From: Carnobacteriaceae bacterium zg-84
GTDB lineage: Bacteria > Bacillota > Bacilli > Lactobacillales > Aerococcaceae
Assembly: GCA_013874835.1 (NCBI GenBank)
Contig: CP059430.1
Coordinates: 124,001 to 188,000 of the forward strand
DNA length: 64,000 nucleotides
Reading direction: 5' to 3'
The translations under genes were made by a program, and so were the position numbers. Below, piece after piece: positions 1 through 64,000 of this stretch; within the stretch, counting starts at the first letter, position 1; each line of letters starts with the position of its first letter. The notes beneath the pieces are model-generated. The model had not been told where the DNA came from. It searched no databases and saw only the letters and a list, made by a program, of their open reading frames with translations.

Positions 1-1
1 T

Positions 2-982
2 GGTATCTACCAATTATTACAAGCGTTTATCAATGTTGTGACGTATTACATCTATCGTCAAAACGATATTAAACCAAGATTTAAGTTTTTATTTGATGCA
101 TGTTGGTTATTTATTTTGGGTGTATCGGCTTTAACGCCGAAAGACAGTGTTGGTGTTCAATTGTTTATTCTGGGTATTTATTTAATTGTACTTGGTTTAA
201 CCAATTTAAGAGATGGTGTGACATTCGATAAAGAAATGCATAAAGGTGAATTAACAAGACGTGTCAGAGTATCGCTACCTATTGTTTTTGCAGCACTTAT
301 TCCAAGACGAACGCTTCAAAAATTAAATGACTATATGGCATCAGATGAATATATTTCTCTTGAGTTAGCTTATGATGTGAAAAAAGAAGAGGCTACTGTT
401 GATTTGGAATTATTCGTACACGTAACCGAATCAGGATTTGGTGCGATTGGGCATGTAGATATTTCTTATCAAAATCAAGTGATTTCGTATGGAAATTATG
501 ATACAAATTCAGAACGCTTATTTGGTATGATTGGAGACGGTGTTTTATTTAAAACAGACCGTGAAAAATATATTGCATTTTGTAAAAAAGAAAGTCATAA
601 AACATTATTAGTCTATGGTTTGTCATTAGATGATAAACAAAGACAAGCAGTAGAAGAGCAGCTACATACGATTGATGCTTTAGTCACACCTTGGGAACCA
701 AATCAGTATGTGACAAAACAAGGTGAACAACAAGATGTGATGTATGCGTACAAATTAAAACAAGAAACTGGAGCAAATCTCTTTAAATTTACATCGTCTA
801 AATTTAAAACATATTTTGTTTTAAGCACGAATTGTGTGCTATTGGCAGATAGTATCGTTGGTCGAGCTGGTACAGATATATTAAATGTAAAAGGCTTTAT
901 TTCTCCGGGGACGTACCAAACGTACTTAGATAGAGAGTTTGAGAAAAAACATAGTATTGTCGTAGAAAAATCAGTTTATTAA
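2..982 (+). CDS. Membrane protein, C-terminal part (5' end outside window)
   Basis: The reading frame is open to the left edge of the window, so the start is missing; a GTG at 38 is only an internal candidate. The visible N-terminal part has two hydrophobic segments (around residues 12-65 counting from the GTG) followed by about 240 soluble residues with no motif I recognise. The paired short membrane spans resemble DUF308/HdeD-like proteins, but that is a weak resemblance. A hairpin terminator follows directly, so it ends its transcription unit. Function unknown. Confidence 0.7.
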   Translation, partial: GIYQLLQAFINVVTYYIYRQNDIKPRFKFLFDACWLFILGVSALTPKDSVGVQLFILGIYLIVLGLTNLRDGVTFDKEMHKGELTRRVRVSLPIVFAALIPRRTLQKLNDYMASDEYISLELAYDVKKEEATVDLELFVHVTESGFGAIGHVDISYQNQVISYGNYDTNSERLFGMIGDGVLFKTDREKYIAFCKKESHKTLLVYGLSLDDKQRQAVEEQLHTIDALVTPWEPNQYVTKQGEQQDVMYAYKLKQETGANLFKFTSSKFKTYFVLSTNCVLLADSIVGRAGTDILNVKGFISPGTYQTYLDREFEKKHSIVVEKSVY

Positions 983-997
983 CAAGTAAAAAGAAGT

Positions 998-1038
998 GTG
1001 TATATTGACCTAAATCGGAATAAATATACACATTTTTT
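998..1038 (+). terminator. Rho-independent terminator after the first gene
   Basis: Arms GTGTATATT (998-1006) and AATATACAC (1023-1031) pair perfectly over 9 bp and are followed by seven T residues. It separates the partial membrane protein from the importer operon. Confidence 0.85.
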
Positions 1039-1071
1039 TCGTAAATCGCATTTTTCTTATAAAAAAAGACG

Positions 1072-1100
1072 TTTACAAAACGTAATAATAACTATATAAT
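1072..1100 (+). promoter_or_regulatory. Sigma-A promoter of the importer operon
   Basis: TTTACA at 1072-1077 and TATAAT at 1095-1100 are separated by exactly 17 bp. The start codon lies 28 bp downstream behind an AGGAGGG ribosome site. No operator palindrome was obvious around it. Confidence 0.8.
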
Positions 1101-1127
1101 AATTTTGTAAATAGGAGGGACTACGAA

Positions 1128-2666
1128 ATGAAAAAAACATTATTAACAGGTGTAGCTTTATGTGTTTTAGCCGGATGTGTTAATCCAACACAAACGCAGA
1201 CTGCACCAAAAACAGAACAAAAACAGGCAAGTCAAAAAATAACAATCGGATATAATCAGTTACCGGCTAATATAGACCCTGCTGCAGATTATAATGGCTG
1301 GTTTACAGTTCGTTATGGTTCAGGGGAAACATTATTTAAATTAAATGATAAATTAGAACCAGAACCATGGTTGGCAAAAAGTATCGAACAAACAAGTCAA
1401 TTAGAATGGACAGTGACATTAAAAGATAATGTGACATTCCAAAATGGCGAAAAAATGACAGCCGAAAAAGTAAAAGCATCTTTGGAACGTTTACTAGAGA
1501 AAAATGAACGTGCTAAAGGCGATTTAACGATTGAAAATATTACAGCCAAAGATAATCAAGTTGTGATTAAAACAACACAAGAAGTGCCGATTATGGCAAA
1601 TTTATTATCAGAACCATATGCATGTATTGTTGATACAACAGGAAAATTGGACACGGATAAAGCGCTTGTGGGAACGGGGCCTTATATTGTGACAAGTTAT
1701 ATTGCTGAAAGTGGTGTTGAATTAAAAGCGTATGACCAATACTGGAATGGCAAACCAAAAACAAATCAAATTTCTATTAAATACTTTACAGATGCCAATG
1801 CATTATCATTAGCATTACAATCAAAAGAAATTGATGCGGCTTTTGGTATTGCTTATGCAAATTTAGGTTCTTATCGTTCAAATGCTGATTATACGATTTC
1901 AGAAGTTGGGGGCACTCGTTTTGTAAACTTCATGTATAATTTTGATAAACCATTGATTGCAGATGCAAAATTTAGACAAGCATTAGATACATTAGTTGAT
2001 AAAGAAACATATACAAAATCTTTATTTGCAGGGTCAGCAGAAGTCGCGAAAAGTGCCTTTACAGAAAATTTAGGATTTGCCATTCATACAAGTGTACATG
2101 AATATAATGTTGAAAAAGCAAAAGCATTATTAGATGAAGCGGGTTATAAAGATACGAATAATGATGGTATTCGTGAAAAAGATGGAAAAAATATCAATTT
2201 AGAACTATTATCTTATAATCGTTTAGCAGAAATTCCATTGGCAATGCAAGCATTCCAACAACAATTAAAAGAAGTAGGCATTGACTCAACGATTAAAACA
2301 GTTGAAAAAATTGGACCTGCTTTAAAAGAAAATACGTATGATGTATCACCATATACAATGGTGGGTGCACCAATAGGAGATGCGTATTCTTATTTCTTAG
2401 GGTCTGTTGCTTCTGACGGTGTTGTGAATGTGGGACATTATAAAAATGAACAAGTCGATGCAAAAATCAAAGAATTGGCAACAACTGTTGGTTTAGAAAA
2501 ACGTAATGCGTTGAGCCAAGAAATTGAAGCATTGATTGATAAAGATTATGCATTTACGTACATCGGGCATTTCAAAGTTGCTTTTGTGATGGGCAAAGAT
2601 GTAAAAGGTCTTGTATCTCATCCGACAGACTACTACCATGTCACAAATGAATTAGTAAAGGAATAA
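1128..2666 (+). CDS. ABC importer substrate-binding lipoprotein, family 5 (peptide/nickel/opine type)
   Basis: This is the extracellular solute-binding component of the importer encoded by the next five genes. It has a lipoprotein signal with lipobox LAGC, so Cys17 would be lipid-anchored. The 512-residue length and motifs such as LAKSIEQ...WTVTLKDNVTFQNG and GTGPY are typical of SBP_bac_5 (DppA/OppA/NikA) proteins. The substrate cannot be read from sequence. The operon order (SBP, two ATPases, acylase, two permeases) recalls nickel/staphylopine and peptide systems. ATG with AGGAGGG 8 bp upstream; a 3-bp gap to the next gene implies coupling. Confidence 0.9.
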   Translation: MKKTLLTGVALCVLAGCVNPTQTQTAPKTEQKQASQKITIGYNQLPANIDPAADYNGWFTVRYGSGETLFKLNDKLEPEPWLAKSIEQTSQLEWTVTLKDNVTFQNGEKMTAEKVKASLERLLEKNERAKGDLTIENITAKDNQVVIKTTQEVPIMANLLSEPYACIVDTTGKLDTDKALVGTGPYIVTSYIAESGVELKAYDQYWNGKPKTNQISIKYFTDANALSLALQSKEIDAAFGIAYANLGSYRSNADYTISEVGGTRFVNFMYNFDKPLIADAKFRQALDTLVDKETYTKSLFAGSAEVAKSAFTENLGFAIHTSVHEYNVEKAKALLDEAGYKDTNNDGIREKDGKNINLELLSYNRLAEIPLAMQAFQQQLKEVGIDSTIKTVEKIGPALKENTYDVSPYTMVGAPIGDAYSYFLGSVASDGVVNVGHYKNEQVDAKIKELATTVGLEKRNALSQEIEALIDKDYAFTYIGHFKVAFVMGKDVKGLVSHPTDYYHVTNELVKE

Positions 2667-2669
2667 ACT

Positions 2670-3446
2670 ATGTTAAAGGTAGAACAGCTAAGTGTTCAAT
2701 CCCCTACAAAAACTATTTTGACAAACATGTCTCTTTCTCTGAATGAGAAAGAGGCTGTTTCTATAGTTGGCGAAAGCGGGAGTGGCAAATCGACATTATT
2801 AAAAAGTTTACTAGGATTTCCTTTTGGAGAACTTGAAAAAACATCTGGACAAATTATATTTGACGGTATTCAGATTGAACCACAAAAAAGGCGCCAACAT
2901 CTACATTTTTTAGGAACAGATGTGACGTGGATTAGCCAGCATGCTAGTGTGAGTTTTAATAATAGACGTAAAATAAAGGCACACTATAATGATCTAGTGA
3001 AAAGTTATGGTCGAAAATCAAGTAAACTTAGAAGTTTAGAAGAATGTTTGAGATTGGTTGAGTTTAAAAATCCAAAAGATATTATTGATAAATATCCATT
3101 TGAATTAAGTGGAGGTATGATGCAACGCGTGAGTATTGCACTAGCACTGGTTGCCAATCCAAAATTACTAATTGCCGATGAACCCATGAGTGCACTAGAT
3201 GTGGTGAGCAAGCGTGAATTAACAGAATTATTAAAACGTCTACGAAAAACGGAGCATGTGGCGTTACTGTTTTCAACACATGACATCAGTTTGGCGTATG
3301 AATTATCTGACAGAATTTATATTATGAAAAAAGGCGAATTTGTTGAGGAGGGACTCACAAAAAATGTTTTAAAAAGTCCTCAACATCCATATACGCAAAA
3401 ATTATTACAAGCTGTACCAAAATTAAAGCGAGGAGAGACAGAATGA
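2670..3446 (+). CDS. ABC importer ATPase 1 (DppD/OppD/NikD type)
   Basis: One of two ATPases that power the family-5 importer. Walker A GESGSGKST is at residues 34-42, the signature LSGGMMQR near 147, Walker B LLIADEP directly after it, and the H-loop STHD follows. At 258 residues it is shorter than OppD (about 330) and closer to NikD/CntD-type proteins; it lacks the iron-sulfur Cys cluster sometimes found at the C-terminus of longer homologues. It begins 3 bp after the binding-protein gene and overlaps the second ATPase by ATGA. Confidence 0.9.
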   Translation: MLKVEQLSVQSPTKTILTNMSLSLNEKEAVSIVGESGSGKSTLLKSLLGFPFGELEKTSGQIIFDGIQIEPQKRRQHLHFLGTDVTWISQHASVSFNNRRKIKAHYNDLVKSYGRKSSKLRSLEECLRLVEFKNPKDIIDKYPFELSGGMMQRVSIALALVANPKLLIADEPMSALDVVSKRELTELLKRLRKTEHVALLFSTHDISLAYELSDRIYIMKKGEFVEEGLTKNVLKSPQHPYTQKLLQAVPKLKRGETE

Positions 3447-4198
3447 GTGCTTTATTAAAATGTCAGGAGTTAACTCATCAGTACACAAAAAATGTCGGTG
3501 TCTTTGATATTTCTTTCGATTTAGAGAAAAAAAGTGTACTAGGTCTAGTTGGTGAAAGTGGAAGTGGAAAAAGTACAATAGCACATATTTTATGTCGTTT
3601 TTCACCTGTACAAAAAGGACAAATATTACTTGACGGAAAAGATATTAGTCAGTATTCCTTGAAAGATTACTACAAACGCGTGCAATATATTCCACAACAT
3701 CCACAATGGTTTTTTCATCCAAAACGAACAGTGTATAAAAGTTTTGAGGAAGTCTTGATAAACTATGAATTAGCCACAAAATCTGAATGTGAAGCTTTGA
3801 TTATAGAAAGTTTACAATCTGTGGGATTAAATGAGCATCATGCGCATCAGTTACCACTTCAACTAAGTGGAGGCGAATGCCAACGGGCAGGTATTGCTAG
3901 AGCATTGCTTGTTAAACCTGACCTTTTAGTATGTGATGAAATTACAAGTGCATTGGATGTAACGATTCAAGCAGATATTATGACACTTTTAAAAAAAATT
4001 AAGCAAGAAAGAGAAACAACTTTTTTGTTTATATCACACGATTTGGCATTAGTCAGCGACTTTTGCGATACATCCATTGTCTTAAAAAATGGTTGCATTA
4101 TGGAGCAAGGACAAATGAAAGATATTGTGACATCGCCAAAATCTGACTATACAAAATTATTGTTAAATCAGTATCAATCGTTTGAATATAATCAATAG
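3443..4198 (+). CDS. ABC importer ATPase 2 (DppF/OppF/NikE type)
   Basis: Second ATPase of the importer, forming a heterodimer with the preceding product under the membrane. Walker A GESGSGKST lies at residues 37-45, the signature LSGGECQR near 146, Walker B LLVCDEI after it, and the H-loop ISHD follows. Walker B carries DEI in place of the more usual DEP. The start overlaps the previous stop as ATGA and has its own AGGAGAG site, so translation is coupled. Length 251 residues. Confidence 0.9.
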   Translation: MSALLKCQELTHQYTKNVGVFDISFDLEKKSVLGLVGESGSGKSTIAHILCRFSPVQKGQILLDGKDISQYSLKDYYKRVQYIPQHPQWFFHPKRTVYKSFEEVLINYELATKSECEALIIESLQSVGLNEHHAHQLPLQLSGGECQRAGIARALLVKPDLLVCDEITSALDVTIQADIMTLLKKIKQERETTFLFISHDLALVSDFCDTSIVLKNGCIMEQGQMKDIVTSPKSDYTKLLLNQYQSFEYNQ

Positions 4199-4208
4199 GA
4201 GAAAGAAG

Positions 4209-5147
4209 ATGACAATTTTAAAAGAAATCATTAAGACATTAGAGCCGGGTTCTATTTATCAATCCGATTTATATGTTCGAGAGGATGTATCTATTCCTTT
4301 TACGATTTTAAAAGGAAAGACGGAAGATAAAGTTATTGGTGTTACAGGAGCAGTGCATGGTAGCGAATATGTTGGGTTAAAAGTGATGATAGATCTTATT
4401 GAAGAGATTGATGTAACGACTTTAAATGGGACATTGTGCTTCTTTCATGTTGTGAATATGCCAGGATTTTTAGAAATAGATCCATGTTTTGTTCCTGAAG
4501 ATACAATTAACTTAAATCGTATTTTTCAAGATAAGGAACATAAAGAAACACTAAGTTACCAAATCAAGCAAGTTGTACAAGATGAAGTTTTTTCCGTGTG
4601 TCAATTCATTATTGACTTGCATGGAGGGAATCTAACAGAAAGCTTATTGCCACATTGTTATTACTCTGTGCTAGCAAGTGAAGAAGTGATGACAATTTCT
4701 AAAAAAATGGCATTAGCTAGCGGGATTCCGGTTGTATATGCTTCTCATGCAACAGGAGGGTTGTATCAATCGGCGTCTATTGATTATGGTATTCCGAGTG
4801 TGATTTTAGAACAAGGTGAAAATGGAAAATGTACATGTGAAGATGTTCGATTATTAAAAGAAGCTGTTTGCAATACAATGATGTATCTTTTAGACGGTAT
4901 TGAAAAAGAGCATACAGCAACTGTATTTGATAAAACGTACGTCTTATCTAGTGAATATCAAGGATGTTGGTTTTCTTATGTTGAAGTGGGGACGTATGTA
5001 GAAGAGGGGCAACTTTTAGGAGAAATTCGTTCTGTTCATGGAGCTTTACTTCAATCTGTGATCGCCACTCAAAAAGGATTACTCCTGTATAAAAAAGCAG
5101 TTGTAGCAGTCGAAAAAGATGAATCACTTGTCACGATTGTCTACTGA
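4209..5147 (+). CDS. M14-type zinc acylase (succinylglutamate desuccinylase/aspartoacylase family)
   Basis: Predicted cytoplasmic zinc hydrolase that removes an acyl group or cleaves an amide. Zinc ligands are visible as H50-x-x-E53 (VHGSEYVG) and H138 (IDLHGG). The NLNR motif at 101-104 is the family's substrate-binding Asn-Arg, and E201/E204 (LEQGENG) is the likely catalytic glutamate region. A small beta-rich C-terminal lobe follows. The ATG at 4209 is preferred over one at 4182 because AGGAGAAAGAAG sits just before it. Its place between the ATPases and permeases suggests that it processes the imported substrate. Confidence 0.85.
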   Translation: MTILKEIIKTLEPGSIYQSDLYVREDVSIPFTILKGKTEDKVIGVTGAVHGSEYVGLKVMIDLIEEIDVTTLNGTLCFFHVVNMPGFLEIDPCFVPEDTINLNRIFQDKEHKETLSYQIKQVVQDEVFSVCQFIIDLHGGNLTESLLPHCYYSVLASEEVMTISKKMALASGIPVVYASHATGGLYQSASIDYGIPSVILEQGENGKCTCEDVRLLKEAVCNTMMYLLDGIEKEHTATVFDKTYVLSSEYQGCWFSYVEVGTYVEEGQLLGEIRSVHGALLQSVIATQKGLLLYKKAVVAVEKDESLVTIVY

Positions 5148-5162
5148 TGAAAGGACGTTATT

Positions 5163-6125
5163 ATGTTAAAAATGATACGAAAATCAGTCATTCATTTTGT
5201 CGTGATTTTACTTTGTGTAACTTTTTTATCTTTTTTGTTTATTTATTTAGCACCCGGTGATCCAGCAGAAAGTATTTTATCGGCACAAGGTATTCCGTAT
5301 ACACAAGAACTCCTAGCGTTGAAACGACACGAGTTTGGATTTGATAAATCATTTATTGAACAGTATGGAATATGGTTATTCAAAATTTTACAAGGCGATT
5401 TTGGGGTGACCTATAATTCAGGAGCATCTGTTTGGGAGCAGTTGATTTTTTATTTCCCGAATACAGTTTATTTAGCACTATATATATTATTGGCAACACT
5501 CACAATTTCCATTCCGTTTGCATTGATTAGTGCCTATTATGAACATTCTAAAATGGATAGAGCTATTTTAATGATAACAGGTTTTATCAATGCTATTCCA
5601 GGTTTTGTTATTGGTATTTTGCTTATGATTATTTTTTCTGTTCAATTAAAATTATTGCCTATTCAATCTACGGCGAACGAATTGGGGCTTATTCTTCCTG
5701 TTTTAACCGTAAGTATTACCATGTCGACACGCTATATTCCACAAATGCGTACGCATTTGATTGATGAATTACATTCTCCAAGCGTAGAGGGTGCAAGAGG
5801 AAGAGGCATTCCCGAATGGCGTATTTTGCTGTTTGATGTATTAGGAAATACATTACCATTCCTTTTAACATTAGTAAGTTTGTCTTTAGGTTCTTTATTA
5901 GGTGGTGTCGCCATTATTGAAAATCTCTTTTCATGGCCAGGCATCGGGAAACTATTGATTACAGTTGCAGGGAACCGTGACTATCCACTTATTCAAGGTA
6001 TCGTCTTATTTATTACAGCAGGTGTTTTAGTTGTTAATTTAGTGTTTCAGATTGTCATTGCTTGGTTAAATCCACGAACAAGAAAAGAAGCGTTAAAAGA
6101 CATGCGCGTGAAAGAGGTGGTGTAG
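5163..6125 (+). CDS. ABC importer permease 1 (DppB/NikB type)
   Basis: Inner-membrane channel subunit of the family-5 importer. The 320 residues contain an N-terminal helix with the typical APGDPAE loop near residue 31, then a cluster of membrane segments and the EAA-type coupling loop (SPSVEGARGRGIPEWRI) that contacts the ATPase. The C-terminal PGIGKL region is characteristic of DppB. Start ATG has GAAAGGA upstream; the stop is 3 bp before the second permease. Confidence 0.9.
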   Translation: MLKMIRKSVIHFVVILLCVTFLSFLFIYLAPGDPAESILSAQGIPYTQELLALKRHEFGFDKSFIEQYGIWLFKILQGDFGVTYNSGASVWEQLIFYFPNTVYLALYILLATLTISIPFALISAYYEHSKMDRAILMITGFINAIPGFVIGILLMIIFSVQLKLLPIQSTANELGLILPVLTVSITMSTRYIPQMRTHLIDELHSPSVEGARGRGIPEWRILLFDVLGNTLPFLLTLVSLSLGSLLGGVAIIENLFSWPGIGKLLITVAGNRDYPLIQGIVLFITAGVLVVNLVFQIVIAWLNPRTRKEALKDMRVKEVV

Positions 6126-6128
6126 GTA

Positions 6129-6929
6129 ATGAAAAGAAAAATGAATCATCAATTAAAGATATACGGAGCTATCATTCTCTTATTTATCGGTATTTTATGT
6201 ATCGCTGCATTTGTATTTGGTGAAAGTGTGACGAAAGTGAATTTGGCACAAGCTTTTCATGCACCGAATAGCAAGGAGTGGTTTGGTACCGATGCATTAG
6301 GTAGATCTGTCTTTGAGCGGACACTAAGTGGGGGGATTCAAACCGTTATACCGTCCTTATTCATTTTATTTATTGTTGTGACGGTAGGTTCTTTTATTGG
6401 TATTAGTAGTGGGTTAATAGGTGGTAAATTTGATAGAACTATTTTTTTGATTATTACAGCCTTTCAAGCCTTTCCAGCTATTATTTTTGTCATTATGCTT
6501 GTGGGTATTTTAGGTGTTGGATTACAGCAAACGGTTATTGCGATTTGTATGACAAACTGGGCAAAATATGCTTATTTAACAAGGATATTAACTTTACAAT
6601 TAAAAGAAGAACCATATATTCAAAGTGCAACAATGTTTGGGAATGAATACTTACAAACTATTCGTAATTATTATTTACCAAGTTTATTTCCGCAAATTTT
6701 AACGACAGCTATTTTTGATGTGAGTAATACGATTATGGAAATTGCAGGATTAAGTTTTATTGGATTAGGTGCACAAGTTCCTAGTCCAGAATGGGGGGCG
6801 ATGATAAATGACGGAAGAGCGTATATTCAAGAAGCACCGTGGATTGTTGTTTTCCCATGTTTGATGATTATTTTAACCGTGTTATTATTCACACGTTTTG
6901 GAGAGTTATTAAAACAAAAATTAAACTAA
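6129..6929 (+). CDS. ABC importer permease 2 (DppC/NikC type)
   Basis: Second channel subunit. It has the DppC hallmarks HAPNSKEWFGTDALGRSVFER near residues 44-64 and the coupling loop around QSATMFGNEYLQTIRNYYLP, plus FIGLGAQVPSPEWG near the C-terminus. The N-terminal helix and five further segments are hydrophobic. It closes the operon: a terminator follows within 50 bp. Length 266 residues is normal. Confidence 0.9.
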   Translation: MKRKMNHQLKIYGAIILLFIGILCIAAFVFGESVTKVNLAQAFHAPNSKEWFGTDALGRSVFERTLSGGIQTVIPSLFILFIVVTVGSFIGISSGLIGGKFDRTIFLIITAFQAFPAIIFVIMLVGILGVGLQQTVIAICMTNWAKYAYLTRILTLQLKEEPYIQSATMFGNEYLQTIRNYYLPSLFPQILTTAIFDVSNTIMEIAGLSFIGLGAQVPSPEWGAMINDGRAYIQEAPWIVVFPCLMIILTVLLFTRFGELLKQKLN

Positions 6930-6930
6930 T

Positions 6931-6973
6931 AAAAAGGCTCTTTTCCAACATAAGTTGATGAAGAGCTTTTTTG
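6931..6973 (+). terminator. Terminator of the importer operon
   Basis: AAAAGGCTCTT pairs with AAGAGCTTTTTT across an 18-nt loop, and the pairing runs into the T tract at 6966-6972. Confidence 0.8.
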
Positions 6974-7100
6974 TTTGTCTACGGTTTAAATAGAACTGAC
7001 ATTTTCTGTAAAAAAGAATGAAAAAACAAAAATATCGTGATATAATCGTTTTAACACGAATGATTTTTTATGAATAAATAATAATGTTAGAGGTTTTAAA

Positions 7101-8012
7101 ATGGATAAATGCTTAGTTATTGGGTCAACAGTGTGTGATATTGTTGTAAATATCGATACATTACCACGTAGACAAGAATCGGGGAATGTGTTACATCAAC
7201 GAATGGGGTTAGGTGGATGTGCGTATAATGTTGTACATGTTCTGCACCATTTAGATATTCCCTATACATTTATTTCTCCAATAGGAACAGGTATTTTTGG
7301 TGAGTTTGTCGAAAAACATATACAGCAAGTAGGTATTCAATCCTTTGTGAAAAGCACACAAGAAAATGGGTGTTGTTATTGCTTTGTTGAAAAAAATGGA
7401 GAACGTACATTTTTATCACATCACGGAGCAGAATATACATTTGAACCGACATGGTTGGGAAATTTAAATATGAATGCGTATCGTTATGTGTATGTTTGTG
7501 GCTTAGAGGTAGAGGATATTGACGGAGAGCGTTTGGTCGATACATTGGCCACTTTACCTTGTCAAATTATTTTTGCCCCAAGTCCTAGAGGAAAATTTAT
7601 TCCAAAAGAACGTTTGGAAAAATTATTTGCTTGTCGTCCTATTTTGCATATGAACGATGTCGAAGCAAAAGAATTAGCGTCTTGTGATGATGTAGAAAGT
7701 GCCGCAAAAAAATTATTTTCTAAAACGAATCAGCTTGTGATTGTGACATGTGGAGAAAAAGGGGCTCTGTATTATGACGGGAAAATCTGTCATCTTGTTC
7801 CAACAGAAAAAGCGACGGTCGTGAATACTATAGGAGCGGGAGATAGCCATGTTGGAGGATTTTTATCGGCAATGTGCCAGGGGTATACAGTAGAAGAAGC
7901 TTTATATTTCGCCAATCATCTTGCGACTAAAGTAGTTAGTGTTGCGTCGAGTAATTTACCAAAAAACATGTATAAAGATAGCAAAGCACAATTAGAAAAG
8001 AAGCCTATTTAA
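7101..8012 (+). CDS. PfkB/ribokinase-family sugar or nucleoside kinase
   Basis: Cytoplasmic ATP-dependent kinase of the ribokinase fold. The N-terminal glycine pair (LGGCAYNVV, about residue 38) contacts the substrate and NTIGAGD ends in D248, the family's catalytic base. The usual GAGDxFxxG is here GAGDSHVGG, so the position after Asp is atypical. The short size and GGCAYNV element fit small-molecule kinases of nucleosides, pseudouridine or ribose; the substrate is not assigned. TATAAT at 7041 is a likely -10 with no good -35. It is a single gene between two terminators. Confidence 0.85.
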   Translation: MDKCLVIGSTVCDIVVNIDTLPRRQESGNVLHQRMGLGGCAYNVVHVLHHLDIPYTFISPIGTGIFGEFVEKHIQQVGIQSFVKSTQENGCCYCFVEKNGERTFLSHHGAEYTFEPTWLGNLNMNAYRYVYVCGLEVEDIDGERLVDTLATLPCQIIFAPSPRGKFIPKERLEKLFACRPILHMNDVEAKELASCDDVESAAKKLFSKTNQLVIVTCGEKGALYYDGKICHLVPTEKATVVNTIGAGDSHVGGFLSAMCQGYTVEEALYFANHLATKVVSVASSNLPKNMYKDSKAQLEKKPI

Positions 8013-8061
8013 ACAATAGTCAAAAAAGTTCTATAAGGTATCAATCCATTTGATGAAGAAT

Positions 8062-8099
8062 AAAAATAACCCCAACAAGTCATCTTGCTGGGGTTATTT
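8062..8099. terminator. Bidirectional terminator between the kinase and guaC
   Basis: AAATAACCCCA and TGGGGTTATTT form the arms with a CAAG/CTTG inner stem. A and T runs on both sides allow it to serve the plus-strand kinase and the minus-strand guaC. Confidence 0.85.
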
Positions 8100-8100
8100 A

Positions 8101-9087
8101 TTAGTGTGTGTCACCGTTAAAAATAGAGTTTTTTACAATCATGTAATCAACGTGACGAATAGCGTCTAAATCTTTTCCACCTGCATAAGAGATAGAAGAT
8201 TGTAAATCTTGTTGCATTTCAATTAATGTGTCGTGAATGCTTCCTTTATAATCAACAAGCATTTTTTTGCCTTCGACATTTTTTCTTTCACCTTTTTGGA
8301 ATTCAGAAGCACTGCCGAAATATTCTTTCATTTTCTTACCGTCAATTTCTACTGTTTTTCCAGGAGATTCTTCATGTCCTGCAAAAAGAGAGCCAATCAT
8401 GACCATTGTTGCTCCAAAACGAATAGATTTTGCAATATCGCCATGTGTACGAATACCACCGTCAGCAATAATTGGTTTTCTAGCAGCTTTTGCACACCAG
8501 CGTACAGCGGCTAATTGCCAGCCACCTGTACCAAAACCTGTTTTTATTTTTGTGATACATACTTTACCTGGTCCGATACCCACTTTTGTTGCATCAGCAC
8601 CAGCATTTTCTAATTCACGCACAGCTTCTGGAGTACCCACATTTCCTGCAATAATAAATGTTTCAGGTAAATGTTCTTTAATATGTTTAATCATGTTAAT
8701 GACTGCATTAGAATGTCCATGTGCAATATCAATTGTAATATAATCTGGGATTAGTGTTTCTTGTGCTAGTGTTGTAATAAAATCATATTCATGTGGTTTA
8801 ACACCTACACTAATAGATGCAATTAAACCTTTATCGTGCATATTTTTAATAAAAGTTGAACGTGTGCTTTCATCAAAACGATGCATAATATAAAAGTAGC
8901 CGTTTTTTGCTAGTTCTTCTGCTAGTTTTTCATCTATAATTGTTTGCATATTTGCTGGGACAACAGGGATTTTAAATGTATGTTTTCCTAATGTCACCGT
9001 TGTATCGCATTCTGAACGACTATTCACGATACATTTATTTGGAATAAGTTGTATATCTTCGTAATCAAAAACAGAGAATTGTTCCAT
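8101..9087 (-). CDS. guaC: GMP reductase
   Basis: Reduces GMP to IMP with NADPH in purine salvage. The 328 residues match GuaC length, and the catalytic Cys177 lies in [11 protein letters not shown], the reductase version of the IMPDH loop. There are no CBS domains, unlike the guaB product at 41617, and [13 protein letters not shown] follows as the phosphate-binding segment. The ATG has AAGGAG 7 bp upstream. Transcription starts from a promoter at 9177-9205 and must pass a leader terminator (9120-9169), so expression is probably set by attenuation. Confidence 0.95.
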
Positions 9088-9119
9088 GATAACACTCCTT
9101 TATAATTGATTTTATGCAT

Positions 9120-9169
9120 AAAAAAAGACACATTTTATCGCACAAAATCTGTGTAGGGGAAAATGTATC
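9120..9169 (-). promoter_or_regulatory. Attenuator-like terminator in the guaC leader
   Basis: On the minus strand GATACATTTT pairs with AAAATGTGTC (10 bp, one G-U) and is followed by seven T residues, 32 bp before the guaC start codon. Its 23-nt loop can form a small CACA/TGTG hairpin. The transcript begins only a few bases before this stem, so any sensing domain would have to sit in the stem-loop itself. I could not match it to a known riboswitch. Confidence 0.6.
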
Positions 9170-9176
9170 CTCAGTT

Positions 9177-9205
9177 ATCATATCGTATTCATGTCTTGAA
9201 GTCAA
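9177..9205 (-). promoter_or_regulatory. guaC promoter
   Basis: Read on the minus strand, TTGACT (9200-9205) and TATGAT (9177-9182) are separated by 17 bp. The predicted transcription start is near 9170, just before the leader hairpin. Confidence 0.75.
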
Positions 9206-9455
9206 ATAATAAACATATCGGAATAGCGATAATATGTGTTTATCATCAATTATATTTAGTAAAGTTGGGCATAGAAAAAAGAAGAGTATTTTTTACAAGT
9301 AGTTTTAATAAGTTTTTTTATTTTTATAGAAGAAGCTTTTTGTGAAATCTTTTTATTAGAAAATTTTTTATGACAGAGAAAACAACTCTTTTCAGACAAA
9401 TTAATGACTAGTCAAAATTTGGCTATAGATTGTTTTAAAAGGTATAGTATTACTC
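9206..9455. other. Intergenic region upstream of guaC: one dyad, otherwise empty
   Basis: A dyad at 9209-9243 (ATAAACA and TATCG paired with CGATA and TGTTTAT around GAATAG) lies just upstream of the guaC -35 and could be a regulator site. The rest is AT-rich, without convincing ribosome sites or open frames on either strand. Confidence 0.4.
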
Positions 9456-9504
9456 AAAAAGGCTTAAAATCAATTTGTTCAAAATATTGATTTTAAGCCT
9501 TTTT
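9456..9504 (-). terminator. thrC terminator
   Basis: Eighteen-base arms, AAAAAGGCTTAAAATCAA and its exact complement, enclose a 13-nt loop. A T run follows in the minus direction, 26 bp after the thrC stop. Confidence 0.9.
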
Positions 9505-9529
9505 ACTATTTAAAAATTTTAGTATTGCT

Positions 9530-11008
9530 TTATGATAAACAATCAAGTACACTTTGCGCCATTTCTTCAACGGATACTACTTTATGATGGCGAATAGTTG
9601 CTTGTTTCACATCTAAAACAGCTTGTGGTTGAGGGATGTTTGATAAGGTTTCTAATGCATCCACTAATGCCATATCATCGTCTAAATTATCGTGTCTAAA
9701 TGCACTCATGACACTTTTAGGGAATTTATATGGGCTTGCTGTTGAGGCAATAACGACATGTTTGTTATCTCCTGTTTTTTCAGCATACATATCATATACA
9801 AAATCAGACACGGCTGTATGTGGGTCAATCAGATATTTATAGTTATCAAATGTACGCTTAATTTGTGCGGTAATATTGTCTTCTGTTGCAAAATCACCAT
9901 AAAAGGCCGATAAAATATCATTTAAATCAACATGGTACTCACCTTGTTGGCTTAAAGCATGCATTAAATCACGTGTTTTTTGTGTATCTTGTTCTACAGC
10001 ATGATAAATCAATCGCTCTAAATTACTTGAAATCAAAATATCCATAGACGGAGAATTTGTCACATAGAACGGACGGTTTTTGTTGTATGTGCCTGTTGCA
10101 AAAAAGTCGGATAATACATTGTTTTTGTTAGAGGCACAAATAAATGTATCAATCGGTAGACCTATTTGTTTTGCATAGTAGGCAGCTAAAATATTACCAA
10201 AATTACCTGTTGGGACAGATACATTGATTGATTCGCCACAACGAATAACTTTGTTTTTCACTAATTGGGCATAAGCATACACATAATAAGCAACTTGAGG
10301 CATTAAACGACCAATATTGATTGAATTGGCAGATGAAAATTGATAACCAGCTTGATTTACTTTTTCAATCATATCTGTATCAGTAAACATTGCTTTAACA
10401 GCACTTTGTGCATCATCAAAATTACCTGTAATACCAATAACATGAGTGTTATCGCCTTTTTGAGTTAACATTTGTAATTCTTGGATATGGCTCACACCGC
10501 CTTTTGGATAGAACACGATAATTTTTGTGTGAGGTACATCGGCAAAACCTGCCATTGCTGCTTTACCCGTATCTCCAGATGTTGCCGTTAAGATAAGAAT
10601 ATCTTTATGGCTGTCATTTTTTTTAGCAGCTGTGGACATTAAATATGGCAAAATGGATAATGCCATATCTTTAAAGGCGATAGTTTCGCCATGAAATAGT
10701 TCTAAATAATGTTTGTTGCCAAATGATTGAATAGACACGATGTCGTCAATATCAAATTTTGTTGTTGAGTAAGCACTGTTGACACACGCTCTTAATTCAT
10801 CATCTGAAAAATCAGATAAAAAAGCACGTAAGACTAAAAATGCAATTTCTTGATAAGACATATCGGCTAGTGCTTCTAAAGAAACAGGTAGTGTTGGAAA
10901 TGTTTGAGGAACATATAAACCACCGTCTTCAGCAATTCCTTTTAAGATAGCTTGGCTTGCAGATACTTGATTTTTTGCATCTCGTGTACTCTGATAGATG
11001 ATACTCAT
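9530..11008 (-). CDS. thrC: Threonine synthase
   Basis: Converts O-phosphohomoserine to threonine, PLP-dependent. The pyridoxal lysine is K113 in ETIAFKDMA. The N-terminal segment IYQSTRD...GIAEDGGLYVP is that of the long, E. coli-type ThrC, and 492 residues agrees with it. The ATG at 11008 is preferred over an upstream one because AAGGAG precedes it at 7 bp. No hom or thrB is next to it, so it stands apart from the rest of the pathway. It has its own strong terminator. Confidence 0.93.
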   Translation of the reverse strand: MSIIYQSTRDAKNQVSASQAILKGIAEDGGLYVPQTFPTLPVSLEALADMSYQEIAFLVLRAFLSDFSDDELRACVNSAYSTTKFDIDDIVSIQSFGNKHYLELFHGETIAFKDMALSILPYLMSTAAKKNDSHKDILILTATSGDTGKAAMAGFADVPHTKIIVFYPKGGVSHIQELQMLTQKGDNTHVIGITGNFDDAQSAVKAMFTDTDMIEKVNQAGYQFSSANSINIGRLMPQVAYYVYAYAQLVKNKVIRCGESINVSVPTGNFGNILAAYYAKQIGLPIDTFICASNKNNVLSDFFATGTYNKNRPFYVTNSPSMDILISSNLERLIYHAVEQDTQKTRDLMHALSQQGEYHVDLNDILSAFYGDFATEDNITAQIKRTFDNYKYLIDPHTAVSDFVYDMYAEKTGDNKHVVIASTASPYKFPKSVMSAFRHDNLDDDMALVDALETLSNIPQPQAVLDVKQATIRHHKVVSVEEMAQSVLDCLS

Positions 11009-11164
11009 AATAAACTCCTTTATATACATTGTCTTTTGCATTATATCAAGTTTTTAATATATTGGCTATCATATATTTTTAATAAACTTTGTGATACAAT
11101 GTATATATCGTTTACAAGTGGTTTTAAAGAAATTTAAAGGAATTTAAAGAAAGGAGAATAGGAC

Positions 11165-11446
11165 ATGGATTTACCAATGATTACACTATTAAAATATGAA
11201 TACGAAGTATCTCCAGGTGCATTTTTTAATGTTTACACACCATGGATTACAGATCCGACACAAATGAAAACCATCATTATTGATCAAGATCATTATTTCA
11301 CAAAAATGGTCACCATTTATCCGAGTGAAACACATGATTTCTTTATGTATTTAGAACAAGAACCAACCAGAAGTGTGTATCGTACAAACTATCCATTAAA
11401 ACGTATGGAAAATAGTGATTCGTATGAAATTATTTTTGAAGGATAA
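11165..11446 (+). CDS. Small conserved-looking protein of unknown function
   Basis: 93 residues, acidic to neutral, rich in aromatic residues (YEYEVSPGAFFNVYTPWI), with no signal peptide or membrane segment. I recognise no family. It has a strong AAGGAG site before the ATG and sits alone between the divergent thrC promoter region and a bidirectional terminator, which supports a real gene. Confidence 0.7.
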   Translation: MDLPMITLLKYEYEVSPGAFFNVYTPWITDPTQMKTIIIDQDHYFTKMVTIYPSETHDFFMYLEQEPTRSVYRTNYPLKRMENSDSYEIIFEG

Positions 11447-11447
11447 T

Positions 11448-11490
11448 AAAACGGAGGCAATCGGCACTAGAGTTCGATTGTCTCCGTTTT
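11448..11490. terminator. Bidirectional terminator
   Basis: AAAACGGAGGCAATCG pairs with CGATTGTCTCCGTTTT (one G-T). It serves the small plus-strand gene and the convergent ABC-F gene. A near relative with the same ACGGAG...CTCCGT core follows typA at 23731. Confidence 0.9.
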
Positions 11491-11492
11491 GA

Positions 11493-13418
11493 TTAAATAG
11501 GCAAGTCTTCTAAAGTTAGTGCGACAGTTTCCCATTCGTTTAAATAGGTGTCGTATTTCTGACGTTCTTCTTCAAGCTGCGTGTTTAAACGATAAGATTC
11601 TTCGTGATTCGTAAACACATCAGGCGAAGCCAATGATTCTTCAATGTTCCCTATGCGTTCTTGGCAGTCATGCATCTGCTGTTCTAAAGTTTCTAGCTGT
11701 CTTTCCAGCTGACGCTTTTGCTTTTGTTTTTCTTTGCTAAGGGTGTAATCGGATTGTTGAATAGAAACGTTTTTTTCTTGTTCTATGAGAATCTCTTGTT
11801 TTTCTTGAGATTTTTTTTCTATGTAATAATCGTAATCACCTATATATAATGTACTGCCGTTTTTAGACAGTTCTAAAACAGATGTAGCGACACGGTTGAT
11901 AAAATATCTATCGTGAGAGATAAATAATAACGTTCCGTCAAAATCAATCAATGCATTTTCTAGCACTTCTTTACTATCCAAATCAAGATGATTTGTTGGT
12001 TCGTCTAAAATTAAGAAATTATCTTTTTGTAATGCTAATTTTGCTAATAACAAACGTGCCTTTTCGCCACCGCTTAGTGAAGCTACTAGTTTTTTTACAT
12101 CATCTCCACTAAATAAAAAACTCCCTAAAACACTTCTGACATCTTTTTCATTCATTAAGGGATAGTCGTCCCATAATTCAGATAAAACATCTTTTGTCGG
12201 CGTTAGGTGCCGTTGTTCTTGGTCATAGTAGCCGATGCTTACATTTGCACCCACTTTATAATGACCTTTTATTGTTGGTAAAGTACCTAGTAATGTTTTT
12301 AATAGCGTTGTTTTTCCAATACCATTTGGCCCCACAACAGCAATGGCTTGTTGTTTGCGAATGTCTAAGTCAATAGGGTATGCCAGCAAGGTATCTTCAT
12401 ATCCAATACCTAATTGTTCTGCTTGTAAGACAGCATTACCACTTTCTTTTTCTGTTACAAATGTCAATCGTGCTGATTTTTCATCTCCCTTTGGTTTTTC
12501 CAAACGGACCATTTTTTCCAGTTGTTTTCGTCTACTCTGTGCACGTTTCGTTGTTGAGGCACGTACAATATTCTTCGCAATAAAATCTTCTAATTTTTCG
12601 ATTTCTTCTTGTTGTTTTTCGTATTGTTTCCATTCTTGTGCTAAACGCTTATCACGTTCCTCTAAATAGTACGAATAATTTCCTTTATAGTGATGTATTT
12701 GTTTTTGACTTATTTCATAAATTTCTTTGACGACTTTGTCTAAAAAGTATCTGTCGTGAGATACAATCAATAAGGCACCTTGATAGTTTATAAGATATGT
12801 TTCAAGCCACGACAATGTATCAATATCCAAATGGTTCGTAGGTTCATCAAGAATAAGTAAATCGGGTTTTTCCAAAAGTAATTTAGCCAGAGCTAAACGT
12901 GTTTTTTGTCCACCTGATAAATTTCCGATAGATTGATGATAGTCTTTTTCATAAAATTTAAATCCATTTAATACAGATTTTATTGTGGCTTCATATTGGT
13001 ATCCTCCACGATTGTCTAATTCGTGTTGGAGTGTATCGTATTGAGAAAGTGTTTCTTGATACGCTTTTTCATCGTTTAAAATTGCCTCATCACTCAAAGA
13101 GAGTGCTATACGATTTAGTCGGTCTTGTAAAGCAATCACATCATCAAAAACGTGTAACATTTCTTCCCAAATCGTGTTCTCTGTATTTACAGCACTATGT
13201 TGATCTAAGTAGCCGATTTTTAACTGTTTGACCATGCTAATTTGACCACTATCACTTTGTTCAATGCTTGCCAATATTTTTAAAAGTGTCGATTTCCCTG
13301 TTCCATTTCGCCCAACTAATCCAATTCGACTTTGATCTTGAATCGCAATATGAATGTTTTCAAATAAGACATCAGAACCAAAATGGCGGGAGAGTTGCTG
13401 CCCTTGTAATATAATCAT
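11493..13418 (-). CDS. ABC-F ATPase, YdiF/Uup-like translation factor
   Basis: Soluble protein with two ABC domains and no membrane segment. The first has GRNGTGKST near residue 37 and LSGGQKTR; the second has GPNGIGKTT and LSGGEKARLL; each is followed by LDEPTNHLD. A charged linker of about 80 residues separates them, and a C-terminal coiled coil (EKQKQKRQLERQ...) follows, as in YdiF/Uup. ABC-F proteins bind the ribosomal E site and relieve stalls; some give antibiotic protection, but nothing here marks this one as a resistance factor. Length 641 matches B. subtilis YdiF. Confidence 0.9.
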   Translation of the reverse strand: MIILQGQQLSRHFGSDVLFENIHIAIQDQSRIGLVGRNGTGKSTLLKILASIEQSDSGQISMVKQLKIGYLDQHSAVNTENTIWEEMLHVFDDVIALQDRLNRIALSLSDEAILNDEKAYQETLSQYDTLQHELDNRGGYQYEATIKSVLNGFKFYEKDYHQSIGNLSGGQKTRLALAKLLLEKPDLLILDEPTNHLDIDTLSWLETYLINYQGALLIVSHDRYFLDKVVKEIYEISQKQIHHYKGNYSYYLEERDKRLAQEWKQYEKQQEEIEKLEDFIAKNIVRASTTKRAQSRRKQLEKMVRLEKPKGDEKSARLTFVTEKESGNAVLQAEQLGIGYEDTLLAYPIDLDIRKQQAIAVVGPNGIGKTTLLKTLLGTLPTIKGHYKVGANVSIGYYDQEQRHLTPTKDVLSELWDDYPLMNEKDVRSVLGSFLFSGDDVKKLVASLSGGEKARLLLAKLALQKDNFLILDEPTNHLDLDSKEVLENALIDFDGTLLFISHDRYFINRVATSVLELSKNGSTLYIGDYDYYIEKKSQEKQEILIEQEKNVSIQQSDYTLSKEKQKQKRQLERQLETLEQQMHDCQERIGNIEESLASPDVFTNHEESYRLNTQLEEERQKYDTYLNEWETVALTLEDLPI

Positions 13419-13476
13419 AATCGTTTCCTTTTCTAAACTAAATGCGTTATTATGATACCATATTTTTCTAAAAAAG

Positions 13477-13485
13477 TGATATACT
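13477..13485 (+). promoter_or_regulatory. Extended -10 promoter of uppP
   Basis: TG-A-TATACT is an extended -10 with no clear -35, 27 bp before the uppP start. Confidence 0.55.
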
Positions 13486-13511
13486 GTTATCAGATGTGAA
13501 AGGAGATTAGT

Positions 13512-14330
13512 ATGTTAGAAATTATTAAAGTCATTATTTATGGTATTGTTGAAGGTATTACTGAGTGGTTACCGATTAGTAGTACAGGGCATTTGATTTT
13601 ATTACAACAATTTTTACCATTAGATGTACGACCAGACTTTTTTGAGTTATTTAAAGTTGTTATACAATTAGGCGCTATCTTAGCAGTTATGGTTATTTAT
13701 TTCCATAAATTAAATCCTATATCCCCCTCAAAAACACAAGAGGAGAAAAAACAGTCTATTGATTTGTGGATAAAAGTTGCTATTGCGACATTACCGGCTG
13801 TGTTGGTATTTCCACTTGATAATCTTGTTGAAGCTCATTTTATGAATCATGTGACCGTTGCACTCATGCTTATTTTATATGGTATTTTATTTATATGGAT
13901 AGAAAAAAATGCGTCACGCAAAGTGAGCATATCTCAATTAGAAACATTAACGTATAAAACAGCTTTATTTATTGGTATTTCTCAAATTTTAGCCTTGATA
14001 CCAGGGACTTCTCGCTCAGGTGTGACCATTCTAGCAGCTGTTTTATTAGGTACATCACGTTATGTTGCGACAGAATTTTCATTTTTCTTAGGTATTCCTG
14101 CCATGTTTGGTTTAAGTGGATTAAAATTGATAAAATTTTTATTAAAGCATAGTATGTCCCTTGAAGAATTTATGATGCTTTTAGTCGCAATGTTAGTAGC
14201 GTTTGTCGTATCAATGATTGTTATTCAACGTTTAGTAAAATATGTGAAAAAACACAATTTCACAGCATTTGGTAAATATCGTATTGTTCTTGGTTTTGTT
14301 GTGTTATTAGCTAGTTTTTTTGTGAAATAG
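13512..14330 (+). CDS. uppP: Undecaprenyl-diphosphatase
   Basis: Integral membrane phosphatase (BacA/UppP) that recycles undecaprenyl pyrophosphate for cell-wall synthesis and gives bacitracin tolerance. Both family motifs are present: EGITEWLPISSTGH near residues 15-28 and IPGTSRSG near 160, which carry the catalytic Glu and Arg. About eight hydrophobic segments; 272 residues is standard. GAAAGGAG precedes the ATG. It is convergent with the AI-2E permease gene and shares its terminator. Confidence 0.95.
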   Translation: MLEIIKVIIYGIVEGITEWLPISSTGHLILLQQFLPLDVRPDFFELFKVVIQLGAILAVMVIYFHKLNPISPSKTQEEKKQSIDLWIKVAIATLPAVLVFPLDNLVEAHFMNHVTVALMLILYGILFIWIEKNASRKVSISQLETLTYKTALFIGISQILALIPGTSRSGVTILAAVLLGTSRYVATEFSFFLGIPAMFGLSGLKLIKFLLKHSMSLEEFMMLLVAMLVAFVVSMIVIQRLVKYVKKHNFTAFGKYRIVLGFVVLLASFFVK

Positions 14331-14341
14331 CAGTTTTATAC

Positions 14342-14375
14342 AAAAAGAGAGGTTGCAATCGCAACCTCTCTTTTT
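14342..14375. terminator. Bidirectional terminator
   Basis: AAAAAGAGAGGTTGC and GCAACCTCTCTTTTT are perfect 15-bp arms with an AATC tetraloop, between convergent genes. Confidence 0.95.
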
Positions 14376-14379
14376 GTAT

Positions 14380-15525
14380 TTAATAGCCGTCTTCAGTTTC
14401 ACCAAAGTATTTATTGTAACGTTCTTTATATTTTTTAAAGAAAAATCCAAAAATAATACGGATAATCGCATAAAGCGGAATGCCAATAATCATACCTACG
14501 ATACCCATTAAACTACCTGTCCCAATTAAGACAATGATAATCGTTAGTGGGTGCATTTTAAGTGACTTACCAATGATATGTGGCCCTAAAATATTACCGT
14601 CTAAAATTTGAGCAAATCCCCATACAATCAATACTTCAATAAACATTAACCATGAATGGATACAAGCGATAATTATAGCGGGCACTAATGCGATAATAGC
14701 ACCAAGATAAGGAATTAAACTCATGATACCAGATAGTAATGCTAATACGAAAGCGTAATTTAAACCAATGACAGAATAGCCGATGAAATAGTAAATACCC
14801 ACTAAAAAGCTCACGAGTAGACGTCCTTTAATATAAGCACCCACTTGTACATTGATGTCATGTGTTAACTGATTGATTTCTTCTCTTTTTTTCTTTGGAA
14901 AAATACTTAAAAAATGATTTTTAAAGGTTCTACCATCAATCAATAAGAAAAATAGAAAAATCGGGAAAGTCATGAGTGTGAACATGACACTAGATATTGT
15001 TGACAAAATAGATGTAATACCTTGAATGGTTGTGCCTAATGTGCTTACTAACTGTTGTACTAATTCTGTTAAACTATCGTTAAACCAAATCAATGCTTGA
15101 TTGTAATAAGATTGAAATTCTTTTGATGTACTAAATTGTTGAAGTGTTGCAACAAAGTTTTCAATCAATCCGGGTAACGCTTGGGTAAAAGATACGATTT
15201 GCGAAATAATAATTGGGATAGCAAATGCGCAACCAATCACGATGAACGCAAGCATTAAAATAAGAGATATACATGCCCCAATAGCACGAGGTACTTTTAT
15301 TGTTTCTAACCAATCTACTAATGGAATAAACATATAATAAAAAATAACAGCTAGTAGAAAAGGTGTAATGATAGATGTCATTAAAATATTGATTGGACCA
15401 AAAATGAATGAAATTTTAGTTGTAAGATAAATACATAAACATAATAATAAGAGGGATACAAGTGTAAATATTAAGTTTTTCCCCCCTAAAAATCGTATCA
15501 AGGGTGTTTCATCTGAACGTTTCAT
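14380..15525 (-). CDS. AI-2E family membrane permease
   Basis: A 381-residue polytopic protein of the PF01594 family: two N-terminal helix pairs, a long amphipathic extracytoplasmic region (about 115-215), then four or more helices with ILDGNILGPHIIGKSL and the PLYAIIRI end typical of the family. Members include TqsA and sodium/proton antiporters, so the cargo is unknown. The ATG at 15525 has AAAGAGG 7 bp upstream and is preferred over a TTG 30 bp earlier. No terminator separates it from the chorismate mutase gene 70 bp upstream, so it may be in that operon. Confidence 0.85.
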   Translation of the reverse strand: MKRSDETPLIRFLGGKNLIFTLVSLLLLCLCIYLTTKISFIFGPINILMTSIITPFLLAVIFYYMFIPLVDWLETIKVPRAIGACISLILMLAFIVIGCAFAIPIIISQIVSFTQALPGLIENFVATLQQFSTSKEFQSYYNQALIWFNDSLTELVQQLVSTLGTTIQGITSILSTISSVMFTLMTFPIFLFFLLIDGRTFKNHFLSIFPKKKREEINQLTHDINVQVGAYIKGRLLVSFLVGIYYFIGYSVIGLNYAFVLALLSGIMSLIPYLGAIIALVPAIIIACIHSWLMFIEVLIVWGFAQILDGNILGPHIIGKSLKMHPLTIIIVLIGTGSLMGIVGMIIGIPLYAIIRIIFGFFFKKYKERYNKYFGETEDGY

Positions 15526-15595
15526 ATAAAGCCTCTTTTCTACCTTATTTGACAAGCATTATATCATAATTTCATAAAAAATAATATGGTTATAT

Positions 15596-15862
15596 TTACT
15601 CAGATAAATGAATGTTCTGATAATCTTTAGAAACTTTCATCAATGTGCTATACACTTCTTTTAATAAAGGTTTTAATGTATCATTTTCAAGATAAGAGAT
15701 TACTTTTTCAAAAACCATTTGTTCTCTTTTGGCATCAAATACGGGTAGTTGATGCTCCTTTTTTATTGTTGCTACTTCTAAGGCGACTGCCATTCGTTTT
15801 TCAAATAATGCGACTAGCTCTTTATCAATCGCATCAATCTCTTTCCTTTGTTTTTCTAACAT
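15596..15862 (-). CDS. Stand-alone chorismate mutase, AroQ type
   Basis: 88 residues, all helical in pattern, beginning MLEKQRKEIDAIDKELVALFEKRM, the helix-1 signature of AroQ-class chorismate mutases (the I-D-x-I-D...L...R pattern with the active-site Arg/Lys). It converts chorismate to prephenate. The ATG follows AAGGAG by 7 bp and lies 11 bp after the SLC13 transporter stop. It is fused to no prephenate dehydratase or dehydrogenase. Co-transcription with the TrhP-type genes, whose known relatives need prephenate, suggests that it supplies that cofactor rather than Phe/Tyr synthesis. Confidence 0.85.
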   Translation of the reverse strand: MLEKQRKEIDAIDKELVALFEKRMAVALEVATIKKEHQLPVFDAKREQMVFEKVISYLENDTLKPLLKEVYSTLMKVSKDYQNIHLSE

Positions 15863-15873
15863 ATTTAATCTCC

Positions 15874-17301
15874 TTATGATAATATCCATGCTCCTAGTGG
15901 GTAGCCTATTAACACAGCAAGTACAATGCTCCAAAATAATAACCACGTACCAAATAAAAAAGTATCTTTACTTGTTGTCCATCCAGATCCAATGGAAATT
16001 GCAACATAGGGCATTGCAGGAGCTGTTGCGAATGCTAGAGAGGACATGAATCCGATGAAACAGGCTAAAACGCCCATATTGATAGGTAATTGTGCAGATT
16101 GCCAAATGGTTATAGCTAAAGTGGTGACTACTGATACGGTCACTAAATTAGACGTGAAATTTGTCTGAATACCTGCCCATGCGATAAAGAATAAAATCAT
16201 GAACATAGGTGATAAACTTAATACAAATGGTGTCATATAGGTGTTCAGTAAGTCAATAACACCAACTTTAGCATCAGATAATACCGAACCCAATACTAAT
16301 GTGGCACCAACTAAAAACAAACTTTGCCAGTGTACACCTTTAGTTAAAGCATCCGATAAATTTAATAAAGGTTTTCCTTCGATATGTATCATACACATCG
16401 CAATCGTTGCAAGCATTGGTGGCAGTACGATACTGATATATTTCGATACCCCAAAAAATTCCGGTAAAATCCATAGGCTAATCATCATGAAGAATAATAT
16501 GACAATCCATGTTTCACGCTTTGTCTGATTTGGTAAATGCTTTAAAGTATCTAATGTATGAATGGTTTTTGTTGAAAAGGATTGTTTACATAAATGATGT
16601 ACACTTAATAATAAGATGCCATATAGTAAAAGTCCTGTTGGGATAGCCATGCTCATATATTGACTGTTTGTAATAGAAATATGAGTAGCACTTGTGAATA
16701 AACCCATTGCCGTAATGGCAAAAACGTGATTGATAGGTGTCATTGCACATCCAATAGCAATGGTTGAAAATACAGCAATCAATAAATAAGATGCTGCTTT
16801 ATCTTGTTTTTCTAATCCGAATTGTAAACAAATTTCTTCATAAATCGGAAAGACAAACATGAACATAACCGTTGGTGAAATAATACTACTCAATACTAAA
16901 ACACTTGTTAAAAAGGCAAATATAAAACGTGTAGGATGACTTCTTGCGAAGCGGCTCATCAATATTTTGGCAATCACGCGTTTTAAAAATACCGTTTGAT
17001 TGATTGCGTAAGTAGATATAAATGTAAATAGTAAAAAGATAAAGGTACTATTTCCGAATGATTTTTCCAAAATCTGATTTAAGCTAATGGTAGGGACCAA
17101 ACTTAACGACACAATACAAAGTAAACTAGACCAGTCGATACTGACAAATAACCACAAACATAAACTTGCCACAAAAACAGACAGTGCCATAAAACTCGCA
17201 GGTTGAATGCCAAATAATTGCCAGTGATAGTGTGTGTTTATATAACCTAATAAAATAAGGCATAAACTAAAAAAAGTAATGCTTTTTTTTGTGCGTGTCA
17301 T
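15874..17301 (-). CDS. SLC13/DASS-family anion transporter
   Basis: 475 residues with about twelve hydrophobic segments. The SLC13 arrangement is visible as two repeated halves, each with a small-residue turn (SSIISPTVMFMF near 135 and TNFTSNLVTVS near 387) of the SNT-like type that binds sodium and carboxylate. Substrates of the family are di- and tricarboxylates, sulfate and similar anions. AGGAGG lies before the ATG. It is 9 bp after trhP2 and 11 bp before chorismate mutase, so it is translated with them; an aromatic-pathway acid is a possible cargo. Confidence 0.8.
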   Translation of the reverse strand: MTRTKKSITFFSLCLILLGYINTHYHWQLFGIQPASFMALSVFVASLCLWLFVSIDWSSLLCIVSLSLVPTISLNQILEKSFGNSTFIFLLFTFISTYAINQTVFLKRVIAKILMSRFARSHPTRFIFAFLTSVLVLSSIISPTVMFMFVFPIYEEICLQFGLEKQDKAASYLLIAVFSTIAIGCAMTPINHVFAITAMGLFTSATHISITNSQYMSMAIPTGLLLYGILLLSVHHLCKQSFSTKTIHTLDTLKHLPNQTKRETWIVILFFMMISLWILPEFFGVSKYISIVLPPMLATIAMCMIHIEGKPLLNLSDALTKGVHWQSLFLVGATLVLGSVLSDAKVGVIDLLNTYMTPFVLSLSPMFMILFFIAWAGIQTNFTSNLVTVSVVTTLAITIWQSAQLPINMGVLACFIGFMSSLAFATAPAMPYVAISIGSGWTTSKDTFLFGTWLLFWSIVLAVLIGYPLGAWILS

Positions 17302-17310
17302 ACGTACCTC

Positions 17311-18549
17311 CTATTTTTGCTTACGAATCATATCCATAGGTTTGACAGGACGGTTTGTTTTGATTTTGCAAATCATCATAGCGTTTGGTGCAACAGTAAT
17401 GTCTTCGTCGTATTCATTCCATAATTGTGTTAATTCTTGTTCAAAGTGACGCATGCCTGGGCCGTAGAACTCGATTTTATCGCCTACTTTAAAGTTATTA
17501 CGTTGTTGAATCGTTGCGATTTGTGTATCCTCGTCATACGCTAATACTTGCCCGATAAAACTATATGCAGGAATTTGACGACGTTCCCCGAATAACTGTT
17601 CATTTTCAGTCGGTACATGATAATAAAAGCCTGTTGCCAATTCACGTTGGGCTGTTTTCCATAGTTCATCTACCCATTCTTGTTTCACTTCGTAATGATC
17701 AGGGTCTTCACAATAACTATCTACAGCAGCTCTGTAAACATTACATACAGTAGATACATAATGAATAGATTTCATACGTCCTTCAATTTTCAAACTGTCT
17801 ACGCCTGCATTTACTAAGTCTGGAATATGATAAATCATAGACATATCCACAGCACTCATTGAAAAAGGTTCGTCAACACCGTCATGCCCATTTCCAATAT
17901 GATGTGTCTGTCCTGTTGTGTCAATGTCGTATAAACCGTATTTCCAACGACATGATTGACAACAACCACCACGGTTAGCGTCACGTTGTGCCATGTGATT
18001 AGATAGTACGCAACGACCTGAATAGGAAATACACATTGCGCCGTGGATAAAGGCTTCAATTTCTACATCTACTTTTTCTTGCATTTCAAAAATTTCTTCC
18101 ATAGACACTTCACGTGCTAAAACGACACGCTCTAAACCTTCGTCTTTCCAAAAATTTAAATTTTCATAATTCGCAGCAGAGGCTTGAGTAGATAAGTGAA
18201 TAGGTAAACCAGGAGCATTCATCACACAAATATCCATCAATGCTACGTCGGATACAATTACAGCATCAACACCAATATCTCGAATCGTTTTGAAAAATTC
18301 TCCTGCACCTTCTTCGTCGCCTTCATGAGTAACCATATTGGCAGCGACATATACTTTTGCACCATGTTCATGTGCAAAAGCAACACCTTCTGCGATTTCA
18401 TCATAACCAAAGTTTCCTGCACGACTACGTAAACCGTAAGCTTCTCCACCAATGAAGCAAGCATCTGCTCCGTATAAAACAGCTGTTTTTAGTTTTTCCA
18501 GTGTACCGGCAGGTGCTAGTACTTCTGGTTTTTTTAATATTTTTGTCAT
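17311..18549 (-). CDS. trhP2: U32-family tRNA hydroxylation protein, TrhP2/YrrO type
   Basis: A 412-residue peptidase-U32-family protein. Such proteins are not proven peptidases; the E. coli and B. subtilis members (TrhP, YrrN/YrrO) make 5-hydroxyuridine at tRNA position 34 using prephenate. Four cysteines likely to hold an iron-sulfur cluster are visible in AMCISYSGRCVLS and GGCCQSCRW (about residues 170-200). The U32 signature EAFIHGAMCISYSGRC is present. The C-terminal beta domain is the one that distinguishes YrrO from the shorter YrrN. It follows trhP1 by 13 bp, as in B. subtilis. Confidence 0.88.
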   Translation of the reverse strand: MTKILKKPEVLAPAGTLEKLKTAVLYGADACFIGGEAYGLRSRAGNFGYDEIAEGVAFAHEHGAKVYVAANMVTHEGDEEGAGEFFKTIRDIGVDAVIVSDVALMDICVMNAPGLPIHLSTQASAANYENLNFWKDEGLERVVLAREVSMEEIFEMQEKVDVEIEAFIHGAMCISYSGRCVLSNHMAQRDANRGGCCQSCRWKYGLYDIDTTGQTHHIGNGHDGVDEPFSMSAVDMSMIYHIPDLVNAGVDSLKIEGRMKSIHYVSTVCNVYRAAVDSYCEDPDHYEVKQEWVDELWKTAQRELATGFYYHVPTENEQLFGERRQIPAYSFIGQVLAYDEDTQIATIQQRNNFKVGDKIEFYGPGMRHFEQELTQLWNEYDEDITVAPNAMMICKIKTNRPVKPMDMIRKQK

Positions 18550-18562
18550 CTATGTCACCTCG

Positions 18563-19483
18563 TTATTTCACAATGTTTGGATCAAATAAATAAAATCCAG
18601 TATCTAAACCACGTGTTTTAGGATGTAATGCTCTTACACTTTCTTCTAAGTGTAATGCTTTTTCATGTGACCAATTTTTAGCCACGATGTCATTTCTGGC
18701 TTGAACAAATAGTTTCGCAATGTCTACAAAATTGTCCCCAGGTGAGAAAATCCCCTCTAATTTCCACTGTGTAACGTTCATATCAGCTAGTTCTTGTAAA
18801 TATTGTGCCAGCAAAATATCGTTATTGGCAAAAATATGTGTACCATTATCATCTTCATAAACAGAGTAGTGTGTATCTGGTTTATCTGGCTCAGATAAAA
18901 AGAAACCCCGATTTCGACCGACAGATTCTGTTCGTTTAATAAAATTAAAATAATTTTGTAGAAGTGGACGTTTTGATTGATGAATACAAGTGGCACCATA
19001 TACCAAATATTCGATGGGAACAATGACGTCACGTGCTAAAATTTCAAGAGATTCTTTAGGTACTTCACGGGCAACGACTGCACCAACAGCTCGTCGGTTT
19101 GCCCAAAAGTTAATTTGTTTGCTACTTGTTACAACGACTTGAGCATCATAACGATATGGAATAAATAACTCATCTTGTTTCATAATTTGTACGACACCGG
19201 GATCTCCTGATGTGATAGTATCCACACCAATACGTTTTAAAAACGTAAGATATTCAGGTACTTTTGCAATGCCACTATTATGGAAAATAGCGTTTAAGGC
19301 AATAGATACTTTTTTACCATATTGGTGTGCTAATTCAGTTAATGTTTTTTGCTCCTCTCTTGAAAAAGAGTGAGGCAAACGTAATCCAAATGTATCCTCA
19401 CCAAAATATAGGCAGTCTACTCCGACTTCTAATAATTGGCGAGCCTGTTCGATAGATTCAACAGTTGCGATAATTTCAATCAT
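18563..19483 (-). CDS. trhP1: U32-family tRNA hydroxylation protein, TrhP1/YrrN type
   Basis: A 306-residue partner of the next gene; length and order match B. subtilis YrrN-YrrO. The N-terminal IEIIATVESIEQARQLLEVGVDCLYFGEDTFGLR is the TIM-barrel start of U32 proteins. The signature region reads EYLVYGATCIHQSKRPLLQNYF, so it retains one Cys but lacks the second cysteine group of TrhP2, suggesting that only TrhP2 holds the cluster. The ATG at 19483 has AGAAAGGG upstream and is preferred to a start 90 bp earlier, which would lie inside the leader terminator. Confidence 0.88.
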   Translation of the reverse strand: MIEIIATVESIEQARQLLEVGVDCLYFGEDTFGLRLPHSFSREEQKTLTELAHQYGKKVSIALNAIFHNSGIAKVPEYLTFLKRIGVDTITSGDPGVVQIMKQDELFIPYRYDAQVVVTSSKQINFWANRRAVGAVVAREVPKESLEILARDVIVPIEYLVYGATCIHQSKRPLLQNYFNFIKRTESVGRNRGFFLSEPDKPDTHYSVYEDDNGTHIFANNDILLAQYLQELADMNVTQWKLEGIFSPGDNFVDIAKLFVQARNDIVAKNWSHEKALHLEESVRALHPKTRGLDTGFYLFDPNIVK

Positions 19484-19605
19484 ATAGTAACCCTTTCTGT
19501 ATATAATAAAAAAACTTAAACAGACAAAGTCGTTTAAGCGTGAAATAGCAAAGTAACGATGTCTGTTTGACACGACAACTTACCTTGCACCTAAGTTGTT
19601 TATTA
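19484..19605 (-). promoter_or_regulatory. Structured leader of the trhP1 operon with mutually exclusive stems
   Basis: On the minus strand the roughly 120-nt leader contains an 8-bp hairpin (ACAACTTA/TAAGTTGT, 19575-19599, loop GGTGCAAGG), then AAACAGACA (19560-19568), then a terminator (CTTAAAC...GTTTAAG plus seven T, 19507-19538). The segment TGTCTGTTT inside the terminator can pair perfectly over 9 bp with AAACAGACA, which would break the terminator. This is the layout of a transcriptional riboswitch or attenuator. The class is not recognised. Confidence 0.6.
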
Positions 19606-19611
19606 AGCAAT

Positions 19612-19640
19612 ATTATAAGTAAATTGATGTAAAAAGTCCA
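19612..19640 (-). promoter_or_regulatory. Promoter of the trhP1 operon
   Basis: On the minus strand TGGACT (19635-19640) and TATAAT (19612-19617) are 17 bp apart, placing the start of transcription near 19605 and leaving the leader described separately. Confidence 0.65.
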
Positions 19641-19743
19641 GTATAAATGCGACTTTAACCTAAAAACTAAAATGAAAATAACACTTACAAAAAGATTGTT
19701 TCAATAGTATAATAGGCTTATAAATGTGTAAGGAGGAAAACTT

Positions 19744-20511
19744 ATGAAAAAATATTTATTTATGGGTGTATACCTTCTGCTAGCTGGGTGTTCTTTAAAT
19801 GTACAAGTAAAACGAGAAATGGTCGTGACAACGGACTCAAAAATAGTGACTACACAACAGACAACATCTCAGCCGAGTTCACAACAAATGACAACACAAC
19901 CAAAAAGTCAACAACAAGAAACTAAAAAAGAAACCACACAACAAAGTCTAGGAAATCAAAAAGTAGTGTTAAGTGTTAAACCACAAATTCAACAAGTATG
20001 GAATTATTGTGCACCAACAACCGTGAGCATGATGCTGTCTTCTCGAAATGTTGACGTTGACCAATATACGCTCGCAAAAGAAATGGGAACATACGAACCA
20101 TTCGGCACGCATAACCGTGATGCTATTCGTATTTTAAACAAACATCTTTTTGGATACGAAGTACCTACGGGGAATCAGGCGGGGTATCGTTTAGAAACAG
20201 TGACAAATCCTTCCCCGCAATCAGAACAAATGCGACTATTTAAAGAACGAGTGAAGAAAAATATTCAAGACGGTTATCCGATGTACTATACAATGGATGT
20301 ATCTAAAGTGTATACAGGCTCTAAAGGTGAACACAATGTCATTGGTATCGGGTATAAAACAACACCCGACGGGAAAGACATTGATGTCTTGTATTATTTA
20401 GACCCATCTCCAAACCAACAAGACAAAGTTTATGGCGGATTAAAAACGATTACACCAGCCGAATTATTTGAATCTATGATGACATGTGAAGAACCAAATT
20501 ATGCTTGGTAA
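19744..20511 (+). CDS. Lipoprotein with C39-like cysteine peptidase domain
   Basis: 255 residues. The lipobox LAGC (Cys15) is followed by a Thr/Gln/Ser-rich linker of about 60 residues and then a peptidase_C39_2-type domain. The expected catalytic triad is visible: Cys89 in NYCAPTTVSMM, His in GEHNVIGIGY and Asp in YYLDPSP. It should act on the outer face of the membrane; the substrate is unknown. AAGGAGG lies before the ATG. It is 16 bp upstream of the capA-like gene and probably co-transcribed. Confidence 0.82.
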   Translation: MKKYLFMGVYLLLAGCSLNVQVKREMVVTTDSKIVTTQQTTSQPSSQQMTTQPKSQQQETKKETTQQSLGNQKVVLSVKPQIQQVWNYCAPTTVSMMLSSRNVDVDQYTLAKEMGTYEPFGTHNRDAIRILNKHLFGYEVPTGNQAGYRLETVTNPSPQSEQMRLFKERVKKNIQDGYPMYYTMDVSKVYTGSKGEHNVIGIGYKTTPDGKDIDVLYYLDPSPNQQDKVYGGLKTITPAELFESMMTCEEPNYAW

Positions 20512-20527
20512 TAGAGGGGGAATATAA

Positions 20528-21766
20528 ATGAGAAGAAGTAGACATCGCAAAAAAAGTCATGCCGGTATCATGATTGGCTTGTTGAGTATCCTTGTATGCT
20601 GTCTTTTAGGATTTGCTTTTTTGTTTAAAGATATTTGGTTAAAAGCACCTGCAACACAAACACAAGAGCAGCCACATATAGAGAGCACAACAATACAAAA
20701 AACATCATCCGTGCAAACAGCGCGAATTATGGCAAATGGCGATATTTTGTATCATGATTTATTGTATATGAGTGCTTTGCAAGAGAATGGAACATATGAT
20801 TTTAAACAAAATTTCAAATATGTCAAAGAATGGCTAGCTAAAGCCGATTTAGCTATTGGAGATTTTGAGGGAACCATTGCTCCGGATAAAGAGTTGGCAG
20901 GCTACCCAACATTTAATGCACCTATCGAAACAGCGGATGCGATAAAATGGGCGGGGTATCATGTGATGGACTTAGCGCATAATCATATTTTAGATACGGG
21001 TATTGAAGGGATTAAATCAACGGTTAAAGCTTTTGATGAAAGAGGAATAGATACATTTGGTGTTTTTGCCAAGAGAAGTCGAAATGAGATTTTAGTCAAA
21101 GAAGTGAACGGTATTAAAATAGCGATACTAGGTTATGCGTATGGATTTAATGGCATTGAACAGACGATTTCTCAAAAAGATTATGACGATTATTTAGCTG
21201 ATTTAAACGAAGAAAAAATAAAACGTGATCTTGAAAAAGCAGAAAAAATAGCAGATATAACGATTGTGATGCCTCAAATGGGTATCGAGTATGCTCTAGA
21301 GCCAACACCAGAACAAGTTGCTTTATACCACAAAATGATTGATTGGGGAGCCGACATTATCTTTGGTGGGCATCCTCATGTGATTGAACCGAGTGAAACG
21401 GTTGTGAAAAATGGGGATAAAAAATTTATTATTTATTCAATGGGTAATTTTATTTCCAATCAGCGTATCGAAACACTGGACAATGAATGGACAGAACGAG
21501 GATTGTTAATGGATGTGACAATCAAAAAGGAAAATGACAAAACAATTATCGATACCGTACAGGCACATCCAACGTGGGTAAGTCGCACACCAAATGGTAG
21601 AAAATCTCCGAATGGATATGATTTGTACGACTACACGACCTATATTTTACAAGATTTTATCCAAGGTGGAAAATATAGAGATATGCTCGATGAAGCAACA
21701 CAAAAAAGAATTGATAAAGCATACAAAGAAGTCAATGAACATGTCAATTTAAAATGGAGTGAGTAA
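20528..21766 (+). CDS. CapA-family metallophosphatase-fold protein
   Basis: 412 residues: a positively charged N-terminus, one membrane helix (about 15-37) and a PGA_cap domain. Family motifs appear in order: ANGDILYHD, DFEGTIA, DLAHNHILDTG, MPQMGIEY, FGGHPHVIEP and YSMGNFISNQ. Such proteins resemble calcineurin-type phosphatases and are tied to capsule or poly-gamma-glutamate export, but no capB/capC genes are near, so a capsule role is not shown. The stop codon lies inside the terminator stem. Confidence 0.87.
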   Translation: MRRSRHRKKSHAGIMIGLLSILVCCLLGFAFLFKDIWLKAPATQTQEQPHIESTTIQKTSSVQTARIMANGDILYHDLLYMSALQENGTYDFKQNFKYVKEWLAKADLAIGDFEGTIAPDKELAGYPTFNAPIETADAIKWAGYHVMDLAHNHILDTGIEGIKSTVKAFDERGIDTFGVFAKRSRNEILVKEVNGIKIAILGYAYGFNGIEQTISQKDYDDYLADLNEEKIKRDLEKAEKIADITIVMPQMGIEYALEPTPEQVALYHKMIDWGADIIFGGHPHVIEPSETVVKNGDKKFIIYSMGNFISNQRIETLDNEWTERGLLMDVTIKKENDKTIIDTVQAHPTWVSRTPNGRKSPNGYDLYDYTTYILQDFIQGGKYRDMLDEATQKRIDKAYKEVNEHVNLKWSE

Positions 21767-21789
21767 ATTTTCAGATTTACTCACTTTTT
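21758..21789 (+). terminator. Terminator overlapping the capA-like stop codon
   Basis: AGTGAGTAAAT and ATTTACTCACT are perfect 11-bp arms followed by TTTTT; the TAA stop is in the left arm. Confidence 0.9.
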
Positions 21790-21812
21790 CTATGGTTTTT
21801 CATGAAAAGTTT

Positions 21813-21841
21813 TTTACAAATAGAGTGTATAGTGTTAGAAT
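21813..21841 (+). promoter_or_regulatory. typA promoter
   Basis: TTTACA (21813-21818) and TAGAAT (21836-21841) with a 17-bp spacer, 32 bp before the typA start. Confidence 0.75.
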
Positions 21842-21873
21842 GTATCAGTTGATAATTTGAATTGGAGGAAAAT

Positions 21874-23721
21874 ATGACATTAAGAAACGATATTAGAAAC
21901 GTTGCGATTATCGCACACGTTGACCACGGAAAAACGACACTTGTAAATGAATTATTGAAACAATCTCATACATTAGACGCACGCTTAAACTTAGAAGATC
22001 GCGCAATGGACTCAAATGATATTGAAAGAGAACGTGGAATTACGATTTTAGCTAAAAATACAGCTGTACAATATCATGACACACGTATTAACATTATGGA
22101 TACACCTGGACACGCCGACTTTGGTGGAGAAGTAGAACGTATTATGAAAATGGTTGACGGTGTATTATTAGTAGTGGATGCATACGAAGGAACAATGCCT
22201 CAAACACGTTTCGTATTAAAAAAAGCATTAGAACAAAAATTAACACCAATCGTTGTTGTGAACAAAATTGATAGAGATGCTGCCAGACCCGAAGAAGTCG
22301 TTGATGAAGTATTAGAATTATTTATCGAATTAGGTGCTGACGATGACCAATTAGAATTTCCAGTCGTGTATGCTTCAGCAATTAACGGGACCTCTAGTTT
22401 ATCAGATAATCCAGCTGAGCAAGAACAAACAATGGACTATATTTTTGATACGATTATCAATCATATTCCTGCTCCAGTGGATAATAGCGATGAGCCACTA
22501 CAATTCCAAGTGTCATTATTAGATTACAATGACTATGTTGGACGTATTGGAATTGGACGTGTGTTTAGAGGAACGATTAAAGTGGGAGATGCTGTATCTG
22601 TTTTGAAATTAGATGGGTCAGCTAAACAATTTCGTGTCACAAAATTATTTGGTTTCTTTGGACTAAGTCGTGTCGAAATTCAAGAAGCAAAAGCAGGAGA
22701 TTTAATCGCCGTAAGTGGTATGGAAGATATTTTCGTTGGAGAAACAGTGACGCCGATTGATGCACAAGAAGCATTACCAATTTTACGAATTGACGAACCA
22801 ACGCTACAAATGACTTTCTTAACGAATAATTCTCCATTTGCAGGACGTGAAGGAAAATTTGTCACTTCTCGTAAAATCGAAGAACGCTTAATGTCAGAAT
22901 TACATACAGATGTTTCTTTACGTGTCGATCAAACAGATTCCCCAGATGCGTGGGTTGTATCCGGACGTGGAGAACTACATTTATCTATTTTAATTGAAAA
23001 CATGCGTCGTGAAGGATATGAATTACAAGTATCTCGTCCAGAAGTGATTATTCGTGAAATTGACGGTGTGCGTTGTGAACCGTATGAACGCGTACAAATT
23101 GATACGCCCGAAGAATACATGGGTTCTATCATTGAATCATTAAGCTCTCGAAAAGGCGAAATGCAAGAAATGGTACACACAGGAAATGGACAAATTCGCT
23201 TAATATTCTTAGTACCTGCTCGTGGGTTGATTGGGTACTCAACAGAATTTTTATCTATGACAAGAGGATATGGTATTATTAACCACACATTTGATCAATA
23301 CTTACCAGAAATTAAAGCAAAAATCGGTGGACGTCATAATGGAGCGTTAGTATCTACAGAAACGGGTAAAGCAACGACTTATGGTATTATGGGTGTTGAA
23401 GATAGAGGAACAATCTTTATTGAACCAGGAACAGAAGTTTATGAAGGTATGATTGTTGGAGAGAATTCTCGTGAAAATGACTTAGCAGTTAATATTACAC
23501 GTGCAAAACAAATGACGAATATTCGTTCAGCAACGAAAGACCAAACGGCTGTTATTAAACGTCCACGTGTGTTATCTCTGGAAGAATCTATCGAATTTAT
23601 GAGTGATGATGAATATTGTGAAATTACACCAGAAAATATTCGCTTACGTAAACAAATTTTAGATAAAGGCGAACGTGACCGTGTTGCGAAACGCAAGAAA
23701 AAAGCTGAAGAAATGAATTAG
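21874..23721 (+). CDS. typA: Ribosome-associated GTPase TypA/BipA
   Basis: Translational GTPase with the elongation-factor core. G1 AHVDHGKT, G2 in RERGITI, G3 [11 protein letters not shown] and G4 NKID are all near the N-terminus, followed by EF-Tu domain 2, EF-G-like domains III and V, and the TypA-specific C-terminal domain ending in a Lys-rich tail. The 615 residues match homologues. The ATG at 21874 is chosen because GGAGG directly precedes it; a TTG at 21862 would overlap that ribosome site. Single-gene unit with its own promoter and terminator. Confidence 0.96.
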
Positions 23722-23730
23722 TATATGAAG

Positions 23731-23773
23731 AAAACGGAGAAAATCGACATGCCTGTTCGATTTTCTCCGTTTT
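23731..23773 (+). terminator. typA terminator
   Basis: AAAACGGAGAAAATCGA pairs with TCGATTTTCTCCGTTTT over 17 bp. Its ends match those of the terminator at 11448. Confidence 0.92.
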
Positions 23774-23820
23774 GACTTTATAGGTATTGATGTACAATAG
23801 GCATGATGAAAGGTTTCTGT

Positions 23821-23826
23821 TATAAT
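23821..23826 (+). promoter_or_regulatory. Extended -10 promoter of a small membrane protein gene
   Basis: TG-T-TATAAT (from 23818) is an extended -10; no -35 is needed or seen. The start codon is 25 bp downstream. Confidence 0.55.
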
Positions 23827-23850
23827 ACAGTTATAAAGAGATGTGGACTC

Positions 23851-24072
23851 ATGAAAAAATACTTATCTACAATAACCATTTTAGTTTGTACCTTTTTATT
23901 GATGTTATATTGTACACCGGAGTATTACCATGGTTTTCAGAAGGTATCTCTCAGAGAATTTAGCTTAGTTCTATTCTTTTTATACGTTGTGATTGTGATA
24001 AAATACATGTATAAAGAAGGAAAAAATGAAAAACAAAATGTTAAAAAAAGAAGAAAAAGAAATATCAGATAA
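23851..24072 (+). CDS. Small two-helix membrane protein, unknown function
   Basis: 73 residues with hydrophobic segments at about 3-20 and 34-51 and a very basic tail (KKRRKRNIR). The ATG at 23851 fits the promoter at 23821; an upstream ATG at 23803 would precede it. The ribosome site is weak (AAAGAGATGTGG). No family recognised; it lies between typA and the heat-shock operon. Confidence 0.6.
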   Translation: MKKYLSTITILVCTFLLMLYCTPEYYHGFQKVSLREFSLVLFFLYVVIVIKYMYKEGKNEKQNVKKRRKRNIR

Positions 24073-24077
24073 AAATC

Positions 24078-24142
24078 TTGAAAAAATTTTATTTTATGAT
24101 ACTATAATGTATGTGTTAGCACTCTTGTTCAAAGAGTGCCAA
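24078..24142 (+). promoter_or_regulatory. groESL promoter and CIRCE operator
   Basis: TTGAAA (24078) and TATAAT (24103-24108) form the promoter. TTAGCACTC-N9-GAGTGCCAA at 24116-24142 is the CIRCE element, with one mismatch in the last arm. CIRCE is bound by the HrcA repressor, so the operon is heat-inducible through HrcA. Confidence 0.93.
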
Positions 24143-24162
24143 AAAAATCAAGGAGGTTTATC

Positions 24163-24420
24163 ATGTTAAAACCATTATCAAATAGAGTTGTTTTACAATT
24201 TGAAAAAGAAGAAGAAAAAAAAGTCGGTAGTTTCTTATTACCAAACAGTGCAAAACCTGCGGAAAATATGGCAAAAGTTGTTGCTGTGGCAAAAGATGTA
24301 GAGGATGTTAAAGTCGGTGACATGGTCGTGTTTGAAGCATTCGCAAGTGAAAAAGTAGCACATAATGGAGAGGAATACATTGTTGTTAAGGTAGAAAACT
24401 TAGTAGCAATCGTAGACTAA
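24163..24420 (+). CDS. groES: Co-chaperonin GroES
   Basis: Caps the GroEL ring. It begins MLKPLSNRVVLQFE, the normal GroES start, and ends VENLVAIVD. At 85 residues it is shorter than the usual 94. The mobile loop that touches GroEL, normally carrying an Ile-Val-Leu tripeptide in GGIVLPD, reads VGSFLLPNSAKP here. The ATG at 24163 has a perfect AGGAGG site; an upstream in-frame ATG lies inside CIRCE and is rejected. groEL starts 16 bp later. Confidence 0.95.
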   Translation: MLKPLSNRVVLQFEKEEEKKVGSFLLPNSAKPAENMAKVVAVAKDVEDVKVGDMVVFEAFASEKVAHNGEEYIVVKVENLVAIVD

Positions 24421-24433
24421 TAGGAGGTAGTAA

Positions 24434-26062
<1,629 letters not shown>

Positions 26063-26078
26063 TTTTAGAAAAAATGAT

Positions 26079-26116
26079 AAAACCGGAGTGGCTCGAAGTA
26101 GCCACTCCGGTTTTTG
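26079..26116 (+). terminator. groESL terminator
   Basis: AAAACCGGAGTGGCT and AGCCACTCCGGTTTTT are arms of about 15 bp around CGAAGT. Confidence 0.95.
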
Positions 26117-26124
26117 ATGTTAAT

Positions 26125-26161
26125 GCTCATTTATCGCTCACTTTTTGAGCGATAAATGAGC
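26125..26161. repeat. Perfect 16-bp palindrome between groEL and recJ
   Basis: GCTCATTTATCGCTCA (26125-26140), loop CTTTT, then TGAGCGATAAATGAGC (26146-26161). There is no T run on either side, and the groEL terminator is already complete 9 bp earlier, so it is not an ordinary terminator. A further GATAAC follows. Confidence 0.7.
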
Positions 26162-26239
26162 GATAACACTATTTTTCTATTGATTAGAAAACAAGTTTAG
26201 CGTATAGTGATAAAGTCATCATGTGATAAGCATTTTTAA

Positions 26240-26268
26240 TGGACGAGTGTTTTATCCGTCCTTATAAT
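26240..26268 (+). promoter_or_regulatory. recJ promoter
   Basis: TGGACG (26240-26245) and TATAAT (26263-26268) with a 17-bp spacer, 35 bp before the TTG start of recJ. Confidence 0.65.
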
Positions 26269-26302
26269 AGAAAGTGACGGATAAAAAAGGAGAGAATGTA
26301 TT

Positions 26303-28597
26303 TTGGCAAAAAAATCAGTATATGAATGGGTTCAAAAAGAGCAACCAGAAGAACAAGATATTAAAGCCTTTCAAGAAGAAACAGGCTGTGATAGAAGTTT
26401 TGCCATACTATGTTTGCAACGAGGTGTTCACTCAAAAATACAATTAGAACAATTCCAAAATCCTACATTAGACCAGCTACATGATCCATATTTAATGCAC
26501 GATATGGAAAAAGCGGTTAATCGTATTAAAGAAGCCATTGAAAAAAATGAAAAAATATTGATTTATGGTGATTATGATGCGGATGGGATAACGAGTACGA
26601 CGATTTTATCTGAAGCGATTGATATGCTAGGTGGTAATGTTCATTTTTACTTGCCAAATCGAGCAACTGACGGATATGGACCAAATGTAGATGTGTATAA
26701 ATATATGATTGATGTTGACCATGTAGAGCTGATTGTTACATGTGACAATGGTGTTGCTGGGCATGAAGCGATTGATTTAGCGATGAAAAAAGGTGTTGAT
26801 GTCATTGTGACAGATCATCACGAACTACCCGAAGCGTTACCCAATGCATACGCTATTGTACATCCAAGGCACCCTAAAGGGAGTTATCCATTTGGTGATT
26901 TATCCGGAGCAGGCGTTGCCTTCAAAGTGGCATGTGCTCTTTTGGAAGAACTTCCAATGGAATTATTGGACATTGCATCTATTGGTACAGTGGCTGATGT
27001 TGTGAGTTTGGTGGACGAGAATCGGGTTATTGTATCGCACGGGTTACGAATGCTTAAACAAACACAGCGTGTCGGTTTATTGAAACTGCTCTCAAAAGCA
27101 GGCGTTGATACTGAAAAGGCAACGACTGATACAATAGGCTTTACGATAGGGCCACGCTTAAATGCAATTGGTAGGTTAGATGATGCAACACCGGGTGTTG
27201 ATTTGCTTATGACTTTTGATGAAGATGAAGCAGATGCGTTGGTTGACTTGATTGAACAAAAAAACAATGAGCGAAAAGCCGTTGTTGATGCCATTTCTAA
27301 TGAAGTGATGGCGTCTTTACCGAATCCGTTGCCAAACCTTATTTTATTAGCTAATGAACATTGGCAAGCAGGTGTTTTAGGCATTGTTGCCAGTCAAGTT
27401 GTTGAAAAAACAGGAAAACCAACCATTTTATTACAAAAAAATATAGAAACGGGATTGGCTAAAGGTTCTGGAAGAAGTGTTTCTTCTGTGAATTTGTACG
27501 ATGTATTATCGAGTGTGAAAGAAGAATTTGTTGCATTTGGTGGGCATGAAATGGCAGCGGGGATGACTGTTGCTATTGATAAAATTGACATCTTACAACA
27601 ACGTTTACAAGAATTTGTCCCGAGCGAAACAAAGCGATTTTTAACATACGATACCGTTTTAGATGCAAAAACATGTACTATTGAATTGCTTCATGCGATT
27701 GATACACTAGCACCTTTTGGTACTGGAAATGAACGACCAATTATTTGTGTGAAACACACGATGCTCTCTCAAATGAAAGCAATCGGTACAAAAAAACAGC
27801 ATTTAAAAGGACAAGCAGATCAAATGGATATTGTTCAATTCAATGCGATTCAAGATATTCCTTATTTAAAAGATAATGTCGTAGCCAGTCTTGTTGGACA
27901 GTTAAATTTAAATGAATGGAATGGACTCGAGCGAGTGCAATTTCGTGTCATGGATAGTTGTATTAACGGTACACAATTTTTTGACTACCGTGGAACAAAA
28001 ATGACAGAAAAAGATATGATGATAGACAATGCTGTCTATTTATTCTTTGACAAAAAATATTATGATTACTTTAAAGAAAAACTGATAGATACTAGTACAG
28101 CCGTTTATTATGAAGAAGATGTACCCAATACCGTTGAAAACTTAGTTTTATTTGATTGTCCGCCCAATGAAGACATATTCAAAAATGTTTTGCAAAATAT
28201 AGCAGCGGATAATGTATATGTTATGGCACACACGCGAAAAAGTGCCTATTTAATAGGATTACCAACACGTGAACAATTTGGCGTGCTTTATAAATACATT
28301 CATAAAAAACAAGAATTTGTGATTAGAGATATGTTAGATACGCTTGTAAAACAATTAAATATTAAAAAAGATGTATTGATTTTCATGATACAGGTGTTTT
28401 CTGAGGTAAAATTTGTTACAATAAAAGACGGTGTTTTAATATTCAATCCACAACATGAGAAATGTGTATTAGAAGAAACCGAAGTATTTAAAGCATATAA
28501 AGAAAAAATGTGGATTGAGCAAGCTCTAATTTACACACAATTTTCTCAAGTGATAGATGGTATCAAAGGGTATCTAGGAAAAGGAGAGGCAAGATGA
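26303..28597 (+). CDS. recJ: Single-strand DNA exonuclease RecJ
   Basis: 5'-3' single-strand exonuclease for recombination and mismatch repair. DHH phosphoesterase motifs: D90-Y-D-A-D94 and D171-H-H173; DHHA1 motif GGHEMAAG near 415; an OB-fold and the Firmicute-specific C-terminal domain complete 764 residues. The start is TTG, with AAGGAGAG 8 bp upstream; the nearby ATG at 26296 is out of frame. The last bases overlap apt as ATGA, the same recJ-apt order as B. subtilis. Confidence 0.95.
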
Positions 28598-29106
28598 AGT
28601 TAGAAAATTATATTGCAACAGTACCAAACTTTCCAAAAGAGGGGATTATTTTCCGTGATATTTCTCCACTAATGGAAAATGGAGAGGCATATCGCTATGT
28701 TACAAAAGAAATTGCGGCGTATGCCAAAGAAAAAGAAGTTGATATTATTGTTGGGCCAGAAGCAAGAGGGTTTATTATTGGTTGTCCTGTTGCCAATGAA
28801 TTAGGCGTTGGTTTTGCACCGGTCCGTAAAAAAGGAAAACTACCTCGTGAAACAGCAGAAGTGACGTACGGTTTAGAATATGGACAAGATACATTACAAA
28901 TTCACAAAGATGCCATTAAACCGGGGCAACGTGTACTTATCTGTGATGATTTATTAGCTACGGGTGGTACAATCGCAGCTACGATTAAATTAGTTGAATC
29001 ATTAGGTGGTATAGTTGTCGGTACAGCGTTTATTATCGAGTTATTAGATTTAAATGGACGTGAAAAAATTAAAAACTACGACATTAAAGTGTTTTTAAAA
29101 TATTAA
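28594..29106 (+). CDS. apt: Adenine phosphoribosyltransferase
   Basis: Makes AMP from adenine and PRPP. The 170 residues include [14 protein letters not shown] at the start, the adenine loop GPEARGFI and the PRPP motif [13 protein letters not shown]. It is translationally coupled to recJ by an ATGA overlap, with GGAGAGG upstream. A weak terminator follows and separates it from the infC leader. relA is not next to it, unlike in Bacillus. Confidence 0.96.
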
Positions 29107-29116
29107 CAAATAGTTG

Positions 29117-29153
29117 TACACTCACGTTAATCCCGTTAGCGTGAGTGTATTTC
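29117..29153 (+). terminator. apt terminator (weak T tract)
   Basis: TACACTCACG and CGTGAGTGTA are perfect 10-bp arms; only TTT follows directly. Confidence 0.7.
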
Positions 29154-29162
29154 ATAAAATTA

Positions 29163-29191
29163 TTGACAAATACTCTATTTTCCTATAGAAT
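29163..29191 (+). promoter_or_regulatory. infC-rpmI-rplT promoter
   Basis: Consensus TTGACA (29163-29168) and TAGAAT (29186-29191) with a 17-bp spacer. Confidence 0.88.
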
Positions 29192-29194
29192 AGA

Positions 29195-29309
29195 CAAGAC
29201 GATAAAGCAGAGGCTCCCGCTTCTCGCCTAAGTAGACCAAAGGTCCTTGGGCAAATAGAGATTCGATTTATGAATGTCAGTGGGTGCACACGTGCACCCA
29301 CTGTTTTTC
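29195..29309 (+). promoter_or_regulatory. L20-type leader with attenuator of the infC operon
   Basis: The leader carries AGAGGCTCCCGCTTCTCGCC and GACCAAAGGTC hairpins and ends in a strong terminator: AGTGGGTGCA and TGCACCCACT (29279-29302) followed by GTTTTT. In Bacillus-type bacteria ribosomal protein L20 binds such a leader and triggers premature termination, so the operon is probably controlled by its own last product. Confidence 0.8.
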
Positions 29310-29341
29310 TGCTAAGTCAAAAAATCTTGGAGGTGATTGAA

Positions 29342-29848
29342 ATAGCAAAGGATATGATGGTAAATGACGGCATTCGTGCTAAAGAATTACGTGTGATTGA
29401 TGGACAAGGTGAACAACTAGGCGTTATGACACGTACACAAGCGTTGAAGCTGGCAGAGGATGCAAACTTAGATTTAGTGCTAGTTTCTCCAAATGCGGTG
29501 CCACCAGTAGCTCGTGTAATGGACTACGGGAAATACCGTTTTGAACAGCAAAAACGTGAGCGTGAAGCACGTAAAAACCAGAAAGTTGTCACAATTAAAG
29601 AAGTGCGTTTAAGTCCAACAATTGATGAGAACGACTTCCAAACAAAACTGCGTAGTGGACGTAAGTTCTTAGAAAAAGGAGATAAAGTAAAAGTATCTAT
29701 CCGATTCAAAGGACGTGCGATTACACACAAAGAAATAGGACAACGTGTATTGGAAAAATATGCTGAAGAAACAGCCGATATTGCAGCGATTGAATCACGT
29801 CCGAAAATGGATGGACGCAGCATGTTTTTAATGCTAGCGCCAAAATAA
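29342..29848 (+). CDS. infC: Translation initiation factor IF-3
   Basis: Binds the 30S subunit and proofreads start codons. The [22 protein letters not shown]-domain and the [15 protein letters not shown]...R C-domain are typical. No ATG has a suitable ribosome site. The best fit is ATA at 29342, 8 bp after GGAGG; ATT at 29336 and ATG at 29354 are alternatives. Rare start codons are a known autoregulatory feature of infC. An ATG at 29270 lies in the attenuator and is rejected. 168 residues from ATA. Confidence 0.93.
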
Positions 29849-29899
29849 ATAGTAGGTTTATAACCTTGACAAGTAGAAATATTGTAGGAGGAAAGCAAA

Positions 29900-30100
29900 A
29901 TGCCAAAACAAAAAACACACCGCGGATCAGCAAAACGTTTTAAAAGAACTGGTAACGGAGGTTTGAAACGTTCTCATTCAGAAAGAAGCCACCGCTTCCA
30001 CGGTAAATCTAAAAAACAAAGACGTCAACACCGCAAAGCAACAATGGTAAGCAACAGCGATATGAGACGTATCAGAAAACAATTAGCACAACTTCGCTAA
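29900..30100 (+). CDS. rpmI: Ribosomal protein L35
   Basis: 66-residue, very basic 50S protein beginning [18 protein letters not shown], a clear L35 signature. TAGGAGG lies before the ATG. Second gene of the IF3-L35-L20 operon. Confidence 0.98.
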
Positions 30101-30187
30101 TTGGTATTGCGTAACGATTATTATTGAAAATAAGAGATATAAAACGCAGGAAGTCAAATATGCGTTTATCATAAGGAGGAATTGACT

Positions 30188-30547
30188 ATGCCACGTGTAA
30201 AAGGTGGAACAGTGACGCGCAGACGTCGTAAAAGAATTTTAAAATTAGCAAAAGGTTACTATGGAGCAAAACACTTGTTATTCAAAACAGCTAAAGAACA
30301 AGTGATGAAATCTTATTCTTATGCTTATAGAGATCGTCGTCAGAAAAAACGTGATTTCCGTAAATTATGGATTACACGTATCAATGCAGCTGCTCGTTTA
30401 AATGGATTAAGTTATAGCGTATTTATGAACGGCTTAAAAGTTGCAGGTATCGAAGTGAACCGCAAAATGTTAGCTGACTTAGCTGTAAATGACCCAGCAG
30501 GATTTACGGCTTTAGCAGAAGAAGCAAAAAAAGCATTAAATAAATAA
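30188..30547 (+). CDS. rplT: Ribosomal protein L20
   Basis: 119-residue 50S assembly protein beginning [19 protein letters not shown] and containing the conserved [16 protein letters not shown] segment. AAGGAGG stands before the ATG at 30188, so a TTG six bases earlier is rejected. As the likely ligand of the operon's own leader, it closes a feedback loop. A terminator follows. Confidence 0.98.
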
Positions 30548-30549
30548 GG

Positions 30550-30576
30550 AAAAAGGCACTTTTGAGTGCCTTTTTT
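30550..30576 (+). terminator. rplT terminator
   Basis: AAAAAGGCACT and AGTGCCTTTTTT with a TTTG loop. Confidence 0.93.
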
Positions 30577-30631
30577 GTGTATTCTGTGTATAATAGAAGT
30601 ATCAACGTTTGTAAAAAGGAGGGAAAAAGTA

Positions 30632-31342
30632 ATGAATATCGTTATTGTAAACTCAGCAACAGAAGGGGCAAAAAAAGCGTTTACTTTATTTGAGCAATCT
30701 TTTCAAGAAAAGGCAATTGTTTTTGGGCTTGCGACAGGGTCAACACCAATCGAATTATATCAGTTATTAAGAGAAAGTGATTTAGATTTTTCTGATAAAA
30801 TTTCGATTAACCTAGATGAATATATCGGTTTATCCGCAAAAGATGAGCATAGTTATCATTATTTTATGAGAGAGCAATTATTCAATGATAAGCCTTTTAA
30901 AGAAAACCATATTCCAAATGGACTAGAACACTGCGAAGAAATTGAAATTTCAAGATACGAAAATATTTTGAAACAATATCCAATCGACTTGCAATTACTT
31001 GGTTTAGGTACGAATGCACATATTGGGTTTAATGAACCTGGTACATCATTTGATACTCGCACACATAAAGTAGCATTAACGGAGTCAACGATTCAAGCGA
31101 ATAAACGTTTTTTTGAAAAAGAAGAGGATGTCCCAACATACGCTTATTCAATGGGGTTACAGTCTATCATGGATGCTAAAAAAATTGTATTGCTTGCCTT
31201 TGGTGAAAATAAGGCTCAAGCTGTCAAAGATATGATTGAAGGTCCTGTGACGATAGATGTTCCAGCAAGTATTTTACAAAAGCATGATGATGTCACGATT
31301 ATTATTGACGAATGTGCAGCAAGTTTATTAAAAAGGTCATAA
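30632..31342 (+). CDS. nagB: Glucosamine-6-phosphate deaminase
   Basis: Converts glucosamine-6-phosphate to fructose-6-phosphate and ammonia. LATGSTPIELY near residue 32 binds phosphate, SINLDEYIGL carries the catalytic Asp, and LGLGTNAHIGFNEPG the active-site loop. 236 residues is normal. The ATG at 30632 has AAGGAGGG 8 bp upstream; a longer frame starting in the rplT terminator is rejected. nagA is not adjacent. TATAAT at 30589 is a likely -10. Confidence 0.96.
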   Translation: MNIVIVNSATEGAKKAFTLFEQSFQEKAIVFGLATGSTPIELYQLLRESDLDFSDKISINLDEYIGLSAKDEHSYHYFMREQLFNDKPFKENHIPNGLEHCEEIEISRYENILKQYPIDLQLLGLGTNAHIGFNEPGTSFDTRTHKVALTESTIQANKRFFEKEEDVPTYAYSMGLQSIMDAKKIVLLAFGENKAQAVKDMIEGPVTIDVPASILQKHDDVTIIIDECAASLLKRS

Positions 31343-31359
31343 TTGCATGACCTTTTTTT
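31330..31359 (+). terminator. nagB terminator
   Basis: AAAAAGGTCAT and ATGACCTTTTTTT around AATTGC; the stop codon is in the left arm. Confidence 0.92.
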
Positions 31360-31416
31360 CTGTTCATTTGATGCCAAATAGCTTATAATAAAAGGGATAG
31401 TGAAAGGAGGTACTTT

Positions 31417-33150
31417 ATGTATCAAGCTTTGTATCGAGTATGGCGACCACAAACATTTGATGATGTTGTTGGGCAGCAAGCTGTTGTCAAAACATTGAAA
31501 AATGCGATTGCAACGAATAAGGTAAGCCATGCTTATTTATTTACAGGCTCAAGAGGGACAGGAAAGACGAGTGCGGCAAAAATTTTTGCAAAAGCTATAA
31601 ACTGTCCACACCAAGAAAATGGCGAACCGTGCAATAAATGTGCGATTTGTCAATCAATTACGGAAGGCTCTTTGAGTGATGTTATTGAGATTGATGCTGC
31701 TAGTAATAATGGTGTTGAGGAAATCCGAGATATTCGAGATAAATCTAGATATGCACCAACAGAAGCTGCTTACAAAGTATATATTATTGACGAAGTGCAC
31801 ATGCTCTCTACAGGGGCGTTCAATGCTCTTTTGAAAACATTAGAAGAACCAACACAAAATGTTATTTTTATTTTAGCAACAACAGAGCCACATAAAATAC
31901 CTGCTACAATTATATCAAGAGCACAACGTTTTGATTTCAAGCGTATTTCTCAAGAGGATATTGCTAAACGGTTAATGTACATATTAGAGCAAGAGCATAT
32001 TGACTATGAAGAAGCAGCCATTCAAATTATTGCCAAAACAGCACAAGGTGGTATGAGAGATGCGCTAAGTTTACTTGATCAGGCGATTTCTTATGGAGAT
32101 AGTGTAACTTATGAAAATGCCTTAGATGTTTCTGGGAGTATTTCTCAAGAGGAAATGGGAGCTTATTTAGTGGCGTTATCTCAACAAGACACAGGTACAG
32201 CGCTATCTATTTTACATACAATTCTTTCTCATGGTAAAGAATCAACACGTTTGTTGGAGGAATTGCTATCTTTTTCAAGAGATATTTTAGTGATGCATGC
32301 AGTGGGAAAACAGACAACTCTTGTATCTAGTGTTCATTTAGATACATTAACGCAAATTTCGTCTAGTTTTATCTATCGCTTTATTCATGAATTGACATTG
32401 ACACAACAAGCGATGAGAGTGTCCACACAACGAGATTTATATTTAGAAGTTTTGACGGTTAAAATGGCAACAGAGGAAGAAATACCAGTCTTAGAAACCG
32501 CACCGCTTGAGTTAGAAACATTGAAACAAGAAGTATCAAATTTGAAGAATCAGTTAGAAAAGCTAATGGACAGTGGTATAACCTTTGAAAAAACAGTTGA
32601 AAAAGTGGTGCCAAAACCAAGTAAACCACAAGAAGTGTTTAAGCCTAATTTAGCACGTATTTTTAATATTTTAGCACGTGCTACAGCGCAAGATAAACAA
32701 AAAATTCAAGATGAGTGGCAAGATATTTTGTCGTGTTTAGCAGTTAGTCAACGAGCAAAATTGAACGCTTCTACCGTATTAGCTGCCAGTCCAGAAGGTG
32801 TAGTTATTGGTTTTGAATATGATTTATTATGTGGATTAACTGCAGAAGATGCTGAGTTGAGAAACGATATTAGCAAGCATGCCATGCGTTTAATTCAACA
32901 TCCATGTGTGGTTGAATGCGTGCCACATAATCAATGGAAAGATGTTCGAGATAAATTTATTCAAGCTAAAAAAATGGGGACATTAGAACAATATTTAACA
33001 CCTGATGTATCAGAAAAAGTATCTATAATGCAAGCAGTTGATTCAAAACAGTTTATCGAAGAAACAATAGAAACAACTTTAGAAGAAATACCAGAAATAA
33101 TTAGTAAAGCAACAGCGTTATTTGGAGATGCTGTGTATATACAGGAGTGA
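31417..33150 (+). CDS. dnaX: DNA polymerase III subunits gamma and tau
   Basis: Clamp-loader ATPase. Walker A TGSRGTGKTS at residues 43-52, a zinc module (CPHQENGEPCNKCAIC), Walker B IIDEVHML and sensor motifs come in order, then the oligomerisation domain and a tau-type C-terminal region of about 200 residues. Length 577 is in the Firmicute range. AAGGAGG precedes the ATG. It is followed by ybaB and, after one extra gene, recR, the common dnaX-ybaB-recR order. Confidence 0.96.
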   Translation: MYQALYRVWRPQTFDDVVGQQAVVKTLKNAIATNKVSHAYLFTGSRGTGKTSAAKIFAKAINCPHQENGEPCNKCAICQSITEGSLSDVIEIDAASNNGVEEIRDIRDKSRYAPTEAAYKVYIIDEVHMLSTGAFNALLKTLEEPTQNVIFILATTEPHKIPATIISRAQRFDFKRISQEDIAKRLMYILEQEHIDYEEAAIQIIAKTAQGGMRDALSLLDQAISYGDSVTYENALDVSGSISQEEMGAYLVALSQQDTGTALSILHTILSHGKESTRLLEELLSFSRDILVMHAVGKQTTLVSSVHLDTLTQISSSFIYRFIHELTLTQQAMRVSTQRDLYLEVLTVKMATEEEIPVLETAPLELETLKQEVSNLKNQLEKLMDSGITFEKTVEKVVPKPSKPQEVFKPNLARIFNILARATAQDKQKIQDEWQDILSCLAVSQRAKLNASTVLAASPEGVVIGFEYDLLCGLTAEDAELRNDISKHAMRLIQHPCVVECVPHNQWKDVRDKFIQAKKMGTLEQYLTPDVSEKVSIMQAVDSKQFIEETIETTLEEIPEIISKATALFGDAVYIQE

Positions 33151-33157
33151 TGAAACA

Positions 33158-33469
33158 ATGATGAAAAATATGGGAAACATGCAAGGTATGATGAAACAAG
33201 TACAAAAATTGCAAAAGGAAATGGAACAAGCACAAGAATACTTGAACACACAAGAATTTGTCGGAAGTTCTGTGAATGATTTTGTGAAAGTATCTTTAAA
33301 TGGCAAACGTGATGTGTTAGATGTGACAATCGCACGAGAAGTTGTAGATCCAGATGATATTGAAATGTTACAAGATTTAATGGTTGCTGCTATAGCAGAT
33401 GCTTTGAAAAAAGTAGAAGATCGTACGAATGAAGTTATGGGTCGTTATACAAAAGGATTACCTTTCTAA
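33158..33469 (+). CDS. YbaB/EbfC nucleoid-associated protein
   Basis: 103 residues; a small dimeric DNA-binding protein. The start is MMKNMGNMQGMMKQVQKLQKEMEQAQE, and NGKRDVLDVTIAREVVDPDDIEMLQDLM is the family core. AGGAGTGA, which includes the dnaX stop, lies 8 bp before ATG 33158; a second ATG follows at once. Confidence 0.93.
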   Translation: MMKNMGNMQGMMKQVQKLQKEMEQAQEYLNTQEFVGSSVNDFVKVSLNGKRDVLDVTIAREVVDPDDIEMLQDLMVAAIADALKKVEDRTNEVMGRYTKGLPF

Positions 33470-33483
33470 GAGTGTATATCAAA

Positions 33484-34542
33484 ATGAAAAAGAAAACATA
33501 TAGCTATATCATCTTATCTTTTATTTTTATGTGTGGCATGTTCTTTCTTATTCAATATATGACAGAAAAGCCGCCAGTCAAAACAATTATTCCTCAAGAA
33601 AATCAAGAAAATGTAACTGAAATTGAGCCGAAAGCCTTTCAGATTACAACAACTTATCGTATTGATGAAGAGAAAAAAGTACCGGAGAATACATTGTGTC
33701 ATAGCGTTAGTGAATGCTCGTTGTACGGAGATAGTCAACTTGAAAAAACACATTGGAATGTTCCTATTCCACGTGTTGAGTATGCATTAGACGGTGGTGG
33801 AAATGAAGATTTAGAAAATGGAAAATCTGTTGCACGTTATGATGTCGTGAACGATACGCTGTTACCAGTAGTTAAAACAGATTTAACGGCAGAGGAACAA
33901 AAACAATCGGAAGAGGTATTTGATATATTTAAATCAATGATTCCAAAAGAATGGCGAAAATATTTAGCATTCTTTTATGTGTATAAAGGGAGCGGTTTTT
34001 CAGCAGCTGTCTATAACGATCAAGAGCATCCGCTTGAACAAGAGCTATTTTTTGATATAGATAATTACAATGATTTAAAACAATATGGTGCTTACTATCC
34101 TAAAATATCTATTATTGAAACAATGGTTCATGAGTTTGGGCACATGTTTTCTTTGTCGCCTGATCAACGTCATTTGGATTTCCAAGGACATAAACGCACT
34201 GATTTTTATTTGAATGGTATTAAAAGTGATGGTTATTTAAGAGCATTTTATCAAGCATTTTGGAAAGATATTGATCCGAACTGGATTGATTTTGCCTCTG
34301 TGCGAACCAAAGATGATGAAAGATTCTTTTATGAGAAAAACAAAGATAATTTTGTTGGTACATATGCTACAACAGATCCAGATGAAGACTTTGCAGAAAG
34401 TTTTAAATATTTTATTTTTACACAAAGAAATGATTTTAAAGGTCTTCCTTACGAACAAAAAATATTATTTTTCTATCAATACCCTGAGCTAGTATTACTA
34501 AGAGCTCAAATGATAAAAGAAATTGTTGCTAGACAACAATAA
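33484..34542 (+). CDS. Membrane-anchored HEXXH zinc metalloprotease, unknown subfamily
   Basis: About 352 residues. A signal anchor (residues 5-25) points the rest outside. The zinc site is H216-EFG-H220 with a likely third ligand Glu305 in DEDFAESFKYF, a gluzincin-like arrangement in which the second Glu follows far downstream. Two cysteines (LCHSVSEC, about 72 and 78) could form a disulfide. The start is uncertain: ATG 33484 has only a weak AAGAG upstream and GTG 33472 is possible. It interrupts the usual ybaB-recR pair. Target unknown. Confidence 0.75.
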   Translation: MKKKTYSYIILSFIFMCGMFFLIQYMTEKPPVKTIIPQENQENVTEIEPKAFQITTTYRIDEEKKVPENTLCHSVSECSLYGDSQLEKTHWNVPIPRVEYALDGGGNEDLENGKSVARYDVVNDTLLPVVKTDLTAEEQKQSEEVFDIFKSMIPKEWRKYLAFFYVYKGSGFSAAVYNDQEHPLEQELFFDIDNYNDLKQYGAYYPKISIIETMVHEFGHMFSLSPDQRHLDFQGHKRTDFYLNGIKSDGYLRAFYQAFWKDIDPNWIDFASVRTKDDERFFYEKNKDNFVGTYATTDPDEDFAESFKYFIFTQRNDFKGLPYEQKILFFYQYPELVLLRAQMIKEIVARQQ

Positions 34543-34575
34543 CTATGTATAAAACAGAAAAAGAGGAAAAGTAAG

Positions 34576-35178
34576 ATGCAATATCCAGCACCTATTGAAA
34601 AACTTATCGATAGTTATCGAAAATTACCGGGAATTGGTGCAAAAACAGCAGCAAGACTAGCTTTCTTCAGTATGGATTTACCGGAAGAAGAAATTATACA
34701 ATTTGCGAATGCTTTAATTAGCGTGAAACGCGATTTAACACATTGTCATATTTGTGGCAATATCACGCAGGCTGATCCGTGTTTACTATGTACTGATGAA
34801 TCACGTGATAAAACGACTTTATTAGTCGTGGAAGATTCTAAAGACGTGATTTCAATGGAACGGATGGGTGAATATCGAGGATTGTACCATGTTTTAGGTG
34901 GTGTTTTATCACCTATGGACGGTATTGGTCCTGAAGACTTAACCATTCCTGCACTCATTCAACGTTTACAAGATAATGACATGATAAAAGAAGTAATTGT
35001 TGCGACAAACCCAACAGCAGAAGGAGAAGCAACAGCTAAATATATTGCTCGTTTACTAAAACCGGCAGGCATTACCGTCACACGTCTTGCGCATGGTTTA
35101 GCCGTGGGTAGTGATATTGAATATGCTGACGAAATGACACTCTTACGTGCCATTGAAGGTAGACGAGTATTGACTTGA
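34576..35178 (+). CDS. recR: Recombination protein RecR
   Basis: 200 residues; works with RecO/RecF to load RecA. A helix-hairpin-helix ([15 protein letters not shown]) leads, followed by the four-Cys zinc site ([16 protein letters not shown]) and a Toprim domain ([10 protein letters not shown]...[16 protein letters not shown]). AAAGAGG lies upstream. It closes the dnaX cluster; the stop codon touches a weak hairpin. Confidence 0.97.
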
Positions 35179-35341
35179 AATAGCGTGAAGCTATTTTGAA
35201 AGGCTATATAAAAAAGAAGTTAACCAAAAAATGAGAACAGATACTTAAAGTTATATCAGCACAGATAAAGGTACTTAGCGTACTTATCAAATAGTAAAAG
35301 GATTGAAAACAACATTTCAACACGTTGCTTTCAATCCTTTT
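35178..35341 (+). terminator. Two hairpins ending the dnaX-recR unit
   Basis: First, AAATAGC/GCTATTT at 35178-35196, overlapping the recR stop, with a short T run. Second, AAAAGGATTGAAA...TTTCAATCCTTTT at 35297-35341 with a CAAC/GTTG inner pair, a strong terminator. No gene is seen between them. Confidence 0.75.
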
Positions 35342-35669
35342 CGACTCTATACCCAATAGTGTTGGTGACTAAATATTTATAGAACATAAAAATATAACAG
35401 AACGAGAATAACTTGTTATAGAGTCAAACTTATTAAATAGTAGTTTGAAAAGAAGATTTTAAGGAATTACTTTTAAATTTTTGCAAGAGTCATTAAATCT
35501 GTTTTTTGAAACAAATATCGGTTTTTTTTAGATATATTCTTTTCTATTGGAAAAACAATATTGAACAGAACTATCCCACACCAAAATGGTGTGGGGAACT
35601 CGGATTTTCTGTTCTTAGAGTCAGCTTTTTTATAAGATAGTTTGTTTGCAATATTTTTAAGAAAATGAG
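35342..35669. other. Non-coding region with three palindromic structures
   Basis: GACTCTATA (35343-35351) and TATAGAGTC (35417-35425) are 9-bp inverted repeats around an 83-bp segment. Inside it, TATAACA...TTGTTATA at 35393-35420 is a hairpin related to that at 36557. At 35563-35614, GAACAGAA and TTCTGTTC enclose a perfect CCCACACCA/TGGTGTGGG hairpin. I see no credible gene on either strand here. Confidence 0.5.
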
Positions 35670-35822
35670 CTATTTTTTAGAATAAATGAGAGTGTATGCT
35701 TTATATAACCAGTATGGTATCAAGATAGCTAAACAAACGCCAGTACCTGCCCAAGATCTTGTTAGATAACCTAGTATACCCAATGTTGCAAAGCAGCATA
35801 GAAATAATAGTGCTTTTTTCAT
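35670..35822 (-). CDS. 50-residue membrane protein, possible immunity protein
   Basis: Encodes 50 residues starting MKKALLFLCCFATLGILGYL and ending TLIYSKK. Two hydrophobic segments (about 4-19 and 28-43) are separated by a short polar loop, with basic ends. AGGAG lies 9 bp before the ATG and the start is 11 bp after the stop of the secreted protein gene, so the two are coupled. Size, topology and position match bacteriocin immunity proteins; this is inference from context, as no sequence family was recognised. Confidence 0.65.
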   Translation of the reverse strand: MKKALLFLCCFATLGILGYLTRSWAGTGVCLAILIPYWLYKAYTLIYSKK

Positions 35823-35833
35823 GATATTTACTC

Positions 35834-36409
35834 CTAAAAATTGATATGTCCATTGTTTGGATAAGCGTCTTGACTATCCCACCATTGGGCAATGGCATGT
35901 CCTGGAGATGCAAGATTTAAAGCAAATTCAATTACACCGGATGAAATAAATTTATTTCCTAGAACTCTGGCAATGGCTTGTTTTAATATGTTTTTTGCTT
36001 CATGTTTTCCTAGATGCGCTAAAGCCGAAACAGATCCACCAGTTAATACACCAATAGCTACATCAATTGCAGCTCCAACTGCATCTACTGTAAGTCCTTG
36101 TTCGTCCCATATTCCTAAGAAAAATGGTCTACTACCATGACTTATTTTTTCATAGACAGGTCTAAAATCTCCTTTTAATTGACGTCTTAATGTTTCTCTT
36201 AAATAATAATCAGAAAGTGTAGGATATTTATTTTTTAATTCTTGGATAAGATTTTCTTGTTGTTCAAGAGTTAATTTTTTAGGGACAAATTTGTTTTCAG
36301 TAAGTTCTTCCCCATAAACGATTGTTGTTTCTAAAGAAGGTATTATAGTACCACTGAAACTGAGACTTAATAAACCACATATTAATAATTTTTTACTTGC
36401 TTTTTTCAT
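35834..36409 (-). CDS. Secreted bacteriocin-like protein
   Basis: 191 residues. A signal peptide (basic MKKASKK, hydrophobic to about residue 25) leads into a charged helical region (about 35-95), then a Gly/Ala-rich hydrophobic C-terminal half (VDAVGAAIDVAIGVLTGGS...) ending WWDSQDAYPNNGHINF. A hydrophobic, Gly-rich C-terminus behind a polar propeptide is a membrane-active toxin layout. AAAGGAG is before the ATG. The context (short peptide upstream, small membrane protein downstream) supports a toxin-immunity unit. Family not identified. Confidence 0.7.
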   Translation of the reverse strand: MKKASKKLLICGLLSLSFSGTIIPSLETTIVYGEELTENKFVPKKLTLEQQENLIQELKNKYPTLSDYYLRETLRRQLKGDFRPVYEKISHGSRPFFLGIWDEQGLTVDAVGAAIDVAIGVLTGGSVSALAHLGKHEAKNILKQAIARVLGNKFISSGVIEFALNLASPGHAIAQWWDSQDAYPNNGHINF

Positions 36410-36457
36410 AAATATCTTCTCCTTTGTCTTTGTTTTCTCTTTTTTGATTCGCTATGA

Positions 36458-36517
36458 CTAATTTTTTTTCAGAATTCCTCCAATCCACCAAATAATTTCT
36501 AATATATCTATATTCAA
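36458..36517 (-). CDS. 19-residue peptide gene, candidate pheromone
   Basis: A TTG start 7 bp after a perfect AAGGAGG encodes MNIDILEIIWWIGGILKKN and then TAG. The ribosome site is among the best in the window, although no longer protein can be made from it. The core DILEIIWWIGG resembles streptococcal SHP pheromones such as DILIIVGG, which bind Rgg regulators; the gene lies directly after an HTH/TPR regulator and 48 bp before the secreted protein. A leader peptide or an amphipathic membrane-active peptide are other readings. Confidence 0.6.
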   Translation of the reverse strand: MNIDILEIIWWIGGILKKN

Positions 36518-36556
36518 AATATTACCTCCTTTACAGTTATATTTTATATTTATATC

Positions 36557-36596
36557 AAAAAACATAACAGGACGAGAATGTCCGGTTATGTTTTAT
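36557..36596. terminator. Hairpin between regulator and peptide gene
   Basis: AACATAAC-A-GGAC and GTCC-G-GTTATGTT pair around GAGAAT. T runs occur on both strands. In the minus direction it could end the regulator transcript or attenuate read-through into the peptide gene. Its core ATAACAGGACGAGAAT recurs with one change at 35394. Confidence 0.8.
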
Positions 36597-36645
36597 TATT
36601 TTTTTGTTGTTTTTAAATGTTTTTATAGAATTTTTGCATGATTCA

Positions 36646-36657
36646 GAATAAATATTC
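36646..36657. promoter_or_regulatory. 12-bp palindrome downstream of the regulator
   Basis: GAATAAATATTC is an exact palindrome about 130 bp upstream of the peptide start, near a possible -10 (TATAAA on the minus strand). It is a candidate binding site for the adjacent regulator; no experimental motif was matched. Confidence 0.35.
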
Positions 36658-36697
36658 AAAAATGGAGATAGATTAAAAGTTGGTTAGTTATTTAAAA

Positions 36698-37606
36698 TTA
36701 CATGAGTTTTAAATCTTTTTTCATTTCAAGTAAAATTTTTTCTTCAAGAGGTGTATCATTGAGATATTGAGCACCTTTTATGGCAGACGTATAGAAATTT
36801 TTTGCAAGTTTAAAATCTTTCTTGTAAATAAAATATTTTGCTTCTAACATATTAATAATTGGCTTTTTCTCTATATCATGTGTATAAGTAAGTATTTCTT
36901 TAAGCTTATTCAGACATAGATAAAAGTCTGAAAAGTCATCATACTGCATAATAATACCAAGCAATGCAAAGAAACATTTTTGTATAATGTAATATTCAGA
37001 ATGATAATAGCACTCATGATTTAAAAGATTCTGTTTAAACTTATTAATATAATATTTATAGATATGAAAATCATTTACTTCAGCTAAGATACTTAAAAAG
37101 AAAATATCAATAATCAATAAATCATTGAATGAATATGTTCTTTTTCTTTTGACATGGTCAAAATGTTCTTCTAAAATAGCTTTACCCACCGAAAAATCTT
37201 TTGTTGTCACAATTTGCATTTCTTTTTGAAGTATATCAATTGATAATTGTTCTTCTGTGGTTAAGCTATCAAAAAAATGAGTATAGATTTGTTTAAATAA
37301 ATATTCTTTTTCTTGTGTTTTTTCTTTGTGTTGTAAAGTATGTAGTTGTATAATTCTTTTTTTCAAATCGTAGTATTCTTCTGGAAGAATAGTTGTATGC
37401 TCATCAATGAGTATACTTAGAGAGATATTTAATTTTTCTGCAATATAAGAAAGAGTTAATAAAGAGGGTAAAGATTTACCAGTTTCAATACGCGTTAATT
37501 GACGTACACTTAAGTTTTTTTCACAATCACACATTTCTTCTCGTGTTAAATTTTTCTGAATACGTAATTTTTTGATTTTTTGCCCTATTTTCTTTATTTT
37601 TAACAT
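36698..37606 (-). CDS. HTH/TPR regulator, RRNPP (Rgg/PlcR) type
   Basis: 302 residues. An XRE helix-turn-helix occupies residues 1-62 (IKKLRIQKNLTREEMCD...SVRQLTRIETGKSLPSLLTLSYIAEKLN). The remaining 240 residues are helical, with repeated aromatic pairs such as KNFYTSAIKGAQYL that suggest TPR-like repeats. This is the layout of Rgg, PlcR and relatives, which bind short peptides. GGAGG lies 6 bp before the ATG at 37606; a GTG 12 bp earlier would overlap that site. It is downstream of the 4-TM gene and upstream of the peptide gene. Confidence 0.8.
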   Translation of the reverse strand: MLKIKKIGQKIKKLRIQKNLTREEMCDCEKNLSVRQLTRIETGKSLPSLLTLSYIAEKLNISLSILIDEHTTILPEEYYDLKKRIIQLHTLQHKEKTQEKEYLFKQIYTHFFDSLTTEEQLSIDILQKEMQIVTTKDFSVGKAILEEHFDHVKRKRTYSFNDLLIIDIFFLSILAEVNDFHIYKYYINKFKQNLLNHECYYHSEYYIIQKCFFALLGIIMQYDDFSDFYLCLNKLKEILTYTHDIEKKPIINMLEAKYFIYKKDFKLAKNFYTSAIKGAQYLNDTPLEEKILLEMKKDLKLM

Positions 37607-37655
37607 GATTGCCTCCACTTCAAATTATTTTTAGTAATATCTTTATTATTCACAC

Positions 37656-37964
37656 TCAGCATATATTTTTCGATAGGTCTTTTTTTAAAAAAGAATAAAC
37701 CCCGTAATAAACGATTGCATAAATCAGATTATTCACTAACCCAATATGAAGTGGTTTAAACACAATAAAATAGATAATACTAAATGAGCCAATACTTATA
37801 TTTACGAATATTTGTTTTGTTGTTTTACCAAAAATAAAAAATAAACTATGCCCAATAGTTACTAAAATAAGTGAAAAAACAGCAGGTAAATTATCGTACG
37901 TCACTAAACAAGTATTGCCAATGAATAGCAAACACAAGATTATAAAAAATAGCTTTTTTGTCAT
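37656..37964 (-). CDS. Small polytopic membrane protein, unknown function
   Basis: 102 residues, four hydrophobic segments, basic tail KKDLSKNIC. GAGGGGTGG lies before the ATG. It shares a promoter with the regulator 49 bp downstream, so it probably belongs to the same system, perhaps in peptide export, sensing or immunity. No family recognised. Confidence 0.65.
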   Translation of the reverse strand: MTKKLFFIILCLLFIGNTCLVTYDNLPAVFSLILVTIGHSLFFIFGKTTKQIFVNISIGSFSIIYFIVFKPLHIGLVNNLIYAIVYYGVYSFLKKDLSKNIC

Positions 37965-38005
37965 ATTTTACCACCCCTCTTTGAAAATATAATATTTTTG
38001 CCACT

Positions 38006-38034
38006 ATTATAATACTTAGTATTAGGTTTGTATA
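38006..38034 (-). promoter_or_regulatory. Promoter with palindromic operator for the regulator operon
   Basis: On the minus strand TATACA (38029-38034) and TATAAT (38006-38011) are 17 bp apart. The palindrome AATACT-T-AGTATT (38011-38023) fills most of the spacer, a good place for a repressor or the adjacent regulator. Confidence 0.6.
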
Positions 38035-38058
38035 CTTTTGTGATAATGTGGTATTGGT

Positions 38059-38098
38059 AAATAAAATCACGTTGATGGCTATTGTGCATCAACGTGAT
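38059..38098 (-). terminator. Terminator of the XRE-S24 gene
   Basis: ATCACGTTGATG and CATCAACGTGAT are perfect 12-bp arms followed on the minus strand by TTTTATTT. Confidence 0.9.
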
Positions 38099-38109
38099 AA
38101 ATGGTTTGA

Positions 38110-38835
38110 TTATACTTGAACAGGTGTGAACCAATCCACAACACGACCTACGATATTTAAGTACGCATCGTCAGAGTGTCGAGGAATGATAATATTGTCA
38201 TATTTTTCGTTTAAGGATACTAAAACAAGAGTATCTTTTTCAAAATACACTTTTTTAACGTATGATTTACCGTCATAATCAATGGCATAAATTTCCCCGT
38301 TGATAAAATCACTATTTTTCTTAATAAGAACGACATCATGATTATGCAATAAAGGTTCCATACTATCACCAGAAACAGCACTCGCCACATCGTATGGTTT
38401 TAAATCATCTCTATCTGTATAAAGAGTGATTGTATCGTTGTTTCCATAGTTGTATCCAACACCTGCGGCAAGAGCTTCAACAACGTTTATTGGATGAAGC
38501 GTAATTGTTATTGTTCTTTGTGCGATAAGATTATCAATAAAATCAAGTGTTTTCTTTTGTTCTTTATCAGACAGTTGTTTCACAACTTTAATAAGTTCAG
38601 CCGTTGTTTTTGACACGGTAACTGTTTTTTTTCCATATAGTAGAGTATGTATATCTGTCTGGAAAATATCAGCTAGTCGTTCTAAATCTTCTATCATCGG
38701 GCTTCTATCACCTTTAATCCATCTTGAAATGGCTGATTTTGATTTATTGATTTTTTTGCCAATATCTTCTAAAGTCATATCTTGTTCTTTTCGAAATGTA
38801 TCAATCATAATAGGCAGTTTATTTTTTTCAACCAT
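38110..38835 (-). CDS. XRE-S24 repressor (cI/LexA-like, self-cleaving)
   Basis: 241 residues. HTH at about 10-68 (MTLEDIGKKINKSKSAISRWIKGDRSP) and a peptidase S24 domain with catalytic Ser158 (SGDSMEP) and Lys194/195 (YVKKV). A cleavage site Ala-Gly lies at 124-125 (ALAAGVGY). Such repressors are inactivated by RecA-stimulated self-cleavage during DNA damage. AAGGAGAGGG lies before ATG 38835. No prophage genes surround it. Direct-repeat operators upstream overlap its own promoter and that of the divergent gene. Confidence 0.88.
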   Translation of the reverse strand: MVEKNKLPIMIDTFRKEQDMTLEDIGKKINKSKSAISRWIKGDRSPMIEDLERLADIFQTDIHTLLYGKKTVTVSKTTAELIKVVKQLSDKEQKKTLDFIDNLIAQRTITITLHPINVVEALAAGVGYNYGNNDTITLYTDRDDLKPYDVASAVSGDSMEPLLHNHDVVLIKKNSDFINGEIYAIDYDGKSYVKKVYFEKDTLVLVSLNEKYDNIIIPRHSDDAYLNIVGRVVDWFTPVQV

Positions 38836-38864
38836 ATAGCCCTCTCCTTTTATCATGTATCCAC

Positions 38865-38928
38865 AGTATACATTTTTTTTGACGATTTGTAAACAAGTTG
38901 TTGACAATTTGTAAAAATGAGCTATAAT
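38865..38928. promoter_or_regulatory. Divergent promoters with repeated operators
   Basis: Minus promoter: TTTACA (38888-38893), 17 bp, TATACT (38865-38870). Plus promoter: TTGACA (38901-38906), 16 bp, TATAAT (38923-38928). Two 15-bp direct repeats, TTGACGATTTGTAAA (38879) and TTGACAATTTGTAAA (38901), start 22 bp apart and each covers one -35. They are the likely sites of the S24 repressor. Confidence 0.8.
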
Positions 38929-38970
38929 ACATTTTATAAGTTTTACTTTTTGGCAACAGGAGGAATGTTT

Positions 38971-39117
38971 ATGTTTAATATTTTTGAAATGATGATGATT
39001 TTGTTTTTAGTAGCTGGCACAGGTGTTTTTTTCTTGTTAATGAGTACACAGCAAAAAATGTTAGAGGAACAAAGACAAAGAGTGCATAATCGACGTATCA
39101 GCATGATGACACGATAG
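38971..39117 (+). CDS. 48-residue single-span membrane protein
   Basis: MFNIFEMMMILFLVAGTGVF begins one membrane helix (about 3-24), followed by a basic, Gln/Arg-rich cytoplasmic tail ending RRISMMTR. CAGGAGG is 7 bp before the ATG at 38971; earlier starts precede the transcription start. The promoter is covered by S24-repressor repeats, so expression on DNA damage is likely. Small SOS-induced membrane proteins often stop division or act as toxins; the function is unknown here. Confidence 0.65.
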   Translation: MFNIFEMMMILFLVAGTGVFFLLMSTQQKMLEEQRQRVHNRRISMMTR

Positions 39118-39194
39118 GCTTAGATATAAATACTCGAATGAGTTGTTTCAATTTGGTATAATTGGCATAAGTCATAGTGGTAAGGAGAGTATTT

Positions 39195-40259
39195 ATGTCA
39201 AGAATAGAAAAAGTACAACAAAAATTAGTAGAAAGAGGACTAGATGCCTTATTGGTAACAAACCTTTATAATCTACGCTATGTAGCAGGATTTACTGGGA
39301 CAACAGGATTGGCTGTTATTACAAAAGATAATGCTTTTTTTGTAACAGATGCTCGTTATACAGAGCAAGCAGCGAAACAATGTAAAGGATATACTATTGT
39401 ACAAAATTTAGGACCTATTTTCTTAGAAGTGAAAAAAATCGTGACAAATGAACATATTAAAACATTGGGCTTTGAAGACGGCAGTATGTCGGTTAAAGAA
39501 TATGACGGATTGAAAGAGTTATTATCGGCTCAATTAGTATCTGCATCAGGATTAGTAGAAGGTTTAAGAATTTTAAAAGATGCCGAAGAATTTGATATTA
39601 TTAGACAAGCGTGTCATATTGCAGACCAAGCATTTGATTATATTTTAGGTGAAATTAAACCAGGTGTAACAGAAATTGAAATTGCCAATAAAATGGATTT
39701 TTATATGCGTAGTTTAGGTGCATCGGGTGTATCTTTTGAAACGATTATTGCCAGTGGTGAACGTTCTGCAATGCCTCATGGTGTTGCAAGTACTAAAGTG
39801 ATTGAAAAAGGTGACTTTATCACAATGGATTATGGTTGCTATTACAATGGGTACGTGTCTGATATGACAAGAACAATCTCTTTAGGAGAACCAAGACATG
39901 CACAATTAAAAGAAATTCATCAAGTGGTGTTGGGAGCACAAACATTAGTGAATGAATCTGTTAAAGCAGGATTGTCATGTGCTGATATGGATAAAATCGC
40001 TAGAGATTATATCACGCAAAATGGATATGGAGAGTATTTTGTACATTCAACTGGGCATGGTATTGGATTGGAAATTCATGAAGCACCGGCTGTATCAAGA
40101 ATATCTGAATCTGTTTTAGAAGTAGGACATGCAGTCACAAATGAACCGGGTATTTATATCCCAGGCATTGGTGGTGTCCGTATCGAAGATGATATTTTCA
40201 TCACAGAAAATGGTGCAGAAATTGTGACAAAAGCAAATAGAGAATTGATTATTTTATAA
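39195..40259 (+). CDS. Xaa-Pro aminopeptidase-type M24 peptidase
   Basis: 354 residues, cytoplasmic. A creatinase N-terminal domain (residues 1-125) precedes the pita-bread fold. Metal ligands are visible in MDYGCYYNGYVSDMT (two Asp), HSTGHGIGLEIHE (His), TNEPGIYIPG (Glu) and RIEDDI (Glu). Length and order resemble B. subtilis YqhT, which lies beside efp; efp is missing here. AAGGAGAG precedes the ATG at 39195. Confidence 0.93.
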   Translation: MSRIEKVQQKLVERGLDALLVTNLYNLRYVAGFTGTTGLAVITKDNAFFVTDARYTEQAAKQCKGYTIVQNLGPIFLEVKKIVTNEHIKTLGFEDGSMSVKEYDGLKELLSAQLVSASGLVEGLRILKDAEEFDIIRQACHIADQAFDYILGEIKPGVTEIEIANKMDFYMRSLGASGVSFETIIASGERSAMPHGVASTKVIEKGDFITMDYGCYYNGYVSDMTRTISLGEPRHAQLKEIHQVVLGAQTLVNESVKAGLSCADMDKIARDYITQNGYGEYFVHSTGHGIGLEIHEAPAVSRISESVLEVGHAVTNEPGIYIPGIGGVRIEDDIFITENGAEIVTKANRELIIL

Positions 40260-40278
40260 AATAAAGGAATTTTTTGTC

Positions 40279-40314
40279 AAAAGGTGTCGATTAGTAAAAT
40301 AATCGACACCTTTT
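40279..40314 (+). terminator. Terminator after the M24 peptidase gene
   Basis: AAAAGGTGTCGATT and AATCGACACCTTTT, perfect 14-bp arms. Confidence 0.93.
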
Positions 40315-40680
40315 AATGAAACGTTAAATGAAAGCTGATAAATATGGTATATCTACATATTTTATTTAGCTAGTAGAATGATATAGCAATTTATTCTATT
40401 GTCAAAAGAGTATACAAAAAAATTATTAACAAACAAGAGTTTTTCATCAGAAGATTATCAATAGAATTCAAAAACTAGAAAAATGATAGAAATCAAGAGG
40501 TAAGAGAATATAAGATAATATTTTATATATTGCTAATATTTAAATTTCATGAGATAGATTTCTAAGAACGACAACGCTATTCTTAAAATATTGCATAAAA
40601 GTATATCTTATTTCTAAAAAAAATGATATAGTAGAAGTGATGTATCGTTATGATAAATAGAAAGCAAAGGAGAGCGTAAA
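40315..40680. other. AT-rich intergenic region, no gene seen
   Basis: About 365 bp with stops in all frames and no strong ribosome site before 40668. A likely promoter for the Asp23 gene lies near its end (TATAGT about 40630). In B. subtilis this place holds efp and accBC; nothing recognisable of them remains. Confidence 0.5.
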
Positions 40681-41055
40681 GTGAACAAGTATGAACATAA
40701 TGTTTTAGGAAATATTGAGATTGCTCCTGAAGCCATTGAGTTAATTATTGGTATTGCTGTTTCAAAAATGAAAAGAGTACATAGCATACAAGGAAAATTA
40801 GTATCAAATATGGTATCCGTTTTTTCAAAACCTCTTGTGAGTAAAGGTGTGTATTTAACAACTAATTCAGAGGGAGAATTTGTTGTTGATATTTATGTAA
40901 ATACATTCTACGGTGTGTCCATTCCTAAGCTGGCTAGACATATTCAAGAGCGTGTGAAAGAACAAGTTTTATTTATGTGTGATATTGATATTCAAGAAGT
41001 GAATGTACATATTGTAAATTTAGTTTTAGAAGACGCAGGTGAGAGCGTTGAGTAA
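40681..41055 (+). CDS. Asp23/Gls24 family protein (YqhY type)
   Basis: 124 residues, with the IAPEAIELIIGIAVSKMKRV start and YGVSIPKLARHIQERVKEQV core of the Asp23/DUF322 family. GTG start with AAGGAGAG 8 bp upstream. YqhY-type members lie next to nusB and acc genes and are linked to fatty-acid synthesis control or envelope stress. The end overlaps the nusB start. Confidence 0.9.
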   Translation: MNKYEHNVLGNIEIAPEAIELIIGIAVSKMKRVHSIQGKLVSNMVSVFSKPLVSKGVYLTTNSEGEFVVDIYVNTFYGVSIPKLARHIQERVKEQVLFMCDIDIQEVNVHIVNLVLEDAGESVE

Positions 41056-41482
41056 AAAAATGTTGAACAGACGCCAAGTGCGTGAAAAAGCTATTCAAAC
41101 TCTTTTTCAATTAACGTTGAATAAAGAATTATCTCCAGAAGAAGCTATGGAAAATGCGTTGATGATTGATGCCATTGAAGACATTGCAACAAGCGTTGAA
41201 GATGTACCGTATTTATCAGAATTAGTTTTGGGGATTTTGGGAAAAGAAGAGATGATTGATAATCTCATTCAAGAACATTTAAAAAATTGGCAAGTATCAA
41301 GACTAACAAAAATAGATTTGGCAATTTTAAGACTTGCTGTTTATGAAATGTTTGATGTCATGGATGAAAATGTGCCAAAAAAAGTGGCAATTAACGAAGC
41401 CATTGAATTGGCAAAACTTTATAGTGATGATAAAGCACCTAAATTTATCAATGGTGTCTTATCAAGTATGATTGAAGAATAG
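41048..41482 (+). CDS. nusB: Transcription antitermination factor NusB
   Basis: 144 residues, all helical; binds NusE and boxA RNA for rRNA antitermination. It has RRQVREKAIQTLFQL at the start and TKIDLAILRLAVYEM and VAINEAIELAKLYSDDKAPKFINGVL near the end, both diagnostic. The start is ambiguous: TTG 41048 has AGGTGAG 6 bp upstream and is preferred; ATG 41060 and GTG 41039 are alternatives. It overlaps Asp23 by 8 bp, so translation is coupled. Confidence 0.95.
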   Translation: MSKKMLNRRQVREKAIQTLFQLTLNKELSPEEAMENALMIDAIEDIATSVEDVPYLSELVLGILGKEEMIDNLIQEHLKNWQVSRLTKIDLAILRLAVYEMFDVMDENVPKKVAINEAIELAKLYSDDKAPKFINGVLSSMIEE

Positions 41483-41516
41483 AAAGTGCGTATACTATGT
41501 GACGCACTTTTTTTGT
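41483..41516 (+). terminator. nusB terminator
   Basis: AAAGTGCGT and ACGCACTTT followed by seven T. Confidence 0.92.
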
Positions 41517-41540
41517 AAATGAAAATTTAATAAAAAAACA

Positions 41541-43098
<1,558 letters not shown>

Positions 43099-43112
43099 AT
43101 TGTATGATACTC

Positions 43113-43152
43113 AAATAGGCTCGAAATCAACATGTTGATTTCGAGCCTATTT
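43113..43152. terminator. Bidirectional terminator after guaB
   Basis: AAATAGGCTCGAAATCAACA and its exact complement form a 20-bp self-complementary palindrome (no separate loop), serving guaB and the convergent HTH gene. Confidence 0.92.
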
Positions 43153-43155
43153 TAA

Positions 43156-43386
43156 TTAGTCCTCATCTTTGACATCAATATCTTCTGGGAGGGGTGTGTT
43201 TAAATAGTCTTGTAATTCTTTTATATATTTATCACGTTCTTTTAGAAACAGGGTAAATTGATTGGCATTGATGAATATATCGTCATCAACCACAAGATAG
43301 CGAATTTGTTTTTCACGAATAAGTCGGGTGATGTCTTGTAGGGAAAGGTCTAAATAATCGGCTGTTTCTTGAGGGGATAAATACAT
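43156..43386 (-). CDS. Small excisionase-like HTH protein
   Basis: 76 residues. YLSPQETADYLDLSLQDITRLIREKQIRYLVVDDDIFINANQFTLFL is a MerR/excisionase-type winged helix; an acidic tail (LPEDIDVKDED) follows. It is not near any integrase, so it is more likely a small transcription factor than a true Xis. GGAGAGTGCC precedes the ATG. It is divergent from miaA. Confidence 0.75.
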   Translation of the reverse strand: MYLSPQETADYLDLSLQDITRLIREKQIRYLVVDDDIFINANQFTLFLKERDKYIKELQDYLNTPLPEDIDVKDED

Positions 43387-43463
43387 TTTGGCACTCTCCT
43401 AACGACTTTTTTCTAGGCTTATGTTATCATAACAGTAATGATAATACAAAGAAAGAGAGTTTT

Positions 43464-44381
43464 ATGAAAAAAGAAAAAGTCTTAGTGATTGTTGGTCCAA
43501 CGGCAGTGGGGAAAACCGCATTGAGTATTGACATCGCCAAAAGGTATGGTGGGGAGGTCATTAGTGGAGATTCAATGCAAATTTATCGACATTTAAATAT
43601 TGGCACCGCTAAGGTAACACTAGAAGAAATGGATGGTGTACCACATCATTTGATTGATATTTTAGAACCTGACGAAAGTTATAGCGCAAGTGAATTTCAG
43701 GCAATGGCAAAAGAAAAAATCCGTAGTATTTCCCAAAATAATGCATTACCCATTGTCGTTGGGGGGACGGGGTTATATATTGAGGGATTACTATATAATA
43801 TGCAATTTGGTGGTAATAAAAGCATTGATACGAGTATTGCAGAAAAACTAGAAAAAGAATTGAAGCAAAAAGGTGCTAATGTTTTATATGAGAGATTAGT
43901 ACGTGTAGACGCTAAGGCGGCCGAAAAAATCCCCATTCAAAATGAAAGACGTTTGTTGAGAGCATTGACAGTCATTGAAAGTACGGGAATGTTATTTTCG
44001 CAACAAGAAGATAAGACATTGGTCTATGATAGTTTGGTCATTGGATTGACGACAGAGCGAGATAGACTGTATGAACGTATTGATTTACGTGTGGATAATA
44101 TGATAAACCAAGGATTACTTGAGGAAGCAAAATGGCTATATGAGCATTACGAGGGAGATTTTCAAAGTAAGAAAGCGATAGGGTATAAAGAATTATTTCC
44201 TTATTTATCTGGGGAAGATACTTTGGAGCATGCGGTTGATGTGCTGAAACAGCAATCCAGACGCTATGCAAAACGCCAGTTGACATGGTTTAGAAATAGA
44301 ATGGACGTTTTATGGTTTGATTTGTGGCAAGTCGATAAAGAAGATATTTATAAGGAGATTGATGAATGGCTGAAAAGGTAA
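43464..44381 (+). CDS. miaA: tRNA dimethylallyltransferase
   Basis: Adds the isopentenyl group to A37 of tRNAs reading U-starting codons. Walker-like GPTAVGKTALS at residues 10-20, SGDSMQIYRHLNIGTAK, and QSRRYAKRQLTWFRN near the C-terminus are MiaA signatures. 305 residues is normal. AGAGAG lies before the ATG. It overlaps hflX by 16 bp, the common miaA-hflX coupling without hfq between. Confidence 0.97.
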   Translation: MKKEKVLVIVGPTAVGKTALSIDIAKRYGGEVISGDSMQIYRHLNIGTAKVTLEEMDGVPHHLIDILEPDESYSASEFQAMAKEKIRSISQNNALPIVVGGTGLYIEGLLYNMQFGGNKSIDTSIAEKLEKELKQKGANVLYERLVRVDAKAAEKIPIQNERRLLRALTVIESTGMLFSQQEDKTLVYDSLVIGLTTERDRLYERIDLRVDNMINQGLLEEAKWLYEHYEGDFQSKKAIGYKELFPYLSGEDTLEHAVDVLKQQSRRYAKRQLTWFRNRMDVLWFDLWQVDKEDIYKEIDEWLKR

Positions 44382-45610
44382 TATTAGTGGCGATACAACG
44401 TCAAGAAAAAGACGAAGCGTTTATGTATAGTCTACAAGAATTAGAGCGTTTGACAGAAACAGCAGGTGGAGAAGTCGTTGCCACATTGATACAAAAAAGA
44501 GAAACTTTTGATAGTAAAACGGCGATTGGAAAAGGAAAAATGGAAGAATTGGTGGCGTTAGTAGAAGAACTAGAACCAGAAACCATTATTTTCCAAAACG
44601 AGCTTTCTCCTAGTCATGTAAGAAATATTCAAGCACAAGTGTCGTGTAAAGTGATTGATCGTGTACAACTGATTTTAGATATTTTTGCCATGCGTGCCAA
44701 AAGTAAAGAAGGAAAGCTACAAGTTGAGCTAGCACAGTTAAACTACTTATTGCCTAGATTGATTGGACAAGGGACGAATATGTCGCGTCTAGGTGCCGGT
44801 ATTGGAACAAGAGGGCCTGGGGAAACAAAACTTGAATCAGATCGTCGCCATATTCGAGAGAAAATTCAAGAGTGTAAACGTCAATTAAAAGAAGTGGCAA
44901 ATCATCGCCAAAGAGCAAGAGAACAACGGAAAAATAGTCATACGTTTCAAATGGGCTTGATTGGGTATACGAATGCGGGAAAATCAACTCTATTAAATCG
45001 TTTAACCGATGCGGGAACGTATGAAAAAGACCAACTTTTTGCGACCTTAGACCCCCTTACAAGACAAGTGAAATTATGTGATACATTTAAAATGACATTG
45101 ACGGATACAGTAGGGTTTATCCAAGATATTCCAACCCAGTTAATTCATGCTTTTGAATCTACCTTAGAAGAAAGTCGAGATGTTGATTTACTCATTCATG
45201 TGGTAGATGCTTCTGCTGAAAATTATCAAGGGCATCAAGAAACAGTGTTACAATTATTGAAAGATTTAGACATGGAGCATATCCCATTGGTAACGGTATA
45301 TAACAAAAAAGATATGGCAACGGATATGTTTACGCCGACATTATTGCCGAGCATTGTTATATCTGCTTTAGATGATTGTGATATTAAGCAATTACACCAG
45401 TTTTTATGGGAGCATGTGTCTAAAGAGCTGGTTTTCTATCGCAAACAATTTCAGTTGGGGCAAGAAGCAATCGTTACGAAAATAACGGCTGAAACCTTTG
45501 TGACAAAGTCTGAATTTAATGAGGACACATTGCTTTATCAAGTAGAGGGATATGCTAAACCAACGTCGCCATTCGTTGCCCAAAAACAAGATGAGGAGTT
45601 TGATTTTTGA
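44366..45610 (+). CDS. hflX: Ribosome-splitting GTPase HflX
   Basis: 414 residues. The N-terminal HflX domain (KTAIGKGKMEEL, ELSPSHVRNIQ, DRVQLILDIFAMRAKSKEGKLQVELAQL), a coiled linker, and a GTPase domain with GYTNAGKST (about 197-205), DTVGFIQDIP and NKKD. HflX rescues stalled 70S ribosomes under stress and can give macrolide tolerance. AAGGAGAT lies inside miaA before its ATG, so it is coupled. Confidence 0.96.
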   Translation: MAEKVILVAIQRQEKDEAFMYSLQELERLTETAGGEVVATLIQKRETFDSKTAIGKGKMEELVALVEELEPETIIFQNELSPSHVRNIQAQVSCKVIDRVQLILDIFAMRAKSKEGKLQVELAQLNYLLPRLIGQGTNMSRLGAGIGTRGPGETKLESDRRHIREKIQECKRQLKEVANHRQRAREQRKNSHTFQMGLIGYTNAGKSTLLNRLTDAGTYEKDQLFATLDPLTRQVKLCDTFKMTLTDTVGFIQDIPTQLIHAFESTLEESRDVDLLIHVVDASAENYQGHQETVLQLLKDLDMEHIPLVTVYNKKDMATDMFTPTLLPSIVISALDDCDIKQLHQFLWEHVSKELVFYRKQFQLGQEAIVTKITAETFVTKSEFNEDTLLYQVEGYAKPTSPFVAQKQDEEFDF

Positions 45611-46740
45611 TGATATATTTTGATAATAGTGCGACAACGCCAATGTTTAAAGAAGTTATTGATACCATGGCAACCGTTCAAGAAAATTTTATTGGCAATC
45701 CGTCTAGCTTGCATCATTTAGGTGTGAAATCAGATAGCTTGATTGATAAGGCAAGACAACAAATTGCTGATTTATTATATTGTGATAAGGAGGAAATCTT
45801 TTTTACAAGTGGTGGAACGGAAAGCAATAATACGGCGATTATCGGTACAGCATTTGAAAAACAGTCGTTTGGAAAACATATTATTACGACTCAAATTGAA
45901 CATCCGTCCGTTTTAAAAACGATGCACTTTTTAGAAAAACAAGGGTTTGATGTCACTTATTTAGACGTTGATACAAATGGAAAAATTGATGTAGAAATGT
46001 TGGGGAAGGCCATTCGTCATGATACGATTTTAGTGTCTATGATGTGGGTGAATAATGAAGTTGGTATTTTAGAACCTATTCAAGACGTTGCGGTCTTATT
46101 GGAAAAGTATCCAACCATTCATTTCCATGTCGATGCTGTCCAAGCGTTACACTATGTTTTAACACAGCGTATACCATCTCGTGTTGATTTATTAAGTTTA
46201 TCAGCACATAAATTCCACGGGCCTCGTGGTATCGGGATTTTGTATAAACGTGAAGGGAAACGTATTGAATCTTTATTGCATGGTGGTGGGCAAGAAAAAG
46301 GTGTGCGTAGTGGGACAGAGAATACCGCAAGTATCGCTGGTATGGCAAAGGCGCTACGATTATACAGTCAAAAACAAATACCAATTCAATCTTATCAGTC
46401 TGCCTTGCGAGCGTTTTTATCGTCTTATCATGGTGTTGAAATATTGTCCCCGCTAGAACAAGCACCGCATATTTTAACATTTGCGATAAAAGGTATCCGA
46501 GGAGAAGTACTGTTACATGCTCTGGAAGAACAAGGGATTTATCTATCTACGACAAGTGCGTGTTCTTCTAAAACGGCTAAAGAGCATCATACATTGGGAG
46601 CGATGAATGTTTCTGGTGATATATCTCGTTGTGCCGTTCGATTAAGTTTATCGGTAGAGAATACGCAAGAAGAAATAGCACAATTTCAACATGTATTTGA
46701 CAATGTGTATCAAAAATTTAGTAAAATATTGAAATCTTAA
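45610..46740 (+). CDS. Cysteine desulfurase, NifZ/IscS-like partner of ThiI
   Basis: 376 residues. PLP Lys201 is in SAHKFHGPRG, and the active-site Cys318 is in TSACSSKTAKEH. It starts MIYFDNSATTP. The ATG at 45610 shares one base with the hflX stop (TGATG). The gene lies 15 bp before thiI, whose product lacks the rhodanese domain, so it should hand sulfur directly to ThiI for 4-thiouridine in tRNA, as B. subtilis NifZ does. No iscU or suf gene is nearby. Confidence 0.92.
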   Translation: MIYFDNSATTPMFKEVIDTMATVQENFIGNPSSLHHLGVKSDSLIDKARQQIADLLYCDKEEIFFTSGGTESNNTAIIGTAFEKQSFGKHIITTQIEHPSVLKTMHFLEKQGFDVTYLDVDTNGKIDVEMLGKAIRHDTILVSMMWVNNEVGILEPIQDVAVLLEKYPTIHFHVDAVQALHYVLTQRIPSRVDLLSLSAHKFHGPRGIGILYKREGKRIESLLHGGGQEKGVRSGTENTASIAGMAKALRLYSQKQIPIQSYQSALRAFLSSYHGVEILSPLEQAPHILTFAIKGIRGEVLLHALEEQGIYLSTTSACSSKTAKEHHTLGAMNVSGDISRCAVRLSLSVENTQEEIAQFQHVFDNVYQKFSKILKS

Positions 46741-46755
46741 AAGGAAGAATAAAAA

Positions 46756-47958
46756 ATGAACGTTAGAATTATGGTTCGTTATGGCGAATTATCAACGAAA
46801 GGGAAAAATAAAAAAAGTTTTACACAACGATTGGCACAAAATGTGAGGCATATCTTACAAGACTTTGAGCAAATAAAAGTAAATCCCGACTATGATTTTA
46901 TGTATATCACATTAAATGGAGCACCAGAAGAGGTCGTATTAGAGCGTTTGAAACATGTTTTTGGGATACAGAGTTATTCGCCAATTTATACGGTTGAAAA
47001 ATCTCTTGAAGCCATGTTCCAACAAATCTATGCTTTATTATCCAATATGGATTTATCTGATAAAACATTTAAAATTTCCACGAAACGTGCTGACCATGAG
47101 TTTGATATGGACACGAATACGTTGAATCGTGAATTAGGGGCAATGGTTTTAGATGCTTTTCCTCAATTAACAGTAAAAGTCAAACAACCCGACATCAATA
47201 TAAAAGTTGAAGTGAGAAAACATGCTGTTTATATTAGTACCCAAACGTATATAGGTGCAGGGGGATTGCCTGTTGGCACAGGTGGAAGAGGTATGATGAT
47301 GCTTTCTGGTGGTATTGATTCTCCAGTTGCCAGTTATTTAGCGTTAAAGCGTGGTTTAGAATTGGAAATGGTTCATTTTTACAGTCCGCCTTATACAAGT
47401 CCGCAGTCTTTAAGAAAAACACAAGAGTTAACAAAAAAATTAGCATTGTACGGTGGGGCTATTCAATTTATTGAAGTGCCGTTCACAGAAATTCAAGAAA
47501 CTATTAAAGAAAAATGCCCCGAAGCATATTTGATGACCATCACAAGACGATTTATGTTGCGTGTTGCTGATGCTATTCGTCAAAAACGTGATGGATTAGT
47601 CATTTTAAATGGGGAATCTATGGGGCAAGTTGCCTCTCAAACATTGCATAGCATGGTGGTAATTAACGAAGTTACAAATACCCCTATTTTAAGACCTGTT
47701 GTGGCAATGGATAAATTGGATATTATTGCACTTGCAGAGAAAATCGACACATTTGAATTATCTATCCAACCTTTTGAAGATTGTTGTACAGTATTTGCAC
47801 CACCCTCTCCAAAAACAAAACCAAATCTAGAAAAAGTCCGTGTGTATGAAGAAAGATTAGACGTGGATGCCTTAGTAAAACGTGCAGTAGACGGTATTAA
47901 AGTCTATCCGATTGATGTACAAACACGCTTTGATGAAGATGTAGAAGATTTATTATAG
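46756..47958 (+). CDS. thiI: tRNA 4-thiouridine synthetase ThiI
   Basis: 400 residues: NFLD and THUMP domains (1-165) and a PP-loop adenylation domain with SGGIDS at 184-189. It ends after the AANH domain, without the rhodanese extension of E. coli ThiI, so sulfur must come from the preceding desulfurase. AAGGAAG lies before the ATG. It makes s4U8 in tRNA; a thiamine role is unlikely without that domain. Confidence 0.95.
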   Translation: MNVRIMVRYGELSTKGKNKKSFTQRLAQNVRHILQDFEQIKVNPDYDFMYITLNGAPEEVVLERLKHVFGIQSYSPIYTVEKSLEAMFQQIYALLSNMDLSDKTFKISTKRADHEFDMDTNTLNRELGAMVLDAFPQLTVKVKQPDINIKVEVRKHAVYISTQTYIGAGGLPVGTGGRGMMMLSGGIDSPVASYLALKRGLELEMVHFYSPPYTSPQSLRKTQELTKKLALYGGAIQFIEVPFTEIQETIKEKCPEAYLMTITRRFMLRVADAIRQKRDGLVILNGESMGQVASQTLHSMVVINEVTNTPILRPVVAMDKLDIIALAEKIDTFELSIQPFEDCCTVFAPPSPKTKPNLEKVRVYEERLDVDALVKRAVDGIKVYPIDVQTRFDEDVEDLL

Positions 47959-47974
47959 AACTCGAGGTGTTTAT

Positions 47975-48439
47975 ATGCAACTAGCCACATTATGTTATAT
48001 TGATAATGGTACATCTTATTTGTTATTACACCGACATAAAAAGAAACACGATGTTCATCAAGGAAAGTGGATTGGTGTTGGTGGAAAGGTGGAACGTGGA
48101 GAAACACCGGAAGAATGTATTAAACGTGAAGTGTTAGAAGAAACGGGTTTAGTGCTCAATAACCCTAAACTAAATGGAGTAATTACTTTTCCTAATTTTG
48201 ATGGTGTTAAAGATTGGTATGTTTTTGTCTTTACAGCAACGACTTTTTCAGGAAATCTCATTGAAAGTGATGAAGGAAGTTTAGAGTGGGTGCCTTATGA
48301 AAAAGTAAGAGAAAAACCAACATGGGAAGGTGATTTACTTTTTTTAGACTGGTTATTAAACAAGAAACCATTTTTCTCTGCGAAAATGGAGTATAATAAT
48401 GGACGATTAGCACATCATCATGTGCTGTTTTATGAGTAA
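47975..48439 (+). CDS. MutT-like Nudix hydrolase
   Basis: 154 residues. The Nudix box GGKVERGETPEECIKREVLEETGL is complete near residues 36-58. It resembles 8-oxo-dGTP diphosphatases of the MutX type. CTCGAGG lies before the ATG, and it follows thiI by 16 bp, so it is likely the last gene of the miaA-thiI run, ended by a terminator. Confidence 0.9.
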   Translation: MQLATLCYIDNGTSYLLLHRHKKKHDVHQGKWIGVGGKVERGETPEECIKREVLEETGLVLNNPKLNGVITFPNFDGVKDWYVFVFTATTFSGNLIESDEGSLEWVPYEKVREKPTWEGDLLFLDWLLNKKPFFSAKMEYNNGRLAHHHVLFYE

Positions 48440-48447
48440 ATATCAAA

Positions 48448-48492
48448 TATGTCAAGCAATAGCCGTACCGACTATTACTTGGCATATTTTTT
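48448..48492 (+). terminator. Terminator after the Nudix gene
   Basis: ATGTCAAG-C-AATAG and CTATT-A-CTTGGCAT pair around CCGTACCGA, followed by TTTTTT. Confidence 0.85.
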
Positions 48493-48690
48493 ATCTATTT
48501 ATTTCCCAAATACTGCTTATAGATTGCTATAATTTGTTGGATTTATGACGTTTTTATAGGGTAAAGTACCAAAATTCGCCTTAAATCTTTATTTTGTATA
48601 AAAATACATTTAATTTTGGGTGTTTTTATTTATAAATTAAGGGGTATACAAATCTTTCTTTTTATAAATATTGATTTTTGTTAAGTTTAA

Positions 48691-48719
48691 TTGACAAAAA
48701 CACTTTTTATTATTATGAT
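48691..48719 (+). promoter_or_regulatory. Strong promoter of the secreted-protein/ABC operon
   Basis: TTGACA (48691-48696) and TATGAT (48714-48719) with 17 bp between. Upstream, 48493-48690 is very AT-rich with T tracts and no gene, possibly an UP-element-like or regulator-binding region. Confidence 0.8.
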
Positions 48720-48781
48720 AAAAGTGTAGCTGGTACTCATTTCTGAAAAATATGGAAAAATCAGGTTGGGAGATGAGTTTT

Positions 48782-49180
48782 ATGAAAAGAACAAATAAAA
48801 AAACTTTAGGTATTCTAACAGGAGTGGCTTGTTCGTTTGTTTTTGGAACCGCTGTCTATGCGGGTGCTGCAGTGGGTAGTCCTAATGAGTATTGTATCAA
48901 TCAAATGAAGCGAAATGGTGCAGAATCATTAACAGAATATGATTTTGGCACTCCACTACCGCATGATGATGCATATATGAAAGGATATGCGAGTGGTTCG
49001 GGTTCTAATGATGTATATGTCGTTATATATACACCAGATGGAACTAAAAGCGAAAGAAGAGCTTCTGAAGTAAGTAAAGATGTCTATGAAGTAGCCGAAG
49101 TGGGAGGACAAGATAAAGCTACTTATGCATATGGTGTAGCAACATCTAAAATTGGTACATCATCAATAACAATTCGCTAG
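48782..49180 (+). CDS. Small secreted protein, possible bacteriocin
   Basis: 132 residues. The signal peptide MKRTNKKTLGILTGVACSFV continues to about residue 30 (VYAGA). The mature part of about 100 residues has one Cys, is polar and Gly/Ser/Tyr-rich, and ends in a beta-like SKIGTSSITIR. Position 5' of a two-permease, one-ATPase ABC system is the layout of lactococcin-972-type operons, but the mature sequence lacks a clear Lcn972 motif. GGGAG is 9 bp before ATG 48782. Function inferred from context only. Confidence 0.65.
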   Translation: MKRTNKKTLGILTGVACSFVFGTAVYAGAAVGSPNEYCINQMKRNGAESLTEYDFGTPLPHDDAYMKGYASGSGSNDVYVVIYTPDGTKSERRASEVSKDVYEVAEVGGQDKATYAYGVATSKIGTSSITIR

Positions 49181-49230
49181 TAATAAAAGAAATGAGTATC
49201 AGTATTTTGTAATTTGTAAGGGGTGACATC

Positions 49231-50205
49231 ATGAAATTACTCATATTATATAATCAACTATTAAGTAGATTTATCAAAAATCATAAATTATTAACCTTTA
49301 TTTATGTGCTTGTCATGTCTATGGGAATAGGTGCATTTTTATTTTTATACCACACACAAATGGAATTTATTGAGAAAGCTAAGGAAGAACCATATAATCA
49401 CGAACTGACTTTAAACCCAATGGAGATGTCAGATAATCTGTGGGAATTTTTAGAAAAAGATACACGGTTTGAAAAAATTGAGTTCAATACAAAAGTAAAA
49501 AGTGAATATGCTCCTGAACAATTTATTTATTCTGTTATCGCTGTACTTCATGTACAAGATGAGGCTTTAAAACAAGAAAATGATATTTTTGTGTCATCTA
49601 GGATTTATGATGAGTTAAAACAGACACAAAAATTAACTTTAGATAATCAAGAGTATCATATAATAGGAGAAATAGATGATCCTATTGCAACGGTACAAAT
49701 GTCTTATCAGCATTATAAAAAACGATACAAACCGAGCAGTATTCACGTTCATGTAAAATCAGAGTTTGTTTTTTCGATAAAAAGTATTCAAGAATATATT
49801 GAAAATCATTTTAATGTTTCAGTGAAAAATAAAATGGATCAAGCAGAAAAATCAGAGCTAGAAGTTTTTAAATATTTATTAATGCTGGCTAGTATTATCA
49901 TTTTATTAAATATTCTTTCACTCTATGTGTTTATGCTTCGCTCTCGAGCAAAAGAGTTTTTAATCTATGACCTTTTAGGAATGAAAAAATTATCTATCTT
50001 ATTTTATTTACTAATAGAAACAATTATTTTTTATGTTATCAGTTTTCTAATTGCTTTTATTGGGTTTGTGACACTAAATACAATATTAGGAAATACTCTA
50101 TTACTGAAATATCTATGGATATTATGCATGACTCCGCTTGTTATCAATTTAGTATTGGTTTGTCTTGTTTTTATAGTCTTGTTACGTAAAGGAGGAATAA
50201 AATGA
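49231..50205 (+). CDS. FtsX-like ABC permease, subunit A
   Basis: 324 residues: an N-terminal helix (about 18-40), an outside domain of about 170 residues, then three helices (about 212-320), the fold of FtsX/MacB permeases. AAGGGGTG precedes the ATG. It overlaps the next permease by ATGA. The first 20 residues contain a basic helix facing the cytoplasm. With 50202 it makes a heterodimeric channel. Confidence 0.75.
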   Translation: MKLLILYNQLLSRFIKNHKLLTFIYVLVMSMGIGAFLFLYHTQMEFIEKAKEEPYNHELTLNPMEMSDNLWEFLEKDTRFEKIEFNTKVKSEYAPEQFIYSVIAVLHVQDEALKQENDIFVSSRIYDELKQTQKLTLDNQEYHIIGEIDDPIATVQMSYQHYKKRYKPSSIHVHVKSEFVFSIKSIQEYIENHFNVSVKNKMDQAEKSELEVFKYLLMLASIIILLNILSLYVFMLRSRAKEFLIYDLLGMKKLSILFYLLIETIIFYVISFLIAFIGFVTLNTILGNTLLLKYLWILCMTPLVINLVLVCLVFIVLLRKGGIK

Positions 50206-51368
50206 AAAAAATCTATTTAGCATTAACTATTTTTAAACAACAAAAATGGTTGAATCTATTGATTTGTCTTGAATTAGCCTTTATGTTTTCTTTATTCAAT
50301 ATTGTTTTAAATCGTACGGATAATATGTTTCAAAATGAAGCAGTATTAACGCAAAGTGGTTTACAAAAAAGTATAAATTTTGCTCCAATATCAAGACATA
50401 TAGACGATATAGGTTTAAGACAAAGACTAGTACCTCAAGTAGAAAGAATACTTGAAAAATATGATTTTGTAGAGGGGGTTTCTACATTTGAAGAAGTTAG
50501 TGTACAGACGTCTAAAGATACACACGGCATGCTTTTATATGATGCTTTAACGGTAGAAAAAGTATATCCTATTTTAAATACGGAACGTGATAAATTACCA
50601 GTAATTGCCATTTCAAATGGGAATAAAGTGTATCAAGTAGGGGATACGATTAAAGCAATGATAGACGGTAAAGAGAAAATTCTTACAGTCGTACAATCAG
50701 ACGATATTGCTAAATTACCTTTATTTTGGTCACAAGGAGGACGAAATTATTTAGGAGATACGACTATGATTTTTCAAAATATTATACAAGGGCGAACGAT
50801 TCTATTGGGACGAATATCCGATGAATTAAGAGGAAAAGTGAATCCTTATGAAGAAAATATCATGGTTTACATTAAACCAGATACAGAGATGACAAAGGTA
50901 AGAGCGTTACAATCAGAGCTATCTCAACTTGGTCAAGCAGATATTGTGTCTGATATGATACAAAAAACGCAAGAGCTTAATGCGGATAAAGTTAAAAAAG
51001 ATTTAATCAATATGGTCGTTGTCGTATTTGCTTCTGTCATTGGAATGTTTAGTGTATCTGTGTTAAATGTGTATCAACAATTACGTCGTTTTTCTATTTG
51101 GCACATGTGTGGGGCAACATTAAAAGAAATTGGCATCATCTATACATTGTATATGTGTTTGATTGGGGTATTGAGTATTTTATGCTTTGCTGGATTGATG
51201 ATATTAGGATACGTATCAGATGGACGAGGACATTATTACTTCTATTATATAAATCCGTCCCATTTAGTCACAATGATAGGTATTGTTAGTATCATGGTTT
51301 TTGTGACTTTAGGATGTTCGTTACTTGCCTTGAAAAAACAAGGTGTTTTCCAATATTATTATGAGTGA
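50202..51368 (+). CDS. FtsX-like ABC permease, subunit B
   Basis: 388 residues, same topology: an N-terminal helix (about 12-30), a large outside domain, and three C-terminal helices (about 268-385). In lactococcin-972 systems the two permease halves are usually fused in one long protein of about 650 residues; here they are split by an ATGA overlap. GGAGG lies before the ATG. Confidence 0.75.
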   Translation: MKKIYLALTIFKQQKWLNLLICLELAFMFSLFNIVLNRTDNMFQNEAVLTQSGLQKSINFAPISRHIDDIGLRQRLVPQVERILEKYDFVEGVSTFEEVSVQTSKDTHGMLLYDALTVEKVYPILNTERDKLPVIAISNGNKVYQVGDTIKAMIDGKEKILTVVQSDDIAKLPLFWSQGGRNYLGDTTMIFQNIIQGRTILLGRISDELRGKVNPYEENIMVYIKPDTEMTKVRALQSELSQLGQADIVSDMIQKTQELNADKVKKDLINMVVVVFASVIGMFSVSVLNVYQQLRRFSIWHMCGATLKEIGIIYTLYMCLIGVLSILCFAGLMILGYVSDGRGHYYFYYINPSHLVTMIGIVSIMVFVTLGCSLLALKKQGVFQYYYE

Positions 51369-51379
51369 GGGGGATAACG

Positions 51380-52081
51380 ATGACAATTCAATTAAATCAT
51401 ATCCATAAAATTTTTCAAGAAAACAAAAAGAATGAATGTGTGGCTTTAGAGGATGTCACATTATCTATCAATAAAGGTGAGCTTGTGGCAATTGTTGGTA
51501 AATCTGGCTCTGGAAAATCAACATTATTGCACATTATTGGAGGGTTGGCAGAACAATCATCGGGAACGTATGTGCTGCATAATGAAGTGGTTACGAAAAA
51601 GGCACAACAAAATATACGATTGAATACCGTTGGTTTTGTGATGCAAGATTTTGCACTCATCGAGCAGGAAACGGTAAAAAGTAATGTGGCATTACCTCTT
51701 TTGTTGGATAAAACAACATCTATTTCAGATATTAAAAAACGTGTTGATGAAACATTGCATTTAGTTGGTATTGCTGATTTAAAACAGAAAAAAGTTAATC
51801 AATTATCGGGAGGGCAAAAGCAACGTGTTGCTATTGCGCGTGCCATTGTCAAACAAGCTGAAATCATTTTGGCAGATGAACCTACTGGTTCATTGGATAC
51901 CAAAACAGGTCAAGAAATTCTTGATATTTTAAAATCGTTACATGAAGAAGGGCGTACTGTCATTATTGTGACGCATGATGAGCATATTGCACAACAGTGT
52001 GAACGTATTGTAACCTTGAATGACGGAGAAGTTGTTTCTGATGTTATTCAATCGTTGTCATATTTTGAACAATCAAAATGA
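51380..52081 (+). CDS. ABC ATPase, MacB/LolD type
   Basis: 233 residues. Walker [10 protein letters not shown] near 37-45, LSGGQKQR near 141, Walker [13 protein letters not shown] and the H-loop VTHDEH. The ADEPTGSLD form is typical of LolD/MacB/FtsE-like exporters. ATG 51380 has GAGGGGG upstream; a GTG 15 bp earlier would overlap the permease gene. Drives the preceding permeases in secretion of, or protection from, the 132-residue protein. Confidence 0.9.
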
Positions 52082-52427
52082 GGCTAAACATAAAACCGGC
52101 AAAAATGATGTTTTATTGTAAGAGATTAATTTAAAAGTAAAAATAGGGAAGCCTGTCGTTTATATCAACGGATAGTGGTTGATGAAATACTTTCTGAAAT
52201 AGTAAAAAGGTTTGACATCATTTCATTGAACATATTGATTTCAAGCCTTTTTGAGTAGCGTTACATCTTTGATTTAATAGAGTAATAGGCGTTATCTTTT
52301 ATGAGTTAATCAGTAACATTAAAAAGGTAGTGTCCTAATAGTTCAAACGGTTAGTCTTGAGTTATGTGGATGTCATTTAATATGTTTAATCAAAGATGTA
52401 TACGATATTACTATAAACATTATGTAA
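52082..52427 (+). other. Intergenic region with operon terminator
   Basis: AAAAAGG-T-TTGA...TCAA-G-CCTTTTT with ATCA/TTGAT inner pairing at 52204-52252 is a terminator for the ABC operon. The rest, up to the IS target repeat at 52428, is AT-rich without a credible gene. Confidence 0.7.
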
Positions 52428-52484
52428 AGAAGAAAAACAAAACACATCTCTTATGATGAAGGAGATGTGTTTTGTTTTTCTTTT
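52428..52484 (+). repeat. Left copy of the 57-bp target duplication of the IS1182 element
   Basis: Identical over 57 bp to 54085-54141. It contains a palindrome with 20-bp arms (AGAAAAACAAAACACATCTC and its complement) around an 11-nt loop, i.e. a terminator. The right copy includes the 3' end of the O-antigen-ligase-like gene, so this left copy is the duplicate. Confidence 0.9.
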
Positions 52485-52522
52485 CAGACTGTTGACAAAT
52501 TAAAATGTCGACAGTCTTTTTT

Positions 52523-52627
52523 CGTATCAGACGTTAAGTTGTCCGGCTTACCACGATGTACACGATACATCGCTCGCTCTCTACTACGTGCGAGAACGAA
52601 GCCATTCGTACCACAACGTCTGATACG
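52523..52627 (+). ncRNA. Structured element A inside the IS1182 copy
   Basis: An outer stem CGTATCAGACGTT/AACGTCTGATACG encloses GGCT/AGCC, hairpin CGATGTA-CACGA-TACATCG (52554-52572) and a second hairpin CTCGC/GCGAG. The core recurs at 61879 with paired base changes in the stems. It lies upstream of the transposase promoter, so it is not simply that mRNA's leader. RNA or DNA role unknown. Confidence 0.5.
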
Positions 52628-52647
52628 ATAATAACGCTTAAAAGTGG

Positions 52648-52653
52648 TATAAT
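52648..52653 (+). promoter_or_regulatory. Extended -10 promoter of the IS1182 transposase
   Basis: TG-G-TATAAT from 52645, 29 bp before the ATG. Confidence 0.6.
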
Positions 52654-52681
52654 AGAGATAAGAAAAAGGAGGGAAAAATCG

Positions 52682-54085
52682 ATGTTTTATAAAGAAACTC
52701 ACCCAAATGATGAAATCATATTAAACACATTGTCCGAATTAGTACCAAAAGACCATTTACTACGTAAAATTGATAAATCAATTGATTTCAACTTTATTTA
52801 TGAAATTACTTCTCCTTATTATAGTCATACGAATGGTCGCAATAGTTTAGACCCTGTTGTTTTATTTAAATTGGTCTTTTTAAAAGATATTTATGGCATT
52901 AAATCCATGCGAGAAACCATTAAACGTGTCGAAACGGATGTAGCGTTTAGATGGTTTTTAAACCTCCCTTTCTCTAAACCTACCCCACATTATTCTACTT
53001 TCTCTCAAAATTATATTCGCCGTTTTCAAGGGACGTCTGTGTTTGAAGATATATTTAATACTATTGTACACCAAGCTATCTCACATCATTTAATTAGTGG
53101 GACAGCTTTATTCACAGATTCCACACACATTAAAGCAAACGCCAATAAAAATAAATTTAGAAACGCTGTTATTGAAGTGGTTCAAGAACGTAAACGAGAT
53201 TTAGAAAACGAAATCAACGCCGAACGAGAAGCTATTGGAAAAAAGCCTTTTAGCTACACAGATAAAATCATCTCTAAAAACATAAAAGAAAGTACGACTG
53301 ATAAAGAAAGCGGCTATTACCATCGGGATAATAAAGAAAAAGGATTTATGTACTTAGACCATCGTAGTGTCGATGGTAAACACAATTTTATTGTAGACTG
53401 CTTTATTACACCGGGGAACGTGCATGATAGTGTACCGTATGTGTCACGATTAACACATATAATAGAAACATTTCATTTTAATGTGAATTGTGTCGCGTTA
53501 GATAGCGGATATTATAAAAAAGACATTTTAAAATTTTTAGAAGAGCAAAAGATATTTTCTGTGATTGGGTATAGACGTTTTCATCGCAATCCTGACCATA
53601 AGTTTTTTCGATATGATTCATCTAGAGATTGTTTTACGGATACACGTACGGGAGAAATTTACACCTACAGAAACATTGATAGACAAGGATATAAGCAGTA
53701 TCGTATAAGCGATAACAGTAATAAACGGATACTACGTCGAGCGATAGATGCTGATGTATACGATAGATGTCGTGAACGTCGATTATCTACGTTTGGGAAA
53801 GCACTATATAAACGACGGAAAGAAACGATTGAGCGTAGCTTTGCAGACTCTAAACAAAATCATGGGTATCGGTTTGCACAATATAGAGGAGTAGCCAAGA
53901 TGCAGCAGTACACTTGGTTATCTTGTGCTGCCCAAAACATGAAAAAAATGGCAATCCTACTCACGAGAGATAGCCATTTTTTACAATATAGTTCTTTATT
54001 TATCATTTTTAAATGCAAAATCCAACGTATTTTTCAAAACTGGAGAAATACGTTGGATTTTTTATCGCTATTGTCAACAGTCTGA
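52682..54085 (+). CDS. IS1182-family transposase
   Basis: 467 residues. DUF772-type N-terminus (FYKETHPNDEIILNTLSELVPKDHLLRKID), then a DDE region: TDSTHIKANANK, LDSGYYK and the C-terminal ERSFADSKQNHGYRFAQYRG with the catalytic Glu. AAAAGGAGGG lies 8 bp before the ATG. The stop TGA uses T and G of the IS end and A of the target repeat. The last 20 or so codons run through the right-end terminator. Confidence 0.93.
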   Translation: MFYKETHPNDEIILNTLSELVPKDHLLRKIDKSIDFNFIYEITSPYYSHTNGRNSLDPVVLFKLVFLKDIYGIKSMRETIKRVETDVAFRWFLNLPFSKPTPHYSTFSQNYIRRFQGTSVFEDIFNTIVHQAISHHLISGTALFTDSTHIKANANKNKFRNAVIEVVQERKRDLENEINAEREAIGKKPFSYTDKIISKNIKESTTDKESGYYHRDNKEKGFMYLDHRSVDGKHNFIVDCFITPGNVHDSVPYVSRLTHIIETFHFNVNCVALDSGYYKKDILKFLEEQKIFSVIGYRRFHRNPDHKFFRYDSSRDCFTDTRTGEIYTYRNIDRQGYKQYRISDNSNKRILRRAIDADVYDRCRERRLSTFGKALYKRRKETIERSFADSKQNHGYRFAQYRGVAKMQQYTWLSCAAQNMKKMAILLTRDSHFLQYSSLFIIFKCKIQRIFQNWRNTLDFLSLLSTV

Positions 54086-54141
54086 GAAGAAAAACAAAAC
54101 ACATCTCTTATGATGAAGGAGATGTGTTTTGTTTTTCTTTT
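54085..54141 (-). repeat. Right copy of the 57-bp target duplication (original terminator)
   Basis: Read on the minus strand, this is the terminator palindrome of the O-antigen-ligase-like gene and also codes its last eleven codons; the gene's stop TAA at 54108 is in the loop. Confidence 0.9.
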
Positions 54142-55301
54142 AATAAATTTGTTGTACTTAGACAAACGGTCATGAAAATAAATAGCGTTTGTACCCAAAA
54201 AATCGTGACGTCTAACAATCCGCTAACTAAAACGAGGGTAATAAAACTCATACATAGAGCACGTAGAGATTTTAATAATCCAGTGTTTTTTATTCGATGT
54301 AACTGGATAAGTAATTTTGTGAATAAGGCAATCAGCAAACTTGCACCAAGAAAGCCATAGTTTAATAGTGTATCTAAAATCATATTGTGTGCATGTTGTG
54401 TTGGATAACTTGCATATTTTTCATAAATCGTCATATACGTTAAAGGACCTTGACCGAATGGTTTATGACAAAATTCTTCTATAGAGGCTTGCCAAATACT
54501 TGTGCGAATATCAATGTGTTCGTCAATTAAATTTAATTCAAAGCGAGGAACATTGCTGTAAAAAATAATAACAGAAATGATGCTCAATATAAATGCAACG
54601 ATAATAAAACGTCTAAATATTTTTGATTCAACTAAAAATCCAAAGGTTATCAATGAAATAAGCAAGGAAGGTAAAATGGTTCGTGTCAATGTAAAGAGTA
54701 GACCACAACCGTTTAAAAAGGCAATAAAAGCGTACCAGCCTTGTTTTTTTAGACATTTTGCATGATACATTTTATATCCAGCGATTAAAATGAAAAATCC
54801 ACATGCCAAGGCATAATAATTTGGATTAAAGAAAAATGAATCTGCTCGTCCGTCATTCCATGTAATGAAATGTTTGCTCATTGCATGATAATCAATTGGT
54901 GGTAAGATATGATACGCTTCTAACCAAGCATATATTGCATGAACAATGCTAAAATGAAGCATTATATCTAATATTTTTTGGAATGTTTTTTTGTCAATAA
55001 GTGTTGTGTAATATGTAAAGTAAATATAGAAAACAACAAGACTTATTGTTACAAAAAAACCAATTAAATTTTGTGCTAGTGCAGATACGGTACTAGACAA
55101 AAGAAAAAATAGCCAAATGAGTTTATGTATATAAGAATGTTTGATTAAGTTTATAAAAGACTTTTTATATAGTAAATAACAAGTAGCTAAGAGTATACCT
55201 ATACAGGCAATAGGGAACGGAAGCATCATTGTCATCGTTGTGAAAATGAAGATCCAGTTCAACTCAAAACGTTGAAAAACTGCCTTTATATTTGAAAACA
55301 A
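54108..55301 (-). CDS. O-antigen ligase/polymerase-like membrane protein (Wzy_C family)
   Basis: About 397 residues, ten or more membrane segments, with the large outside loop and ...PFGQGPLTYMTIYEKYASYPTQHAHNMILDTLLNYG typical of O-antigen ligase-like proteins, which join or polymerise lipid-linked glycans. TTG 55301 is the likely start because AAAGGAGG lies 7 bp upstream; the upstream ATGs precede that site. Its last codons lie in the terminator that became the IS1182 target. Stand-alone; no glycosyltransferases are beside it. Confidence 0.85.
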   Translation of the reverse strand: MFSNIKAVFQRFELNWIFIFTTMTMMLPFPIACIGILLATCYLLYKKSFINLIKHSYIHKLIWLFFLLSSTVSALAQNLIGFFVTISLVVFYIYFTYYTTLIDKKTFQKILDIMLHFSIVHAIYAWLEAYHILPPIDYHAMSKHFITWNDGRADSFFFNPNYYALACGFFILIAGYKMYHAKCLKKQGWYAFIAFLNGCGLLFTLTRTILPSLLISLITFGFLVESKIFRRFIIVAFILSIISVIIFYSNVPRFELNLIDEHIDIRTSIWQASIEEFCHKPFGQGPLTYMTIYEKYASYPTQHAHNMILDTLLNYGFLGASLLIALFTKLLIQLHRIKNTGLLKSLRALCMSFITLVLVSGLLDVTIFWVQTLFIFMTVCLSTTNLLKEKQNTSPSS

Positions 55302-55418
55302 GAGAACGCCTCCTTTAGTCATGTACACTGACATGATATAGCGTCTATATTATATCTGAAATAACGGTAAAAACATATAGATTTTTTTTGTTTGTTAAAA
55401 AAGAATGAGGCGAACGAT

Positions 55419-56231
55419 TTATATATTAAAAAAAGATTTTAAATAGTGAGCGACACCATCTTCTTCATTTGTATATGTTGTTTCGTATTTAGTGATTGCT
55501 TTAATGGAAGGGATGGCATTTTTCATGGCAATACCATACTCAGCAAAAGATAGCATTTCTGAATCGTTATCTTCATCACCAAAAGCAATAAGACGCTCTT
55601 TAGGAACGTTTAAAATAGTCAATAAATAATTTAAACCAGCTGCTTTATGAACACCTTCAGGTGTAATATCTAAACAGGGGAAAGCACCACCCCATGTACG
55701 AATATCTAATGATGTGTTTAAATGCTCTTTTAAGTAGCTTTTGATAATAGGTTGTTCTTCTAATGATGAAAACCACCCAAAAGAAATAGGCTCTTCCGGT
55801 AAAACCTCTGGTTGAGAAAGCAGTTGAAAACCGTTGACAGGTTCTGGGAAATACTCGCTTTTTGGTAAATCTAGTGTCGACACATAAACATTATGACGTG
55901 TTTCAGTTCCAATAAATCCAAGATTTAACTCTTTTTGTAAGGCGATAATTTTCCTTGCTGTGTCAAGTGAAATAGAGTGTTGATGATAATGTTCCCACTC
56001 TTTGTCTAGAGGATGATGTACCAATGCGCCGTTATTGTTTATCATTGGTGTTTTTAGCGATAGAGAGTGATAGATATCCTCGCTAATACGAAATGAACGC
56101 CCCGTTGTGATGACGATGTGGTGTCCTTGGTCTTGTAGTGTCTTTAAGACATCTTTTGTGAAATCTGATGTTGTATGATCAGACTTTAATAGTGTTCCGT
56201 CTAAATCAAGTGCAATCACATAAGGTTCCAT
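55419..56231 (-). CDS. Cof-type HAD phosphatase
   Basis: 270 residues. Motif I D9-L-D11-GTLL, motif II VITTGR, motif III Lys near 200 and motif IV FGDEDNDSEML. The cap is type IIB, as in Cof/YidA sugar-phosphate phosphatases; the substrate is unknown. GGAGG is before the ATG. Confidence 0.92.
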   Translation of the reverse strand: MEPYVIALDLDGTLLKSDHTTSDFTKDVLKTLQDQGHHIVITTGRSFRISEDIYHSLSLKTPMINNNGALVHHPLDKEWEHYHQHSISLDTARKIIALQKELNLGFIGTETRHNVYVSTLDLPKSEYFPEPVNGFQLLSQPEVLPEEPISFGWFSSLEEQPIIKSYLKEHLNTSLDIRTWGGAFPCLDITPEGVHKAAGLNYLLTILNVPKERLIAFGDEDNDSEMLSFAEYGIAMKNAIPSIKAITKYETTYTNEEDGVAHYLKSFFNI

Positions 56232-56441
56232 AAAATTCCTCCAATCAATAGAATGTTGTTATTATACCATAATTAAATTTTTTTTGTAAAAGTGGTATGT
56301 AACAAAATGATGACAAACTTTACACTTTTGTAAATAGGTACGTTTTTACTAGGAGATTTTAAAAGGATGTGTTAGTCTATTGTCTACTAATGAAAAGTTA
56401 GTTAAATAAAAAGTGAGTAAAAAGACAGGAGAGTGAAACGA

Positions 56442-57641
56442 ATGCATAAGCATTATAAATTATGTGCTATTTTTTGTATGAGTGCTTTGTTATGCCAAGT
56501 AGTTATACCGGTTGCTTTTGCAGACGAATACGATACAAAAATCTCTCAACAAAAAGAAAAAATAAAAGAAATTGATGCAACAACATTAGAAAAATCTTCT
56601 GAGTTAAAACAAACGATGCAAGAAATCGAAATGCTTGAAAATACGATACATGATGTAGAAAAGAAGATAGAAGATAATCAAAAAGAATTTCAAAGATTGC
56701 AAGAAGAAAGTGCCTTATTAGAGGAGTTGATTATCAAACGTGATGAACGTATTAAAGAGCAAGCAAGACATATACAAGTCGATGATACGACAGACGATTT
56801 CTTCCAGTCTATCTTAGCGTCGGAAAATATTGTAGAGGCACTTTCAAAAGTGTTAGCATTGACAGAATTGACGCGTGCATCAAATGATATATTAGAACAG
56901 CAACGAATAGATAAAGATAAGTTGAATGAAAAGAGAGAGAAACTGGAACAAATCACATTGGAAGATGCACAACGTGTGAAAGAGTTGGATGTTTTAAAAT
57001 CAAATTTACTCATTAAAACAACAGAAATCGAAGTAGCTTTGTCACAATTAGCTAGCGATAAGCAAGATTTAGAAACGGATATTGAAAAAACGAAAGAAAA
57101 ACAAGAGCAGGCAAAGCGTGAGTATGAAGAACTAAAACGTCGAGAACAAGACAGACAAGAGGCGCTAAAAAAAGAACAAGAACGGATACAACAAATTGCT
57201 TTGGCAAAATCGACAGTTATTAATACAGGACAAACAGGATTTGTTTATCCAATTAGTCAGCCAACTGTGACAAGTCCATTTGGCGTGGCTAGACAATTGA
57301 CTCTATTAAATGGACAGAAATATACAGATGTGCATAATGGCATAGATTATGTGAATGGTAATTCACAAGCTTTAATTACCGCTTCAGCCGGAGGAGTTGT
57401 CGTATTTGCAGGTAAAGATAGTTATGGTGGTATTGGTGTCATTATTAAACATGAGAACGGAATGTACACACATTATTGGCATTTAAGCACGTTACAAGTA
57501 TCTGTTGGACAATCAGTATCCCAAGGACAAGCATTAGGTGTTATTGGTGCAACAGGATTAGCAACAGGTATCCATTTACATTTTGGTATGTCTACACAAA
57601 TGTACTCGGGATATGTCAACCCAGCATTATATGTACATTAA
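56442..57641 (+). CDS. M23 murein hydrolase with N-terminal coiled coil (EnvC/PcsB-like)
   Basis: 399 residues. Signal peptide to about residue 27 (VAFA/DE), long coiled coil (about 30-250, two blocks), then an M23/LytM domain with the zinc ligands in DVHNGIDYVNG and THYWHLS. All ligands appear intact, so it may cut peptidoglycan itself. Coiled-coil hydrolases of this kind are commonly switched on by the FtsEX complex at division. ATG 56442 has AGGAGAG 8 bp upstream. It stands alone between promoter-like DNA and a terminator. Confidence 0.9.
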   Translation: MHKHYKLCAIFCMSALLCQVVIPVAFADEYDTKISQQKEKIKEIDATTLEKSSELKQTMQEIEMLENTIHDVEKKIEDNQKEFQRLQEESALLEELIIKRDERIKEQARHIQVDDTTDDFFQSILASENIVEALSKVLALTELTRASNDILEQQRIDKDKLNEKREKLEQITLEDAQRVKELDVLKSNLLIKTTEIEVALSQLASDKQDLETDIEKTKEKQEQAKREYEELKRREQDRQEALKKEQERIQQIALAKSTVINTGQTGFVYPISQPTVTSPFGVARQLTLLNGQKYTDVHNGIDYVNGNSQALITASAGGVVVFAGKDSYGGIGVIIKHENGMYTHYWHLSTLQVSVGQSVSQGQALGVIGATGLATGIHLHFGMSTQMYSGYVNPALYVH

Positions 57642-57686
57642 AAAGTTTGGCATCAATCTGTGAAAAGATTGATGCCAAACTTTTTG
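57641..57686 (+). terminator. Terminator after the M23 gene
   Basis: AAAAAGTTTGGCATCAATCT pairs perfectly with its complement around GTGAAA. Confidence 0.95.
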
Positions 57687-57778
57687 TTATGTAAGCGAAA
57701 CAAAAAGAATTTCGCACTGTTTTATTGGAGTATAGTTTGCTATAATAAAATGAAGATAAAAAAGTAAGGAGTTATGAC

Positions 57779-58690
57779 ATGTTAAAAAAATTAAGAGTGT
57801 TTAAACAGGCTGTATCTTTTAATATGAAACGTGTCGATATTGGCTCTCAAGCAGCACAATTAACTTTTTATATTTTGCTATCATTAGTGCCAATCATTCT
57901 TGTGATTGGGAATATTATTCCTCTTTTACCGATTAGTTATGACAGTGTGAAAGAGTATTTAGACACATTTTTACCAGAAAGTATTCGAGAATTAGTGGAC
58001 ACAATGTTACAACATTATTTACATTCTTATAGTGGTAGCTCTTTATTTTTAGGGATTATCGTTGCCTTGTGGTCAAGTTCGCAGGCGTTTAATGTCATTC
58101 AAAAAGTACTGAATGATATTTACCACACAAAAGAACGAAAAAATTTTTTAGTGTCAAGACTATTTGCCTTTTTTATGTCGTTAATGTTTGTGATCATTAT
58201 TATGCTAGTCGGTTTAATGTTTGCTTATGGAGGCACTATTTTAAGGCTATTGCAACAATTTACGATTATTCGTGGAGGTATGGACGTTATTTTTGATAAC
58301 TTCAAATGGATTGTTGCATTTAGCATTATTTTTATTTTGTTGTGGGTTATGTATTACGCTGTACCAAATGTCAAATGGAAAATGCGATATGCCTTACCCG
58401 GAGCTGTTTTTTCAACGACAAGTATTTTGTTGGCATCGCAACTATATTCGATTTACATTGGCAATGCGACAAACAACGCTTTAACAGACGGTACAATTGG
58501 TGTTTTTATCGTATTGATGCTATGGTTATACGTCGTATCTATGGTTATTTTGTTTGGAGCATGGTTAAATGTTTTGTATCATGACTATAAATATATGCCT
58601 TTTCTGAAAAAAGCACAGTACGAACAAAAGCATATCAAAGAAGTATATTATTCTAAAGATTTTGAAAATGTGGATGAAGGAGTTTTGTAA
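57779..58690 (+). CDS. YihY/BrkB-family membrane protein
   Basis: 303 residues with six membrane segments. YIHY hallmarks: QAAQLTFYILLSLVPIILVIG near 25, LWSSSQAFNVIQKVLNDIYHT near 105, and NATNNALTDGTIGVFIVLMLWLYVVSMVILFGAWLN. Not an RNase, despite the old RNase BN name. It starts a pair with rodA 3 bp later. AAGGAG lies before the ATG. Confidence 0.92.
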   Translation: MLKKLRVFKQAVSFNMKRVDIGSQAAQLTFYILLSLVPIILVIGNIIPLLPISYDSVKEYLDTFLPESIRELVDTMLQHYLHSYSGSSLFLGIIVALWSSSQAFNVIQKVLNDIYHTKERKNFLVSRLFAFFMSLMFVIIIMLVGLMFAYGGTILRLLQQFTIIRGGMDVIFDNFKWIVAFSIIFILLWVMYYAVPNVKWKMRYALPGAVFSTTSILLASQLYSIYIGNATNNALTDGTIGVFIVLMLWLYVVSMVILFGAWLNVLYHDYKYMPFLKKAQYEQKHIKEVYYSKDFENVDEGVL

Positions 58691-58693
58691 AGA

Positions 58694-59863
58694 ATGCGTC
58701 AAAAAGTAAAAGAGATAACACGCATCGACTATGGCATTATTTTAACCGTGTTTATCTTATTTGTCATAAGTGTATTAACATTATATGCCACAACCGTTTT
58801 AATCAATGAAGGAAGTTTACAATCAACAGTGATGCATATTGTGTGGTATATTCTTGGCAGTGTCGTGATTGCCATTATTATGCAATTTGATGCAAAACAA
58901 ATATGGAAATTAGTACCTTTTATTTATGTCGGTGCGATTATCTTACTGGTTGCTGTGCTTTTTTTCTATGACAAAACAACAGCAGCAACTTTTGGAGCAA
59001 GAAGCTGGTTTAGATTTGGGACATTTAGTTTTCAACCTGCAGAAATTTCAAAAATAGCGTTGATTTTAATGCTTGCTCGAGTTGTGACAAACCATAATGT
59101 CACGTATCGAGAACGTACATTAAGAACAGATGGGCAACTATTACTGAAAATCTTTTTGTGGACACTACCGATGTCCGTTCTTGTTATTTTAGAAAATGAC
59201 TTAGGAACAACACTCGTTATTTTAGCGATTGTATCAGGGATTATTTTGATGTCGGGTATTTCCTCTAAAATTCTATTACCACTATTTTTAGGTGTTTTTT
59301 TGTTCGGTGCATTGATTTTATATTTGGCTGTTTATCATCGGCATATTTTGATGTTTTTCGGTTTTAAACCGTACCAATTTACACGTATTGATGCGTGGTT
59401 AGATCCTTTTTCTCATGCAGCACAAGGGTCTTATCAAGTTAGAAATGCCATTTTAGCAATAGCAACAGGCGGTGTTTTAGGAAAAGGGATTGGAATATCT
59501 CAAGTGCATATTCCCATTCGTGAATCCGATATGATTTTTTCAACTATCGGAGAAAATACAGGATTTTTAGGTGCTGTCTTTTTGATTTTCATTTACTTTA
59601 CATTGATTTATCAAATGGTAAGAACCTGCTTTGAAACGAAGAATGAATTTTACACGTATATTTCTGTGGGCGTTATTTCCATGATTATGTTCCACGTTTT
59701 TGAAAATATCGGAATGAATATTGGTCTTTTACCTTTAACTGGTATTCCATTGCCTTTTATTTCACAAGGTGGTTCTGCGTTATTAGGTAATATGATAGGT
59801 GTCGGCTTAATTATGTCAATGCGTTATCATACAAAAAGTTATTATGGTATACACATTATTTAA
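58694..59863 (+). CDS. rodA: Peptidoglycan glycosyltransferase RodA
   Basis: SEDS-family polymerase, 389 residues, ten membrane segments. GARSWFRFGTFSFQPAEISKI, ENDLGTTLVI, ESDMIFSTIGENTGFLG and GLLPLTGIPLPFISQGGSAL are SEDS motifs; the RFGTFSFQPAE and GIGISQVHIPIRESDMIFS forms point to RodA rather than FtsW. Acts with a class B PBP in side-wall growth. GAAGGAG lies inside the end of the YihY gene, so it is coupled. Confidence 0.9.
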   Translation: MRQKVKEITRIDYGIILTVFILFVISVLTLYATTVLINEGSLQSTVMHIVWYILGSVVIAIIMQFDAKQIWKLVPFIYVGAIILLVAVLFFYDKTTAATFGARSWFRFGTFSFQPAEISKIALILMLARVVTNHNVTYRERTLRTDGQLLLKIFLWTLPMSVLVILENDLGTTLVILAIVSGIILMSGISSKILLPLFLGVFLFGALILYLAVYHRHILMFFGFKPYQFTRIDAWLDPFSHAAQGSYQVRNAILAIATGGVLGKGIGISQVHIPIRESDMIFSTIGENTGFLGAVFLIFIYFTLIYQMVRTCFETKNEFYTYISVGVISMIMFHVFENIGMNIGLLPLTGIPLPFISQGGSALLGNMIGVGLIMSMRYHTKSYYGIHII

Positions 59864-59881
59864 AAGAAAGAAGGAAAAAAT

Positions 59882-60322
59882 ATGACAAAATATAATAAAG
59901 AAGAATTAAAACAACGTTTAACGGATATTCAATATGAAGTCACACAAAATTCAGCAACTGAAAGACCATTCAGTGGTGAATATGATGATTTTTATGAAGA
60001 AGGTATTTATGTAGACATCGTTAGTGGAGAACCTTTATTCAGCTCAACTGATAAATACGACGCAGGTTGTGGGTGGCCTTCTTTTGCAAGACCAATCGAA
60101 GATCATTTTTTAACAGAGCATCTTGATGAAAAACTTGCTAGAGTGAGAACAGAAGTAAGAAGTGCACAAGCAGATTCACATTTAGGACACGTATTTAATG
60201 ACGGACCAGAAGAATTAGGAGGATTACGCTACTGCATTAATTCAGCGGCACTAAGATTTGTACCTGTTTCAGAATTAGAAGCACAAGGATATGAAAAATA
60301 TAAAGCATTATTTAATAAATAA
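59882..60322 (+). CDS. msrB: Methionine-R-sulfoxide reductase MsrB
   Basis: 146 residues. Catalytic Cys118 is in [13 protein letters not shown], and AGCGWPSF (Cys63) holds the second Cys position. The zinc-binding CxxC pairs of many MsrB proteins are absent (IVSGEPLF in place of a CxxC loop). GAAAGAAGG precedes the ATG. It is not fused to MsrA. Confidence 0.95.
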
Positions 60323-60327
60323 TATGT

Positions 60328-60362
60328 AAAGGCTTGAAAACAGTGTTTTTAAGCCTTTTTTT
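60328..60362 (+). terminator. msrB terminator
   Basis: AAAGGCTTgAAAA and TTTTAAGCCTTTTTTT form the hairpin around CAGTGT. Confidence 0.88.
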
Positions 60363-60399
60363 GTCCACTTTTATATACAAAATCGTGTTGGTAGATTAT
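60355..60399 (+). repeat. 45-bp repeat outside the left end of ISL3 element 1
   Basis: Matches 61801-61845, inside the right end of the same IS, with one mismatch and in the same orientation. It abuts the left inverted repeat exactly, so it looks like the remnant of another copy's right end. Confidence 0.8.
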
Positions 60400-61873
60400 G
60401 GCTCTTCGTCAAATTGTGTTGGTGGAGAGAAATAGTGAGTATGTTGGTAGTGAATGGCATTAACCATTCACTACCTTTTTCACATTCTTTTTCTGCCACT
60501 GAGAATGGTGTTGTATGATTAAAATACGCAATCTAAAATAAGAAAAACGTCTGTAGCCATAGGCAATCCGTTTGATGACTTTAATATGATTGTTGATAGC
60601 TTCTGTGATACCGTTTGAATAAGGTGTGGTAAAAGCTTGATAAATACCATTCTGATAGGTTTTAAAAATATCAAATTTCTTTCTAAACCACTCTGGTAAT
60701 GACGGGTCAATATGATGAATAACCTCCATAAATGACTCAAAATCTCGCTGTCTATAAGCATATCTCAACTCTTGTACAAACTCATATGCTTGTTTTAAAA
60801 CAGGACTATAGTCTAATAATCTATCCAGGATTTGTGCGTGTGTCAGATATGTTTTAAAGGATTGGTGATAGTGATAGTCTGTATCATTTACATCAAAGGC
60901 ATCTTTTAATAATAATTTCCAGTATTTCTTTAAGTGTTTATAAGCCTTTTCTTTTTTTAAAGGTGTTCATTTCTTTTATACGTAGTGTATTTAAATTCCG
61001 ATGTATATGTTGTATGATATGAAATCTATCTGTGACAATAACGGCATTAGGAAAAACCTTCTGAATAAGTTTGCCATAATTGGCATTCATATCCATAACA
61101 AGATAGCGAACGCTATGTCTTGCTTTTTTAGAAAATTGTTTAAAATAAGTGATTAAATGGTCTAATTGGCGACTAGGTAACACATCAATAATACGGTGCG
61201 TCAATCCGTCTACACAGATAAAACTCATCTTCCCTAAATGAGATGTCACAGACTTAAATTCGTCGATACATAGTACCTTAGGTAGATAATGAAAAGACGG
61301 TTTAACTTGTTTTGTATATTTATCTAAGACACGTTGTACGGTCACATCAGATACAAAGTGGTCTTGGCAGATATGTTTTCTTGAAATATTTTTCGTTAAA
61401 TCAAGTGCAATAAGTTGTTTTAATTCTTTAGAAATACAACAATGTTTATCGACTAAAGAACACGAAGAAGAACAGGTTTTTAGACACGTTTTACAGCGAT
61501 AACGGGTTCTTTAAGAAGTAAAACAGTTTTGATTTGTCTAAACTTTGGTAATAATGTTTTCGTTTGATATGTCCCATGTTTGATGAGTGTTTTAGCATGA
61601 CAATGTGGACAGGTGTGGCAAGGCTTTGTCCAAGTACCTTTAATAAAGTGGTGTGGAATACCATTTATTGTTTTTTCTTCTAACCAATGTTCATCAGCTA
61701 TGAAAGATTTATCTGTTAATGTCAATAATTTTTTTGTATAATAATCCATGAGAAATACCTCCTTGTTTAATTGTGGTGATTTAATCATACAGGTATTTCT
61801 CTTTTTTTGTCCACTTTTATATACAAAATCGTGTTGGTGGATTATTCCCACCAACACGATTTATTATAGAGCC
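60400..61873 (-). mobile_element. ISL3-family element 1 (decayed)
   Basis: 1474 bp between imperfect inverted repeats: GGCTCTTCGTCAAATT... (60400) and ...CCACCAACACGATTTATTA-TAGAGCC (ending 61873). The GG(C)TCTT ends are typical of ISL3. No 8-bp target duplication is visible. The transposase is broken by two frameshifts. Near the right end AAATCGTGTTGGTGG and CCACCAACACGATTT (61826-61862) form a perfect 15-bp hairpin. Confidence 0.85.
60460..61749 (-). pseudogene. ISL3-family transposase, two frameshifts
   Basis: It begins MDYYTKKLLTLTDKSFIADE after AAGGAGG. The N-terminal zinc-finger part (CHTCPHCHAKTLIKHGTYQ) shifts frame near 61490, just before the second Cys group (YRCKTCLKTC). The middle part (IDEFKSV, DMNANYG, the DDE Asp residues) shifts again near 60955 in a run of seven A. 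The C-terminal part (NGITEAINNHIKVIKRIAYGYRRFSYFR) ends at 60460. One missing A and one extra A would restore the frame; both sites are A-tracts. Confidence 0.88.
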
Positions 61874-61878
61874 TTTAT

Positions 61879-61986
61879 TTTAAGTCACAAAGTGATGTAC
61901 GGCTCACCGAAATGTACACGATACATTTTTCTCTTCCCCTACGTTGTGCGGGGAAGGAGCTATTCGTACATCACTTTTGACTTAAA
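61879..61986 (+). ncRNA. Structured element B between the two ISL3 elements
   Basis: An outer stem of 21 bp with a single bulged C (TTTAAGTCA-c-AAAGTGATGTAC against 61966-61986) encloses GGCT/AGCT, hairpin AAATGTA-CACGA-TACATTT (61910-61928) and hairpin CTTCCCC/GGGGAAG (61933-61956). The core matches element A at 52523 in loops, while stem bases differ in pairs. There is no poly-T tail and no promoter was assigned. Confidence 0.55.
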
Positions 61987-61989
61987 CTA

Positions 61990-63294
61990 TTAAGCAACTA
62001 GTGAAGTAGATGGTACGGTATATGGTACATATAACTTACAGATTAATAAAATACGATTTCTAAAATGTGAAAAGTTACGATAACCATAGGCATTTCTCTT
62101 AAGTACTTTAATTTTATGATTGATTCCTTCAAGTGCACCGTTAGTCAAATGATGGTAGATAAAGGTGTTTTTAATATAGGGTAAATACCCTTTGAAAGTT
62201 CTTAATACTCTACGTAAACCAGGAGAAATAGCTTCCTGTTTAGCCCATATGAGTATTTCTTCAAATCGGTCAAAATCTCTATTATGTAAAGCATCTCTTA
62301 ATTGATGAACGACATCGTATGTGGCTCTTAGTTCGGGGACTTGTTCCAATAAATAATCGACTATCCCTTGTGTATGCGTCATCCAATCAAACAGTGGAAA
62401 ACGGTGATAAGGATAACTACTTAGTGTATCTGTGTTACTTAAAAACAACTTCCAATAACGTTTCATTTTGTTGTATAAACGGCGATTGTTCTGATGTAAA
62501 GCTTTCATTACATGCACTCTGTGTTTTGTTAACTCACGATTTAATGCTTGTACAATATGAAAAGGGTCGATAATGATATGTGCGTTAGGAAATACTTGCT
62601 TGGATATCTGAATATAGGGGCGAAACATATCAATCGTAATTGTTTTAACAGCTTTTCTTGTCTGGGTATCGTATCTAGCAAAGTAGTCTAATAGCGTGCT
62701 GGATTTACGGTCGTGTACAACGTCAATCAGTTGATGAGTCAGTGCATCACAATAGATAAAACTCATGGCACTATCAGAAGATTTTACTGACTTGAATTCA
62801 TCAAAGCACAGATGATGAGGTAATTGTGTGTTGTGATTTACTTTTAAAGTAGAGGCGACCTTATCAACAATACGTCTGACCGTATGTACAGATACATTGT
62901 GTTGTTTAGCGATGTACGTTTCTGAAATGGTTTCTGTTAAAGTGTCCATTATCTTTTGTTTTAAACGGTTTGTGATAAAACAATGCTTATCCACAATAGG
63001 TGTTTCCGCTGTAAATGATGATTGACAGGATTTACAATAAAAACGTTGTTTAGTGAGTGATAAATAGGCGTTTAGTCCTGAAATTTGGCATAAAGACAGT
63101 TGCGATTGACGTGTCCCATTTTTTACAATGCCATTGGTTGCGTGACAATTTGGGCAACAATCTGGTGTATAGGTTAATTTACCGTATAAGACCAATGATT
63201 TTTTATGTCGAATGTCACACTCTGATATGTTTTCATGATCAAATGTGATGTTTTTATCCTTTAATTGTAGTAAGATTTCTGTTATATTAGACAT
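61990..63294 (-). CDS. ISL3-family transposase, intact
   Basis: 434 residues. N-terminal zinc ribbon (CCPNCHATNGIVKNGTRQ and RFYCKSCQSSF), HTH (SETYIAKQHNVSVHTVRRIVDKV), then the DDE_Tnp_ISL3 domain with LCFDEFKSV, TIDMFRPYIQISKQVFPNAHIIIDPFHIVQALNRELT and NGALEGINHKIKVLKRNAYGYRNFSHFRNR. ATG 63294 has AAGGAG upstream; a TTG two codons earlier would crowd it. It differs enough from element 1 to be a separate IS. Confidence 0.92.
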   Translation of the reverse strand: MSNITEILLQLKDKNITFDHENISECDIRHKKSLVLYGKLTYTPDCCPNCHATNGIVKNGTRQSQLSLCQISGLNAYLSLTKQRFYCKSCQSSFTAETPIVDKHCFITNRLKQKIMDTLTETISETYIAKQHNVSVHTVRRIVDKVASTLKVNHNTQLPHHLCFDEFKSVKSSDSAMSFIYCDALTHQLIDVVHDRKSSTLLDYFARYDTQTRKAVKTITIDMFRPYIQISKQVFPNAHIIIDPFHIVQALNRELTKHRVHVMKALHQNNRRLYNKMKRYWKLFLSNTDTLSSYPYHRFPLFDWMTHTQGIVDYLLEQVPELRATYDVVHQLRDALHNRDFDRFEEILIWAKQEAISPGLRRVLRTFKGYLPYIKNTFIYHHLTNGALEGINHKIKVLKRNAYGYRNFSHFRNRILLICKLYVPYTVPSTSLVA

Positions 63295-63366
63295 AGGCAA
63301 TTTCTCCTTATTATTTGGTGGTACTTTTAATTTAAGAGAAAATTGCCTTTTTGTCTACATAAAATT

Positions 63367-63396
63367 AGGGTTGCTGGCTTATGCCATCAACCCTAA
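63367..63396 (-). terminator. Hairpin at the right end of ISL3 element 2
   Basis: TAGGGTTG-c-TGGC, loop TTAT, GCCA-t-CAACCCTA. It lies inside the IS end and could also stop minus-strand transcription from the GntR-family gene. The same arrangement (hairpin in the right end) is seen in element 1. Confidence 0.7.
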
Positions 63397-63456
63397 AAAT
63401 TATACAGCCGTTTTTTATTGTATTAGCGAATAGAAACTACCGGTAAAATTTTCTAA

Positions 63457-63999
63457 TTATTTATGAGATAGAGAACTGATTTCAAATTTATAGAAATCCC
63501 ATCGTTTGTAAGATTCAACATATTCTAAAATTTGTTTTGAAAAAACACTTGATTTTGTTCGTCTGATTTGTAATACAGCAGGTTCCATATCTTTTAACTC
63601 TAAAATTGTTTGAACATGTTCAGGTAGATTTAACATAATTTCATTCGTTTCTTTAAAGCGTTGACTTTCCATATCAATGTTAAAGTCATCTTTAAAACGA
63701 GTGTAAATAGATGTATAATACTCGTTCATATTTTCTATATCTTTACGAATAAATTTACTGTTGACATACGTTTTTTGGTAAATATATGGCGTGTTATTTG
63801 CTGTTCTAACACGTTCGATACAAAAATAATGTTCTTTTGCTGATAAATGTAGCATTTTTAAATAAAAAGGATCGTTTCCTTTTGTAATAGATAAAACAGT
63901 GACGGTATCTTCATCTGCCGAGAATTTTTCTATATCAGAAAATTCAACATGTTTTCCTTTTCTTGAACGAGATACAAATGTCCCTTTTCCTTGATAACG
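63457..63999 (-). CDS. GntR/HutC-family regulator, C-terminal part (5' end outside window)
   Basis: The frame is open to the window's right edge. It begins with RYQGKGTFVS, the end of a GntR winged helix, and continues into a UTRA effector-binding domain (HYFCIERVRTANNTPYIYQKTYVN... to ...VLQIRRTKSS). UTRA domains bind sugar phosphates or amino-acid-like ligands. An internal ATG at 63855 is not the start. The gene it controls is probably beyond the window. Confidence 0.85.
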   Translation of the reverse strand, partial: RYQGKGTFVSRSRKGKHVEFSDIEKFSADEDTVTVLSITKGNDPFYLKMLHLSAKEHYFCIERVRTANNTPYIYQKTYVNSKFIRKDIENMNEYYTSIYTRFKDDFNIDMESQRFKETNEIMLNLPEHVQTILELKDMEPAVLQIRRTKSSVFSKQILEYVESYKRWDFYKFEISSLSHK

Positions 64000-64000
64000 C

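Follow-up and report, generated by a model that had tools for sequence, protein, structure and literature searches.

Organization of the locus

The window analysed here, by which we mean the whole stretch of 64,000 nt, comes from Carnobacteriaceae bacterium zg-84 (GCA_013874835.1, CP059430.1, positions 124,001-188,000 of the forward strand), a species represented by one genome. On its minus strand lies a series of reading frames that begins with a 102-aa ORF and continues through a regulator of 302 aa, a peptide of 19 residues, a secreted protein of 191 aa and a hydrophobic protein of 50 aa (Table 1). The 102-aa ORF has no family match in Pfam or NCBIfam, and might be part of the operon. A sequence-only reading of the same DNA had already noted the TTG-started frame with its perfect AAGGAGG, and had placed it after an HTH/TPR regulator and before a gene for a secreted protein; the frame is present, and the gene order is as described.

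Table 1. Features of the comR-peptide locus, in coordinates of the window
Feature	Position	Strand	Basis or remark
102-aa hydrophobic, membrane-type ORF	37656-37964	-	immediately 5' of regulator
ComR-family regulator, 302 aa, HTH + ComR_TPR	36698-37606 (coding 37606-36701 + stop)	-	domain, sequence, AF2 model
ComR-box-like palindrome AACCGGACATTCTCGTCCTGTT	36566-36587	-	between regulator and peptide; one mismatch to core GACANNNNTGTC
Putative -10 hexamer TAAAAT	36541-36546	-	19 nt past box; TATAAT match 5/6
Shine-Dalgarno (SD) AAGGAGG	36525-36531	-	7 nt before TTG start codon
Pheromone precursor candidate MNIDILEIIWWIGGILKKN, TTG start	36458-36517	-	sequence; (M)NIDILEIIWWIGGILKKN-stop, 19 residues
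Codons of XIP-like core EIIWWIGG, putative mature region	36476-36499	-	comparison with type-II XIPs and WW peptides of relatives
191-aa secreted bacteriocin-like protein	35834-36409	-	signal-like N-terminus; family A2; putative function
50-aa hydrophobic protein, possible immunity	35670-35822	-	position 3' of secreted protein; putative function
Decayed second copy of box region	35388-35419	.	81% over 32 nt to 36558-36589; behind operon
Terminator-like hairpin, operon end	35296-35341	-	computed fold

Because an in-frame ATG at position 36565, which would extend the peptide to 35 aa, lies upstream of the putative -10 hexamer, TTG is taken as the initiation codon of the short frame. When ORFs of 10-40 aa are counted on the two strands of the window, this frame is the only one with an SD match of at least 6 nt. 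At least 5 nt are matched by 27 such ORFs, with a WW motif in the peptide frame alone, and at least 4 nt by 144, four of them with WW; with no condition on the SD, WW occurs in 15 of 2821 short-ORF starts of the window. The combination of SD and WW in the peptide frame is more than chance.

The regulator is a ComR

The regulator carries the ComR_TPR domain (PF18710; 5e-50, 170.7 bits, against a Pfam cut-off of 26.5), and the five PDB sequences that it matches with phmmer are all ComR, the best being 5jub (1.5e-42). An AlphaFold2 model built from 32 sequences (pLDDT 90.5, pTM 0.78) reaches a TM-score of 0.77 against 5juf, the apo ComR of S. thermophilus, and lower values elsewhere, namely 0.53-0.56 for PlcR, 0.48 for Rgg3 and 0.42-0.45 for Rgg2. 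By domain, by sequence and by fold, the regulator is a ComR. The sequence-only reading had instead likened the peptide to the SHP pheromones of streptococcal Rgg systems, such as DILIIVGG, and the strings DIL and GG do occur in it, a likeness confined to sequence. However, an Rgg/SHP circuit is highly improbable when the regulator is a ComR and not an Rgg, when the operator is laid out like a ComR-box, and when the informative motif of the peptide is WW.

In ComR, Arg35 and Arg39 contact DNA at the GACA motif, and Thr90 and Lys100 hold the XIP carboxylate, as described in the available portion of PMC5131891. The window regulator keeps these four residues, together with Glu118 and Glu146 (S. 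thermophilus ComR numbering), and has Glu in place of Asp147. Across 32 ComRs, the window regulator included, neither Arg35 nor Arg39 varies, and 28 of the sequences have Lys or Arg at position 100. Differences from S. thermophilus ComR fall at Arg51, Lys87, Tyr91, Arg92, Glu117 and Gln151, and these changes count against a ComRS-like reading.

A pheromone-like core with a C-terminal tail

The type-II XIPs carry a C-terminal WW motif, according to the available part of PMC5131902. In the window peptide, the segment EIIWWIGG fits a type-II XIP and is followed by the tail ILKKN, leaving 8 residues after WW. Thus, the C-terminal residues of the precursor, which in type II make up the XIP with WW near its end, are here those of a basic tail, as the sequence-only reading had pointed out. 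WW is internal, being followed by 8 residues here and by 13 in Facklamia hominis, which implies either C-terminal trimming or another binding register. Since Thr90 and Lys100 are kept, and in view of the placement of WW, the peptide may be trimmed of ILKKN, for which we put the chances at about even.

The same peptide could be a membrane-active effector, similar to a leaderless bacteriocin or a PSM and co-expressed with the 191-aa protein, in which case the ligand of ComR would be encoded elsewhere or be another molecule. The peptide is hydrophobic, with a Lys-Lys tail and no leader, its internal WW misfits a C-terminal XIP, and activation of ComR by non-peptide metabolites was reported for S. 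salivarius in a 2026 abstract (PMC12998947). We nonetheless regard such an effector as unlikely, as the position, SD and WW of the peptide match those of comS-like genes at other ComR loci.

Recurrence of WW peptides beside comR

The comparison covered 82 comR loci, made up of 78 loci and four plasmid loci. When short ORFs were sought within 500 nt downstream of comR with an SD match of at least 4 nt, WW peptides were found at 29 of the 82 loci, 29 peptides in all, and none at the remaining 53. All except one of these peptides (28/29) end 0-5 residues after WW (0 residues in one peptide, 1 in two, 2 in 19, 3 in four and 5 in two), the exception being that of F. hominis with its 13 residues. 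With a stricter screen (SD match of at least 6 nt, within 450 nt), a short ORF was found at 37 of the 82 loci and a WW peptide at 21, whereas the antisense control of the same stretches gave one short ORF and no WW. The pairing of an RRNPP-type regulator with a peptide beside a secreted protein, proposed from sequence alone, is thereby supported, with the regulator placed in the ComR family and WW peptides recurring beside its relatives. The further expectation that the peptide would be conserved beside homologues of the regulator held in part: WW peptides recur, but they are missing from most loci, and their sequences differ outside WW. Enterococcal WW peptides include MLRFFMLLSNWWVD, MGGFDIFGIWWVQ and MELWSILCGFWWEL, and at several S. 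suis loci the W motif is split.

Other short genes were seen beside ComR relatives. Downstream of streptococcal relatives (L036, L040, L043, L047, L054, L068, L070 and L071) there are SD-led peptides of 15-17 residues that lack WW, such as MILATLLTALIWIKG and MFGFEVFLSLSFWFSG, and these are pheromone candidates. On small Streptococcus plasmids (L035 2709-4630 and L036 3030-4948; S. anginosus and S. parasuis), genes for a short hypothetical protein and an ABC transporter come after that of the ComR relative. Bacteriocin-like precursors of the double-glycine type lie near ComR relatives of Enterococcus cecorum and Streptococcus danieliae (L095 5709-5870 and L054 at about 6291); as these two were the only precursors convincing by eye near 32 chosen ComR loci, such precursors are not used as an argument here.

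A putative ComR-box and its promoter

The palindrome between the regulator and the peptide has the same 22-nt layout as the boxes that precede comS-like genes, including the outer AAC/GTT and the GG/CC letters, with its single core mismatch in the right half-site; the boxes compared include AACAGGACATGTGTGTCCTGTT in Enterococcus sp. BWB1-3 and AACAGGACATTAATGTCCTGTT in S. ferus. For 80 comR relatives, the stretch between 60 nt upstream and 420 nt downstream of the comR end was searched, allowing no more than one mismatch in the core; 63 have such a box, 53 of them with the perfect core. Control stretches of equal length, taken about 2.5 kb upstream, held a core with at most one mismatch in 17 of 76 cases and a perfect core in none. 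As the window core has one mismatch, the core alone is not beyond chance, and further support for the window box comes from its spacing and from the AAC/GTT and GG/CC letters on its outside.

With regard to spacing, a -10-like hexamer (at least 4/6 of TATAAT) stands at exactly 19 nt in 55 of the 63 boxed relatives, the next-best gaps in the range of 6-33 nt being 30 nt (27 relatives) and 24 nt (22 relatives). With a stricter hexamer (at least 5/6), the count is 41 at a gap of 19 versus at most 7 at any other gap. Behind the window box, TATAAA is also present at gaps of 11 and 17, as the stretch is AT-rich. A sigma-70 scan returned 22 promoter-like sites against 18.7 expected, and the promoter proposed here is not among them. 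With the ComR-box layout and the 19-nt gap to a -10 hexamer both present, the palindrome is a putative ComR-box. In the genome as a whole, AACNGGACNNNNNNGTCCNGTT occurs without mismatch at a single place, which is the window box facing the bacteriocin-like operon, and six places with two mismatches that were inspected have no convincing promoter, the one with CATAAT at 19 nt lying within a transporter gene. With up to three mismatches, there are 70 places per strand versus 40 for the reversed control among the matches listed.

The palindrome can in addition form a hairpin (-16 kcal/mol, z -6.3), and U's follow it on the minus strand; for this reason it may be the terminator of the regulator gene, as well or instead, and the roles of box and terminator could coexist. 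Were it the intrinsic terminator only, the peptide and the secreted protein would be expressed from an ordinary promoter independent of the regulator, and the peptide would be a leader or by-product. The flanking pairs that reach beyond the 22-nt box suit such a role, in addition to the fold itself. However, the ComR-box layout with its AAC/GTT ends and the 19-nt gap to the -10 hexamer argue against it, as does the stretch between the peptide and the 191-aa gene, which gave no attenuator-like fold (z +1.32). A terminator without an operator is decidedly unlikely, and the leader peptide that the sequence-only reading had offered as an alternative is weakened by the same result and by the absence of an Rfam match. 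A decayed second copy of the box region lies behind the operon (Table 1), perhaps left there by duplication or exchange of a cassette.

The genes facing the box

Neither Pfam nor NCBIfam has a family that the 191-aa protein matches above the curated cut-off, and PHROGs gave nothing at 0.1. Five of the family's 76 genomes, the window's own counted, and 15 of the order's 395 encode homologues; others are plasmid-borne, in E. gallinarum (34.7%, 8e-19) and in S. dysgalactiae (27.9%, 9e-5). The 11 sequences of family A2 end in PNNG[RH]IN in nine cases and in KDNGRIN in two. An hhalign comparison (E 1.2e-8) shows A2 to resemble, over its N-terminal 68 columns with the signal peptide included, a 220-aa protein of plasmid pDN281, which by its size and plasmid we take to be dysgalacticin-like. 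Homology over the whole length was rejected, as the sequence beyond these 68 columns is unaligned and the 191-aa protein has no BLASTP match to the pDN281 protein. The secreted protein is also similar in size to dysgalacticin and streptococcin A-M57, and from these comparisons a modular relationship with the large non-lytic bacteriocins is possible; whole-protein homology to a proven member of the class IIIb non-lytic bacteriocins was not found for the 191-aa protein. How dysgalacticin and streptococcin A-M57 are regulated has not been elucidated, according to the available part of a review (PMC8308785).

Several other candidates were rejected for the secreted protein. The EntV family matched one of the 11 A2 members, a homologue, with an E-value of 0.012, and hhalign gave a probability of 80 over 63 N-terminal columns of the signal region. 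A PDB profile of RNA 2'-phosphotransferase (6e-4) passes the usual threshold but covers 37 profile positions in the N-terminal part, and a match to FICD (PDB profile, 0.03) is weak; neither is taken as homology. A phage origin was likewise rejected, with neither locus protein matched among phage records or viral contigs.

Small hydrophobic ORFs occupy the same place as the 50-aa gene at four homologous loci (L030-L033), although their alignment to the 50-aa protein is weak (18-30% identity). In a sister species (G002; L033 1180-1997 and 2198-2901), the secreted-protein homologue and the small hydrophobic ORF occur twice in tandem, the second copy of the secreted protein being shorter in its middle. 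ComR_TPR is absent from the four other family genomes with the secreted protein (G002, G017, G030 and G032), and the coupling of regulator and bacteriocin is therefore local.

Distribution of ComR in the family

ComR_TPR was found in three of 76 family genomes: that of the window, one that is evidently F. hominis (G040), and one of a third genus (G008) with a broken remnant, which covers 50 of 222 profile positions and has one internal stop (L028). In two sister species, the island is absent and other genes follow recR. A tree of 32 ComRs, rooted at the midpoint and constructed with the S. salivarius ComR and ScuR left out, has a branch with support 98/99 that sets 17 streptococcal rows apart from 15 rows that include the window regulator. 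The 17 rows include the mutans-type and pyogenic-type ComRs as well as four of the five from S. suis, and by known group membership we take them to be the competence ComRs. The group of 15 consists of the regulators of the window and of F. hominis, both on long branches, five of Enterococcus, and eight other streptococcal regulators.

The F. hominis regulator is 34% identical to that of the window, and its gene is likewise followed, after 47 nt, by a WW peptide with a tail (locus at L004 2539-2821 and L080 886-4924). On the other strand, a ComR-box is followed after 18 nt by TATAAT, and then by genes for a 33-aa peptide with S-TF-S-IV-C and for an enzyme of 871 aa. The pattern S..S..C marks a class III lanthipeptide, and the enzyme matches class III LanKC (2.1e-150), although its 502.7 bits fall short of the curated threshold of 575. 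This arrangement would make F. hominis a second ComR circuit in the family with an antibacterial-type output. The two loci, from the same family of bacteria, both combine a tailed WW peptide after comR with a ComR-box facing antibacterial-type genes, whereas in F. hominis the output is class III lanthipeptide-like with LanKC, and the box lies upstream of comR on the divergent side, with a gap of 18 nt rather than the 19 nt of the window.

A probable dedicated auto-inducing circuit

The layout of the DNA suggests that the peptide may be a signal that switches on the putative antibacterial protein, and the locus is probably a self-contained, auto-inducing, ComRS-like pheromone circuit dedicated to one bacteriocin. 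ComR is inactive without its ligand, and the regulator would be such a cytoplasmic ComR, inactive until ligand binds. The short TTG gene would be translated into a pheromone precursor that is exported and trimmed to a core near IIWWIGG, and an oligopeptide permease would bring this core back into the cell, where the regulator would bind it. Export and import are both possible, as the genome encodes one EcsB/PptB-like permease and five OppA-type proteins. The activated dimer would then bind the ComR-box and drive the promoter whose -10 hexamer lies 19 nt on, giving a transcript for the peptide itself, and thus positive feedback, for the secreted bacteriocin-like protein with its putative killing activity, and for the small putative immunity protein. 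Counting against this reading, besides the changed ComR residues, are the internal WW, the one-mismatch core of a kind also seen in control stretches, the possible terminator role of the palindrome, the 53 comR loci that lack a WW peptide, and the family genomes that encode the secreted protein but have no ComR_TPR match.

Type-II streptococcal ComRS systems (mutans, bovis and pyogenic) have the same elements, with a ComR, a short SD-led WW gene just downstream, and the spacing of box and -10 hexamer (available part of PMC5131902). The window differs in that WW is not C-terminal, in that the only mismatch-free box faces a bacteriocin-like operon, and in that the organism is not a Streptococcus. 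We do not class the circuit as canonical ComRS, since the C-terminal residues of the precursor are not those of a XIP and the analysis turned up no competence output. In output the locus resembles ScuR and SarF of S. salivarius, ComR paralogs with a bacteriocin or transporter output separate from competence, which are activated by artificial peptides that contain a Trp and end in Gly; neither scuR nor sarF was seen to have a short coding sequence beside it (available portion of PMC6703854), whereas one is present in the window. The discussion in the accessible part of PMC12445099 states that the signal peptides of the additional S. salivarius ComRs had yet to be identified.

Circuits of this kind have been described mainly in streptococci, and here one is proposed in a bacterium of the Facklamia family. 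ComR is stated to be confined to Lactobacillales and to be found for the most part in Streptococcus (PMC9765709), and is listed under that genus in PMC10075063, each source being available in part; among the matches listed in the open-access literature, none describes a ComR/ComS pair from Aerococcaceae or Enterococcus. The window, F. hominis and the Enterococcus loci are concrete sets of regulator, peptide and operator outside Streptococcus, and suggest that ComR has been repeatedly used as a switch for antibacterial genes.

A further question posed by the locus is how a pheromone matures when its C-terminus carries a tail. We tentatively propose, with somewhat less than even confidence, that Aerococcaceae have ComR circuits dedicated to killing, in which the pheromone lies inside its precursor as a WW...G core with a tail that is cut off, and that for ComRs outside the competence clade (Enterococcus, Facklamia and the streptococcal paralogs) the missing pheromones are peptides without a leader, 13-19 residues long, whose genes lie directly 3' of comR. 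If so, removal of the tail would be a step of maturation that none of the streptococcal ComS in this comparison shows, and leaderless peptides of this kind would be overlooked by annotation and by surveys of signal-bearing propeptides.
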